Source of the DNA: Xylogone sp. PMI_703
Taxonomy: Eukaryota > Ascomycota > Leotiomycetes
Length of the DNA stretch: 64,000 bases
NCBI GenBank assembly: GCA_021399445.1
Contig: JAJTUQ010000001.1
Location: 5,952,001 to 6,016,000, forward strand
Direction: 5' to 3'
A model generated the notes under the pieces. It did not search any database. It saw nothing but the letters and a program-made list of their open reading frames with translations, and had not been told where the DNA came from. Of the stretch, positions 1 through 64,000 are shown in pieces. The position numbers were made by a program, and so were the translations under genes. The first letter of the stretch is position 1, and every line of letters starts with the position of its first letter.

Positions 1-510
1 TGCTACTAATAGGAGTTCAAGACCAGCCTTGTACCTGTAGGTGAAGAGATTCTGATAGACTGAAGGACTTCCCGGTGTTATGGGATAATTTATGGAATAC
101 ACGTTTATGCATACCAATTTTATTGCACTATTAAAGTGGTATTCTTGTGCCGGCGGTCTGATACAATCACAGCTGTCTTCGCAAGGCTGACAAGTGCCAC
201 CTCCAAACTCGGCCCTATATTACAACACCAATCTCAGAAGATTCTCTGGAATCGAAAGTTAATTGAATCCTACCATTCTTCATCATGTATATTGCTCTTG
301 TCTATATCCAACAAGGGCAATATCCCATATCGTGAAATCCAGCATGTTCCCTGGTCCAGTCTCGATGTGACAATGCCCAGGTTCATGCCCGAGGCACAAA
401 TCTCGCAACGTCTCCAAGGCTGAGAACTTTCTTCAGCCTTTTCAACCGATTCATCCTCTCACGCCGAACACAGATCTTCCAACAATTCCACCTCACCAGC
501 AAAACACACA
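1..510. other. left edge, no gene supported
   Basis: No reading frame here carries a recognisable domain. The open frame at about 136-423 has no family features and no convincing splice context. The last 100 bases or so are a plausible 5' leader for the Alba-domain gene. Confidence 0.5.
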
Positions 511-1484
511 ATGGCAAAACCTAAGGATCATGTAAGGAATAAAAGGAAGCACAGTAGCATATCAAGGAATGAAGACCAAAAAGCCGTCAAGAACTTAATT
601 CTCGGACAAACAAAATCCACTCCCAACGTCGAGAGTGACAAGGACAAGGACAGGGACAAGCAAACTAAGCCAACTCAATCCTCGGATCCCATACCGGCAC
701 CAAGCATCACATCACCAAGTCCTCCTTCTCCCTCGATCCAAGCTCCCCAATCCTCGTCATCCTCCTCCTTCATACCACCAACCGAACTAGACAATGCCAG
801 CTACAACCTCCTCCCGCACTCCATACTCACCTCCAGCAAGATCAACAAGAAAACCACCGCCTGTCTAACCCACCTCTCTAAATTCTCCCTCACCACCACA
901 ACAACTACTCCTGCAACTCCTTCTGAAAAGCCTCCCGTGATAATGCTCTACGCGAACGCCGTCGCGGCCGCGAAACTCATCTCGATCGCCGAGATCGTGA
1001 AGCGAAGCATTAGAGAGGAAGGAGGGAAGTGGTTCCAGTATAATAAGATTGAGCAGAGGCGAGTTGTTGTTCAGGAACGGGGATCAGGTGCTCCAGAGGG
1101 AGGGAAGGGGAGGGGGAAGGGGAAGGACGGCGGCGATGATGATGATGCTATGGATGTTGATGGGGGAGAAGACGAGGATGAAGAGGAATCTACTGCTTTC
1201 GAGACCATGCGGACGCCGTTCGAGAGGGCGATTCAGGGCCAGGAGAAGGTTAGGGTCGCCCCTGTCATGGTTACCTACCTCTCGCGGGTGAGGATTGAGA
1301 AGTTGAGGAAGGCATATGGGTGAGTTTCTGTTTCTTAGATTGGGGAGCTTTTTCTAGTTTGCACGACTCTTTACTTTGCTGTGCAAAGTTTTCTCGTACT
1401 TTTTTGCATGGAACTCAATGTCGGGTCAATTTCACTAATACCTACTCAAGTGAACAAACCAACGCGGCGGAGATTACTGAGTGA
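511..1484 (+). CDS. Alba-domain nucleic-acid-binding protein
   Basis: The model has two exons, 511-1319 and 1451-1484, giving 280 aa. Residues about 140-200 hold the Alba core (a VIMLYANAVAAAKLI strand-helix followed by SIAEIVKRSI and a KWFQYNKIEQRRVVV strand). It is preceded by a low-complexity Ser/Pro/Thr N-terminus and followed by a Gly/Lys run and an acidic DDDDAMDVDGGEDEDEEE tract. The family binds RNA or DNA; eukaryotic members include the RNase P/MRP subunits Pop6/Rpp25 and Pop7/Rpp20, but I cannot assign one. The uninterrupted frame would stop at a TGA that is itself part of a GGGTGAGT donor. Splicing to the acceptor ending CTCAAG at 1450, with a CACTAAT branch site, adds the C-terminal tail GEQTNAAEITE. 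I recall such a GEQTNA tail in fungal homologues. The tail exon is only 34 nt. Confidence 0.8.
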
Positions 1485-2261
1485 CAGACATTGAATGCAC
1501 GGGGATATTTACCTATTTTTACTTGTTACTCAAATTGGCGTTTTTGGATACCGGGAAAAGTTTCTTCACAATAACAGCATAAAGATACCCCCGTTGAACT
1601 AGCTTTGAAAACAAGCTTTCAACACGAAAACAAAAAGTGTACTTCATATAATTCAAAAGAAGAAAAAATTAAAGCACAGTGAAAAAGGAGATACTCCCCA
1701 ATCTCAAGCAAATGAACCATAAAATACTCAATTTCATTTCTGTGATGCCATAGTCGCACGTTACCAAGAGAGAAAACCCCCAAGTAATAAAATACACTCA
1801 CTGCTCGACCACAGGTAAAGAGGAAATAACAAAAAGCAAAATGAAGAACGCCCCAGAGCCCAGAACTCAAAAAAGGAGACCGACATTTCCTACGTTAGAA
1901 AATTTTCCATGCTTTCCTCCCCTTCCATAATGTCACAATTTCTTCATGCAAGAACATGTTTCCCTCCACAAGCAAAAACCCTACAAAGCAGGGACATGCT
2001 TTCCAATCTCTCTATGCAACTCCATTCCGTGCAATGAACTAACCCGGCCATCCGCCCACCACCCCTAGAATATGCTTTCGGTCGTAAAACAGAATACAAC
2101 ACACAAAATACATTATATACCTACACCTGTCCAATCTTATCCAATCCTCCTTGCTGCTCCTCTCCTCTGACATTTTGCTTCCGGTCCTTCCTTCCTCGCT
2201 TTCTTTGCTTCTGCCGCTGCTTCCGCTTCCCTCAGCAAAGATAAAAAAACAACAACCCTAT
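1485..2261. other. convergent 3' region between Alba gene and VTC1
   Basis: AT-rich and without a supported gene. It lies between two converging genes and most likely holds their 3' untranslated regions and terminators. Confidence 0.5.
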
Positions 2262-2851
2262 TTATTTATGCCCATGCTTCTCCTTCTCATTATACGTGAT
2301 CCTCAGCACGAAATTAACCACCACCGCAAACAGCAAGATGATAGCCAAGAAGGTCGGGCCAAACCGGTCGTCGAAGCCGGCCTGGCCCCTCAGCCGGATG
2401 GACTTCGCGCGCCAGTGGTAGGTGAAGAGCGCGTAGATCATGGTGGCCATGGCCACGACGGTGAAGAGGAAGGCGGAGATGAAGGCCGGGCGGTCACCGA
2501 AGTTCAGCATGCCGATGGCGAGGGCGCCGAGGATGACGGTGAAGTTGAGCCATGAGAGGAAGGTTCGCTCGTTGGCGAAGAAGACCTTGGGTTCGACGCG
2601 GGTGGGGAGCGCGATTCTTTTGCCTGAGGTCGAGAGGAGTTTACATGTTAGTCTTCTTCTTCTTTCTTTTGTGAAAAGTGGTGACGTCTTTGGCAAAAGG
2701 GCAATCAACAAGAGGAAAGACAAATTGGGAAGGGAGGTTTGCTGGCGGAAGCTCAGGGGAAAAACAAAATGCAGCTTGGGTTCAGGTACGCCTGTAGGAT
2801 AAGCTTGAGCTACGTACCTGGAGCGGCTTGCAGGAGGGGTTGGCTCGACAT
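2262..2851 (-). CDS. VTC1: vacuolar transporter chaperone 1 (VTC complex small subunit)
   Basis: The model has two exons, 2818-2851 and 2262-2623, giving 131 aa, the usual size of Vtc1. The first exon encodes [11 protein letters not shown] and the glycine codon is split. The second continues [28 protein letters not shown], the hallmark of the DUF202/VTC1 family. Three hydrophobic helices follow (about residues 33-52, 61-82 and 105-125). [22 protein letters not shown] lies between helices 2 and 3. The family is the membrane subunit common to VTC polyphosphate polymerase complexes in vacuole/acidocalcisome membranes, which make and translocate polyphosphate. It is divergent from the dynein light chain gene (583 bp apart) and convergent with the Alba gene. 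Identity is secure; the first exon rests on donor GTACGT, acceptor CTCAG and the MSSQPLLQ start known in the family. Confidence 0.93.
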
Positions 2852-3434
2852 GATTGTGCAAGGTTGTAGGAGCTTGGTTTCGAGCTTCGAGGCGTGTGAG
2901 GAAAGCTCGATTGTTGTATTTAAAAGGCGGATGGAGCTTGAGACGAGATCACCAAGGTCAATTGATGCGCTGCGGTGGATTGTAGGCGTTGAGATATGGC
3001 CGTCGCAGCACTTGTCTGCCGGTGTCAAAAAACTGAGAAGAATGTAAAATGCATTTTCCGGATCCAAGATTTGGTTTCATCACAGGCCTTCAGTCTGTTC
3101 CAGTGCCACTCCACCTTCTCTGACTACGCAAGTAGTTCATCTGAGTCGGACCCAGCAACGTGTTCGATCCTGAGCTTCTCATTCGCCAGGATGGCTTTTG
3201 ATGCCTTAGGCGTAAGGATATTCGATCGCGCTTAACCACAAGAGGCTAGAAGTGGCTGGTCTCGGCAACCAGACAATAGGCACGTGAGTGGCTTGTTGAT
3301 ACTTTGGGAGCTAGGACTCGGGCCTTGTATGGGAATAGCAACGCTTGGGAAGATTGTCCATCTAATACCCCTCTATTGACATTACAAGCTTTGTATCAAG
3401 GCCTCTGCGAAAGTTCCAAAGCTCCATTGCAACC
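2852..3434. promoter_or_regulatory. divergent promoter region VTC1 / dynein light chain
   Basis: An intergenic span of 583 bp between two outward-facing start codons, so it should hold both promoters. I recognise no specific regulatory motif. Confidence 0.4.
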
Positions 3435-4106
3435 ATGTCTACACCATCTACTTCTTCTACTCCAGTAAGCTTTGAAAACACCGTGGGAGACCAATTGAAA
3501 CTAACTTGTTTACCGCCCGTTTCCTTCACGAGGCTCAAGCAGATAGCAACGGATGTAAGCTTTGTTTATCCAGGCTCCCTCGAACTTGGTGTTTTACCCA
3601 CCCAAGTAATACTGATTCGAAATCCTGTCTAGGCCTGCCAAAGTGCTCTGGGCAGCGCTGAGTTCTATGAACACTCAAAAACAGAGGGATGGAACTCTGC
3701 AATTATTGTGAGTAGCTTATATACGCGTCTCTTTCTCGTCTGCAGCTCCTCCGTCTTTTGCCTCTGTTGCTAACAAACTTTGTCCATCTTTTAGAACTCT
3801 ATCCTGAAGGCGTTAATCTCGGAATCATCCCCTCCAGGAGGCACACCCGCCTACAAGTTCGCCGTCAACAGTACCATCATCCAGCACCTTGTCCCTACAT
3901 CAGCCCTTAGCAAGCCCAAACCAGCCAGCCCACCAACTGAAGGCTCTGCGACCGAGACCACGCCGCATGCCGGACGAAGGGGAATGCACAGTGCTTCGGG
4001 TTGCTACTGGAACGAGAAGACTGATGGGATGTGGAGCTTCAAGTACGAGGGCGGCGAGGACAAGGGGTTAGACATTGTTATCAGCGTGATCTGGATTGGG
4101 CTATGA
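3435..4106 (+). CDS. Tctex1-family dynein light chain
   Basis: The model has three exons, 3435-3554, 3633-3707 and 3795-4106, giving 168 aa. The joined protein reads ..FTRLKQIATD|ACQSALGSAEFYEHSKTEGWNSAII|NSILKALISES.., which is the DYNLT/Tctex1 fold (two N-terminal helices then beta strands). It ends with YKFAVNSTIIQ, GCYWNEKTDGMWSFKYEG and DIVISVIWIGL. The family binds dynein intermediate chain and cargo in cytoplasmic dynein. About 30 residues of Pro/Ser/Thr-rich sequence between the beta strands (SALSKPKPASPPTEGSATETTPHAG) lengthen the protein relative to the roughly 110-residue animal form. A GTAAGC at 3465 could mark a further intron in exon 1, but no in-frame acceptor was convincing, so the exon is left continuous. 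Confidence 0.88.
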
Positions 4107-6529
4107 GATACAAAAGATTAGACCAGTGTAGCTATATCTGGGGTGAGAGATTTGGAAAGTTGGGTGAAGAGGCAAGATGCATCAAAAGTGGTTTTGTGCC
4201 TGATTTGTAGCATATATTTTCATGGAGTAGGTGTACGGGCATCAATCCGAGTTTACAATCTGTTTCTGCAACAACATAGCAACATACCATAATAGGAAGT
4301 CCAGAATGAGTGAAGAGAGGCCGGGGATTCCAGTGCTGCTGTGATTTTGGCTGTACCCTTTGGGCATGCGCGCATGTATCCCAAGGAAATAAGCCCAGCA
4401 ATTGCCTCAAGGAGCGAGCCTCGCTCCCGCTGGGACGGAAGCACTTGTATGCAAGGTCCAAAGGTAGACCTTCGCGAAGCTTCGCCAGCCCGGGCAGCTG
4501 GAACGATACGACGTACAATTACTTTTCGGCATCTACCCTCTCCATCAGTAATTGCTCTAATGTGAAAGCAGCTTGCTCGCGTGCCTCAATGATGGAGCGA
4601 TGACGTTGTTGCCTCGATATCAACATTCCATCCTCCGCCGCTCTAGGAGCTTTCGCTCCGACTTGCCGCCTTGGGAGAGATGCTGGAAACGTTCACCCCA
4701 TACCGAGAAAACACCATGCCATACCGTTACGATGTACTCAGGTACTCGTCTTGTACCAGCCTGGACCGGGCTCCTCTCTGGACCACAGGACCGTTGGGCG
4801 TTGCTGCAGCTCCGTTCGTGCGGCTGGCTCCATTCACACAGCAACACCATCCAGCAATGATGGGATTGCCTCTCTGGGAATACCGTTCTGGTAGAGGTTC
4901 TACCATTGGGCTGCGTGGCTTGTAGCGTTGAGTATCAAACCACCTTTTGTGCTGTGATGTACCACGACGGTACTCTACCTAATGTACGAACTATTCCGTA
5001 GCGCATCTCCGTGTCGTCATCGCTTAACAAAGCTCTGGAAATACTCCACAGATAGTTGATTAGATTATGCTTGGCTGTCGAGTTCGAGTGAGCGTCGTCT
5101 CATACCAAGTAACACAAAGTTCCGGCTCTCGACGTCTTTGACAACAGTTCGAACGAGGTCATATGACTAGCACAAACCAACCGCTTTCATGCGAAAGGGG
5201 GAGCGCAATTGAGCCACCATATACCGAATACCGAAAGGGGAAGAGGTGGTGGTGTTGTTTCTAGCTGCAGCCCGGCAAGCACAAACAGCAGAAAGTGGGC
5301 AGCTTTAGAGTTGGCAGGGCGAGCGTTGCAGGGCGTCTGGCGTGTCTGGGGGCCCCCGATCGGATGCAGTCGCCTCCCCCACACGCCCAGAAAGTGCTCG
5401 TGGCCCAGCTCGCCCAGCTTCTGAAGCAATTCCTGCAGTGCACGTCTGGCCCTCTCTCCGCCGGTTCTAGACCTAAGTCGGCCACGCCTCGACCTGCTGG
5501 CAGTGTGGCAGTGGTGGTGGTGGTTGCGAATAGCGACAGTGATGGCATTGGTAATGGTGGTGAGGGCGTTGAGGGCGTTGATTGCGTTGATGGCCGCGAG
5601 GGAAAGATTCTCCTCCTTTCTGCAGTGTGTTCCGTGTGCACAGTTGTGCAAAGAATATCATTCTGCTTTTGGATGTGCTGAGGTGTTGCCATCGCATGCT
5701 ACCGCGCTGACTCGTATGCAAGACCCCGATTAAGTGGAGAAGACCATCGAGAGATCGGAAGTTAGACATTTCAGATTTGCAACAAGAAGGCGTGCAGAGT
5801 CAGATCAGTTCTGCTGCTCGTCCTTGACCTTGACCGCATGTTTCCCCAGGACCTGTCGAGGCTGTCTGCCCTGTCTGCCCTGTCTCTCCGCATGCAGCTG
5901 TTGATGTTTTGATGGGATAATAAGTGCAAGTAATTCCACCGCAGAGCACATAGTCATGTGTACAAAAAGTACGAGAACAAAACAAACCACAGGGGATGAA
6001 GGAGCGGCAAGACCGAGTTGCCGTCGAGTCCCTTGGGGCGAAAAATGGCACGAATGGCTGCTGTGATCGCTCTGGCTCCTGTGGTGAACGGTGCACGCTG
6101 CCCCTCCGTAGCCGCAGTGTCGATCTCCCACACCCCTGAACTCCAGTTGCCACCGCAAAAAATGCCCATCCCACCACCCCCGATCTTCAATGGAGAAGGT
6201 ATATGATCTCTCCATCTCCGCTCTGCTGTTGTATATTTTTTGTTTTTTTCTCAAAAACTGCCATCCTGCCAGCTGGCTCCCCATCCCATCGCTCTCTGAT
6301 CGAAATAATATATAATTGTCCCTCGCTCAACACTCGTTGCTCGTGCGGCTAATTGACTTTTACTACCTACCTTGCTCACCGAGAGAGTGCTGTTATCCGA
6401 GGATTGATAGCCTCATCCATCCTTATACATCTGCCTTTTTGAGAAGTCGTTCTCCTGAACTCGAATCAACAAGACTTGAGATCAATCCACCAGACCGTCA
6501 ACTCCACCCTTTTTATCACACCAAGCAAG
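4107..6529. other. intergenic, 2.4 kb, no gene supported
   Basis: GC-rich, with short overlapping open frames on both strands, none with a recognisable domain. The 3' part (about 6200-6529) is a pyrimidine-rich leader before the F-box gene. I see no tRNA, repeat or transposon here. Confidence 0.5.
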
Positions 6530-7315
6530 ATGCATAGCGAATACTCGGCGAACGAAGAACAGGTCCTGGCGCAGGTCGCCCTCGGCAAAGACAAAGTGTA
6601 TATCGATACGCAAGGCTCAGACCTACTACAGTCCAGCTTCCACCACCTCTCGCTCGGGGCTGCCAGAAAGCCTTCAGTCATGCAGCCAGTCCCAGAGGAA
6701 TCATCGAGAGCGCCATCTCCAGGTGCAGAAAGTCTCAACAGCAATTCCGACGATGAGGCCAGTGCAAACAGCACGGATACAGAGTCCATTGAGGACGCGA
6801 CCCCCGCGTCAGAATTCCCCTCCTTCGAGATTACCCCAGAGATCGCACGACGGCTTTCCGTGATTCCCCCTGTGCGAGAGGGCCCAGCGCTCCATACGCT
6901 GCCTACCGAACTGCACCTTGAGATCTTTGGCTACCTGGACAACATCGACTCGGTTTGTCTCGGCCTTGCGGCCCGCAATCTCTACCTCGTCTTCCGGGCG
7001 ATTCATGGCACCAAGATGCCGCTGACCACCAGACGCACCGGCCCCAACAAGCTGGAGTCCGCATGGGGGATTGCCGGCAAGCAAGAGTGCAAGCACTGTG
7101 GCATGTACCGGTGCGAGTTGTACCGACACATCAAGACCTGGATGGGAGATGATGTCGAGTACTGTGCGATGAAGCGCAACTTTGGAAGGAAGGCAGCCAC
7201 TGGATCAGCAGAAGATTGCTATCGAGGGAAACCCAGCAAGCCTAGGAGATGCGGACGCCATCCACTTCGTACCACCAGCACGCACGAGAGTGACCCCAAC
7301 TATGCCAAGATCTGA
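6530..7315 (+). CDS. F-box domain protein
   Basis: Single exon, 261 aa, starting at the ATG in the CCAAGCAAGATG context. An open frame continues upstream but has no good initiator. The N-terminal 120 residues are Ser/Glu-rich and look disordered. Residues about 122-155 are an F-box (LHTLPTELHLEIFGYLDNIDSVCLGLAARNLYLVFRAIHG), which would dock Skp1 in an SCF ubiquitin ligase. The C-terminal part has a Cys/His-containing stretch (QECKHCGMYRCELYRHIKTWMGDDVEYC) and an RCGRHPL segment. I have seen that combination in lineage-specific fungal F-box proteins without LRR or WD40 repeats. The substrate is unknown. Confidence 0.82.
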   Translation: MHSEYSANEEQVLAQVALGKDKVYIDTQGSDLLQSSFHHLSLGAARKPSVMQPVPEESSRAPSPGAESLNSNSDDEASANSTDTESIEDATPASEFPSFEITPEIARRLSVIPPVREGPALHTLPTELHLEIFGYLDNIDSVCLGLAARNLYLVFRAIHGTKMPLTTRRTGPNKLESAWGIAGKQECKHCGMYRCELYRHIKTWMGDDVEYCAMKRNFGRKAATGSAEDCYRGKPSKPRRCGRHPLRTTSTHESDPNYAKI

Positions 7316-7897
7316 TGGCTTTAAAAGAGAAGTTCAGCTTGATATTTTAGAAAAGAATTGTTTGTTAATGCCATGTCCAGATATGGACTGGCACGCGCTT
7401 GAATGGGATTATTAGCGTTTACTAAATGGGTTGTGGGATATGAAACTACGGTTTCTCCTCGTTGATTTCTGCTTTTGCTGTCTTTCTATTATCTAACGGA
7501 TTCTGGATGGTCACGGGATAACCACTAAGTTTTGGGATTGGGTGTTTTATAGTTGCATTTACGGATGGAGTTCTGGGATTGGGCTTAAACAAACTCTGGA
7601 GAGATTCTTCACTCCTCAAGAAGATAAAAAAGATACCTTACGGTTTTATGACTTTCGACGACCGACTCGCGGCCTTTATATGATGGCTTCAGCTAGAAAG
7701 AGTTATTAATTCAATACACTGTTGATTTATACCATGACTTGAATGTATCCGTCATCATTTGAAATTTGTGACTTTTGCGTATCGATGGTTGTCAGTTCTT
7801 TGATTAACTAGTAACTATCAGCTACCACCTAGATTCCACAGAGTCAGGTCTCAAGTTAACCCCCCTTTTCTCTTTATTACAGCATACTACTTTTTAT
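7316..7897. other. convergent intergenic region
   Basis: AT-rich 582 bp between the 3' ends of two converging genes. It probably holds 3' untranslated regions; no gene is supported. Confidence 0.45.
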
Positions 7898-9267
7898 TCA
7901 CTCTGCAGCCATCTCCAATATCTCCAGAACCTGCTTCTTCTCCAAGATAGGCACAGCATTAGTCTTCAGCGCCTCATCCTTCAAGCAATTATCCGCCAAC
8001 TGATCAAACTGCTCCCTCGTCACACCCACATCCCTTAACGACCGCGGTAGTCCCAGCTCGCTCACCAACGCACCCACCACGTCCCCCGCATCAGCACTCT
8101 CCTTGCTCAATCCCTTCCTCCGCAAAACGTAAGCAACGATATCATCACCCCAGAAGCAATCCAGCACCTTCTGCTGCGCCTTCTTCACCTTCTCATCTCC
8201 ATTCCTCGCCGTGTACTTCAACACAGAAGGCAGCATCACACAGCTCGTCTCCCCATGACCGACGCCCAGAGGACCCAATTGATGTCCAATACCATGGCTA
8301 GCACCCATAGGCACCCCAGATGACAACCCCTGCATAGCATCCACCACGCCCAACATCTCCTTCAGTCGCGGCTCCTCAGCGTTCCAGTCCTCGTTGTTCT
8401 TCAGCAGACTCGGGACCAGCGCCTTCAATCCCTTAGCGAAAGCCTCGTCGCTCTTGTCATTCGCCTTCTCGCTCAGAGAACAGAGCCCCTCGACGCAGTG
8501 GTCCACGGCGCGGATTCCTGATGCGAACCAGGTGCGTCGGGGTGTCGTGGTCGTGAGGACTGGGTCCAGGATGATCAATTGCGCGCCGCAGGAGGGGTTG
8601 TAGAAGACGACTTTGTGTCCTGTGCGGGTGTCTGTTGCGCCGGCGGTGGCATTGTACTCGCCTCCTGAGAGGGAGGTGGGGATGTTGATTATGGGGATTT
8701 GGGCGGGCTTGTCGGCTTTGATTGTGATTCTTGCGAGGCCTTCGGTGGTGTTGACGTTGTTTGCTAGGGCCTGGTTTGAGTGTTTATATTGTTAGCTATA
8801 TGGTTGTCTTCTCTTTATATAGATAACTTTGTATATATCTTTCCCCCATTCTCGAGTAGCTACTTTAAAATGTGAATGCACCAAATGGATAAGAGCAGGA
8901 GTAATAGGAATGTACGTACTAGAGATATAAATTTAGCCCCATCAGTGAGACTACCAGCTCCAAGCGTAACTATCAAATCCACATCTTTACCCTGCATGTC
9001 ATTAATCGTCTCAATGACATCGTCCCACGGCGTATGTGGCCGTATCCCCTTTCTCACGCCCACAATCACATCGCCCAGGGCATCTTGCAGCTTCGTAAAG
9101 TTCTCCGTCTTGCTAATGGAGCTCGATACTATCACATATACTCTCGACGCCTTGAAAGTGTTCTTTACATGGTGCGCGCAAGCTGTTTGGAATGGCAGGC
9201 CACTTGATATATATGGCTTGGATCTATCCGGGTAGGCAGGCCTGTAGGATTCCCCTTGTGCTGCCAT
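7898..9267 (-). CDS. iron-containing alcohol dehydrogenase / maleylacetate reductase-like
   Basis: The model has two exons, 8920-9267 and 7898-8770, giving 406 aa; the phase-0 junction reads GAKFISL|ALANNVNTTEG. The NAD(P)-binding part carries VDLIVTLGAGSLTDGAKF (residues about 96-113) and TSLSGGEYNATAGATD (about 148-163), the signature loops of the group III Fe-ADH superfamily. The metal-binding part has GIRAVDHCVEG (about 201-211), GASHGIGHQLG (His about 275 and 279) and GVGHGET (His about 288), matching the His-rich iron or metal site. Its GAGS..D and SGGE motifs resemble maleylacetate reductases, which reduce maleylacetate to 3-oxoadipate in aromatic-ring catabolism. Other NADH-dependent alcohol or aldehyde reductases share them, so the substrate is open. 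No ring-cleavage gene lies nearby. Confidence 0.85.
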
Positions 9268-10282
9268 GTTTGGATATGGATATGGACTTTGAAGTTTGCT
9301 ATCTTTTTATTTGTAACTTTGTAAGATTTGCTAATTTAACTTTTATCCTAAATTGATGTATCAAAAAATTGATTTTTGATATCTTGCGTGATCTAGGAGT
9401 AAAAAACAAAGGATGGGGGTATAAGGTTTCTAGGAGTATACAACGTATATTTATGACGACATCGGAGCTCATGGACAAACCCCACCTGGAGACAATGCAA
9501 CTTAAAGACACTACAGTGTAACTCTATGTATCACACATGAATTAGTATATGGCATGATCACTGACAACGTGTGATCCTACAATTGATATCGGGTTATCCT
9601 GAGCTGCCTGAGATGTAATCAAAATGACGTGAAACTTCCGAGGGGCTTTCATTCCCAAGCTTTGGGTCCAGCCACAGCTATCCGCTGAGGGGCTCGACAC
9701 GTCCAAAAAGGGAAATAACCCTCGACGTAGCGAACCTTCCCAAACAGCTTCTATATAGGTCCAAATAAGAAGGCACTGTATAACACAAAGCAGCGCCGCG
9801 GCGCCATTATGGTATAATAATAACAGTCAAGACAAGCTCGTGTTCGCGGGAGGGAAGGATATAAGTCTAATGGATGAAGTGAATACTGACGTTAGCAGAG
9901 ATGTAGGCGGCAGCCCGGCGGATCGGCTGTGGAAGTCCGAACTCTTTTGTCACTCGGATCTATCTTTTTATATATTTCTATAGTTGATAGGTCATTTAAT
10001 TTCTTTTCTCGATTTATATATTTGCTTTTTTGTCTTGCTCCATGGAAAGTGAAGATTGAAAGCCTCCCCCTATTCCTTGGCAAGCACAAAACTTTCTAGA
10101 TATTGGGCTTGTGGTCCGGCCACACTTCATGCGTTGCTTGTAACAGCTGGCAAGTACTTGTAAAGAAATACACATACATATTCTACCCAGATATGCTGGC
10201 ACCCTTTAAACACTGATAGTAATCGGTATGGGAGTAGTCCTGATACAAAGCAGGCGCTACTATATTATAATGTACATATGCT
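9268..10282. other. intergenic, 1.0 kb
   Basis: AT-rich spacer with no supported gene. It includes the promoter side of the Fe-ADH-like gene and the 3' side of MPP10. A short GC palindrome (CGCCGCGGCG) lies at about 9795. Confidence 0.45.
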
Positions 10283-12583
10283 TTAAAGCTTAAATCCACC
10301 GGCACCACTAGATGCCCCTGACGCCTGAACCTTATTGCCATCAATATCTCTAATCTCTCCCTTCCGACCAATGACCCGCACGCCTCCCTTCTTCAACTCT
10401 CCTATTGTGTCCTTCTTTTCCTGTGCCTTCTTGCTCAATGGTCTCTTCTTAGCATCCAGACCACCCTGTTTCTTGATCCTCTCTTTCTCTCTTCTTCGTC
10501 TCCTTAATTTCTCCTCGCGAGTCATTTCCTGTCTCGCAACTGGTGCTCCGCTCTTTGGCACAACTTCGCCCTTCTCTATAGCAGCCTTTTCTTGACCAGC
10601 TTTATAGATCTCCTGTGGAGCAAGCATGCTCTCAAGGCCGGTCATGCCGCTAGCAGTTGTTGGCTGGGCATCCTCCATGCTCACTGTAGCAACATCGGCA
10701 ACGACCGTCAAGTTTGGCGCCGGAGGCTTTGGCTTGTAATGCCAACTGCTCAATGCATCCAACTTTGCGCTGACCTCCTTCCATAGCTGTTCGATTTCTT
10801 TTTCCTCTTTCCTTAACTTCTCATCTGACTTGCTAACATAAGTATCGGGGTTTGTATTCTTGATATGCTCCTCCTCGTAGATTTCTGCTAGACTCTGCTG
10901 TGGCTTTGTATCATCAAGTTCAAATAAGCCTCGTCGAGTAGAAGATGGAAGATCTGAAGCATCGGGGCGGCGACGAATAACCTCGTCAAATTGCTGAGCA
11001 AGAATCCGCCTCTTGATAAGGTCCTCGATACTCTCGCTCACTTCTGCCGTGATGACAGGAACTGGTTTACCAGTACGCTCAAAATCGAGATCCTCCTCGA
11101 GTAAAGAGTTTACTGGTCTATCAGCAGCCTTTGCTTCTCCTGAAAGAGTCCACTCTCGTTTAGCCACAGATAAAGCCTCCAAGCGACGAATCTCTTGTGA
11201 AAGCTTCGCTTGCCTGCGTTCATGAGCTGATTTTCGTGACTTGGGGTCTGCCGGATCTACATCAGATAGAGCATCCTCTGAGTCTTCTATATCGGATTCA
11301 TCATCGAAGAGATCACGTTTCACATCAGCCATAGCACGTTCTATCTCCGACTTCTCATCTCGACCTTGATCTGGTTTTTGAGCACGGTCTTGCCTCGCTG
11401 CAAACCTTTTCTCGAGTTCCTTTTTGCTGATTTTCCGTGGTGGAGGCTCAAAGAAGTCCTTGTACGTTATGTCGTTGGTATTGGCAAGGACACCACCTTG
11501 ATCACCCTCCAGATCCGAGCCCTCTTCTCCGTCTTCTTCATCCCCGCTCTCGCCTTCAGGTGCATTGAGATCCATGTCACCAAATGTTGGACCACCTTCG
11601 TCTTCATCCTCATCATCCGTGCCATCCTCCTCTTCACCAAGACCAATGTCTTCCGATTTCCGCTTGCTAGACGCACGGCTATCCGCCATAGCTAATGGAT
11701 CGACATCCCAGTCGATATCCTCCTCATCGCTGGCCTCCCCAGTATAAGGGTCCCCAGCCGCATCCTGCCGTTCCAAGAACTCCGTCTGTTTGTTGAAATC
11801 ATCGATAGAGAAGAATCCATCATTCAACCCATTAGGATCCTCCACAAAGGTATCTGCAGGCGTAAAATCATCACCGTCTTCTTCTTCTCCATAATCATCT
11901 TGGTCTTCCACATCCTCCCCATCTAGCTCGGCATCATCCTCTCCCTCATCATCTTCCTCACCCAGTCCCTCCTCGTCTTCATCCTCTTCCTCAAAATCAT
12001 CTTCAACTCCATCCAACATCTCTTCATCATCATCCGATCCAACCTCAAAACCGTCTTCATCAAACTCTCGTAACCGTGCCCCTCCATCTTCTGAAACATC
12101 CTCCCCCGCATCCTCATCCTCATCAACATCACTCAACTCCCCAAGGGCCCTCTCAGCATCCACCCTCAGAGCATCAATAACCCTCCGCGTCTGTTCCCAA
12201 ACCTGATCCACTTCAAACCCTTCCGTATGTATCTTCCTGATCTTAAGAATCTCCCCCTCAGCAGCACTCCTATCACCCCTCTTCCTCTTCTTCCTCTCCT
12301 CCTTCTGCCTAGCAGCCTGCTCCTCGCCCAGCTGCGCCGCGAAAGAATCCAACGTAGTCTTCGCAAACTCCAAGCTGGAATTCACAAGCGCCTTAGGCGG
12401 CTGGATAAAGACATGTCTATTCGCAGGCGTGAGCGCCGCGAGGAGATCCGCCATTGGCGAGGAGTTCATGGGGCTTTGCACTGGGAAAGATGAAGATGTG
12501 GAATTGGGAGGAAAGGCCGTCAGCGTATGCGAGGTGGAGGTCATGGAGGAGGTGGTGCTGCCTGCTGTTGCCATGGTTGGCAT
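10283..12583 (-). CDS. MPP10: U3 small nucleolar ribonucleoprotein protein Mpp10
   Basis: Single exon, about 766 aa. The frame stays open another 109 codons upstream but without a plausible initiator or conserved sequence, so the ATG of MPTMATAGS is chosen; an ATG three codons later is also possible. N-terminal features are LAALTPANRHVFIQPPKALV and a coiled-coil FAKTTLDSFAAQLGEEQ. Several long Asp/Glu tracts (residues about 150-250 and 300-370) follow, then the conserved TYKDFFEPPPRK. The Mpp10 core has EEDLDFERTGKPVPVITAEVSESIEDLIKRRI..FDEVIRR, ..DEKLRKEEKEIEQLWKEVSAKLDALSSWHYKPKPP and a basic C-terminus. Mpp10 acts in the small-subunit processome with Imp3 and Imp4, for U3-guided cleavages of pre-18S rRNA in the nucleolus. 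Confidence 0.93.
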   Translation of the reverse strand: MPTMATAGSTTSSMTSTSHTLTAFPPNSTSSSFPVQSPMNSSPMADLLAALTPANRHVFIQPPKALVNSSLEFAKTTLDSFAAQLGEEQAARQKEERKKRKRGDRSAAEGEILKIRKIHTEGFEVDQVWEQTRRVIDALRVDAERALGELSDVDEDEDAGEDVSEDGGARLREFDEDGFEVGSDDDEEMLDGVEDDFEEEDEDEEGLGEEDDEGEDDAELDGEDVEDQDDYGEEEDGDDFTPADTFVEDPNGLNDGFFSIDDFNKQTEFLERQDAAGDPYTGEASDEEDIDWDVDPLAMADSRASSKRKSEDIGLGEEEDGTDDEDEDEGGPTFGDMDLNAPEGESGDEEDGEEGSDLEGDQGGVLANTNDITYKDFFEPPPRKISKKELEKRFAARQDRAQKPDQGRDEKSEIERAMADVKRDLFDDESDIEDSEDALSDVDPADPKSRKSAHERRQAKLSQEIRRLEALSVAKREWTLSGEAKAADRPVNSLLEEDLDFERTGKPVPVITAEVSESIEDLIKRRILAQQFDEVIRRRPDASDLPSSTRRGLFELDDTKPQQSLAEIYEEEHIKNTNPDTYVSKSDEKLRKEEKEIEQLWKEVSAKLDALSSWHYKPKPPAPNLTVVADVATVSMEDAQPTTASGMTGLESMLAPQEIYKAGQEKAAIEKGEVVPKSGAPVARQEMTREEKLRRRRREKERIKKQGGLDAKKRPLSKKAQEKKDTIGELKKGGVRVIGRKGEIRDIDGNKVQASGASSGAGGFKL

Positions 12584-13301
12584 TTGCCATAAATTTTGCG
12601 CTGGGACCACGGGCCCAGGAAATTTTGATACTTTATCAGCGATAAGAACGCGTACGCCGTAGCGAACTATCTGCCACGTGACCTCCTCGAATAATGCGGC
12701 TATGGCTGCGGCACGCCAGTCGTATCGTAGGCTCCGCGGCCCATGTTGATATTGGTAATTGAGCAGAACTCTTGCTAATTTTTTTCTACAGGTAGCCACG
12801 GATAGCAGGATGATTATTACTCTGCTCTGATTAGATGCGTAGCTATACAAACTGTCCATGAATTGATTCCCTGAGCTTGAGGAAATAGGGAGAGGAGGGG
12901 CAGGGCACACGGGACTTTATAGAGAGAACAAAATGCAGACGGACCGGACCTGAAATTGCCTAGAATCAGATGCATTCAGCTAGTCTCTTTCAAACAGCGA
13001 GCAGAGGACGCCGTAAAAAGCCACATTATTGAGCTACCAGAGCCCTTCTTGCATGGGTAGATTCTAGATAATCATCGCTAAATAATATTACAAAGTCCCC
13101 TCCCAACCCTCCCTACCATTCCTATAGAACCATTCATAAACTGACCAAGGGGCATTCAACCATTAACAAAAAGATACAAAAATAACAAGAAATCTGCAGC
13201 TAAAGCGCTATGCAATGCATAAGACACACGTATGTAGAAGATTCTGCGCATATACAACATGTGGAGGAAAAGATGGAGTTGGTTTCTACATGGAGGTAAA
13301 A
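12584..13301. other. intergenic, about 0.7 kb
   Basis: Region upstream of MPP10 and downstream of the Zn2Cys6 gene. An open frame runs through the MPP10-proximal 300 bases but shows no conserved protein, and is probably leader sequence. Confidence 0.4.
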
Positions 13302-15513
13302 TCACTCTTGTGGTGGGTACAGCCCTCTGATGACTCTGGCCGGGTTGCCGCAGACGACGGTGTAAGGTGGGACATCCTAAGCAGGATTAGAACTTAGGTC
13401 ACTAGAAGTATTTCATGAGTACTTACTCTTGTAACGATTGAACCCGCTCCCACCGTGCTGCCTTTCCCAATTGTTCGACCAGGAAGGATAGTAACACCAC
13501 CACCAATCCAGCAATCGGAATCAATAGTGATTTTCCTTCCCAGGCTAGGTCCACGAGAGCCTAATCTTCGCTTCGGGTCTACTGGTAATGTCGCAGTATA
13601 TATATTGACATTGGGCCCAATATTGCATCGATCTCCAATTCTCACTTCACAAGTATCCAAGATGGTGCAGTTCTTGCCAATCGCAACATCTTGGCCAATA
13701 CTGATGTTGTAGCCATAATCACAGGTAAAGGGAGCCTCAACAACAACGTTATCGCCAACACGACCAATTGGAGTAATAGGAGATGCGAGAGTTGGCGATA
13801 ATACATGCTCTCGTGGCTGCAGGATATCTCTAAATAACCGGGCACGCTCCTCCGGTGAGACACCATTGTTAGGATTAGTACTGCTGTTAAATCGCCAGCA
13901 GGCTCCATTACATCGTTCTCGTTCTAGAACAAGTTCTTTGTCAAACGGATAATAATGTCGACCTGCGAGCATTTCCTCTTTCTGACTTCGCGCTCGGTTG
14001 GCAGAATTCACATGAGATAGCGCGAGTTGTGCCGCGACTTGCACATTGCTATGTGGACTCTCGGCATGCATTTGTGGATGCAAGATCTGGGGAAGAGTTG
14101 TAGATTGAGCTGATTGCGGGGTGCCAGTGTCTGGATCATGTCTCATATCCTGTCTACTAAGATCGTGTAGAGGGCCGAGACGCTGATAATCATTCTTCCC
14201 ATAGACACTGGTCGACGCACTGGTTGGCGTTGGAGTTTGATATGAAATGGCAGAAAGTCTATTAACTTCCGGACTCGCAACAGAAGCACTGGGAATAGTT
14301 GAGGCACTCGGCTGGTCATCATCCATACCTATGGGTCGGCCATGATGAGGATCTACACGTAGCGTCTGACCTCTGTAACCTGGTAAAGGCTCTCTTCGAG
14401 GGGGTGCGAGTTGTGGGCCGTAAGGTGCTGGAGGCTGATTGTAAGGAACCGGAGTTTCGTAGTCGGTTTTGGATTGCAAAGGAACTGGAGCTTGCTTTTG
14501 CTCAGTCTTTGGCCACTGACCACGTTGCTGATATCCAGAGCATACGAAGCCACCTCGTAGACAATTGTTGCCTATTAGAATAGTTAGATATAGACCTAAA
14601 AATATTTGTTAGTGAGGAACTGAAGCAAATACTCACATTCTGGGCGTGTCTCATCACACTTCTTCTTTCTCCTTCGACATGTCATGCAACCAGTCTTAGT
14701 TCTGTTACTAAAGTTTCTCTTGCGTTTCTTTAGTTCTGATTGAGGGGGAATATCTCTCCTATCGCCAGCATACTGAGGGTAAGGCACCGTAGGTGTCCCA
14801 TCATCGCCAGGGCTCGTTCGATTATACTCATTCTGAGCATCTATGTTCTGCGAGGCTCTTTGCAGGACTTCTCCCAAGTGTTCATCCGAAACAGGAGGAG
14901 GATATTGCCGATTGTGCCAAATATCGCCTCGCTGAGCAGGATCACGACTCTCCTCGGCAGAGTTGATATATGGCCGATAGGAGACAGCCGCGTACGGATC
15001 ACGGGAGTCTTGCTGCTGTGGTCCTCTGCTTTCTTCACGATTTGGGTCTGATTCGGATGTTGCTGTAGTTGGCGTTTGCTTGGTAGAAGATGGCAGAGCA
15101 TAGCTGTGATAGGAGGTCGCCGAAGACGAGGCGATTTCTACAGAGCCAGACCTCTTACGTTTATGCGACGGTTCACCGTCGGGATAATTGGTCGTCTGAG
15201 ACTGGTAGCTCTGAACTTCGTGAACATTTGGGTGGTGGTCGCCATTGGTCGCGTTCGCCCAATCTTCTCTGTTCGTCGTCGTCGTTGTTATCGTAAGCTT
15301 CTCTTGTCCAGGAGGGGTAATACGGGGCTGTCCATTGGGGCGCTCCTCTGGGGCTCTCTTTGCATTACCTCTGTCGCCGTTTACAGTCACGTTTGGTGTA
15401 GGGGCGCTGCTATGTTGGTCTCGGCCATTGACCGCAGTGAATCGAGCAGTTGGTGACTCCACCTGCTTTTCGGGAACAGGTTGAACAGCGCCCTGGTCAC
15501 CAGTGTCGACCAT
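13302..15513 (-). CDS. Zn(II)2Cys6 regulator fused to maltose-acetyltransferase-like beta-helix
   Basis: The model has three exons, 14637-15513, 13427-14571 and 13302-13376, giving 698 aa. Splicing rebuilds a full binuclear cluster, CMTCRRRKKKCDETRPECNNCLRGG-FVC (residues about 276-304), a GAL4-type DNA-binding domain. A Mac domain follows (EEMLAGRHYYPFDKELVLERERC..RARLFRDILQ, about 480-535), then a hexapeptide left-handed beta-helix (about 545-690) ending DVPPYTVVCGNPARVIRGLYPPQE. Maltose/galactoside acetyltransferases have a catalytic His in IYTATHP; here it reads IYTATLP, so catalysis is doubtful. The coding frame stays open upstream to about 15750 (VKKSISVTVEQPPATQGLVDLARQVLSK looks coding) but has no ATG. 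An unseen upstream exon is therefore likely, and the start given is the first in-frame ATG. The order is transcription-factor domain, disordered linker, acetyltransferase fold. Confidence 0.82.
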
Positions 15514-15729
15514 TATAAAATCCTCAGTTGATGTATCCGAATCCGCGTCGCCCTGCAAATCTGGAGATTTGCTCAAAACCTGTCTGGCCAAGTCCACCAG
15601 ACCCTGCGTAGCAGGAGGTTGCTCCACTGTCACGCTGATACTCTTCTTAACTTCCGATGCTTCTTCTCCTTGCCGCACACGCGCTGACTTCGAAGTAACG
15701 CGATCCAGTTTTCCAGCCAGCTTTAACAC

Positions 15730-18700
15730 CTTGCTTAAAAGACCGTGGTGGTTATGGAAGGAGGATAAGCTCTCTTGCCCAGGCAGAGAGAGCTCTCAGT
15801 ATAAATGATTGTCGTGAAATCTCGTGTGGGAAATTCACTTCCTAACCATTGCCTATCGGTTTTGATGTAGATTCAAGGTATGAAATAGTCGGACACTGAA
15901 ACCAAATGGGGTGCTGAGTCTGTTCGTGGTCGATCCTGTGCCCGGTCGTTGCTGCTGCAGACGTGATGTGCTATGAAATACTGGTCCTGAATATAACTCT
16001 CGTTCTCTAGTCTTTCTTTCCCTTGCGAATAATACACCTCAGAAAACACGATAACTCTTCTTGCTTTTAGTAATTCGCCAATTCCACGACTCAACCAGGA
16101 GATCGTGATGTATTAGTAGTGATCAAATTAAGTATAAGAACTCCACGCCCAAATGACAAACCGTTCCAATCACTTTTCGTTTGGACGAGACAGTTGGTAA
16201 GCAATGATGTAAGTTGGTAGAGAACGAAAACCTCGAGGCAATTCAGTGATGTGGATCGTTGGAAAAGCGCAGAATGCGTATAACTAGTAATACCGGGGAA
16301 CAGGGTACCCCAAGTGACTTTTAGATTTGACCAAAAGCTACGAAAGGGCGGCACCGTTCACGTGGCCACCAGAGATAAGCCAAAGGTGCGAGATGGGATG
16401 CAGAATGATTGCAAGTTGTCACCAACTTTCAGCCTCTGCTGCGGCCGCCGAGGTCGACCTCGTTGCTCGCCCAGCTGCTTCGGAGCCTTCTGCCGCGCGC
16501 GCGGTACGGGGATAGGCTAATGCTGGAGGATAAAAATAGAGTCGCCCTCGAGAAGAAATGCTTCAAGACCAGCGCGTCGCAAAAAAAGGGTTGACAAAAC
16601 CGTTTGAGGAATCAATCTGTGGTGTTTGATTCTAAATATGGAGTCTCGAGTATCTTGGAGCGGGGACCCAGCGGTTTGGTAACGTAGAGGGAGCTTTGAA
16701 GCGGTTTGGGGCAGCCGCTGCCAATATATTGACGCTCGCCTGTCCCGGGCCCTGGTGCCAGTTGAGAGCCTGGGGTACGGTGGGCGGAGTTCCCTCTCGC
16801 GCGCCTATTGCGGCGACGGCTGTCGCTAAGAAAATTTAGCGGTTCCTCCTGGGGGACAGACACTCGACAGGCTCAACTCACTAGCTCGCCACGATACGAA
16901 CCACCCAACTCCGTCCCAGGCATGGCCACGGGTTTGGTTTTGGGTATGGTCCATTACTGACGCACGCAACGGATATCTTGCGATCAGGGCTCTGCATCTC
17001 TAGATTCAATCGGGCCCCGTTCCTCGTTGGGACACGGCGCATCTACGGTGCTGATTGGCATCCACTGCTGCCCCTCGGGTGGTTCCAGTCGTGCCAGTGA
17101 GATCTAACAGTTTGGAATCTACAACCTCGCCGTCGATTACCCAATGCCATTGGTGGAGAGAAGGAGATCGTGCCTTGCCTAGGGCGAAGCTTGTTCCGAT
17201 CCTCTCTCTCTCTTCTCTTGTCTCTGCGTCGGTGCACACACGAGCAACTTGGGCACTACTACCACAGTCCAGTACAGTACAAGTCCTAGCACGGCGCGGT
17301 ACGGTACGATACTTCTGCTGGCGGATAATCATTCACCAGCACTAGTCAAGGCTCTCTCTGGATCGAATAATGATTGCGTACAATCTCCAACCATGCCCGC
17401 CAGACAACCCAACCCATTCTTCTTCCCCAGTGCGCCCAGGGATAAAGGGAGCCTCGTCCTGGATCGCTAGGGCCTCCTTCGGCTGGGCAGGAACCCATGC
17501 TGTGATCCGGATCGGGAGGAGGAGAAGCAAGAATAAGAGCAGGAGCAGCAGAACAAGCAGCAGATGAACGAGGGAATAACAGACCAACAAGCCAGAGAAG
17601 ATTACCTGATGCGACGCTGCACACAACAGAAAGGCTCTGTGCCCGAAGAGAACCAGCTGAGGCGGCTGCTCGCTTTTGCGACTGCACGCAGCGCTGGCCC
17701 CCCTGTGAGGCACAAATCACAGGCGTGCGATACTACCGCGGTGCGGCGGCCCCTGCAGCGCGGCGTGATTGGATGCCTCTCGCTCGGCGGGTATCTCGAT
17801 TAGGCAAGGCTGCAGCGAGGGCGAAGGGTGACATGAACGCGGCCTTGGGTGAGGGAAGGTTGGCGAGGGTTGGGAGGGGAATGCCAGAGCGAGGCATTGA
17901 TCGACCGGGCTGGGCCAGGGTCAGCGCCGCCGTGATTGGAGCGGTGGGCGAGGCGATGTCTGTGATGCGGCAGACCAGCCCACCCGCACGCAACTGCAGC
18001 AATGTGGTGCATGGGCACGCAAGCGGTCGTCGCGGGAGGTCCAGCGTCGTCCAGCTCTGGCACACTTGCCGCGCCCCGGCCCCAAAGCCCAAATACCCTG
18101 AGGCAGGCGGGCAGCCTCCGAGGCTCTCGCGCCAATCTCACTGCAGCGCGCTCTGAGGCATCCACTCCCCGCTGGCTGGGGGGTGATGACAGTAGCTCGA
18201 GTAGGTCCTGCCTCTGGTCAAGCTACTGTTGGTTATGGCCTTTTCTTTGCACCGCGGCGGGAGAGACCTCGTCCAGAACCCAGGACCATCCCACTGCATC
18301 GCCGATATTCCGGAATCACCTCTGCTGGATCCGGCCAGGCACACGCATGTAGTGATACCACGCCGCTGCGCCGTGAGCACCGTCCAGTTGGTTATCGGTC
18401 AGACCAGCGGCCATGGGAATGGGCGTGGGTTGCGTACTCGACTGCTCGACCACTCACGTCTTGGTTTGCTGCGAACATGATACTGTGGACAATGCTAATA
18501 CTGTGTACAGTCATGGTCTCTAGTACGGTAACGCTTCCAGTTCTTCTGAAATATGAAACAGTGCAGCGGAACGGATGCGCGGCCAGGATGCTGGACAAGA
18601 ATAGCAGCTCGAGGGGCTTTTTGGGATACTCCAACCACTGCACCTGTCACCTCGTCGCCATCCGGGGATCCATAAATCCAGGCTGTTGGAAGCACCTTGG

Positions 18701-21700
18701 GATGTGCGTGATGATTTAGAGGAGTGGGCCTCGAGGTTATTACCGGTGTCTCTTCCTTCCAGCCACGGCCGAAGACTCACTTCTCACAGCCGATCCGTCC
18801 GCTTATAGCGTCAAGCCGGAAATATTTCTCTCCCAACCCTGCCGACCTGCGTCTATGGCCACTCTGGATGTGACGGTCGACCACGCCCGAATCTCAGCTT
18901 TTCTTTCCAGCGCAGCCGAGTAGCAAGACTAACAAGTATCCATACGTGCTGGAGGACGAGGGCGTGCAGCGTGATTATCACTGCCGTCGATCGAATCACC
19001 TGCCGGCAAGGCACACGCAGATGCATCAATACGGCAGTGTAACATGACGGAGATGCTGGGCTGCTGGGCTGCTCGTACGTACAATAGCAATACCGTGAAT
19101 GCACAATCGCACACCTCCCTTTCCATTCGACTCCAGCGAGCACGTTTCTTCTCGTGCGCGATGGTTCCACGAGTACGGCTCAGTGTTTCAACGTCGAGTA
19201 CCGTGCAGGCACATACGCGCGCTCGTTAGGCAAACACCAAGGGCAATGGCCGCGACACCCAATGCTGTCCAGACTCGACGCAGCTTGGGACGCAGCTCGA
19301 CGGCGAAAGGCTGGATCCCTAATCCTCAACTAGGGAAGGTCCAGATGCTCTGGAAGCTTGCGACGGACGAATGGGCGAGGGAGGACGGCTCTTTGCGAAG
19401 CACCCTCCATAAGTGCCCACCCAGAAATGCGCTGCAGGGGCCCACGCTTGCGCATTAGGCGCGCCGTGACCGCTTCCGCAACCTCCAAACGTCTAACTGG
19501 AGCGCTGTACGACCCTCAGCCTTCTGTGACGGGGCCGCTGTGGCAGCCGCCGGCTCTAAGTCAGTGCTTTCTTAGGGCACGTTGGAGCGCCGGTACGGTA
19601 TCTGCATGCAGGCGCAGTGTACTGTACTGTACTGTTACTGTACGGTACAGTGTAAAAGGAAACGGAGGAAAGCGGAAAAGTACCGGCTAGTCATCACTTC
19701 CAGCGTGCGCCCTTTGAGAGAATAGTAAGTAAAGCCCCCATGACAACCGCAAATGCCCTTTGGGACTTTGTGTGTCTGTGTTTCCTCAGCGCTGGGCATC
19801 GTGCCGAACCGTGCCTCATTATTACTCCGCACATCCAGTCCAATTGTTGGAGCGATCACCCAATGGCCAAACGTCTCCCGGGGGGTTCTGCATGTTTCAC
19901 CCACATCCCTCGCCCTTGAACCTGGATGATAATGCGGAGTGGCTTGGCTGGCTCATGGCCGCGTGATTCACCTTCTCTAGTGGTCCTCTGGCCTTCCAAT
20001 ACTGTATCAACCAGAATGGCGACTGTTGGTGTCATGAGTCGGCTCCCAGTTTTAGCCGCCAAGCACCACTGTGCGCAACATGTCATATATCGTTGCTCAC
20101 TGCCTGTATTGCCTGGATTCTCCCCGGGCTCGTGTCATCATAAAAGAGTCCGATATTGCATTGGAATATACTCACAGTGTGCATGAAAGTAATTCAAATA
20201 CGGGCACAATAAGACCTCAATTGAAGGTGGAGGGTTGTAGGCACCATCCGAACTTGCCGTCTGTGCCTGCCAGAAAGGCCAGGAGGCCTGCGCGGGCAAA
20301 CCCCATCGAAGCCCATCAGGCCCAAATCTCGATCGCGGCAAAGGGCTCAAACGCGCGCCCTGCACGTGAAATCCGCCCGTCTCACCGCCAAACCAAAACC
20401 TTACTCCAGGCACCTCCAACAACGGTACACAGCTACTGCGCTGGAATAGACTCGAGACACCCAATGCAAGGAGCAGCGCAACTGCACTCTTTGGAAATTC
20501 AACACCAAAGCTAATTGTTCTGTATTGTTTTTCCATAGATCTCGTCCAATCGATTCATCACTATGTATGTTTCAGACTTTGACAAGTTCGCGACCGCCAA
20601 TCATATGCATGGCAGATAGCCGCCGTGTAAGCGCCTTCGAAGCCTCTTTCTCGAAGCATCTTCCACGTCGGTTTCTATATTTGACTCCCACGAGTTTTCC
20701 AACCACTGAAGAATCTATGTCCTACACCACCTCGCGGATCTTCAACGCTCTCCTTGCAGCACGTACACGTTGGTATACAAATAGAACTTCAAATAAGCTT
20801 GATTTCCGGTCGGTACCTGCAGGAATCGCTGCCTCAAGGCATGCGAGTGTAGGGCGCTTCAGCGTCTCGCCTACCACGGCCACTCCGTGCTGTATATCGT
20901 CATCAAGTGCATGAGCTATTGAGCGAAGAGGCCCTCGAACCGCCTAGCACCAGTGAGATGATGCCTATTCAGGGGAACCTGTCCCCTTAAACGGCATCCC
21001 CAACGTCATAAGGCTGATTAAAGATTGACCGTGGGATCTAAGCGCCCATGCAGGTACTCATCAACCTCAACCTCAGGGATCTGTAAGGCTGTTGGTGTCT
21101 TCCAGCGCTTTGGTTCATCAAAATGTGATCTATCTCTCCATGGGGAAGGGAGTCAGAACTAAGATCTTGTTCCTGGCCCCAGATCTTGGACATCTGGGTA
21201 TCAAATTCTGCATGCAATGTGACGAAGTTTCTATATATATCTTTTCGTCTTGATTTGTTAGTTATGGTAAGTGAAGATTGCTTTAAATAGGTTTCGAAAA
21301 CGTTCGAGATTGTTCATTACCCCCCTACCAACCCACCAACTTGCTTCTCACTCGAAAAACGGTAGGCTTCCATTGAGTTTCTGCAGGTATAATTGGGTAC
21401 CTACCCACGACGCCAACATGCAGGTACGCGGTTAGTTATGACGGTGAGTGTGTTCTATATCGTCAGTTCTATTTATAACTCTGGCTTCTCTAAGTTCCTG
21501 TTTCGTCTCTGTGATCACAGCGCTTTTCAACATTGGGCGCAAAGAGTCTTGTCCTAGTGGATGTGATAGCTCTTGGACATGATTACCAATGAAAAACTTT
21601 TCTTGGGAATATAGTTGTGGAGATGAAGTTCATCCCGTTAGCAAAAATTATGTTGCCGCTATAGTCACCTATCTCCTACACCAAGTACTCTCTTAGTCGC

Positions 21701-22306
21701 GCGCTTTCCATGAAGTCTCTCCGATAGTGTACATTTATGGAGAAACGAGATGATACCAACGTATGACCACATCACATTCCAGTTTGAGATACGAGATCAC
21801 TTGAATGAGTGAGTCTATCATGTATATGCAATCCAAAAGGGGAGGTGTACTCCCTTACACTTGAGTGAATATCTGTAAGGTTAATGATACGTTCTATTAT
21901 TACTACCATTTTGCAGTTGACCTTGTATAGTTGGATGCATAGTAGCTCTGAACATCTATACTTAGAATACAGTGATGAGAACTGCAGTTGTGTTGGCAAT
22001 GTACAGCGTTTGCATTACGCATGCGAGTCTTCTCCTAGTTGACCACTCTCTACACTCGTAGAGTATGCAAGTAAACCCTATTATGGGTTTTCCCAGTTCA
22101 AGTTATTTGCTTAGCTACACTTCTTTCACATCTTTCAAAAGTATATTGAAAGAGCATTCTAGCAAATAGAAAAGGGAAAGTTTCTATAGAGTAAATGACA
22201 AAAAAGTCTCACCATACAGAGCTATTGCCTTGCTATGCGTCCTGCTATGTCCTGCATCTCCCTGGTTTCTGTGATTTACACTCTCTTAGCTGCGTATTAT
22301 AACCGC
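15730..22306. other. gene-free interval, left part (GC-rich then AT-rich)
   Basis: About 6.6 kb in which I can support no gene on either strand. From about 16.3 to 20.5 kb it is GC-rich and CpG-containing, with many short overlapping frames and GTAC-centred motifs (17.27-17.31 and 19.62-19.65 kb). From about 20.9 kb the composition turns AT-rich. A frame at about 20525-20914 has no recognisable domain. The left end probably includes the promoter and missing 5' exon of the Zn2Cys6 fusion gene. The rest could be regulatory DNA, a long noncoding transcript or degraded repeats. Confidence 0.5.
19618..19652. repeat. short GTAC-rich palindromic repeat
   Basis: Tandem TGTAC/ACTGT units (TGTACTGTACTGTACTG then TTACTGTACGGTACAGTG). 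The sequence is largely self-complementary and could form a short cruciform. Similar GTAC-centred clusters recur in other intergenic parts of the window. Confidence 0.7.
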
Positions 22307-23563
22307 GCCGAGACTTATAGCGTAAGTCTTCGATGATCAGACAAGCAACGAATATTGTACATCACTGAGAGATGAGATGTGGATCGCCGAGATATATAGC
22401 GAAGAATTTTCAAGCGCAGAGACGCAACGAATATCGTACATCACTCTTATATTATCTACAGATGAGGATAAGACTGGAGCGCCGAGATATATAGTGATAA
22501 ATTCTCACGAGTAGAGACACAATGAAAGATCTCTATTACAGTCCATATCTATGCCGAGATATATGGTGAAGAATTTTTACGACGAGAGATGCAACGAAAT
22601 AGATCTGTTTACTGTCCATATTCATGCCGAGCTTTATAGTGACGAATTTCCATGACGAGAGACGCAACGAAAGATCTGTCCATGGTCCCAATATCCATGC
22701 CGAGCTTTATAGTGAAGAATTCTCACGATCAGAGATGCAACGGAAGGTCTGTTTGTGGTTCATATTTATGCCGAGCTTTATAGTGATGGATTTTCAGAAC
22801 AAGAGACGCAACGAAATAGAGTTGTTTACATGGCCATATCTTATGCCGAGATATATAGTGACGAATTTTCATGATCAGAGACGCAACGAAAGATCTGTTT
22901 ACTCTGTATCTGTGTCGAGCTTTATAGTGAAGAATCTTGAAACCAGATTCGCAACGAAGAGATATACTTTCTTGTTAGCAAGGAAAAACGCAAGCTTAGT
23001 ACGCCGAGAAATATAGTGACGATTCTCTGATCTCAGATCCGCAACGAAGGAACGTGTTTTCATGTTTTACCTTGCCTGATATAAAGAAACTATTGGCTCT
23101 ATGTGCCGAGAAATATAGTGATGGATGTCTGATCTCAGATCTGCAACGAAGAAATACACTTTCCTGCTTGCACTGGCCGACATAGGGAGTGACTGGCTCT
23201 GCACGTCGAGGGATATAGTGACGATTTCTTGATATCAGATCCGCAACGAAAAAAGGCATCTTCTATATTCATGGAGCATTTCACACCAAAAGAGTGATTA
23301 CAAATTTCCAATATATCACATTCACAATGCCGAGCAATATAGTGACGAAATTGCAGGTCAGAGACGCAACGAAGATTGAGAACTCATGAAAGAAGTACTA
23401 TGTCTATAGGTGCCGAGAGATATAGTGACGGTTTTCACGATTTAGATGCGCAACGAATTCTTCTGTCCCTTACTTACTACCGGTGATATCGCCGAGGGCT
23501 ATGGGCAATATATCCATGCCGAGCTTTATAGTGCGGTATTTTCACGCGTAGAGACGCAACGGA
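22307..23563 (+). repeat. array of about 15 copies of a conserved 46-bp element with variable spacers
   Basis: Each element begins GCCGAG, then three variable bases, then TATAGTGA (TATAGCG in the first two). A variable middle follows, then AGA and usually GCAACGAA. Elements begin at 22307, 22386, 22481, 22553, 22626, 22699, 22770, 22845, 22914, 23003, 23105, 23205, 23329, 23412 and 23518. The distance from GCCGAG to the terminal GCAACGAA block is 38 nt in 13 units and 37 in two, while spacers run from about 23 to 78 nt. Units 3-8 form a roughly 72-bp tandem series with related spacers; later units have longer, unrelated spacers. A degenerate half copy lies at about 23491. Pitch is not a multiple of three, so the reading frame changes between units and conservation is at the nucleotide level. 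Orientation is arbitrary. No protein gene is adjacent. Confidence 0.9.
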
Positions 23564-25206
23564 TGGTTATGTGTTGTTTTATGGCGGCAGGTGTGATTGG
23601 CTTGTCGGTTTTATGCCTCCCAGCTTGACTTAGTGATTGATATGGAGTTTGTGCTTCCGTTATTCTGGGCTCTACTTTTAGCTGATGCAAGGGCTATATG
23701 TCACTGTTTGTTCTATTAAAGCTTATTTGATGTTTTACCCTCCTTACTCTTAGATGCTGTGATTGATGAAAACCATTCTAGACTTATCATTAGAGGAAGC
23801 AGAGTTCTTCTCTGCTTAACTGTCGTGAATATCCATATCCATATATATTAAGGACCAATCTGCTCAAATCATCCTGATTGCCCTGACCACAGTAATAACC
23901 CGCTGCTTATGGTATTCAACAACACTTTCATGCAAAGAATAGCCGCATCTCAGTGCCGAAGTGAACGGCAACCAAAAAGTCATAGACCATTCCAAGAGAA
24001 GCTATTCCTTGAACATAGCACGCAGTCACTAAGATAAACAGTCCAGATCTGGATTTCAACACCACTAGCTCTGCTATAATAGCAAAGGCTGACAAGAGCT
24101 ATCAGGATGCCCTGGAGAGAAATGATTCCACCGCCGAGTATGCAAAAGTAGACATTGGTCCATCCCTTGGTAAGTGAATTTGATAGTGGGCAAAGCAAAG
24201 TACTACCTACTCCTCTATATCTCTAGGTGAGGACCATATAGTGAGGGAGGGATGGATGATATTAGCTGGTAGGGGCCCATATCTTTAACACCTTATTGGT
24301 GACGAAGTCATACAAGAACTGTGCGTTTTAGTTACAAGACTTTAGTGTTGTGTATATATTGTTCAGTCTTAAGCATAAAAGCAAGGTCCATTGTTTATCA
24401 TACTAAGGCGCTCTTACTTGTTTGTTCCATATCTTTTGTTGCACATCGCAGTTCCTTCCATGGGTTTCTGTGTGTTTGGCTACCTACTTCTCATGATTTT
24501 TGTTGCACGTCGCATTGTCTTCCAGGACTTTCCACGCATATTTGCGTGACCTACACGGGGCATATAAGGTACGTTGCACATGTATTGGAATGATCTGGAT
24601 ATATTCCCGATTGATATAGGAAGAAAGGAGGGTATCTCGTGCTGATGTTCAATTCTTCTACTTGGTTTTACGCATATCCATGCATATCTGAGCGTCCTAA
24701 AAAAAAAGGCCTTCTTTTGTCGAGTTCTCTTATAATCCTCAGGTAGCTTGCTATGAAGCTTGTTCATGTTAGACTTGTACAGTAATGCCTGTACACATCG
24801 AAAACTGAATGTGCTGTTATGCCAGCTATAGGCTTTGCTCAACTAATTTAATGTCTACCCTCAGCATCTTAGGTCAAGAGAAGCACCGGGAATGATGAGA
24901 AAGCGGAAAGACAATATCAATTATCTGTATTGCAGATCCGGCAATTCATAGAGCCAGTTGTATAGTATATCTACATACAATATGCAGTTATGAATTATAT
25001 CCACATGCAAAGAAGGGATAGCACAACAATTGCTCTCCGCACCATTCCCATGTAATAGCTGATCCATACATATAAGAGGTCGAACAAACCGAGCCCAATC
25101 GAGGTACACCAGCAAAAAGACCATCACCAGACGGAGCAACAACATCGTTATACTCATACAGAGCCTCTTAGGTTATAGTAGGCCTCAATCACAACATGAT
25201 ATTCCC
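23564..25206. other. gene-free interval, right part
   Basis: AT-rich 1.6 kb between the 46-bp array and the 3' end of SWC4. The open frames are short and carry no recognisable domain. No further copies of the 46-bp element were found. Confidence 0.5.
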
Positions 25207-26874
25207 CTATTTCTTCATCCTTTTCGTGCTCTTGTCACTCACTGCACTGAGGACGCTGGCACTTCTCTTGTGCACACTGCTACCTCGCACAGAAGAAGCC
25301 TTATCCTTCTCGCTCTCTTCTACTTTGACATTGTCCTCTTCGACATCCGCATTAGCACCATCTCCATCCTCGCCATTTTCAGCTCTGGCCTTCTTTTCTT
25401 TCTCTTCTTTGTGTGCCTTAGCTACTGCAATCTCGGCGGTTAGCTTATCAGCAACTTTCTTAGAATCAAGCAGTATGTTGATGCTGTGTAGGAGATTCTC
25501 AAAGGCAGATGCAACAGTGGCCGTGGGCATGATGAGTCTAGGTGGTACTTCCAACTCAGCGAGAATGTTCGCAATCTTGGTCTGCTGAACAGTAGATTTG
25601 GTGTTGATTGGTCGATTGATCTTTTCATGTCGAAAGGCCGGTCCACCTGTGAGACGCTCATGGTGGCTGACACCGTAGGTACGCTCCTCCTCCTCAGTGA
25701 GTTTCTTCCGCTCGGCAGGACCCTGGCCACCTTTCTTTGTTGCGGCCGTGCTGGCTGCAGCAGTGGCACTGGAAGCACTAGGAGGCTCCCTGTGGGTGCT
25801 TTCTCGTCGGTCGAAGGCTGCTTGCTGAGCACTCGGGACAGGTGCAGGACTGACGCCATCTGTACCCATGAGCGATTTCCTCTTCTTCGCCTTATCTGCC
25901 GCCATGAGTTGCTGGAAGAGTTGTGCCAGGCCTTGACTGGTGGTATAAATGCCAATATTGCCTGTGCTTGGAGGAGTCTCGAGTCGAGCATATAGCTCTC
26001 TTCGTTCCTCTGCAAGTTTCTCTGACCGAGCAAGGATCCGCTTGAGTTCTAGTAAGAGGCTCTCTTCTTCCCTAATCTCTTCTTTGGTTCTATAGAATGC
26101 TTGTTCAGCAAACTTCTTGCGAGCTATCTCTTGAGCGGGGTTGAAATTCGACATCAGCTCATGCAAGTTGAACTCTGCCTGTCCCATAAACTGTAGAGGT
26201 TTCCGGACCGCCATCATCTTCGCTGCTACAGAGTAATACCGTGCCTTTAATTCCTCCATACTTCGGACTCTGGACGGCACCACGAGAGCAGTCGAATCTT
26301 CTCCACTCGAGGTTTCTGGGGGTGGAAGCTGATAGTCGTATCGATCCCATATAATCGGCCACCTCAAGTCATAGTCCTGAACCAGGCCCATTAAGTAATC
26401 TGTCTCATCCTTCGTCCAATGCTCGCTCTGCAGTTGCTTATTGTATTCCTCATCATTATATGTAGGGATGTTAACCTTGACGTTGAATTTGGCAAATGTC
26501 GAATCCTCTACTTGTTCCTGAACAGCTTCTTTTTCTCCCTCACCGTCGCCGCTGCCATCCTCACCAGCAGGAGTAGGTGGAGCTTCAGTCTTCCGTCTCC
26601 AGTGCCTCAATATAAACTCATCGCCTCGCGCGGAATTCTTAAATGCCTTCAACTCCCAGTTTGCAGCTGGTTTCCGACTCAGAAGTCGCCGTTTCTTGAA
26701 AACTGATATTTCTGGAACGATCGCAATGGGGTTGTCCCCTCCGAGGCTCTGTACTTCACGCGCCAATCCCTTCAGTCCCGATGGTCGTGGTCCTGTGGTT
26801 TTCTGCTTCTTCGCTGGTCTGGGGGCAGCCGCACCGGGCAGATCTAGCATATCGCGCACATCGTGGGACGTCAT
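25207..26874 (-). CDS. SWC4: SWR1-complex protein 4 (Swc4/Eaf2, DMAP1 family)
   Basis: Single exon, 555 aa. The N-terminus MTSHDVRDMLDLPG and KKRRLLSRKPAANWELKAFKNSARGDEFILRHWRR are characteristic of DMAP1/Swc4. A SANT/Myb-like segment (YNDEEYNKQLQSEHWTKDETDYLMGLVQDYDLRWPIIWDRYDY, residues about 120-163) follows, then RSMEELKARYYSVAAKMM. Next come a coiled-coil region (about 245-300) and a C-terminal domain with INTKSTVQQTKIANILAELEVPPRLIMPTATVASAFENLL. The protein is a shared subunit of the SWR1 (H2A.Z deposition) and NuA4 (histone acetylation) complexes in the nucleus. It lies head to head with the p24 gene, the start codons 442 bp apart. Length and domain order are normal for fungi. Confidence 0.93.
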   Translation of the reverse strand: MTSHDVRDMLDLPGAAAPRPAKKQKTTGPRPSGLKGLAREVQSLGGDNPIAIVPEISVFKKRRLLSRKPAANWELKAFKNSARGDEFILRHWRRKTEAPPTPAGEDGSGDGEGEKEAVQEQVEDSTFAKFNVKVNIPTYNDEEYNKQLQSEHWTKDETDYLMGLVQDYDLRWPIIWDRYDYQLPPPETSSGEDSTALVVPSRVRSMEELKARYYSVAAKMMAVRKPLQFMGQAEFNLHELMSNFNPAQEIARKKFAEQAFYRTKEEIREEESLLLELKRILARSEKLAEERRELYARLETPPSTGNIGIYTTSQGLAQLFQQLMAADKAKKRKSLMGTDGVSPAPVPSAQQAAFDRRESTHREPPSASSATAAASTAATKKGGQGPAERKKLTEEEERTYGVSHHERLTGGPAFRHEKINRPINTKSTVQQTKIANILAELEVPPRLIMPTATVASAFENLLHSINILLDSKKVADKLTAEIAVAKAHKEEKEKKARAENGEDGDGANADVEEDNVKVEESEKDKASSVRGSSVHKRSASVLSAVSDKSTKRMKK

Positions 26875-27316
26875 CTTTAGTGAACCTTCTCTGTTTCCAG
26901 ATCGCGAGATCCAAAAAATCCCTTCCTAATAAAAGCCCGCTAAAAAAAGTCCTTGATGGATTAGATGTCGGGTCACTAATTATTTGATGGAAACCTTTCC
27001 CTCTCCCCTCTGCGCTTTCGCGAAGCTCGAAATTTTGGTGTTCCAAGCAGCCTGCGCAACCAGAAAGGTCGCCAGTCGCGTTCTGCTATCAATCGAACGC
27101 TAGGCCTAATCTTCACGTGATACGGGGTGTGCAACCACAACCCCTGCTCCGTTTAGACAATATTGATTGGGAGAGGAACTTCTCGATTAATTCGAACGTG
27201 GCAGATTAGGAGAAGAAGCTCGTGTGCAACTTATCACAACCCTCCCTTACAGCTAAAACAAGGCCCAGAAGTCAATTTACGGAAAACTAGTTTGGGCCTA
27301 TCAATTGGTAGAAATC
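26875..27316. promoter_or_regulatory. divergent promoter region SWC4 / p24
   Basis: 442 bp between two outward-facing start codons, so a compact bidirectional promoter region. No specific motif is assigned. Confidence 0.4.
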
Positions 27317-28194
27317 ATGCGGTCGATATTACCTCTGCTCTCGCTGAGCGCTTTGCTGGCTCCGGTGCAATCGCTCTACTTCTACATGGACGGTTCCGGA
27401 CCGAAATGTTTCTTCGAGGAGCTCCCCCGAGATACGCTCGTCGTTGGGCACTATTCGGCAGAAGAATGGAATGAGCAGAGGAGGGTGTGGGAAAAGCATG
27501 ATTCATTGCAGGTTCTCATCACAGTCGACGTACGTTTCGTGGTCCATTATCTATACATCCCCTACTTTCTTTATAAAATCCCATGGCAAAAATACAAATG
27601 AAGAAGAGAGGGAAAAAACTAATTGTATTATCAAAATGACAGGAAGTCTTCGATAACGACCACCGAGTCGTCAACCAGCGAGGCTCTGCATCAGGCCGCT
27701 TCACCTTCACGGCAGCCGACAGCGGTGACCACAAGATCTGCTTCACGCCTTCCTCGCAGATGGGCTCCGGCTGGCTCTCCGCCAGCCAGCCCATGGGCGG
27801 AGTGAAGCTCACGCTGGACCTAGCCATTGGCGAGACGAGCGAGATCGAGAGCTCCGACAAGGGCAAGATCCAAGACATTGTGAAGAAGGTCAAGGATTTG
27901 AATGGCCGCCTACAGGATATTCGAAGGGAGCAGGTTTTCCAGAGGGTGAGTTTTGGCAGCCCAAAATCTCAAATTGGGGGGTTTTTTTGAGTAGTGTTTT
28001 TGTTGTCTGCTAGGATAATCTGCTAACAAACGAATGTTGTAAAGGAACGAGAAGCTGAGTTCAGAGACCAGTCTGAATCGACGAATTCACGCGTGGTCAA
28101 ATGGGCTCTGGTCCAAGTATTGGTCCTCTCTGTCACATGTGCATGGCAACTTTCTCATCTCAGATCATTCTTCATCAAGCAAAAGTTGACATGA
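27317..28194 (+). CDS. p24 family cargo receptor (emp24/gp25L, Erp1-like)
   Basis: The model has three exons, 27317-27529, 27643-27945 and 28045-28194, all in phase 0, giving 221 aa. A signal peptide ([19 protein letters not shown]) is followed by a GOLD domain beginning [25 protein letters not shown] and containing [12 protein letters not shown], with its Cys pair. A coiled coil lies at about 140-185 ([42 protein letters not shown]). One transmembrane helix ([20 protein letters not shown]) and a short cytosolic tail FFIKQKLT complete it. The FF pair fits COPII binding and the lysines at -5 and -3 (KQKLT) a COPI KxKxx retrieval signal. Such proteins cycle between ER and Golgi and select GPI-anchored and other cargo. 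The sequence is closest to the alpha/Erp1-5-6 subgroup from memory. Confidence 0.92.
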
Positions 28195-28983
28195 AAAGGG
28201 GAAAGGGGGGTTTTTTTTATCACATAGAGGAGCAAAAAAATCACGAGCTTGTATAAGATGTCTTTTTTTTTTAGTATGGTATTAGGAAATAAGGTCTCAG
28301 GAGGAGTGCTTTTCCATATATTATGAATAATGCAAGAGAGTACACACACAATACAGTTTTCCAAATTTTCAATACGTTTTCATAGAACTAGTGAACTCAA
28401 CCCTTCAAGCCCACCGCCTCTATAATACCCATTCGCCTTTGCTTCGCTGAAACTCACAAGCCAAGTTATCATCGAATCCCTTTCCATGCAACCGAGACCC
28501 AACAAAAGTCTTTGTATACGCTGTGCCATGAAAAGGGAAATGCCATTCTGAGAAGAAACAAGAAAAGAGGTAGTAAAAAAATAGACAAGGAAAAAAAAGT
28601 AAAACAACACTGCAGTATTAATGTCCAAATGATTAAGAAAGTCGTGCGCCGCGTCAAGGTGTCGGGAACTGTGCAACTGGCAGTGCCTAGCAACCGACGG
28701 GAGGAGCCAAAAAGGTATGTAACAACGAGAGTCATATCTGCTAAGCAGAGGAAAGGGCATCGTACAAATTCTGCACTCTGCAGAAACGCGACATGATCTA
28801 TTAGTGTAGAATATTCGGTAAGAGTTAATTTTAGCCCTGAACGCCTTCAAATGTGTACGAATAACAGAGGTGATGAGACATCTTCGTGAAGTAGCCGAAC
28901 CAACTGGAGATTTAGGGGGAGGAACTCATCCTGTCCTAACGTTAGGAACCGCTCATGTCGCTCTAAAAAAACGCACAATTGTA
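28195..28983. other. convergent 3' region p24 / casein kinase I
   Basis: About 790 bp between two converging genes. It is AT-rich with poly-T and poly-A runs, consistent with 3' untranslated regions. No gene is supported. Confidence 0.45.
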
Positions 28984-30627
28984 CTAACCGCAGCACAGAG
29001 ACTTCATCAACTTCTGGAACCCGGATAGCTGGGGCTCCTGGGCCCCTCGATTCTGTGGCTGGGCCGTCATGTTTGGCTGGGCGCTCATTCTTTGTGGCAG
29101 GTTGTTCGAGCTGTTCTGGAACTGCGCCTGGGTTGAGCCTGCGGGAGTAGCGGCGTCTTGGAGACCCCCCGCCGCTCCACTGAGACGTTTGGGGGCCAAG
29201 CCGCCTTGGGCGCTTGGCCGATCGCGCGTCTTTCCCATCCCCGGCTTGATGGGGGATGGAGGCGGGGGTTGTGCGGCGTTTAAACGGGCGGCAGTCAGAT
29301 GGCCAGGAGTGCTTCCTCCTCCTCTGGTGGTACCGTGAAGCTCTCTGTTGGAAGCTCCTGGAACCGCGTTTGGTTGGTGCAGCATGTGCTGAGATGGATG
29401 CTGCTTCATGGCCTCCCATCCCTTCCCGTTGTTGAGCTTCATCCAGTCGTATTCCCCATCCTCAACCTCCCCAGTGTTCTTCAATGCCTGAGTGAAGAGA
29501 TCACGGAGGTAGTCGTAGTCTGGAGTGTCCTCGAATCCGAGGTTGCGAACGTAGCTCAGGTATTTGTTGAACTCCTCAGGGAAGCCCTCGCACAAATCCT
29601 TGATTGCAGTGGTCTGCTTCTTCTCTCCAATCTTCTCGTACTTCTGCTTGTTAGTGGCTGCCTTGAGACCTTGCCATGGTAAACCTCCTCGAAGGAAGTA
29701 CATAAACACGTGTCCCAGGGCCTCCAGGTCATCTCTCCGCGATTGTTCTCGTCCCAAGTGAGTGTTGATACTCATGTATCTCGCGGTACCGGATAGTGAT
29801 TTCCGTTCACGGTATGGAATATGTTGCTTGGTCTTGGGGTCACGGTATTGTTTGGCCATACCGAAATCGACGACGTGGATGACATTCGCAGCTTTCGTCC
29901 CGGGGCGGCCAATCAGGAAGTTATCGGGTTTGATATCACGGTATATAAGATTCTTCTCGTGGATGGTTTGAACTCGGGAAAGCTACCTAAAGGTTAGGAC
30001 TACGGGTGGCGACAAGGGCAAGTAAGTAATAAGGAGGTACCGACCATCTGTTTCGCGACCATAACCACAGTCTTGATGGAAAATCTTCGATTGCAATGGT
30101 CGAAGAGATCTTCTAGTGAAGGACCGAGAAGGTCGATCACGAGTATGTTATGAAGGCCTTCTTGGCCGAAATAGTAGACATTTGGAATACCAGCTAGAGG
30201 GGAGAGTTAGCCACATTGAAGCCTTCCAAGCCGCGGGCCATCGAGGTTATACTCACGGCATCCAACGAGGATCTTATATGTTCGATATTCATCTCGCAAT
30301 TGGGGTGCATCGCTTTTTCGAGGTTCCTGTTCACAGAAGAGCCTTGTCAGCCAACGGCCTCATTACAAAAACACCTCACCCCCTATAAGACTGATTCTGG
30401 TGTCCATAAGGCCACACGAGGGAAAAATATCAGAGTCAAAAAGTGGCCGCCCCCTGAAAGCGATCTGGAGGAGTTGTGGATGAGGGACAGGCACGTACAA
30501 ATTTGATGGCGACTTGTTGGTTGTTGAGCAGGTTGGTTCCCTCGAAGATCACACCGAACGAACCCTCTCCGATCTTCTTGCCGACACGGTAGTGGACGCC
30601 GACTACGTTGGAGGAAGATGAGGCCAT
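28984..30627 (-). CDS. casein kinase I, palmitoylated (Yck1/2, CkiA type)
   Basis: The model has four exons, 30499-30627, 30257-30326, 30045-30193 and 28984-29982, giving 448 aa. The kinase domain starts [31 protein letters not shown]. It includes [36 protein letters not shown], the catalytic loop [24 protein letters not shown] and the CK1-specific [30 protein letters not shown] Gln/Pro/Asn-rich tail ends [11 protein letters not shown]; the two cysteines fit the palmitoylation site that anchors Yck-type CK1 to the plasma membrane. The family controls endocytosis of transporters, polarity and glucose signalling. The third intron uses an unusual GTCGGT donor; protein continuity ([17 protein letters not shown]) supports it. 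A very long upstream gene-free region suggests a long leader. Confidence 0.94.
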
Positions 30628-31714
30628 TGTGAATTACAGAGAGAGCTCGCCGTCCAGAACAGGGAAATAGAGAGAGTGCGAGGATAGAGATAAAGAGTGA
30701 GGGCTGGACGAGAAGCAGGCAGATGGCGGTCTGCGGGAGCCTGGGGTTGGAAAGCACGCGAGGCGAAGGGAAAAAAAGGGACACGCGCCGGTGAGTGCAG
30801 CTGCAGCAACAGCAGGGCTGGGGAAGAAAGGAGAATTGAAAAACGCTCAGTTAGAGGAGAACTCGAGAGAGGCAAACAACGATGAGCATTGATGCTGGAG
30901 CTGGTTCCTCCCGGCAGTGTAATCCAGGTGCAGATGGAGGAGCAGGCGCGGAGCGAAGGGAGGGAGATTGAGAGGGAGGAGGAGGGTGTGAGAGAGAGTG
31001 GTGAAGAGCTGAGAGAGGCTCGGTAGGTAAGCTGGCTCGCTGGGTCTACTGTAGAGGCTGGTGCTCTGGGGGGCTGGAGGGAGAGCAGCAGCCGGTACGG
31101 GCGCGCGGTTCAAGCACAAGCGAAATGTCTCTTTATTTTTTTCCTCCCCAGCAGCGGTAGTGCCGTACCGTAGTCCCTCACGTCCCTCTCGCCAGTTCTC
31201 GCCGGTCTACTAGTCGAGAAGGAGAAGACCGCGAGTGGCTCCTCCAAGCGGGTGCTCAGACGGGCCTAGCGTCTGCGCGCCAGACCAACTGCAGTCAGGC
31301 GTATGGTCCTTGCATAGGCCCCCTTGATTGGCCACCGCACCCTAACGGGGCGAGGCGCGGCAAATGGGCGGATATACCACCTTGCAGGACGGGCTGGAAG
31401 GGGGCTTGTTGATGGAAGGGGGCAAAAGAACAAGAAGATCAATCCAGTGCTGTTGATGCTCTACCCTTTCTCCATTCGTTCTTTTAATTTTCCCTTTGGC
31501 CTCTCGCCATTGAAGCGCGGATGGTTACTTGTTGGGCTATGGAAGCGCCCGGCAAGAGACATATAGTAATATTTGCATACAGTATAACATGAAAGAACAA
31601 GGAAGGTCGGAGATTGCCTGCCCTGGGGGGGGAGCAAACAGTTTGGTTGAGATGGCGCCAAACAAATAGCTGCGCTGTCCACCAGTCAATCAATCCTGCG
31701 AGTCGCCAGACGAC

Positions 31715-31775
31715 AAAGAGAGAGACGGAGACAGAGAGGGAGAGGAGAAGAAATGAAAGAAAGAAAGAGAACAAG
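31715..31775. repeat. polypurine tract (GAGA/GAAA-rich)
   Basis: About 60 nt almost entirely of A and G (AGAGAGAGACGGAGACAGAG then a GGAGAGGAGAAG and GAAAGAAAGA stretch). Read on the minus strand it is a CT-rich block upstream of casein kinase I, a type of sequence common in strong fungal promoters. Confidence 0.6.
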
Positions 31776-32830
31776 CAATACTATAGTCCTGTCCAGAGGA
31801 AGAACGCGAGGGATGGGCGAAGGTTGGTCCCCCGATGCAGCTGTGATCCTGTGGTTCTGAGGAGCTTGAAGGTCCTGCTTTTCAGGGAGCGATCAATCGT
31901 ATTGGAAGGCTGGCGGTGGAGAAGGAGAAGAAGCAAATGGGTTTCGGGGCCTAGAAGGGCTTGGCCCCTGCGGATGTGGGTTCGCCCCGTATCTAGACAG
32001 GAAACCATCGTCCATGTCTTTTTCAGTAACACAAGTCCGGCAAAAAGTGAACTGTAGAAAAAGATTCCATCCTGATAGTTGCCCATTGGGAGCAGAGGTA
32101 ATCAGCCTGACAAGCCCTTTTTCTTCGAGTTGCCACTACTGCGACTGTGTAGGTTCCTGGACCGTTGTCGCTGACATTAGGGAGTTTTTCTCCGGCGGCA
32201 GCGCAGCAGCAACCGCTAGCTGCCGTGGCGGATCACCTACGCAGCGATGGATGAAGCGACCTAATAATACCACCCCGTAAGACCCGTCGCTCGGATCGAT
32301 GGAATCATTTGCATCATGAGTGTCCAGATGATGGCTTTGACTTGAATGGAATCATCATCATCGTAAATGCTTACAGTACCGAGTATGATGATGGTGCTGG
32401 GAAGTTGGTAGTATCACCACACGGTAAAAGGAACGCGCAGGTTGGTCTTCCAATGGGAAAGCATATGCAAGCATCTCCAGCATAGGCAGTTACAGTATTG
32501 AACTACCTCTCTGATAGTCACAGAAGGTGGGATGCGACAGAATTCTAGTCCAATGCCGTTTCGTTTCTGCAGGACTGCAAGAAGAAGAAGAGATCTCTCG
32601 AAGATCCATCTTCTCCTCCCCAATACAAGCATTGCGCTTGACTTGGGGTCCCAGCTATGTGCCACTCCCCCCAGTGTCAGCCTCTCCCCGCAACATCGCA
32701 GAACCGCTCTGCTATTTGGCCACCGTTCTCCGATATGACAAGGCATGATTACATCCAAGCACGGTACAGGAAAAAGCATCCACAAAAAGAAGTGGTGATC
32801 ATGGGATCGCTACGGTTTCCTATTGGTCCT

Positions 32831-32853
32831 TCATTCCATTCCATTCCATTCCT
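32831..32853. repeat. CATTC microsatellite
   Basis: About four tandem copies of a pentamer (CATTC) followed by a T-rich run. A simple repeat with no function implied. Confidence 0.7.
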
Positions 32854-33362
32854 TTTTCTTGTAATCCTATAATACCTCCCGTGTATTTACTGTAATGCTT
32901 AATAGGGTGGGCATGGAAGAAGATCTAGAGAATTTCCATGTCTCGGAATTCTTCATTGCTGCTACAGCGCGGTAATACAATGTACAGAATGCTCCTCAGG
33001 CCCCTCATGGTATCTACATCAATTGGACACGATCTTCCCTCAGGCATACATTAGCTTTTTGTTACGTGCTTCCAATCACTTCGTCATATCACATTCCAAG
33101 GGGAGCATGAACCACATATTTCGAGGCACATCGCCGCAAGAATGATCAAATACAATCTTTCTACACAAAAGAAAATGCTCCAGTTTATTTTATTTCAAAT
33201 TTCGCCCCCATTCCTCGTGGATGAACCTGTTCCCTAATAATACACATACATTACTATTGCATTCGTTCACACATTTGCTGTCCCTAGATCATGCTCAAGC
33301 ACGTGACTAGATATCTCCAACCCCCTAATATATGTACAAAAACTGCTGGAAACCCGACCGTG

Positions 33363-36300
33363 CTACTTCAGGAGGCGACTGGAGTGGCGCGAACTTCCCA
33401 GCGCGTAGTCCGTCTTTACACTCATCTTGAATCGTGGTTTCGAGTGTAAAATGGCTGATGCCGTCTGTTGCTCCTTCTCCGAGATGCTGGCTTCTATTTC
33501 TTTCAGCTGATCTGCCATGCGCCGCATCTTCTCCCCATTATCAGTCTCTTCCGTAACTTCTTCCGTGAAATCTTGCTTGGCAAGATCTAGTGTTCCGTGG
33601 TACCACTTCTCAAGACGGCTGGTCTCGATAAATGGCTTCAGCGCATCGTCTTCTGACTGCATGTCTTTCATAATGCTATCTCTAATGCTGGCATCCAACC
33701 CGTGGAAACGATGATCTAGCTCCGTGACACCAGCCCCAAGAACCTCTTGCGGACTCGATGGATTCACGTATGTGTCCTTTTCAAACAACCCTAGAAAGTA
33801 TGTTAGTGATGCTATTCTGACTTGCGGGCATAATCTACGTACGGGTCTTGAGGCAGGCCTTGAAAGTGTTGTATAAAGCTGTTTGTCTCAACTGGTCAGA
33901 AACTTGCTGATCATCCTTCAGATCGGTATTATTCAGTTCAGCCCAGTCGTCTCTCAGGTAGCATCGCCGCCAAATCACTCGGCTCATCAGAGCCTTTTCT
34001 GAATTGCTCAGGAGTCCATGGTGAAGCGCTTCGAGTGCCAAATAAAACTCACGACCAGTAAAGGGATCAAGCGTGTTTCCGTTATTCCTCATCAAAGTCA
34101 AAAGGTCAATGAGTGTTAAAGCATCCATTGCTTCATGCTTAATGAGCTTATCCATTGCTTCTTCCAGAAATGAAGAGAACACCCTCAATCTTTTCAACTG
34201 CTTATTTCCATGAGCTTCTAGTGCAAGCTGAAGTTCTGCATTGTCGTCGATCGCATCACGGATTGATGGGCGTATGTGGTTATATATCTCCTCTTGAATT
34301 CTGATCAGGGCTAATTGTTCCTGGGAGGCTGGGAAGTCTTCGATCTGATTGTGTGTTTGACTCGCAAGTCCGGCGAGTCTTCCCAGGCTTAGCTCGATCT
34401 TCTTACTCCATACGTCTTGCTCTCGTCTAAGTCCGAGGTCAAGTAATGTTTTGGATGCAAGATCAAAGTTCTTCTCTCGTGTCACATCATTTATCCAGCT
34501 TAGTTTAGAATATTCCGGTTTGCTCCTCAGAAACTGGGTCAAGAATAATTGCTGATCTTTGCCAACATCCAGTAATGGCCTCATTGATCCATTGGAGACG
34601 TAGTATTCATATAAAGCCTCGGCCCATTCTTTTCCAAATTTTGTAAACTCTGCGTTCACAAGCTCTTCCAACGCATGGGCGCGTCGGCCGAATGCAGTAA
34701 AATCCTCGCTGTCAAGAGATATCGATCGAATTCTTAGTCCTAGAAGATCTAACTCTCCCATAAGCACAGCTGCTAACGATGGCAAAATCTCGTACTTTTC
34801 AGCCAGACTGATGGCTTCATCCACTAGGTCAACCTCGGTGAGCAAATTTATTGAGCCGTCTTGTGAGGCCGCCTGGATTGCCTTAATCTGTTCTGCTTCC
34901 ATCTGAAATTTAGAAGTTCCTTGAGCTAAATCCCAATAAATACGCTCCGTACTTACACGGATAGAAAGATCGATTAGGGTCGGAGTATCCAAACGGACCT
35001 TGTTGACTACTGCGGCATCGGGCTGTCCATCTCCAAGCTTGTGCCAGAACTCTTTCATGAGTATACCTGTAAGTTCAGCCTGCTTTCTCATGTTTTCGAC
35101 TATGTAGATGGTTGATGTCCAGAATACAGGGAGCCCCTCGTAGCGTTCCTTAAGGATACCATACTCAAGTCGTTCATTCTCTAGACCATACAGACCCAAG
35201 TTATCAACTCGAAAAGAGAAAGCGCCTTCTAGTGCTCCAATGACAACATCGTTTGCTTCGGCTATAGTCTGCAACACGGAACTATGGTCCTTGCGACCAT
35301 CGGAGTAGGTGTACTTAACAACCTGGTAGGCCCACGGTACCGCGTCTTCAATGCGCCATATATCATGGATAAACCAGTGTCTGACACGATCCAACTCACC
35401 AGCTTCTGGAACTGGGTTCGATTTAAAATCTTCATGAATATATTCCACAAGGTCTAAAAGGAGGTCACGTTTTTGTCCATCTGGCTTCGTTTTGATGCGT
35501 GCATCGTAGCTCTTCCAGATCAAAGTAGCAGCTTTCATCTTCTCAGCATCCCAGAGCAACCGCCACCGTGTCACTCGGTCCAGAGCAACACCAGTTGATT
35601 TGAGGTGGCAGGCAAGATCGTGGAGAGCAGCAGAACGCTTCCTGAGATTTTGATCGATAGAAGCTGGAACAGAAGGTATGTAAGGTGTTGCAGATCTTAA
35701 AATATCGTTACTTAGTTCCAAAGCGGCGCTACCAACCTCATCCGCTCCGAATTCAAGCTCTGATCGAACGCCAAAGCTGAGAGGATTATTATCCAAGGTT
35801 CCAAAGAAGACTGCCTGTTCCAATTTGCTCTTCGCAGTGACTTGCTGGGCATTAATGGAGGTAAGTCTCTTTGTATCGGTTGCTGCAATTCGTAGCACTC
35901 CCCCATTCCGAACAATAAGAACAACTGCAGGATATTTGGCCTTGAAGCGCCGGGACTTCGACTCATCAGCACTGTGAAGGGGTCCATGGGGTTCTTCCAT
36001 GCCGGTCCCAATAATCTCCACATTCAGATCTTTTCGGAAGTCTATGACATCTTCAAAGCCCTGTTGAGGGACATGACTCTCTGTAAGCAACTGTGAATTA
36101 GGGGTATCTGGCTGCTTTGCAATAGACATAACAACGACGGCTCGATCAAAAATGAGGAAAGCCATAAGGCCAGGTCGTGGTAGATAAAGATGAGGTTTTG
36201 AGGTGGCACCGGCATTTGTGGGTGTTTTATAGGCATTAATAGGTCGTACAGCTCCAATAGTGAAATCCTGAGGTCTTATGGTAACCTCTACCAAGGCATA

Positions 36301-37655
36301 GTGGGCGATTTCCCGTCCCGTCAGAGACACCAGAAGTAGGAGGCTCACCTCTGAGTCCTCGTTGCCAATAGATGTAAATCGAGAGCCGGCCGAAAGCGTA
36401 GGCGTAAATTCGAAGTCGAGAAGTTCAAATGACTCGAGAAGGAGGTCGCTACATGAGGGCTCTATCTCTTTTATTACCCCAACAATCTCCTCCCGCGCAT
36501 CAATTTCTGTGCGAAGAGAGCTATGGCCACCTCTTTGTATATCCCAGCACTGTATCTTCCCTTTCGATGTTGTCAAAACGACGTTCCTCTCTCCAATCTT
36601 CTCTGTACGTTCGGCCTTAATCGCAGTAATATCTCCCCTCGAACCTGAGTTTGATAGAACGTTTCGAAGACTTCCAAACAGGCCGCCAGCAATTGAACCT
36701 GGAGAGCCTTTAAGAAATTGCACCGATATTGCCGGCCGTCCTTGCCCATCCCTGATACTCATAAAAGCAGTCCTTCCACTACTGAAGCCAAGTATAAAGC
36801 CAGCAGATTCGGCGTTCAATATGTGTATTACCCGTTCCCCGGATAATATACCTTGAATAGATGATTCAATTCCATTTCTTTGCTCACGTATAAGATCCAG
36901 AGTAGCTGCACTGGCAATAGATTCCCAGTACGTTATTTTTCCACTGGTCGGAATGATTACGACAAGGCCAGGATCTGGATTCGATGCTGAAGCAGAAACA
37001 AGTGTCCCGAGCGGAAGAGGGTCTGAGATATGCTTGGATGGATATGGTAATGTGAAGGTAAAGGTTTCCGGCGATGGTGTGTTAACAGCATACGGCCAAA
37101 CCACAGCATGAGTATGGGTGAGGGCAAGTGCATAGCCATTCTCGGAGAATATTGCACCATGTTGGTGACCTAATATAGACATTTAGCAACAACCTCACCC
37201 ACAAACAGACGTACTAACCAATTGCGTCAGTCCGAAGTCGATCCGGAAGAGCAGGGAGCTTGCTAACGGTATATGTATCGTTCGTAGTCTTGTAGTGATT
37301 AAGGTCAGCATATATCGCACATCTGCAAAATCTAAGAGCATACAAGTATAACACTGCCATCTCCTTTACTGGTACGATCGCCAGGTTGCGCCTTCTTCCC
37401 CCGTACTACGATCTCTCGTCTCGATAGTCCAGCTTCTCGGGAGCTGTCATGCTTTGCTGATGGAGCCTTAGCAGCCTTCACCTCCTCCACTTCAGGCGCG
37501 TCATTAGGGGTTGTAAATGTTTGGTCACTCAATGCGCTTCGTTGTCTTTTTGCTTTGGGTTGGGCGACAGACCCTTCACCGGATACAGGTCTCGGTCTGC
37601 GACGACTGCTTCGTACAGGAGCTTGAGGAGCGCCATTGAAGGAAGGAGAAAACAT
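33363..37655 (-). CDS. NUP133: nucleoporin Nup133
   Basis: The model has four exons, 37344-37655, 37219-37288, 33843-37169 and 33363-33790, giving about 1378 aa. The N-terminal basic, Ser-rich segment is followed by TTNDTYTVSKLPALPDRLRTDAIGHQHGAIFSENGYALALTHTHAVVWPY, which opens the Nup133/Nup155-type beta-propeller (to about residue 540). The rest is the alpha-helical solenoid, including DWAELNNTDLKDDQQVSDQLRQTALYNTFKACLKTR and a C-terminal LFEKDTYVNPSSPQEVLGAGVTELDHRF. Nup133 is part of the Y-shaped Nup107-160/Nup84 scaffold of the nuclear pore. The first intron is inferred from donor GTATGC, a TGCTGAC branch site and acceptor ACAAG, because a stop codon interrupts the frame there. It is divergent from the AFG1-like gene. 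Confidence 0.92.
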
Positions 37656-38382
37656 TGTCGCGGTAGCCTAAAGCGGCTGATGATGATAATCACCAACTAA
37701 AGGAAATATAACAGAGAGGAACTGTCATTATATATGAAATGAAAAGCTAGGTGACCGCTGCTAAAATCGCACGGCTGGAAGTTGGATTGACTTGTTTATA
37801 GCAAGGTGCAATATTTGGATCGTACCTTTTTGCCCAAGCTGGCGGTTTAGCGAGTCAAACTAGAGTTCCACCGCCTTCGACCGCGTCACACATCGCAGCT
37901 CGCGTTTTGAGCTAAGTAGCGTGCATCACAACTACAGTAATGCGATCACTGTTGAAGAGCACCAATACTGATATCTAGATGTTGTGGAATAATCTAATTA
38001 GGACGAGTTCTTGAATGAATGAGAAACCCTCAAATTCAGGGATTATTTACAGTAATGATCATAATCCAACATTTTGCAGGAATCCAAATGCAAAATGACG
38101 TCTGCTATTGCCCTTTTTTATCACGATAGCTTTCTCAGTACAGCAACATTAGATAGTATCCCAAAATATTTGCACTCCAGGAGCTTATTCTCTGTTCGCA
38201 GGGAGACACTCATGAATTCTAGAAAATACAACAACTTAACAAGTAATCCATAGATTTCTCGCCAGCCGCTAGAAAGCTGTCTAATAGTTGGCGACGAGTC
38301 TAAAGACTGTTGAGATTATCTAATACTCAAATATTGCAAGGTCACTGGTGGTTCAGTATCTAACATCGTTCTTTAATGCTGT
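37656..38382. promoter_or_regulatory. divergent promoter region NUP133 / AFG1-like
   Basis: 727 bp, AT-rich, between outward-facing start codons. No gene and no specific motif identified. Confidence 0.4.
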
Positions 38383-40530
38383 ATGGTCCACCTCTCAATG
38401 CCACCCCCAGTATCATCACTCAGCAGTAGCTTGACTATCACCAATCCTTTGGTCCTATACCGATCTCTACTGGCTACAAAACAAATAGAACCTGATTTAG
38501 CGCAACATCGTCTAGCCCTCCACCTGCAAAAGCTATACCATCGTCTAAAGGATTACTCTCCAGAAATCCAATATGCAGATCGACTTAAGGCGCTCACTCA
38601 TGTCATTAGTAAAGTCCCCACAGAAGATGAGGAGAGTGCGGTAGCATCCAGGAGACATCCGCTAAGGAGAAATCCCCTCTTCGCGCACCTCTTCATGAAC
38701 AAAGAGCACCGTCAATCGGTTGCATTGACGAGAGTTATCACGAGTCATGAGGCTGCTAAGGAGTTAGACTCACCCAAGGGGCTCTTGCTCCATGGAGAAG
38801 TTGGAAGAGGGAAGTCCATGCTCGTGGACCTGCTTGCAGACAGTCTTCCAACCAACAAGAAAAGGCGATGGCACTTCAACACTTTCATGCTAGAAACACT
38901 AGCTCGATTAGAGCAGCTACGGGTTACAAGGTCCAATGCTATTGCAGAAGTTCCAGAATACTCACTGCTGTGGTTGGCACGTGATATGATTGATACCTCT
39001 CCTATGCTCTTCCTGGACGAGTTCCAACTGCCAGATAGGGCAGCAAGCAAGATCCTGAGCAATCTTTTTACTATATTTTTTCAATTGGGTGGGGTTCTAA
39101 TTGCTACCTCAAATCGGATGCCCGAGGAACTGTCAAAAGCCAGCGGTACTGACTTTACAGCAACATTGAGTAGCAGCCGTATAGGAAGTTCGCTAGGTAT
39201 GAATAGGGAGAAGAGCATGACTCACCCTGCAAATAACGAGTATTATGACTTTGTAGAGATTCTCAAGGCAAGGTGCGACATATTCAATATGGATACTGTG
39301 GAGCCGGGTCGGGATTGGCGCAGGAGAGAGTTGGAGGAGCTTGACTTTGACCATAATGAGGGACATTTGCTACTCCAAGCAACTGGTAGTGAAAGCAACC
39401 AACATCCTGTAGAGGAAGTAATCAGCAGGAATTCAATACAGAAATCCGATTCTGAAGAAGAACATAAATCCCTTCAAGTGAAAGCACCTAGAAAATATAT
39501 CGTTGGAAATGATGGCACTGACGAGCAATGGGACCGCATAATAAATGAAGCAATGCCGCCAAATACGCCGGAACAAATCCGATGGCAGCCGACAACACTC
39601 CATGTTTATGGCCGAAATGTATCAGTTCCACTCCAGTATGAGGGCATTGCATATTGGACATTTTCGCAACTCTGTGGTGAGAGATTTGGTCCGGCAGATT
39701 ATATCTCAATGGCATCTACCTTCCACACGTGTGTCATTGATAGAGTACCTGTTCTTACCTCAACCCTAAAGAATGAAGCCAGGCGCTTTATAACGCTTCT
39801 CGATGCACTATACGAAGCTCGGTGCAAGTTGATTATTCGTGCTGAAGTTGGGCCTGATGATCTTTTCTTCCCTGAAACTCGAGTAAAGCCGAATAAAACC
39901 AACAATATGGAAAGCAAAAGCCAGGATGTCAATGATGGTGCGGATGCTGTATATCCAGAGACTCTCTCTGAAGTATACCAGGATCAAACATCACCGTTTA
40001 GACCAAACGTTTCCTTATACGTAGATGAGGACGGGAAGGATTATAACTTTGACAAAGATCCCTCATCTACGCATGGTTTAAAACACGAGGTTAACAGTTC
40101 AGTGAATTTCGGGTTGACTAGCTCGTTTATTGGAGAGGATGAACGGTTTTCATACAAACGTGCTAGTAGCAGGCTCTGGGAAATGTGTGGAATAAAATGG
40201 CATTCAAGGTCAGAGCCAGGTTGGTGGAGGCCCGCCTCAAATGATATCAGACGATGGGAAAAGCCATCCGCTTCGGAGTCAAATTCTTCAGATGTTATCC
40301 ATGCAGTAGAGAGTGATGTTCGTATGAGCGAATCATACGAGATAGAACCAGAGGGATTGCACGGTGGATTTTGGGACAATGTTCAGAACTTCACTCGTAG
40401 AACTGGTGTAGAACCTCCGAGATTCGGCCCAACACACGCTTGGGGAGTGATGAAATGGGGAAGGAAAGCAGGGGCATGGGGCCAAGGCCCTGAGGGACTT
40501 CGTAACAGGAGAAAGGATGGAGATAAATAA
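38383..40530 (+). CDS. AFG1: AFG1/LACE1-family mitochondrial ATPase
   Basis: Single exon, 715 aa. The AFG1-like AAA domain has Walker A GEVGRGKSML (residues about 137-146) and Walker B PMLFLDEFQLPDRAASKIL (about 206-224). A sensor segment follows, GGVLIATSNRMPEEL. The C-terminal family segment reads GIAYWTFSQLCGERFGPADYISMASTFHTCVIDRVPVLTSTLKNEARRFITLLDALYEARCKLIIRAE. Yeast Afg1 and human LACE1 (AFG1L) are mitochondrial and linked to quality control of respiratory-chain subunits. The N-terminus is not a classic targeting peptide, so a short upstream exon is possible. Between the two conserved blocks and at the C-terminus are charged insertions that make it longer than the yeast protein (about 510 aa). 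Its 3' end converges with the TRAPPC2L gene, 170 bp away. Confidence 0.9.
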   Translation: MVHLSMPPPVSSLSSSLTITNPLVLYRSLLATKQIEPDLAQHRLALHLQKLYHRLKDYSPEIQYADRLKALTHVISKVPTEDEESAVASRRHPLRRNPLFAHLFMNKEHRQSVALTRVITSHEAAKELDSPKGLLLHGEVGRGKSMLVDLLADSLPTNKKRRWHFNTFMLETLARLEQLRVTRSNAIAEVPEYSLLWLARDMIDTSPMLFLDEFQLPDRAASKILSNLFTIFFQLGGVLIATSNRMPEELSKASGTDFTATLSSSRIGSSLGMNREKSMTHPANNEYYDFVEILKARCDIFNMDTVEPGRDWRRRELEELDFDHNEGHLLLQATGSESNQHPVEEVISRNSIQKSDSEEEHKSLQVKAPRKYIVGNDGTDEQWDRIINEAMPPNTPEQIRWQPTTLHVYGRNVSVPLQYEGIAYWTFSQLCGERFGPADYISMASTFHTCVIDRVPVLTSTLKNEARRFITLLDALYEARCKLIIRAEVGPDDLFFPETRVKPNKTNNMESKSQDVNDGADAVYPETLSEVYQDQTSPFRPNVSLYVDEDGKDYNFDKDPSSTHGLKHEVNSSVNFGLTSSFIGEDERFSYKRASSRLWEMCGIKWHSRSEPGWWRPASNDIRRWEKPSASESNSSDVIHAVESDVRMSESYEIEPEGLHGGFWDNVQNFTRRTGVEPPRFGPTHAWGVMKWGRKAGAWGQGPEGLRNRRKDGDK

Positions 40531-40700
40531 TAGATCAATTCGGCTGATGAATACCTATTGATACTCACGTACGCCTCATATAGGTTTGATCACAAACCAG
40601 CTTGATTCAGCCAATGTGAGTCCACTGCGCTAACATTAAAGTATATTCCGCCATCCCTTGACGCCGTTCAATGCAGACAACCATAAATCAAGCTTCATTA

Positions 40701-41444
40701 TCAGAATGCTGTAAGACCAGGAGCCCACGATTCCCCTATTCTCCTCATATCTGCTGTGAATCGTCTACTAGTAATCGTCTTTCCTCCCCTTCCCCCAGGC
40801 GGCGTATATTCATCGGGATTATAGAAGGGATTTTGTAGTAACCTAATATATGCTACCTGCATAGCTTTGAAGACCTATAGTTAAAGTAGTTAGTTAGGCT
40901 CTTGATCCAAATTCGCGCGGATTCATGGCATATGATGCGCCAGGTGTAATGCGCCAAAAGAATTTCAACTCACCGGCTTCATCTCGCCATCCCTAAGTCC
41001 TAATCCTCCAGGGCCCAGTTGCCCGGGACCCCTTCCTGTTGGAGACGCTACCTCATTTATGAATCTCCCCCTCATATCAACTATAACCACAAAACGAACA
41101 CCCGTATTCGTCTCGAAGCCATATGCAGCCAGACGTTCATCTATCGCATGAAGGAGTCCAAAATCGCCGCTCAAATTTCCACCGGATGAGGAATTAGGTT
41201 TCGATCGCGCTTCAAAGATGTCAAGTGTGCTGGATAATATGAGGGAAAATTGGAGAGGCGTCCGGATAGGCGCTTGTTTAGGTGGAGAAGAGGAGGTCCC
41301 CGGTATGTGGGATGGGAATATGGTTATGTGAAGGGGGTTGTTCTATGGCGGTAGGTCAGCTAAATCTTCCTAAATTAGTTAAGGTTAGAAACTTACATTT
41401 TTTCCTATAATGCCAAGACAGGCTATAGAGGGAATTGCTGTCAT
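40701..41444 (-). CDS. TRAPPC2L/Tca17-like TRAPP-associated protein (sedlin family)
   Basis: The model has three phase-0 exons, 41397-41444, 40974-41342 and 40701-40874, giving 196 aa. The sedlin-type longin fold begins MTAIPSIACLGIIGKNNNPLHITIFP, continues FSLILSSTLDIFEARS and GDFGLLHAIDERLAAYGFETNTGVRFVVIVDM, and ends VFKAMQVAYIRLLQNPFYNPDEYTPPGGRGGKTITSRRFTADMRRIGESW. This pattern matches TRAPPC2L (yeast Tca17), which helps assemble TRAPP complexes acting as GEFs for Ypt1/Rab1 or Ypt31/Rab11 in Golgi traffic. Gly/Pro-rich loops (PTGRGPGQLGPGGLGLRDG) extend it relative to the animal protein. It is convergent with AFG1. Confidence 0.88.
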
Positions 41445-41899
41445 ACTGGCAGTAGGAAAGGTGACGACCAGAGTGGTTGTTGCGACTTGACGATGGTTGT
41501 GTCTAAGGCGAGTCGCGAGAAAACAGTAGACAAGGCTGCGGGGATCGTCATCGGCAAGGCTGACAGAATTGGACACGCAGTGCTTCCTTTCTTCGTCACA
41601 GGGACATTTGTTGTAGAAATAAATGTATATCCAGGTACTACTTTAGTACTTTGTCATATTGGTTATGAACAATTTGACCAATTGTTTGTGCAGCGCTGTA
41701 TTCTAATATCATCATGGGTATCTGCAATTCCATAAAGGATTTTGTCATAGTGGTATTTTAAAGATCCGACCTTCCAGGTTTAGCACTATATATACTACCA
41801 CGTTTATATTATACAAGTAACAAATCACAACTTCATGAATAGCCAGTTCTTTTGAGCCATTCTCCAGACACCACAAACTAATGCTACACCTCCAAACCC
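41445..41899. other. intergenic spacer
   Basis: 455 bp, AT-rich, between the TRAPPC2L start and the MCT1 stop. No gene supported. Confidence 0.4.
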
Positions 41900-43256
41900 T
41901 TATTCTAGATCTCCCCAGGTTTCTGTCTCGTCCAATGCCTTAAGTACCTCTTCTATTTCCTTAGGATGGCTGATAGCCCATACGCCTCCTCCTTTCACAG
42001 TATCTTTCCCCCGCATTCCAACCTCTTTACCCACAAGGTTTCTACCCACTTTTCCTGGCCCAATCCCTATCCATCGACGAACACGTTCTTCCTGGTCAAG
42101 ATATTTGATGCTGTCCCACCATCTGACTGTTTCCACACATTGACGAACCAGCAGGTCTTTCATATCCTCCCTGCTCTGGAATGGTCTTGCACTAACGTTA
42201 CTGATGCATTCTAAGACGCCGGGGAAGCTAATGATATCCTGTCCTTCCCTTCCCACTGTCCTACTTTTCCCTTCCAACAGTTTCCGGACCACTGCAGCTG
42301 CAGGTTTCATGAGTGGGCTGTGAAACGGGCTGTCACTTTTTAGCCTCACGGCTCTCGGGTCATGACCGCCGAATTGCCTCACATGGGTTATCAGCGTTTT
42401 GATCCTCTCGATGTTCCCACTAAGAACGATCTGGTTCTTGCTATTCATATTTGCAATCAGAACCTGCTGGATTGGTGGAACATCTTCGGCGCTCTCTGAC
42501 TTGGAACCTGCGCTGTGGTGGCCCAGAAACTCGTAGATCGCCTCTATCAATGGAGCAAGGTGGTCGGGCTCCGTAACGAGGGCAACCATGCCGTATTCTC
42601 CTCCATATTCCTGGCATGCTCGTCTTGTGCACTCTGCCATAGCCTCCGCTCTCTTTTGCACTAGATACAAGCTGTCTTCGAACGATATATATCCACCAGC
42701 AGCGACAGCTGCAAACTCGCCAAGAGAATGCCCCAATGTCACATCTACCCTCTCGGGAGGCCTAAATCCGAATTCCTTTTCTAATACTCGGAGGATCAAT
42801 ATAGATGAAGCCATGATAGCTGGTTGCGAGTTCTCAGTTTCGGTCAGTTTGCTATTCGGACCCTCTTCAATGATCCGCGAGAGTTTGCGACCTAGTAAAT
42901 GATCGATTTCTTCAACAATTGGTTTCGCCGTACCAGGAAATGCTTCGAGCCATGGTGTAAGCATTCCAACTCTTTGCACTCCGTGACCTGGAAGCTTTGT
43001 CAGTATAAGCTCGATCGAGGTACACAATGGTGAGTCAGAGCAATCACAGGCTGGATTTGATACCTGGAAAGAACATGGCAGTCCTTGGTCGAGACGCCTT
43101 TGTAGATGCATTGCGTCTAGCATGATGTAGAAAAGAAATTACGATTCTCGACCATATCGCAGAGTTACCTAGATATCTTCCTGTGACATGATCAATCACA
43201 GAGTTCTGCCTTGCGGCCAGCCGAGGCTGCCTCAACCCAGTCAGAAGCTGGTTCAT
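41900..43256 (-). CDS. MCT1: mitochondrial malonyl-CoA:ACP transacylase
   Basis: The model has two exons, 43064-43256 and 41900-42987, giving 426 aa; the junction is RTAMFFPG|HGVQRVGMLTPWL with a split glycine codon. The N-terminal 55 residues are Arg/Ser/Ala-rich without acidic runs, consistent with a mitochondrial targeting peptide. The acyltransferase fold carries the nucleophile elbow GHSLGEFAA (Ser about 152). Further on is SDSPFHSPLM with the catalytic His (about 286), and QPAIMASS, the usual oxyanion-side QPA motif. It loads malonyl groups onto ACP in mitochondrial type II fatty acid synthesis, the pathway that supplies the lipoate precursor. An intron-like GTAACT..CTAG inside exon 1 would break the frame and was not used. 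Confidence 0.92.
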
Positions 43257-43722
43257 GGCAAGAAACTCTCGAGGACTGGCCGTTAACTAGAGAGAGAATT
43301 TAAGACATTTGTAACGGTAGAACGCCGGCTCTACAATTGTTGAGCTCCTTGTAAATACGTGACATAACAGGATGTAGACGAGGCTGTCGGCATCTGCACG
43401 AACAGAAGTGCACCCGTTCCTCCGCACACCCGCGCCATGCCGACCCCTCCCTGTTCCCCAGAGCAACCCCTCCGAGGCAACTGAAATGCTCACCCAACAC
43501 CGTTTAAGCCCAAATCCAAGCACGTGAAAGAATTTACCCAAAGCTACCAAGTAATATTATGTGCGAGATATTTGAGATTGGTATTAAAGATATATCCATT
43601 AATTCATAAATAGCTGCGACTTTTTCATCACACTATGTACCTGTCTATAAACCCTGGAAGAGAAAAACTGACAAAAATCCCCGCGCCACTACTCCACATA
43701 TTGACAGAATTATGTATATGGT
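43257..43722. other. intergenic spacer MCT1 / HEM2
   Basis: 466 bp between two genes on the same strand. It includes the MCT1 promoter and the HEM2 3' region; nothing else supported. Confidence 0.4.
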
Positions 43723-44939
<1,217 letters not shown>

Positions 44940-46035
44940 GGTTGCGGTATTGTTACAAAAGGCAATTGGGTTGTAGAGGGGTAGAATGAGTAATATTGCG
45001 GAAGTTTAAGCGTTTAAAAGAGGTGGTCGAGGAACCCAAAAGTGGTTCTCGGTGGCGGTTCGGGATTTCCCCCCCGGCGGTCAGCCGAGGAGAATTTTAG
45101 TGGACATCTGTTGCAAATGAGGAGGTTGCAATTGGCCCGGAACGCCAGCCTTGTTGTAGCAACCTTATGCCATCGGAACGCTGACCGGCAATTTCTACTT
45201 ATTACAGTCGCAACGTCTCGTCTTACCTGTAACTCTGACACTGTTACTGTGATAATATGGATGCGAGGTAAGAAACTTGAGTTTTTATGCAAAGGTCGGC
45301 ATTTCCGAGTCAGAACAGCAGCCGTCCGCCCCAGGTGCCCGTCCCCAGAAATTGTTTTGAGGTTCCCCGCACACTCAGGAGGCTTAAGCACCCTACCATG
45401 CTAGAAAGTCCAAGTTGCAGGTGACCGGAAAGACACGGGAGACTCCTAATTAACCAGAACTCACAATTAGTGAGAGTGCTAAAGGAGAGTATCTTACAAA
45501 TATATGAAACCAGTGATGGAATTGAGAAACTATTTAATTTTAGCTGTAGGCGTTGCAAATCTTCATGCACGATGGTTACAAAAGTTATTTCCTAAAGACT
45601 GGTTTCTGCCCCCTCTGAGGTCCGAGAGTATAGGTAAGGAGATTTATTGTAAGATTTATTATATTACTTTGCTGTATCCTCTGATACCTGAACTTCCCCC
45701 CTCAATCATGCGCTGCTGTTTTCAGCTGTTATTGGCAGCTCGGCTTCCGGATTATTTTTTGGAACGTAAGTCAGCTCGCGATGCTGCCAACTAGATGTTC
45801 AGAGAGACGTTTTACGTAGCATTAGTCAGGGCGAGTGTGCTACCACCAGATCTTGACCACCACCCTTGAGATTAGCTGATGGCGCATTACGTGCGTCCTG
45901 GCTGCTGTATCTTGCAATAGATTGGTCGCTATAAACGGAAACCGCACTTCATGCGCGGTTCGGCCTGTCAAACTGCGTTGCTGACCGCAGCGATCCTATA
46001 ACGGCCAGGATATACCATCCTGATTAGATGTCAAG
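44940..46035. other. intergenic, 1.1 kb
   Basis: Upstream of both HEM2 and the next gene, so it should hold both promoters. Open frames are short and overlapping; no gene, repeat or RNA supported. Confidence 0.45.
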
Positions 46036-48003
46036 ATGGTGCTCACGTATGGAAAGAAAAAGGGCCTGATTCTCCCATCCTTATCTGTCCGTCCAGTTTC
46101 AGATAGTATATTGAAAGTTAGGCCAACAAGGAAAACAGATTATAGTAAGTAACCATGTTTCTAATTGTTCTTTTCCGACTTCCAGTTATATAATCATCCT
46201 TTCCCCATTGGTAGATGCATATTCAGTCTGGAATGATGCTATGTACGCAACACTTTTCTATATTAACTAATTTCTATTTAATAGCTTCTGAAATGGATGG
46301 ACAAACAGACACCCAGATAATTGAGCGCAAGGACCAGCTGCATGATGCATTCTTCAAGCATGACTATAATATCGATGAACTCGCCAGTATGTTGCTTGAC
46401 GATACTGTGATTGAACGGGTAGTCGCACATCCTAGCAATGCTGTTGCTGGAGACCAATTACCTCGGCATCAACTTTCACCATCCGGTTCCTCCGCTATAA
46501 GAGGCTTGACATGGTTTGAAAACTCCAGCCAGGATACTCTATCTACGATGAAGAGTATCAAAGTATCACATCTTCGGCCTAGGCCTCAAGGGAGTAATGA
46601 TAACAAAGATACCGAATCTGTTTCTGCTCCTCCAATTCCTCGGAAGTCGTCCAAGAGAGTAGCTCGACAAAGAAGGACAAACTCAGAGTCCATGAATGAA
46701 AATGAGAAGCTAACTAATCAAAAAGTTTTGGATCAAGAGGCAAAATCATTGCCTGAAACCCCTGGCGATGGAAGCTCGAGTCCTACTTGCACTGCTCCGC
46801 AAGCACAAGGAAGCGATGCTATCGATAAAAAGCCACGAGGCCTTCGCAAGCCAGTCAGAGGAGCTATCAACGATCCGAACACCTCTGGAGAGATACGTCC
46901 AGCTATGAAGAATAGATCCATAAGCTCAATGACGATTAGGGAGAATGAAGGTAAGCGTCACTACGCTGAGCTGCTAAACTCGATCATTGCTAATACTTTT
47001 ATCCATAGTGGCGAATCTGAACAATCCCAAGATTCTCAGTCACATTGGCTTTGATGTCGGCTACAATACTATCTCAGACCATGCAAGGCTAGCAAAGCCT
47101 TATAGATTATCCGGTACAGGTTCATTTAGAAACTCTGCATATACAGTTGCATCAGGTAGGGAAGCACGATATCCGGGATCGAGCAATATATCTATTAGGT
47201 CGGTTTCAGAGTCAGTTCCAAGACTAGCGTATGATTCTTATGAGCACTTTGACGGAGGGCCAGAACCGATACTCGAAGATTCTCAGCTTGGCTATGAAGT
47301 CCATCCTGGTGAACTTGTTTCCTCTAGTCCAATTGCACAATCAACACCTCGTGTTCGAAGCGTACAAAATCATGAATCTCCAACTATGCTGCCTGAGCTA
47401 GGTGAAGGCGAGCATGTAGAAGTTTATAGAACGGACGGGCGTCTATTTGACATTTCGAACTCCAGGGGTATAGATGTCATTAAAAGAAAGAATTCCCAAG
47501 TTAGGGAAGTTGGGTCCACAATGAAAGCTCACCTCGCAAAGAGGTTTAGAAAACACCTTTCACCAAGACAGTCCAACCCGTTTCCGAGAAAACCTGGACG
47601 TGATTCTGGAATACACCAAGATGCCAAGTCTGCTGGGAAGAGCCACTTTATCACCTCTTTAGAAGGGATTAAGCGTAATACGATCCTTACACCAAAAGAC
47701 CCAAATGCTAAACTTCTCCAACCAACAAAGCATTGCGGCACAGAGTATGGTGGAAACAGGGCCTCTATGAGGTCTGAATATATTGCACCTTCTGAGGCTT
47801 TGTCATGGAAGTCCAAACGTGCGCGAGTTCCCAAGCCGCTGAGGGTATCGAATAAAGGGACCCTATCGATGCTAATAGCACAGTCCGAACCCCAGGTCCA
47901 GCAATCTCAAACTGCAAGAGATCATGACTCTGACAGTCTGATGGATACGGATGAGTTACAATGGGACGATCCCATGTATAATATTGGTATGAGAAGAATT
48001 TAG
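46036..48003 (+). CDS. unrecognised disordered basic protein, possibly a cohesin or chromatin regulator
   Basis: The proposed exons are 46036-46144, 46285-46950 and 47009-48003, giving 589 aa. The N-terminus MVLTYGKKKGLILPSLSVRP resembles the short (T/A)YGK(K/R) start seen in yeast Wpl1/Rad61. That is only a faint similarity, and no helical WAPL domain is present. The rest is Ser/Arg/Lys-rich and largely disordered, with basic clusters (PRKSSKRVARQRR, KRFRKHLSPRQSNPFPRKPGR) and an acidic-aromatic C-terminus (SDSLMDTDELQWDDPMYNIG). It has the look of a nuclear scaffold or substrate protein. The first intron has a GTAAGT donor and a TTAACTAAT branch site. A GGTATGAG donor-like site just before the stop leaves open a further C-terminal exon. 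Confidence 0.6.
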
Positions 48004-48429
48004 CTTTATATGCGGTTTAGGACAGATTCTCTCCTATGATGCTTCAAATCATGTCTTTTTGTCTTTCTAAAGGGAACATTTATTAACTTGTCTGGAACAA
48101 CTCTAGTTGATTCTCTACTGTCACAGCTATTGATATCAGCGAAGACCATATAAGTATACACTACAATGTTTACGGGGAACAACGAAGAGTATTTTTGATA
48201 TTTAGGAACAGGAGACGGAACTGTTGAATTGCTAGCTAGAATATCGCTACTAATACAAGTTTCATAACCATCAAGGGTAGAGGTAGAGTGAAAGTAGGTC
48301 CATTCCTCATAAATTCATTGCAAAACATCATTTGGGTATCTCGTCATTCTGGATAAAACATCGCGAAAAGTAATAATACAATAGTCCCTCGTGAAAGGGG
48401 ATTGAGTCTAGAGGATTGCTGATTCGTCT
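48004..48429. other. convergent 3' region
   Basis: 426 bp between two converging genes; AT-rich, probably 3' untranslated sequence. Confidence 0.4.
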
Positions 48430-48939
48430 TTAGTAGACTCTTCGCGGTTGCGTGCCACGCATTCGTCTGGTTCCAGCAGCCTGTGATGTAGTTAGTATTA
48501 ATTATCATCAGAGAAAATAAGCAAAAGAGTGCGGATAGTGGGTATGTATTACCTTCTTGCCAGGCCTGTTCGTCAAGGTTCCCTTAAGCTTCAACATAGC
48601 CCCGCTAATCTTGTCTCCTAGAGTAGGATTGCGTCTGCGTCTCACGCCTCCTGTCGTGCCTACACCTGCGCCGGTAGTCCCCACGCCAACACCTGCTCCG
48701 GTACGAGCACCGCGACGTCGTCCCCATCCCGTGGTGCCGTATCCTCTCCTCCTGGTGGTGGTGACTGGTGCAGCACCGCCGGTAGTGTTAACGGTTGGTT
48801 CGACCGTGGTGGTGGTCTTGACGGTCTTGGTCCTCGCGTTGGGACCGCGGAGACGGGTCATGAGGGTTGGTTTTGTGGTGCGGGTCTCGACGACGCCGGC
48901 GCGACGGTGGTGTCTTACTCCTGTGTTGCCGAAATGCAT
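48430..48939 (-). CDS. small Arg/Gly/Thr-rich conserved protein
   Basis: The model has two exons, 48553-48939 and 48430-48480, giving 145 aa. The C-terminal half reads LGDKISGAMLKLKGTLTNRPGKKAAGTRRMRGTQPRRVY after splicing. I recall similar small fungal proteins ending in a KGxLTxRPGKKAAGTRRMRG-type motif, but none with a function. The N-terminal two thirds are low complexity (TTTTVEPTVNTTGG, GWGRRRGARTGAGVGVGTTGAG) and strongly basic. No signal peptide, membrane segment or catalytic motif is visible. A role in nucleic-acid binding or stress response is possible but not shown. The second exon of 17 codons is supported by GTAATA..CAG ends and the conserved tail. Confidence 0.7.
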
Positions 48940-51900
48940 GTTGAGTTATTTAGTCTTTTGGTTTGGTATCTTTGTATAAAGTTTTATGTTGTCCTTGAGA
49001 TAAGACTTGGATATAATATTGTTTTTGTTTATTCAGATATTTGGTAATGAATTTTTGTGTAAGTTATGGAGTCTAGATGGATGATATATATACACGAAGC
49101 AAGAGTTTAACATGGTAGGTAATACATGGTAGGTAATACATGGGATAATTCCAAGGCATAGAGGGAATGTGTTGGATTGTCATGGATTAGACTTTCCTGA
49201 TAGGATCATTAGACAATCACTTTGAGACAGCAAGACATCATCATTGTCGCTCTGGTAGGGTGGTGGTGATGATGGAGTGGCTTGCCACGGCTGCTGAGCC
49301 ACAGGATAACCGTTGCAAATGACGGGAGCCGTCATCGCAGATGTGGGGAAGTTGTGCTGGACCCTGAATGGAGTGGCTCAAGAGAGGGTAGATGATGGGG
49401 CTGGAGAGAGGAAGACGTCATATTAAGCACTTTCCTGCCCGCATTTTTTCCGCTGGGTATAATGACGGACTTTCATCGCTGGGATATACATTAGTGCTGT
49501 AGTGTACTAACCTTCTTTATGTGTATGGAGGAAGCACGTGAGAGGGGTTAGTTTTCGTTGGGTTGTATTGCCACGGGGATGTTGACGTGTTAGTATTCGG
49601 TGATCGTTGTTTTGAGGGCATTGGCAGAATGCATACTGTCGTAGTGCAGTGTAGCTTTTACTGTATCAAGCACTGCAACACTCTGTGTGAAGTACACTAA
49701 AGTATCGCTGCTGCTGCTTGAAACTTGGCTGACGATGTGAAAAGCATGGCTGGCCTGGTTTGGCTTGAACGTATGAGAGGTGCTTCTGATGTAATTATCA
49801 ATTGGTTACTCTTGGGTGATTAGTGGTTTACCAAATCTGCTTTGAGGAGTAGCTGGCTGATGATGGACTTGGAGTTTATGCTCGTACCATTGCTTAATAG
49901 GTATACCACAGTAACAATCTCTAGACAATTAGTGCCACTATGCAGAGAAACTGCATGAGAAATGTTTGAAGATTCTGGACACAGTAATGCACGAGTACTG
50001 GTAGTAAGCAAGAAAACAACGTTGACATACTGACAAGGGTGCAATGGCCCGAGCACTTGTGGAGGGGACTTATGACGTCATAGCAAGAACTCTTAAATCC
50101 GGAATTCCCAGGCACAAAAACACAAGCAGCACCATGACAATCCAAGACCCAGGCCCATTGAGGCCTGAGATGCCTGACATCGCAGATCGCACTCAGTCGG
50201 AGACGGCCTCGTGTTCGATACACGGCAGCCGCTGCGATGCGTCAAGAAACTGCTGACAGGAAGTACGGTACCAAGTACCTGTACTTCTGCAGGTGAAGGG
50301 ATCCATCCGGCATCGGCCAGCAATGCCCCATATCCGACCCAGGTTGCGGCGCCTCTTATCAGCCCTACAGCGATAAGTTACCCCAACTCGGTCCCCGCCT
50401 GAGAAACCGGAGCAACTCTAGCCGCGGAGATGCTGTGGGTAATCAGCATCTACTTGTACCGCAGTTGGCGCAATATCAACCCTCTACCGGGGAAATTTCC
50501 CAGTCAGATCCAATTCATTTACTTTCCGAATCCGTTCTACTGTATGAGGGAAAATTAAAATGAAGTGAAGAAAAGGGCCTTCCACTTTGAAGCCGAGCCG
50601 TTAAATCTTGGCCTCAACTCAGCCCGCCTCAATTGACACCTCTAAGAGAGTGAGAAAAGGATTTGAAGCCGATGAAATCGATGCCGTACAAAAATCATCT
50701 TATCCGTCCCGAGCACTGCGGCACCATGCTGAGTCCAGACAATGGAAGTCGCAATCTAACCTCTCGGGGAAAGAAGTCAAAACCGCACCTGTACAGCATG
50801 ATACGCTGCTCCAACCCCTTTCATCCCACTGTTGCTCCGCCTATCTGCTTGTAACGTAGTCTACGGATCTCCCAGCACAAGAGCCGACTGCATATATGTG
50901 ATAATATGCGCGCAGCATATACAGTATGCCGAGAAAAAAGGATCTAGAACTCGGGCCAACCTCAATCTCAGATCTCGAAAATCCGATTCGTCGGGGAGCA
51001 GAAAACAACCACGGAGAGATAGCACCGGGGCCTTATCATGGATTAAGAAGTACAACCACGGCCCTTTCCCCAAATTCATACTTTTGCTCTCCAAAAGTGA
51101 AGAAAAAAACACTCACCCATATGCAATGCAAACCCCAAAAATCACCTTATTTTCTGTAATGTATACTCCGTAACTTAACCAATTGCTTTTTCACGTCAGA
51201 TAACTGCCATGCATACATGCATGCATTCGCACCAGTGAGCGAAGCTTCAAAGGGGTATATGTAATTCAGCCGCAGGACAAGAAACGCTCCAAAACGGTGA
51301 CTGTCAAATGTCAGATCAGAAATCTTAGTTTAATAATGAAATCAGATTTTCAGCTGGGAGGAGGCGCCTCCGGGACGGGTCTCTCTCCCCCTCATTCTTT
51401 CTCGGAACATCCTTCCGTTATGAAAGGAGGGGAGCCGGAGACGCCTCCAGGTAAGAGGGGGAGATAAAGATGAAGCCGAGCCGAGTAAGAAGTCGCGTGT
51501 ACTTGTGCTTGTACTTGTACGTGACAAGTAAATAGTTCTCCGCAGGAGATGTCACAGATTAATTATTAGTTAGCTCTCTGTACAGTAGCGTATCTGTGTA
51601 TTCCGGGTTTAATTCCCTTTCTCTCGACAACTGCCGAGCGCCTCTTATTCTTCTTGTTTGAGCCGTGGCTTGGCGGTTGTAGAAGTGCGTGCGTGCGGAG
51701 GTACATGCGCGATACAGTGCTGATACTAGATGACCGCCTTTTAGGGATGATTTTACCTCGTCTGGTCAGGAAGGAAATGTAGAAACGCAGAGAGACGCAG
51801 AAGGAGAGGGGGAAAAGCGGCAACAGCGTATCTCAGATAAAGGCCTTTATTCATATAAGCGAATATCTACAGTGTTAGAATCCTCCACTTTCTATCTACT

Positions 51901-52288
51901 CACGTATGAATGTACAGTCTAGTTAATCGTAACCATTTCTGACATGATTCATCATACAATCTGTCTCAGCTGACAGCTCGTGGCCACATCATTGTGACTC
52001 GATTGTTTTCCTCCTCTTTCTCAAACCCTTGTCCGTCTCATCATTCTTCACTCTTACTGCGCTCACGGCACGGCTCTGCGCCGGCGGTGAACCAAAAAAA
52101 AAATGGCCTTGACCGCCCTGTTAATAAGTGCTCCTCCAACGTCAATGCAAACGCCAATGCCTTCCTGACCAGCCTTGCTTTCCGCCTGTGCTCGCAATTT
52201 TACCTCCTCAGCGCCATGCTATGATATAATACGTAACATTTTCGGTGGCTATGATGACACGGATGTCACCATAGATCCAGGTGATTCT
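48940..52288. other. intergenic, 3.3 kb, no gene supported
   Basis: No open frame with a recognisable domain. It contains GTAC-type clusters at about 50262-50290 (AGTACGGTACCAAGTACCTG) and 51497-51525 (GTACTTGTGCTTGTACTTG). A short tandem duplication lies at about 49111. The rest is nondescript. Confidence 0.5.
49111..49144. repeat. 14-bp tandem duplication
   Basis: CATGGTAGGTAATA occurs twice in direct succession, followed by a partial third copy (CATGG). A simple local duplication. Confidence 0.75.
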
Positions 52289-53931
52289 TCAAAGCCCTGA
52301 ATTCCCCGCAATAAAGACAAGTAGAACTCCGTTCCAGATACAGATTGCTACGAATGAGAAACACACTACAGCCCGGTGGGCCCACGTCGACGGCCGCGTC
52401 CGCGCAAGCATTGCCCCCAAGCCCATGGTCGCAAAGAATAAGCTCGAGATTACTCCGACTAAGGCGCCTGCATCGACTTCAGCCCGCAAATGGCGCCTGC
52501 CGGTAGACACGAGTATCGTAGAAACGGAGAGGAGTATCACTGCTGCGGCTAGACTGGCAATCGTAGCTCTTGTGTAAAGTTGCTCTCTCGTTCTCAGAAA
52601 TCTCTGCTCGTTGATGCTTGGGAAGGTGGCATAATGAGCAACGTATCCGGTAGGGAAGTCATTTGATGATGCGTAGGCATCGTCGTCAATATCGGTCTCT
52701 GCCACACTGCTCATCTCAGGGTGATAGGTTCTATCAAGGGCGAGAGGTTGCCGGTCGTCGGAACCAAAGTGCCTTTCTGAGGAACCAAACCAGGATTTGA
52801 TCTTTTCAATAGGAATTCTTGATCGTGTCATAATGAAAGTAACTAACTGCTCTCCGGGGTAGCTATTATCCGCATTGGGATCAACGTAGATAGTGTACGG
52901 TTCGTCTTCCACTTCACTACCATCGTCGTATTCGTTCCAGTAGGCTTGTGGTGGTGGGAGCTGTTCCTGGATCTGTTGCTGCTGCCGTCGAGGCACTGAG
53001 TATGTCAAATCTGGACTTTGTGACATCGAACTAGGTGTTGGGGGAATGCTGATATCGGGTGTAAAAGTGTGTAGATTTGAAAGAATCTCCTGGTATCGGA
53101 CCAGTAAAGGAGTAAAATCCCGTCTTGTGAAACTCTTGGGGTTATTAAGAACCTCGTCTTTGAACCGGTCACCTAGATTCCCCGAGCCCGTCCATTTCTA
53201 TTTCTCCTGGTTAGTAAATCTGAGACCTATAGACTTAAGTACTGAGTCAGATTCCAAATACCTTATACTTCTTTAGTATTTTATGAAAAGCAATTCGCTG
53301 TGCGTCGACGAAACGTTCGAGTGACCGAATGTCATCTCCACACCTATAAACCCGTTAACATGCACTCTTCAAAAATTACCCGTTATACCGGCTGCTCATT
53401 ACTTTTCTATCACATCCTCATATTTTGAGAATTTTTCCATCCGTTTTCGGGGCATTGGTTTGCCATTGCCGGTATGGCACCGGGCCCTCAGTTTCTGGAC
53501 CAGCTTTTCTACGTGGGCTGAAAACCATCTCATTAGTACGGTCCAATGCATATATGTTTTGATTTCCTAGGAAGTCTTCCATACCGAGTCTCCGACTGAT
53601 CTCATCCGCTTTGCTCCTGACAAATAAGTCGACCCGGTCATGTTGGTTGCACAGCTCATTGAAGAAAAAATCCTCGAAAGCGGCGAGTGAGGTATCGCTG
53701 TGTCCGGGAATTGCAATTGCTTGTGCCTGATCCTTTGTGGTGTTGACTTTGATGAGATGCTTGAGTTCATTGTAGTCGATGTTATCTGTCGCAAACACAG
53801 AAAGAGTTAGAACATGGAAAACAACCTGAAGCTTGACGATAGAAGGTCGCCACTTCCGGAACTATTGGGAGTTACTTACGCTGTGCCCATTGCGGCGCAG
53901 ACTGCGCTCGAAAAGTTTGGCCGTACTTCAT
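52289..53931 (-). CDS. SPX-domain protein with three C-terminal transmembrane helices
   Basis: The model has five exons, 53880-53931, 53585-53785, 53403-53517, 53262-53343 and 52289-53197, giving 452 aa. The SPX domain (about 1-165) is rebuilt as MKYGQTFRAQSAPQWAQHNIDYNELKHLIKVNTT. Then come FFNELCNQHDRVDLFVRSKADEISRRLAHVEKLVQKL and RKRMEKFSKYEDVIEKCGDDIRSLERFVDAQRIAFHKILKKYKKWTGS. SPX domains sense inositol pyrophosphates and so phosphate status. A disordered acidic linker leads to three membrane helices (about 361-380, 394-415 and 425-447). No VTC polymerase tunnel domain, EXS domain or phosphate-transporter domain is present. The layout resembles a VTC accessory subunit without its central domain, but membership in that complex is inference. 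All five junctions give continuous SPX homology. Confidence 0.88.
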
Positions 53932-56900
53932 CTCCCAGCTAAAACCGGATCATATGTCGCTGAGGAGAGTGTGGTGCGGATGGCGATTTGGAAGAGTTCT
54001 GTGGTGGTGATATATGCTGGCCGAGCAATTGCGTTGGACGTGCAGCTTCGGGGCCCCGGAGATTAATTACGATTGCAATGTACCAGTACTTGTACGAGTC
54101 GTTGCCAGCAGCGAGCACAACACTAATCTCACGCCTTTGGGCAGGACTGCTTGTCTTCGGTACCGGTACTTTAAGTCAGTGCTCGAGGGCCGGTGTGAGG
54201 GAGGAACAGGGAACAAGAAAGGGACACAGAGAGAGAGGGAAGGCCTCGGAAGTGACCGTGTGACGTCGTACAGTCGAATATGGGTTAGCAAGGCGAGAAG
54301 CGTCTGAGAGAAAGACGCACCACGCAAAATTGGCAGCAAAGAGGGTTGATGGGGTAGAGCAGCATAATATAGACCACAGGAGACTGGAATGCAGGTGGTA
54401 TTGTCTTCGTACCGCACTCTAGCACCTTCGAGCAAGGCGCCGGAGGGGGGCAAAGAACGAGCAACCGCGTCAACCAGTGAGAGCGCCCTGTTTGGATGCT
54501 GGAGTGCCTGGAAGCCGGTTGACGAGGTGTTAGATAAGGTTGCTTGGGTGTGCAACGTGCAGTTCAAGGCCCTGCGATGCCAGTTAGCCCGGTGTTAATT
54601 GTCTGGGCAGAAGATGCTGGTGCTCTTGCTGGTGCTCTGCCGGGCTGGGCTGCAGCTGGGTGCGAGAGGGCACTGACGAGTGGGCGTGGTGGGTTTGCAT
54701 TCCACGCTGCTGTAGCGTGCTCCAAAGCCCACAATAATCCAGCGCTGTAGTGGTACGGGTACTTGTACTGGTACTTGGTCTTGTACTTTTTGCTGCTTGT
54801 AGCGTGCGCAGCGTGGAGCCCTCGTAGTGCCGTGGATCGCCTGCAGACTAATAGTCCCGAGGGGCGCTGGGGCGCTTGTACAGTACTGTAGTGGCTGCAT
54901 CTCTGCGCTTCGCACGCCTTGCTGGTCCTCGCAGAGCTCCAACCCTTCCACTCATAACTGGCACTGCTGCCAGCGACGGCACCCGGCTTCGTCAAACCTC
55001 AAGACCTCCACCGCAATCCGGCTGAATTGCCCGGCAGAAGAGGGTTCTCCTTACTGTTGCGGTCCCGCAAAGAGCTTCCCGTTGTGCTAGCTTGGGGACT
55101 CAGCACTCTACAGCGCCCGCACATGGAAGGCACTGGACAGTCTCTTGGAAAGCCGTGCCGAGCTCTGAGCGTTCCGGTTGAGCTCTGGTTGGACTGCCCT
55201 CGAGGAGAAGGCCCTATGGCCGCTGACTATTGTACCGAATGCTGCAAATCTTGAGGTTCTCCCAGCATGTACTTTATAGGTATTATTGGTACTTCCCGTA
55301 CTGCAATGGTACTCGCGGTGCTCTGTGCTGTCCCGCAGACATTATCACCCGGCTACCTCCTTACGTATCTCCCATCTGCAGGATTCGCCGTCGGGGTATG
55401 CTGATCCTCAACACCATGGGCCGGCAGTGTTGCCTCCCTCACCTATCCGATCATCTCGATGGTCTGCATGGTTTATCCTCTCGCATTGCGCTTAGCAATT
55501 GATCAAGGAGAAAGCCGCAGGCGTGCTTGCCACAGGCTCTCAGTGTTCGGCGCGGCTACTACTTTAGGATGTTTGGGGAATGAGTGCACTTTTCTCTCGG
55601 TCCACTTTAGTCGAGACGCAGAAGGCTGTGCGACCAACAACCAGGAGGGAGCTAGGCTGTAGTCCCGGGAATTCGCATTGAGATAAGGTAGTCGATCAAT
55701 TGTAATCAATCTGTTGCTGGAGGTGTGAGGAATACAGACCGACTTGCTTGATGCAGGGTTACCGGAGCTTATCAGTACGGAATATCGTTTGGCTGAAATG
55801 GCTCGAATGGATACCGTCCACTCTCGGTGTTGATTCCTCCGTCACTAACCCCCATACCAATGTCAAAAATATGGTACGGGGACACAAAAATCGATATGAT
55901 TGACGGCTTCGTTGTTTTGAGATTTCCAGAACTCAGTCCAAATGATTGATGCAGCTTCTCTGAAAGGTGCCCTCGGGCTCTCCCAAATGGGGAAAAGAGC
56001 ACATGCAAATCATTGAGATTCTCCCCACCATCATCTGTGGATCTGGGTCTCGCCATCAAATCACATCATACGTAGCATGTCAAATACTTCTTGCCGCATG
56101 GCCCTTCGTATCTGACCGTATATGACAGTACATGGTTAATGACCAGAGACCCTCTTTCTTCTTGGCTCTTGAAGTCTTCGCAGGCAGGAAAGAGCGCTAC
56201 AAGTGGCTTTCGTGTAGCCCCACGGTACGGGACTTTGTAGCTAATGTGCGGTATAGTGTTGCCCTAGTACGGTAAGCACTCACGAGATACAGTTTGCCCC
56301 GGTCTCTTTTGAATGACTGAGCTGTAGGCCCGCGCCAAAACGGAAGCTTCTTAGTTTCAGGGTCCTGCAGACCAAAATAGGCCAACGGGTCTAGAGCCGC
56401 TGCGCACTCAAGGGGAAGTCCCCGATCCTCGTGGCAGTCCGGCAGTGTCAAATCAGATTGAAGAATGCCCGAGAAAAACTGCTCAAAGAGTCGGTGGAGA
56501 ACCAATTAGTAACTTATTATTGAAAGTTAAAGGCGGCCTTTGAAAAAGGACTCACTTTGTTGACATTTCTGAGGAGGACCCGTTTTTCCTCCTACCTCTA
56601 CATAATTTTTTTTGCCTCAGTGTCTGAGTGAGTTATCTGGCTCTTGGTTGGCCCAGGAAAAGAAGCGGTGCACGGAGAGACAGAATCAATCCAAGCCCAG
56701 CTCGATTGCTTGTTGGTCGCGTGTCCACCTTCTGGTTTCGGCGCTATGCAGCTGGTGGTGTTCGGATGCAACGCAGCTTTGAATGTGCCACCGCGTCTTT
56801 TAGCCTCACACGCTGCGCTTCGTACTACGGTACGGCATTGTTTTTTCCCAACGGGTGTCGTTCGGGTGCGTCCCAAACTGCGCCGAGACCCGGTCGAGAC

Positions 56901-57504
56901 TCCGACCCAAACCTTTTTCTTTCTTCTCTCCACTCTCATACTACGCACATTACATAACACTAATCGATTGCCTGTATAGCGTTGCATTTGAAGCCATTTG
57001 TGCGACTCACGCAGAATCCATGGGCTGTTTTGGGCTGCAAATGGTACAGTATCAGTAAAGAAAAATATTTCTGATAGTGCGAACTTTGCTCTTAGAAAGT
57101 TCTTACCAAGCAGACTAAAACCCGTTTTCTGGATTGGTCTTTGAGATAGTTACTTGGCTTTTAAGGTAAACTATGACTTGCATAATAGTTCTCGGGTCCG
57201 AGGTATCTCTACTGTACAGTAATGGAACCTTCTCAGTTTCTCTTCGAAAATTGGAAATCATGCTTGAAAGAAATCGGTATTAAAAATTGTCTCATGCTTG
57301 GCAAATCCACTCCGGGCTCGAAGGAAAAAGCAAATATTCAGTGTTCTGCATAGTCTTTGTCCAATACATGCCGTGCTACCTGAGACGCACGGAGGGTTTA
57401 TTAAATACTCGCAATAGCCCCAATCTGGAAATATGGCTTTTCATGAGACAAAGAATCCCCAAGCATAGAGGTGGGTTACTATATTATTTCAATACTTCTT
57501 GCAG
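53932..57504. other. intergenic, 3.6 kb, no gene supported with confidence
   Basis: Mostly GC-rich, with abundant GTAC-centred motifs (54060-54170, 54750-54790 and 54875-54890). Two minus-strand open stretches at about 56197-56505 and 55772-56059 look somewhat protein-like, but have no domain and no workable gene model. Confidence 0.5.
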
Positions 57505-60069
57505 CTATCTTACAATTGGCTCCTTCGAGTCTTTCGCTTCTGCCGGCTCAGCTGGGGTCGAAGCTTCCTTCTGGTCGTCCTCCATCACTTCTGCAGCTCT
57601 ATCTAAAACTTCGAATGTCTGCCTGAGGATTTTTCCCTTTCGAGCACTCCTCTTGGGCCTTTCAGCTCTCATGGTAGCAATCAATGCAGTGTGATCCTTG
57701 GTCAGTTCCAAGGCTTTCTTCGTGATCTCTTCAGACTCTATGCCTGCATCCTGTAACCGACTGAGTGTCTTCGCAACCATGATAGGATCGTTCATTCTGG
57801 CGTAGCCTGACACTAAAGATTTCCAAGTAACATGATTGGGTGTGATATTGTGAGACTGCATAAGGGAGAGTACCTTCTCCGCTGCTCGAGCTTGCTGGCT
57901 GTCAATGAATACCTTCAGCAATATACTCCAGGTATATATGTCTGGTTTTGGTATTTTCATCATTTTTCCTTGACTGTCGGATGAAATTGAGGCATCCTCG
58001 CTCCCGGAAACTAGTGTTTTGGGAGGTAGCATGTCTCCAATAAGACGCGAGCACATGGATGTGTTTTCCGAAAATTGACCTAAAGCTAGGAGTATTATAT
58101 TGTAGATATGGGGTGTTTCCATGAAGCCGGCTACTGCCGGATCTCCGGCTGCTACTAGGCCTTGGAAGTGCTCATAGAAAAGCTTCGAATCTCGAGGTTT
58201 AGTAAAAGAATTGAGAAGACCAACGAGCATGACAAATAAGGTGGGAATAGATGGATCTTTTAGATCAGTACCTCCAATTTTGTCATCTTTCGCAATGATT
58301 GGACTATTGGCATCATCCACAACTGCAGATGCTGACGATGTGAGGATGTCCCGGTACGATAAAGAGCTCGGAATTAGATGGAGTAATGGCTCTATCTTGA
58401 AATACTTACAGTATATCGGGCACATCTCATCCCAGGCATCAGGAGCTTGTTTTGTAGTTGCTGTTGCTACATATCTGGTCGATGGTCGAAGATACCGTCC
58501 AGGATGTAGTAGGAAGATTGCGTGTAGGAAGTCAGTGGTAATATGTGCATTCTGCAAGCCTTTTTTCCGTACAAGCTCAAGGACACTCTGGATGGTTTGT
58601 TCGTCTTGATATAATTTAGCGTCATTCAACAATATTGAATATGTAAAGCCATCTGCATCTACACCATTCTCTGCCATCATGTCGTGGACTCGCCAGGCAG
58701 TTTCATAGTCCCAGATACGCAAAGCATTCTGGATGAGAACGTTGAACGTTATGATGTTCGGTTTAAACCCAGACTGCAACATAAATTCAAACAGAGAAGA
58801 TTCAGAGACCATAGGCTTTGCGGTACTCGAATGAGTTTCCCATGATTCGTGATGTAGAAGTGTAGTGCAAATACTCGCCATCTGGGGTGAGTTGAAATCC
58901 GCGCCCATCTCCCGGAGCCTCTGCATGGCTTTGAACGCAAGATCAACCTCTCCGAAATGTCCTAGTCGAGATGCAAACTGCATTAAAGTGTTTTTATGCA
59001 ACGGATGGTTTATCTCAACCAACTTCAAATAGAACTTTTGGCAAGATGCAGCGTCGAGAGATGACAATAAAAGGTATATCATATTCTGCGTCAGTTCTAG
59101 GTAACCCTGTGGACCTTTTCGTACCAAGTCCATGACTGCGTCAAATATTGAACGCAATTTGTCGGCGTCAATGCTTCGCTTACTACGGAGATAATGACAA
59201 CTTATGAAATCTAGAGTATCAGAAACAGCATAGCTCGGAAGATAGGGAGGACTATTTATTGCCCTTAAAAGCTTTAAAGCAGCATCTGGGTTTTGGGATA
59301 GAGCCGCCAGTAGAAGTTCTGGCCAGACCTTGCTGCGATCAGCCAATGATACTGTCTCCCAAATCTTAGATATCGAAGATATCGTAGAGCTGTCCTCCAA
59401 AAGCTCCCTTCTTAGCCTTTGGGACTCTTCTTTCCTAAGAGCGATCCTGAACCGTGGGAATCGGCGGTTTCGTAGGAATCTATAATGACGAAGATGCAAG
59501 AGAGCAAAGCTTTTATTCCAGAAATTGGAAAATCTACTCTCTGTAGACGTAATACTAGGAGTCAATCGCACGAATTTAGGTCTAGTAGTTGGAAGACGTC
59601 GCCCAAACTGTTTCTTTGTTGAGATATGGGATTGCTTTTGAACGGTTCGATCCTTTGACAATTTCTGCCCATCTATTTTCACCCTAGTAGTTTGTAACCG
59701 ATTGGTATTTAACACGCCCTTCCAGTCTGTAGAGCTGGTGTTATCCGTCCCCTTCCTGGGTTGTGTCTCTGCCGCTTCAGAAGAAATTTGTTCTGTATGA
59801 TCACTGCTCCATATTTCCTTGAATCTTCTCTGAAATTCTTCATCTCTAACACCCTGTGGAGGTTTAGCATTGTTGCCATCACTAGGCTGGTAGCTGTATT
59901 CGTCTGCTCTTCCATGAAAAGAAGCATCTGGGTTTAGCTCCTGGGACGTTGAATGCGATTTGCGGATAAAGTGAGGCCATGGTTTGAAGACTCGAGGAGC
60001 AAGAAATGGTAAAATCGGTAGGTCAAGCGATGATATACGCTGTACCAGTATTCGTGACCGTGGAGGCAT
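57505..60069 (-). CDS. mitochondrial pentatricopeptide-repeat (PPR) protein
   Basis: Single exon, 854 aa. The Arg/Ser/Pro-rich N-terminus (MPPRSRILVQRISSLDLPILPFLAPRVFK) fits mitochondrial import. PPR-type helix pairs are visible at about residues 365-390, 435-505 (LFEFMLQSGFKPNIITFNVLIQNALRIWDYETAWRVHDMMAENGVDADGFTYSILLNDA) and 730-805 (PDIYTWSILLKVFIDSQQARAAEKVLSLMQSHNITPNHVTWKSLVSGYARMNDPIMVAKTLSRLQDAGI). Such proteins bind mitochondrial RNAs and control their processing, stability or translation. I cannot say which RNA. A GTAAGTATTTCAAG string inside the frame resembles a donor but is not needed. The gene is divergent from bL17m, with a MITE between them. Confidence 0.9.
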   Translation of the reverse strand: MPPRSRILVQRISSLDLPILPFLAPRVFKPWPHFIRKSHSTSQELNPDASFHGRADEYSYQPSDGNNAKPPQGVRDEEFQRRFKEIWSSDHTEQISSEAAETQPRKGTDNTSSTDWKGVLNTNRLQTTRVKIDGQKLSKDRTVQKQSHISTKKQFGRRLPTTRPKFVRLTPSITSTESRFSNFWNKSFALLHLRHYRFLRNRRFPRFRIALRKEESQRLRRELLEDSSTISSISKIWETVSLADRSKVWPELLLAALSQNPDAALKLLRAINSPPYLPSYAVSDTLDFISCHYLRSKRSIDADKLRSIFDAVMDLVRKGPQGYLELTQNMIYLLLSSLDAASCQKFYLKLVEINHPLHKNTLMQFASRLGHFGEVDLAFKAMQRLREMGADFNSPQMASICTTLLHHESWETHSSTAKPMVSESSLFEFMLQSGFKPNIITFNVLIQNALRIWDYETAWRVHDMMAENGVDADGFTYSILLNDAKLYQDEQTIQSVLELVRKKGLQNAHITTDFLHAIFLLHPGRYLRPSTRYVATATTKQAPDAWDEMCPIYCKYFKIEPLLHLIPSSLSYRDILTSSASAVVDDANSPIIAKDDKIGGTDLKDPSIPTLFVMLVGLLNSFTKPRDSKLFYEHFQGLVAAGDPAVAGFMETPHIYNIILLALGQFSENTSMCSRLIGDMLPPKTLVSGSEDASISSDSQGKMMKIPKPDIYTWSILLKVFIDSQQARAAEKVLSLMQSHNITPNHVTWKSLVSGYARMNDPIMVAKTLSRLQDAGIESEEITKKALELTKDHTALIATMRAERPKRSARKGKILRQTFEVLDRAAEVMEDDQKEASTPAEPAEAKDSKEPIVR

Positions 60070-60214
60070 GAAAATTCCTATTGCTCTATCGTTCCATTAT
60101 ATTGAAAACCGTAGTTCTTTTGATAAGGTTTTATCTCTTAATGTAGCGAGGCGAGCAAGGCTGTGAGACTGAATAAAAAATTGTGCTTGCATAACTTTAT
60201 TCTAGCGACACCAT

Positions 60215-60705
60215 TAAATTTCGGCCCCAACTAAATCGACACTGAGATTATCTAAATCGACACGCAACAACCGATACCGGCACCACCTCAGGCATCAATA
60301 CAACTGTCGGCCACATACAAAGACTTTGACTACAGTAGATTACCTTCAAATCGTTGATACTAACCTTCTTCTCATAATATTTACGCATATTGTGACGAAA
60401 TAATGAATTGCACGATTTTTAAAATTTAAGTAGTAGATTTAGTTACAGGCTACAGGCCCTACAGTGGCTCCGCTTACAGGGCTCTAGGCCTGTAAGCATG
60501 CTGAAAGGAGCCAACGGCCGTAGGGCGTTGGCGATACAGTGCAGCCCATACTGTACAGTATACGGGTACTGTATGGTGCATTACATTGGAGGGCCCAGAG
60601 TGCCTTACTAATTTGGGTGTAGTCGCATGGTCCGTGAATGCCGGTATCGGTTGTTGCGTGTCGATTTAGATAATCTCAGTGTCGATTTAGTTGGGGCCTA
60701 AATTT
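60215..60705. mobile_element. MITE with perfect 60-bp terminal inverted repeats
   Basis: The sequence at 60223-60282 (starting GGCCCCAACTAAATCGACAC, ending GATACCGGCA) recurs in exact reverse complement at 60639-60698, 60 of 60 positions by eye. A TAAATTT heptamer flanks both ends (60215-60221 and 60699-60705), a candidate 7-bp target-site duplication; one extra C lies between it and the left repeat. The interior (about 356 bp) has no open frame for a transposase and contains a TGTACAGTATACGGGTACTG motif. Each terminal repeat itself has two copies of TAAATCGACAC. This is a non-autonomous DNA transposon, and the perfect repeats suggest recent movement. Superfamily unknown. Confidence 0.88.
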
Positions 60706-60897
60706 CATAATTACAGAAATCTATCAACCACTACTGCCATTACGACTACGAATATCTGTTTCTCGACCAGTCGATCGAAGCCAAACATGCATGAGTAATT
60801 GATATAAATCTCCGTGATTAAACCTTTCAATTGGGCATATATCGCAGAGCGCACTTTAATAACCCTCCAATTGCTCTCTTAGCTTCTTCCTCATACG

Positions 60898-61536
60898 ATG
60901 GCTGGTGGGCATATGAAATATCGGCATCTCAGCAGGAAATCATCCCACAGACAAGCACTGTTGAGAAACTTAGTCACGTCTCTTTTCACTCATGAATCAA
61001 TAACTACGACATGGCATAAAGCCAAAGAAGCACAACGGCTGGCAGATAAGCTGATCACTCTGGGGAAGAAGAATACAGAGGCGAGCCGCAGAAGAGCGTT
61101 GAGTATATTTTATGTAAGCTATCTGTTATTCTTCTATTTCAAATGGTGGTATAGTAGAAATTAACACTCGATATAGACCCCCCATGAATTGCTACCTAAA
61201 TTGTTCGGTCCTTTGCGAGAACGGTATGCTGCTCGTCCTGGAGGTTATACTCGAGTTTTGCGTGTAGAACCTACGAAATCAGACCAGGCTGCTTCTGCAA
61301 TCCTTGAACTTGTTGATGGACCAAAAGATATGCGATTTGCTGTGACGGCAAGGACATTGGCCCGACAAAGGGAGCAAGGATTAGAGATGAACGACTTAAC
61401 GAGAAAGAATATTGAAAAAGTCACAAGGTTTAGAAGAGACGGAAAGGAGGAACTAGAGAGTATGGTTGAACGGCTAAGTAAAGTAAAAGTGGGTGATAGG
61501 AAAGCATTAGAGTCTAGATGGGGCGGAGAAGTGTAA
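60898..61536 (+). CDS. mitochondrial large-subunit ribosomal protein bL17
   Basis: The model has two exons, 60898-61113 and 61177-61536, phase 0, giving 191 aa. The bL17 core reads MAGGHMKYRHLSRKSSHRQALLRNLVTSLFTHESITTTWHKAKEAQRLADKLITLGKK. Exon 2 carries TPHELLPKLFGPLRERYAARPGGYTRVLRVEPTKSDQAASAILELVDGPKD, and a charged C-terminal extension follows as in fungal Mrpl8. It is a structural protein near the exit tunnel of the mitoribosome. It sits head to head with the PPR gene and tail to tail with UTP25 (110 bp between stop codons). Confidence 0.95.
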
Positions 61537-61646
61537 TTCTAAGCATCTACTGCATGTGTATTGTCAATACCCTTACCAGGATGGAGGAGTATAAATATGG
61601 CATTAAGGCGTTGTTCTCTTGGCTCTTACTTTGGAGCCTGTAAAAA

Positions 61647-63889
61647 TTATATGAAATCAAATGTATCACCTTTCTCCTTGATCATCCTCCCAACTCTTTC
61701 GCTCCCAACTATCCTTTCAAGCTTCAACATGTCCCATTTAGAGAATATTGCCCTAACGCTACCCTCTCCAGGTTCAATGATTCCTTCTTGTATACTCTTT
61801 CCCAGATAACCTCCTACAAGTTCCTTATAGAAGATTGGATTATCTGGCAAACCATACATAATAACTTTCTTTACACCTCTGAGGTGGTATCGGCGGAAAT
61901 GATGTGCACGCTCCGTGTAAAGTAACACATTGTGTCTGCCAGTAAGAAAATGAGAACGAGCTCTTGACACATCTTTAACAGATGTGTACTCCGAAATACT
62001 CCCAAATGATAGGCTACTAGCTGTGGAAGATGTTGCAAAATAATTCCTCACTCGTACAAAGTCGACATAGGATGGAATAAAGATAAGTGTTCCAGCCGTG
62101 TCTTTCTTGTGGCGGACTAAAGATGTCACAATTGCCGTTGTAAAGTAGTTGAATCGAGCCTCTGGATCTGTCGCAAATGAAGGCGACTCCAACCTGGAGA
62201 AGGTTTGTTTGACTTTCATCCCTATTTCCTGGATGGCTCCTCCATAGTTGCGATTTATCTTTATCTTTCCAGCCCAATTCTTGGATTGATTATAAAAGAG
62301 TGTGTTTATTTCGGGGGTATTGAAAGCAGAAAATGCAATAGTCTGTCGGAAATACTTCGAATTGTCATCCAAGCACCAGCTACGTACGCGGCTGAAATCA
62401 CAGCCATGCGCTTCTTTCGGCTGTAGATTCAGATGGTCAAATATGAATTCCATATGATCCCAATTTTGCATAAGCAGTCCCTCTATTTGATCAACCACAA
62501 CGATCTCAATGGAGCTCAGAAAGTCGTAATCCAATTTCTTGTCTTCTTCGCTACCAATCGCCATTCTGAGACCCAGAGGACTGCCAAATATGATATCCGA
62601 GTTGTAAAACTGCGAAAAGTATTTAACGGTTTTACGAGTGAATTTCATCCCCAATCTGAACATGTCATCATCGTTACCTCCGAATATGTCTCTGAAATCA
62701 TCCGGCTTGTCGCTAGAAAATTTCTCTTCCCTTTCGACATATGATTCATCGAATCTCTTTCGATTCTCTTGCTGTTCAGGCTCACAAAGGGACGTGATCA
62801 TGTTCACCATTCGGACACATGATTCTCTTGTTGGAAGGATTATGAGGACTTTTGGACGTGTGTAGCCTTGGTCCCGCAACTCCAAAGTATCATCAGTCTC
62901 TTCTCGGGCAAGTCGAGAATTGTTCTTGATGACCTGATCCCTGGTCCTTTCAATAGTTTAGCGTAGTAGTTATCATGTATATGAGTACACTCACTTGAAA
63001 ATGTGGTTAATAACATGCAGACAAGCCAACCGCCTTAATATTCCAGCATTTTTTACATTCCTCTCGCAGTACAAGATGTCCTGATAGTTGAAGATGATCG
63101 GTGCGATTGTTTGCTCAAGGCTAGTCAACGAGGGCCTCTGCTTTACAGCAGCTACGGCCAATTTCTGCTTCAATTTCAATTCATTGAAGCTCAAAATTTG
63201 GTTCGGGATCGGCTGCTTGATCGTGGTTTCTTCAGGAATACCCACGATAGCCTTGTTAGGTTCCGGGAGAACGGATTTTTCTACAGTCCACTGATGCGCC
63301 TGGAGGCATTTCAGTCTCCTCTTTAGAAGATCTTCCTCTGGTTCAGCAAAATGGGTTCTAAATGGATCAGTCTTGTCTTCTGAGAGGTCTTCTTCTCCAT
63401 CGGCTTCTTCAATTGCGGTTTCTGGATCTTCCGCTTCATCTTCTATATCTATATCTGATTGGGGCTCGATATCTTCTGGGGTACTGATTGAACTCGATGT
63501 ATAGTCGTGATGGACTTTCCTCCTCTTTGACCTCGGTACAGACTCGGTAGAGATGCTCTGCATAAGAGCAGCATATGATCGCATAGGAGGAGGGTCCTCA
63601 TTGTCGCTGTCACTTGAATTGGCTTCATTGCCAGATTCTTCAACTTCGCCTTCATTATTAGATTCTGTATCCAGATCTGATTCTCTATGACCAGTTAGCT
63701 AGTTTCCAGGAGTATTTTATTTGAGTTACAGCAATACATCTCCTTTTGCGCCAGCCTGGCGCTATCGAAGACAGGTTTCCCTCTTCCTCTGCCAGATGAG
63801 TATCCTCTACGTCTACCACCTCTCCCCCTACTTAAGCTAGACGCTTGTGCTCGACCGCGTGAGCTGCCCCTAGATCCGTGAAACGCCAT
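61647..63889 (-). CDS. UTP25: U3 snoRNP-associated protein Utp25 (digestive-organ expansion factor family)
   Basis: The model has four exons: 63738-63889, 63684 to 62995 as one block, and 61647-62946 make the three coding blocks, giving 713 aa. The N-terminus is RGG-like ([21 protein letters not shown]), followed by an acidic region. The conserved body includes [36 protein letters not shown] and [114 protein letters not shown] and [21 protein letters not shown] follow. The fold resembles a degenerate DEAD-box helicase, with DQIE in place of DEAD. Utp25 joins the small-subunit processome for pre-18S maturation. Exon joins [13 protein letters not shown] and NHIFKTRDQVIK restore family sequence. 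The coding blocks are three, with introns 63685-63737 and 62947-62994. Confidence 0.92.
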
Positions 63890-64000
63890 GCTGCGGTTGA
63901 CTCGTCAGCAAGATGATGCTCTAAACTTTTTTAACCTTATCGGAAATCCTTATCTTGGCGTCTATTCCTGGGAACATCACATGCAGCTTGAGTATATATT

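Follow-up and report, generated by a model that had tools for sequence, protein, structure and literature searches.

What is the repeated element of fixed length, set off by spacers of variable length, that occupies about 1.3 kb of the genome of the ascomycete Xylogone sp. PMI_703? The window that we analyzed is a stretch of 64,000 nucleotides (contig JAJTUQ010000001.1, positions 5,952,001 to 6,016,000), in which an initial annotation, made from the letters alone, had described about 15 copies of a 46-bp element with 2 conserved blocks, here called A and B. All 15 direct units are present where that annotation had placed them (22307–23563 in block coordinates; Table 1), with block starts 38 bp apart in 13 of 15 units and 37 bp apart in the remaining 2, exactly as described. 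Unit starts lie 69–124 bp apart which, minus 46, returns the reported spacers of 23–78 bp. At up to 3 mismatches, block A matches the window 23 times, including 16 matches inside the array, while 100 dinucleotide-preserving shuffles of the window yield 4.07 matches on average and never more than 9. The units score 45–64 bits on a weight matrix (55 columns; 90 units, of which this window supplied 5), and 3 mononucleotide shuffles of the window, scored with this matrix on one strand, give zero scores above 0 bits. The GC content of the array region is 0.40–0.42; it adjoins a segment (17000–20000) in which GC reaches 0.57–0.59 and to which no gene is assigned.

Table 1. Units of the array and associated features, in positions of the window.
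Feature	Position	Strand	Basis or remark
Whole array, 15 direct units	22305..23566	+	Repeat comparison, block scan, matrix
Unit 1	22305..22355	+	45 bits
Unit 2	22384..22434	+	58 bits
Unit 3	22479..22529	+	48 bits
Unit 4	22551..22601	+	56 bits
Unit 5	22624..22674	+	63 bits
Unit 6	22697..22747	+	59 bits
Unit 7	22768..22818	+	59 bits
Unit 8	22843..22893	+	64 bits
Unit 9	22912..22961	+	49 bits; block spacing 37 (unit at 22914)
Unit 10	23001..23051	+	60 bits
Unit 11	23103..23153	+	52 bits
Unit 12	23203..23253	+	58 bits
Unit 13	23327..23376	+	53 bits; block spacing 37 (unit at 23329)
Unit 14	23410..23460	+	57 bits
Unit 15	23516..23566	+	49 bits
Block-A-like stretch without block B	23491..23507	+	3 mismatches, chance level
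SWC4 (SWR1-complex subunit, PF16282), nearest gene to the right	25207..26925	-	3' end toward array, about 1.65 kb off

The consensus of 153 units with 38-bp spacing reads AY-GCCGAG-ANW-TATAGTGA-HGAWTT, then 9 weak columns, then AGANNC-GCAACG-AAA. With the G of GCCGAG numbered as column 1, the information content goes up at column -1 and drops at about column 49. The AY before GCCGAG, the GA-TT after block A, and the AGA before and AAA after block B are thus part of the conserved element, which is indeed fixed but measures about 50 bp, not 46. When block spacings of 34–42 bp are allowed, 153 of 165 units have 38 bp, 8 have 37, and 4 have 39; in the final set, where only 37–39 bp was scored, spacing is exact in 224 of 244 units, shorter by one in 14, and longer by one in 6. 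Some columns are coupled, with TAGTGA giving way to a TAGCGCT variant. Specifically, column 15 is T in 212 units, 205 of which have A at column 17, and it is C in 32 of the 244, where column 17 is then C in 23 and T in 6. A coding repeat was rejected, since block A contains both TAG and TGA and 10 of the 14 start-to-start distances shift the frame; only 4 are multiples of 3, in line with the frame shift noted in the initial annotation. The array is therefore not a coding repeat gene, one of the outcomes named there as damaging to its reading.

The phenomenon is also larger than the single array first noticed, since the genome (assembly of 50.13 Mb in 25 contigs) contains at least 31 such arrays. 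Their loci, denoted by L and a number, together hold 244 units scoring 25 bits or more, with a single unit at L068 and at L070 and as many as 18 at L029. Requiring block A to match exactly, with A or T at column 9, gives 70 and 62 genome matches, i.e. 132 in total, compared with 0 each for the reversed control. With any base at column 9 and up to 2 mismatches there are 508 matches against 308 in the control, and such loose matches taken alone therefore prove little. Among the 32 exact-core places examined, window included, 31 hold units; the other, L028 (C1:768243), was dropped as a chance exact-core match without block B. The figure of 31 is a lower bound, because loci whose cores are all decayed, or whose cores have C or G at that column and lie outside the matches listed, would escape. 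All 31 are on the 6 largest scaffolds (41.8 Mb; 6, 10, 2, 3, 7, and 3 loci), and the 19 smaller scaffolds, 8.35 Mb in total, lack the exact core (P = 0.004 for a uniform distribution, and 0.011 once neighbors are collapsed). The loci also cluster, with 6 gaps below 65 kb compared with 1.4 expected (P = 0.002, for a limit picked post hoc from the positions). In viral contigs and in bacterial and archaeal genomes there is, as expected, no exact match to the 2 blocks.

Does the unit act as RNA or as DNA? One proposal of the initial annotation was an array of small noncoding RNA genes. The blocks could then serve as promoters or as processing signals for short RNAs, and the repeat-spacer layout, mostly in one orientation per array, is what such genes might look like. 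RNAalifold, however, predicts 0 pairs on 90 units, which agrees with the earlier remark that no simple hairpin explains the blocks, and 12 units folded singly do no better than shuffles (within about 1.3 standard deviations). Rfam has zero matches in the window, and zero in the array even when E values as high as 1 are admitted; tRNA searches of the window and of 20 loci find none. Over 14 other loci the sole Rfam match is a C/D box snoRNA, Afu_335 (L022:30-125, 89.9 bits), at the edge of L022 and far from its array. Inverted units are also equally kept: in loci with at least 4 units, those on the minority strand average 52.5 bits (n = 26) and those on the majority strand 52.6 (n = 211). With no RNA fold and equal scores on both strands, we conclude that the unit acts as double-stranded DNA, and RNA genes become highly improbable. 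Two other candidates were rejected. The copies are about 60–85% like their reference and their starts are 69–124 bp apart in a fungal genome, which does not fit the near-identical repeats and even spacers of a CRISPR-like array. The B box of Pol III internal promoters is GWTCRANNC, at a variable distance from the A box; when the consensus is set by eye against the TFIIIC boxes, the block distance is fixed and a C replaces the required A of the B box.

Spacers 20 bp or longer that separate same-strand neighbors were compared in 3,915 pairs, of which 43 are spacer-homologous (score 8 or more) against 1 in shuffles. For the 29 homologous pairs that join different loci, the mismatch rate is 38% in the middle columns and 3.3% in the core; the 14 pairs within a locus have 44 and 5.8%, and unrelated pairs 69 and 6.5%. 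Homologous copies are thus about half-way to saturation in their middle columns, with the core kept within a narrow range, and a difference of 3–6% in the blocks against 38–44% in the weak middle columns indicates that selection holds the blocks. Spacers of the homologous pairs mismatch at 24.5 and 24.1% (range 23–25%), a figure that understates drift and is not directly comparable with the core, because gapped alignment yields 30% even for unrelated spacers. The 44 blastn segments of at least 75% identity show 3.9% differences in the core, 19.6% in the spacer, and 31% in the middle. The spacer comparison took only units of at least 25 bits on both sides, which lowers apparent core divergence by excluding fully decayed units; decayed units are few, with 15 places at 12–25 bits compared with 244 at 25 or more.

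These data bear on a neutral dispersed satellite, i.e. DNA without function whose conservation is only apparent and stems from recent copying. Tandem and ectopic copying are plainly present, as this reading demands, yet the core differs by 3–6% against 29–48% for the middle columns of those units, spacing is fixed across 31 loci, and few units are decayed. As such, it is strongly disfavored and scarcely credible. The diverged satellite under purifying selection that was proposed at the outset holds up as a mode of DNA evolution, although it names no function.

The reading we favor, and hold to be rather probable, is that the arrays are sites for a putative DNA-binding protein with 2 reading parts, and that tandem duplication and ectopic copying have spread them. 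A rigid motif, equivalent strands, and constraint on the putative contact bases are what an array of protein-binding sites displays, and among the proposals of the initial annotation the binding-site one is now the best supported, with the protein itself still putative. Each unit would be a double-stranded DNA site of about 50 bp for one bipartite protein or fixed complex, of which one part would read block A (AYGCCGAGANNTATAGTGA plus the GA-TT that follows) and the other block B (AGANNCGCAACGAAA). Because the blocks are fixed 38 bp apart, the reader should be rigid, e.g. a multi-finger protein, a double-HTH protein, or a heterodimer. A locus has up to 18 sites, and there are 31 or more loci; many copies of the protein would therefore assemble on each array, perhaps cooperatively, and make it a strong chromosomal landing platform. 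Arrays would grow by tandem duplication and pieces would be copied between loci, with selection keeping the contact bases.

Linkers of pairs, flanks, spacer copies, and periodicity were analyzed on 227 units in 26 loci; neighbor distances and coupled columns were counted on all 244 units. Units mostly share one orientation per array. Same-strand neighbors (n = 189) have a minimum start distance of 59 bp, as if a footprint barred overlap, and 122 of the 189 distances fall at 70–105 bp. The spacing histogram peaks near 60, 72, 81, 90, and 100, and periodicity is best at 9.4 bp and also found at 10.5 bp (P of about 0.004 each, within-locus repeats removed), a signal that is only suggestive because shared ancestry between loci remains and inflates it. 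Half of the 12 divergent neighbors stand at 14–16 bp, and 5 of the 12 convergent ones at 138–149 bp; these distances suggest preferred paired layouts. Three of the close divergent pairs have the same linker, ACAGTACTAGAWAT, which implies common descent of those 3, while the linkers of the other 3 differ, by eye, from it and from each other. The L019 divergent pair aligns by blastn with one L026 pair (81% over 85 bp), and common descent of these 2 is possible.

The 2 halves of the unit are not always inseparable, as indicated by 28 lone block B sites in the arrays compared with 1 lone block A; within the arrays and 300 bp around them, full units account for 192 block B and 191 block A sites, and 2 further lone B sites occur elsewhere in the loci examined. 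At some lone block B sites the accompanying A has been altered by small changes or deletions. Block B may be the anchor half. At L025 (4450, 4775, 4934, and 5083, minus strand), block B is kept and CATGCTAGTGATA-like DNA replaces block A, alternating with full units.

Pieces of array, units and spacers together, are common to several loci and scaffolds (e.g. L024 and L025, 88% over 111 bp), and the window shares 87% identity over 224 bp with L011 on the same scaffold. Flanks of different arrays are mostly unrelated; exceptions are L014, which resembles L017 to the left of the array, and a few blastn matches outside arrays. One segment of about 249 bp (L009:5122-5367 and L013:5039-5276, both C1; 82%) lies beyond the L009 array and between L013 units. 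Another, of 171 bp, is 100% identical between L014:5835-6005 and L027:2538-2708, about 6 kb apart, beside 2 arrays and with no unit inside.

In a rival reading, the arrays might be non-autonomous mobile elements or their remnants, with the units as transposase-binding subterminal repeats. Several observations point this way, i.e. the segments shared by different scaffolds, the clustering of loci, the near-palindromic unit pairs with the same linker at L018, L026, and L034, and the 2.8 kb of L029, where a right-pointing run faces a left-pointing run (one inverted unit at the left edge excepted). DNA transposons such as Tc1/mariner, hAT, and En/Spm do carry subterminal or IR/DR repeats, which are repeated transposase sites with variable spacing, sometimes bipartite, and paired inverted. 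The arrays differ from these in that no terminal motif is common to the flanks of 26 of the 31 arrays, any 8-mer being found in at most 3, and in that the blocks are kept after copying, whereas in dead copies the core should decay at the pace of the middle columns. We also scanned 143 ORFs of at least 110 amino acids at 20 places (L009–L028, 19 with arrays), 30 of them singly and 113 in 3 sets, and none encodes a DNA transposase; a retroelement fragment is present in a single ORF of L009–L015 (set of 34), recognized by its gag_pre-integrase domain (E = 8.7e-05). In 7 arrays, the dinucleotide indices give no sign of RIP. A transposon body and common ends, which bear on another outcome named as damaging in the initial annotation, were sought and not found, and we regard a mobile origin as rather unlikely.

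If the arrays are, as we favor, sites for a bipartite protein, they most probably serve as focal points of chromosome organization or local chromatin state, and regulation of a neighboring gene is nearly as likely. In the narrower, cis-regulatory form, the units would bind a transcription factor and each array would be the upstream control of one neighbor gene. Arrays do lie in low-GC intergenic stretches near ordinary genes, and at 8 loci the units are directed toward a coding segment's 5' end (to the right at L011, L014, L015, L017, and L019; to the left at L012, L023, and L024). In the window, by contrast, the units face the 3' end of SWC4 and no same-strand coding segment is near; the right-hand gene of L009 likewise has its 3' end toward the units, and both L025 neighbors converge on the array. 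According to a rough hexamer gene finder, arrays stand in front of, behind, and between genes with no visible rule (gene calls by these scores cover 20 of 31 loci, and 9 of the 20 are without a call on one or both sides). Flanking genes have no common theme either. Pfam matches in 16 of the 30 singly scanned ORFs include NAD kinase, Kelch, HET, gamma-tubulin complex, FMO, MFS, and others, the 113 ORFs in sets give 30 family rows with 1–2 members each, and blastp among the 143 finds no shared neighbor family, its 5 matches all being between array-overlapping ORFs. A locus with as many as 18 sites of 50 bp also far exceeds what fungal promoters usually need. Overall, control of single neighbor genes is possible and, to us, doubtful.

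More specific, and to be put forward only tentatively, is a fungal chromosome-organizing system in which a fast-evolving, lineage-specific protein would read the rigid bipartite site of 50 bp, load in many copies at about 30 array loci on the large chromosomes, and cluster or tether these loci, with nuclear proximity explaining the copying; each of the 6 largest scaffolds has 2–10 array loci. The chromosomes of C. elegans each have their own specialized pairing region, recognized at short sites by one of 4 proteins. These meiotic pairing centers (ZIM-1/2/3 and HIM-8) are clustered sites of zinc-finger proteins with a chromosome-level job (PMC9908027). With their clustered binding sites they are the nearest analogue in layout; the arrays differ in that they share a single 50-bp element, occur several to a scaffold, belong to a fungus, and have a binder that is putative. 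In animals, insulator clusters of the CTCF type have a long site that one multi-finger protein reads in modules, with a spacer between. The module-plus-spacer layout is alike, the motif is unrelated, and CTCF sites are mostly single whereas the arrays are tandem. CTCF is not known from fungi, and neither are long-site architectural proteins of its kind.

Among dispersed ascomycete repeats, MATE of Aspergillus nidulans is a transposon repeat family whose copies are reported to carry CpG and CpA RIP changes (PMC2621366). It is among the nearest such repeats, and differs at least in its RIP, of which the 7 arrays show no signature. The reverse complement of block B starts with TTTCGTTG in the window array (22305–23566) and in other arrays, which resembles the first 8 letters of the CENP-B box; the second half of the box has no match. 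CENP-B box satellites carry a short protein-binding box within the repeat. Here the required second half is absent and the arrays are short and among genes, and the likeness is most likely a coincidence. No such element was found in the open-licence PMC literature by title and start of abstract among the matches listed, subscription papers and preprints being outside this scope, and literature with both block letter strings held nothing relevant by title. A 50-bp site in about 250 copies, with its blocks held by selection at 31 or more loci, is a ready bait for the putative long-site protein, and the array loci form a defined set for deletion.

Among the genes of the window, the SWC4 protein is 89% identical to that of Scytalidium lignicola, a leotiomycete of uncertain order, and the other named matches, among 120 listed, are presumably leotiomycetes as well. 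A Zn-cluster gene is located 6.5 kb from the array, and Myb-like domains occur in 2 ORFs of L009–L015, one at L012; none of these shows a connection with the arrays. A binder was sought through a zinc-finger scan, with 150 of 230 candidates scored. The only long tandem-finger protein found is encoded at L036:1159-2292 (G000:C21, minus strand), in the second of 2 consecutive in-frame ORFs with one stop between, and was rejected, since the site predicted for it by the zinc-finger recognition code is G-rich and unlike the unit. Its 8 C2H2 fingers have a regular 28-residue period, and the first ORF has a Pfam match (PF05551, 30.4 bits, cut-off 27) to the zinc-binding loop of homing endonucleases. 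The pair resembles a natural gene for an endonuclease guided by fingers, its 2 parts separated by an intron or a break.
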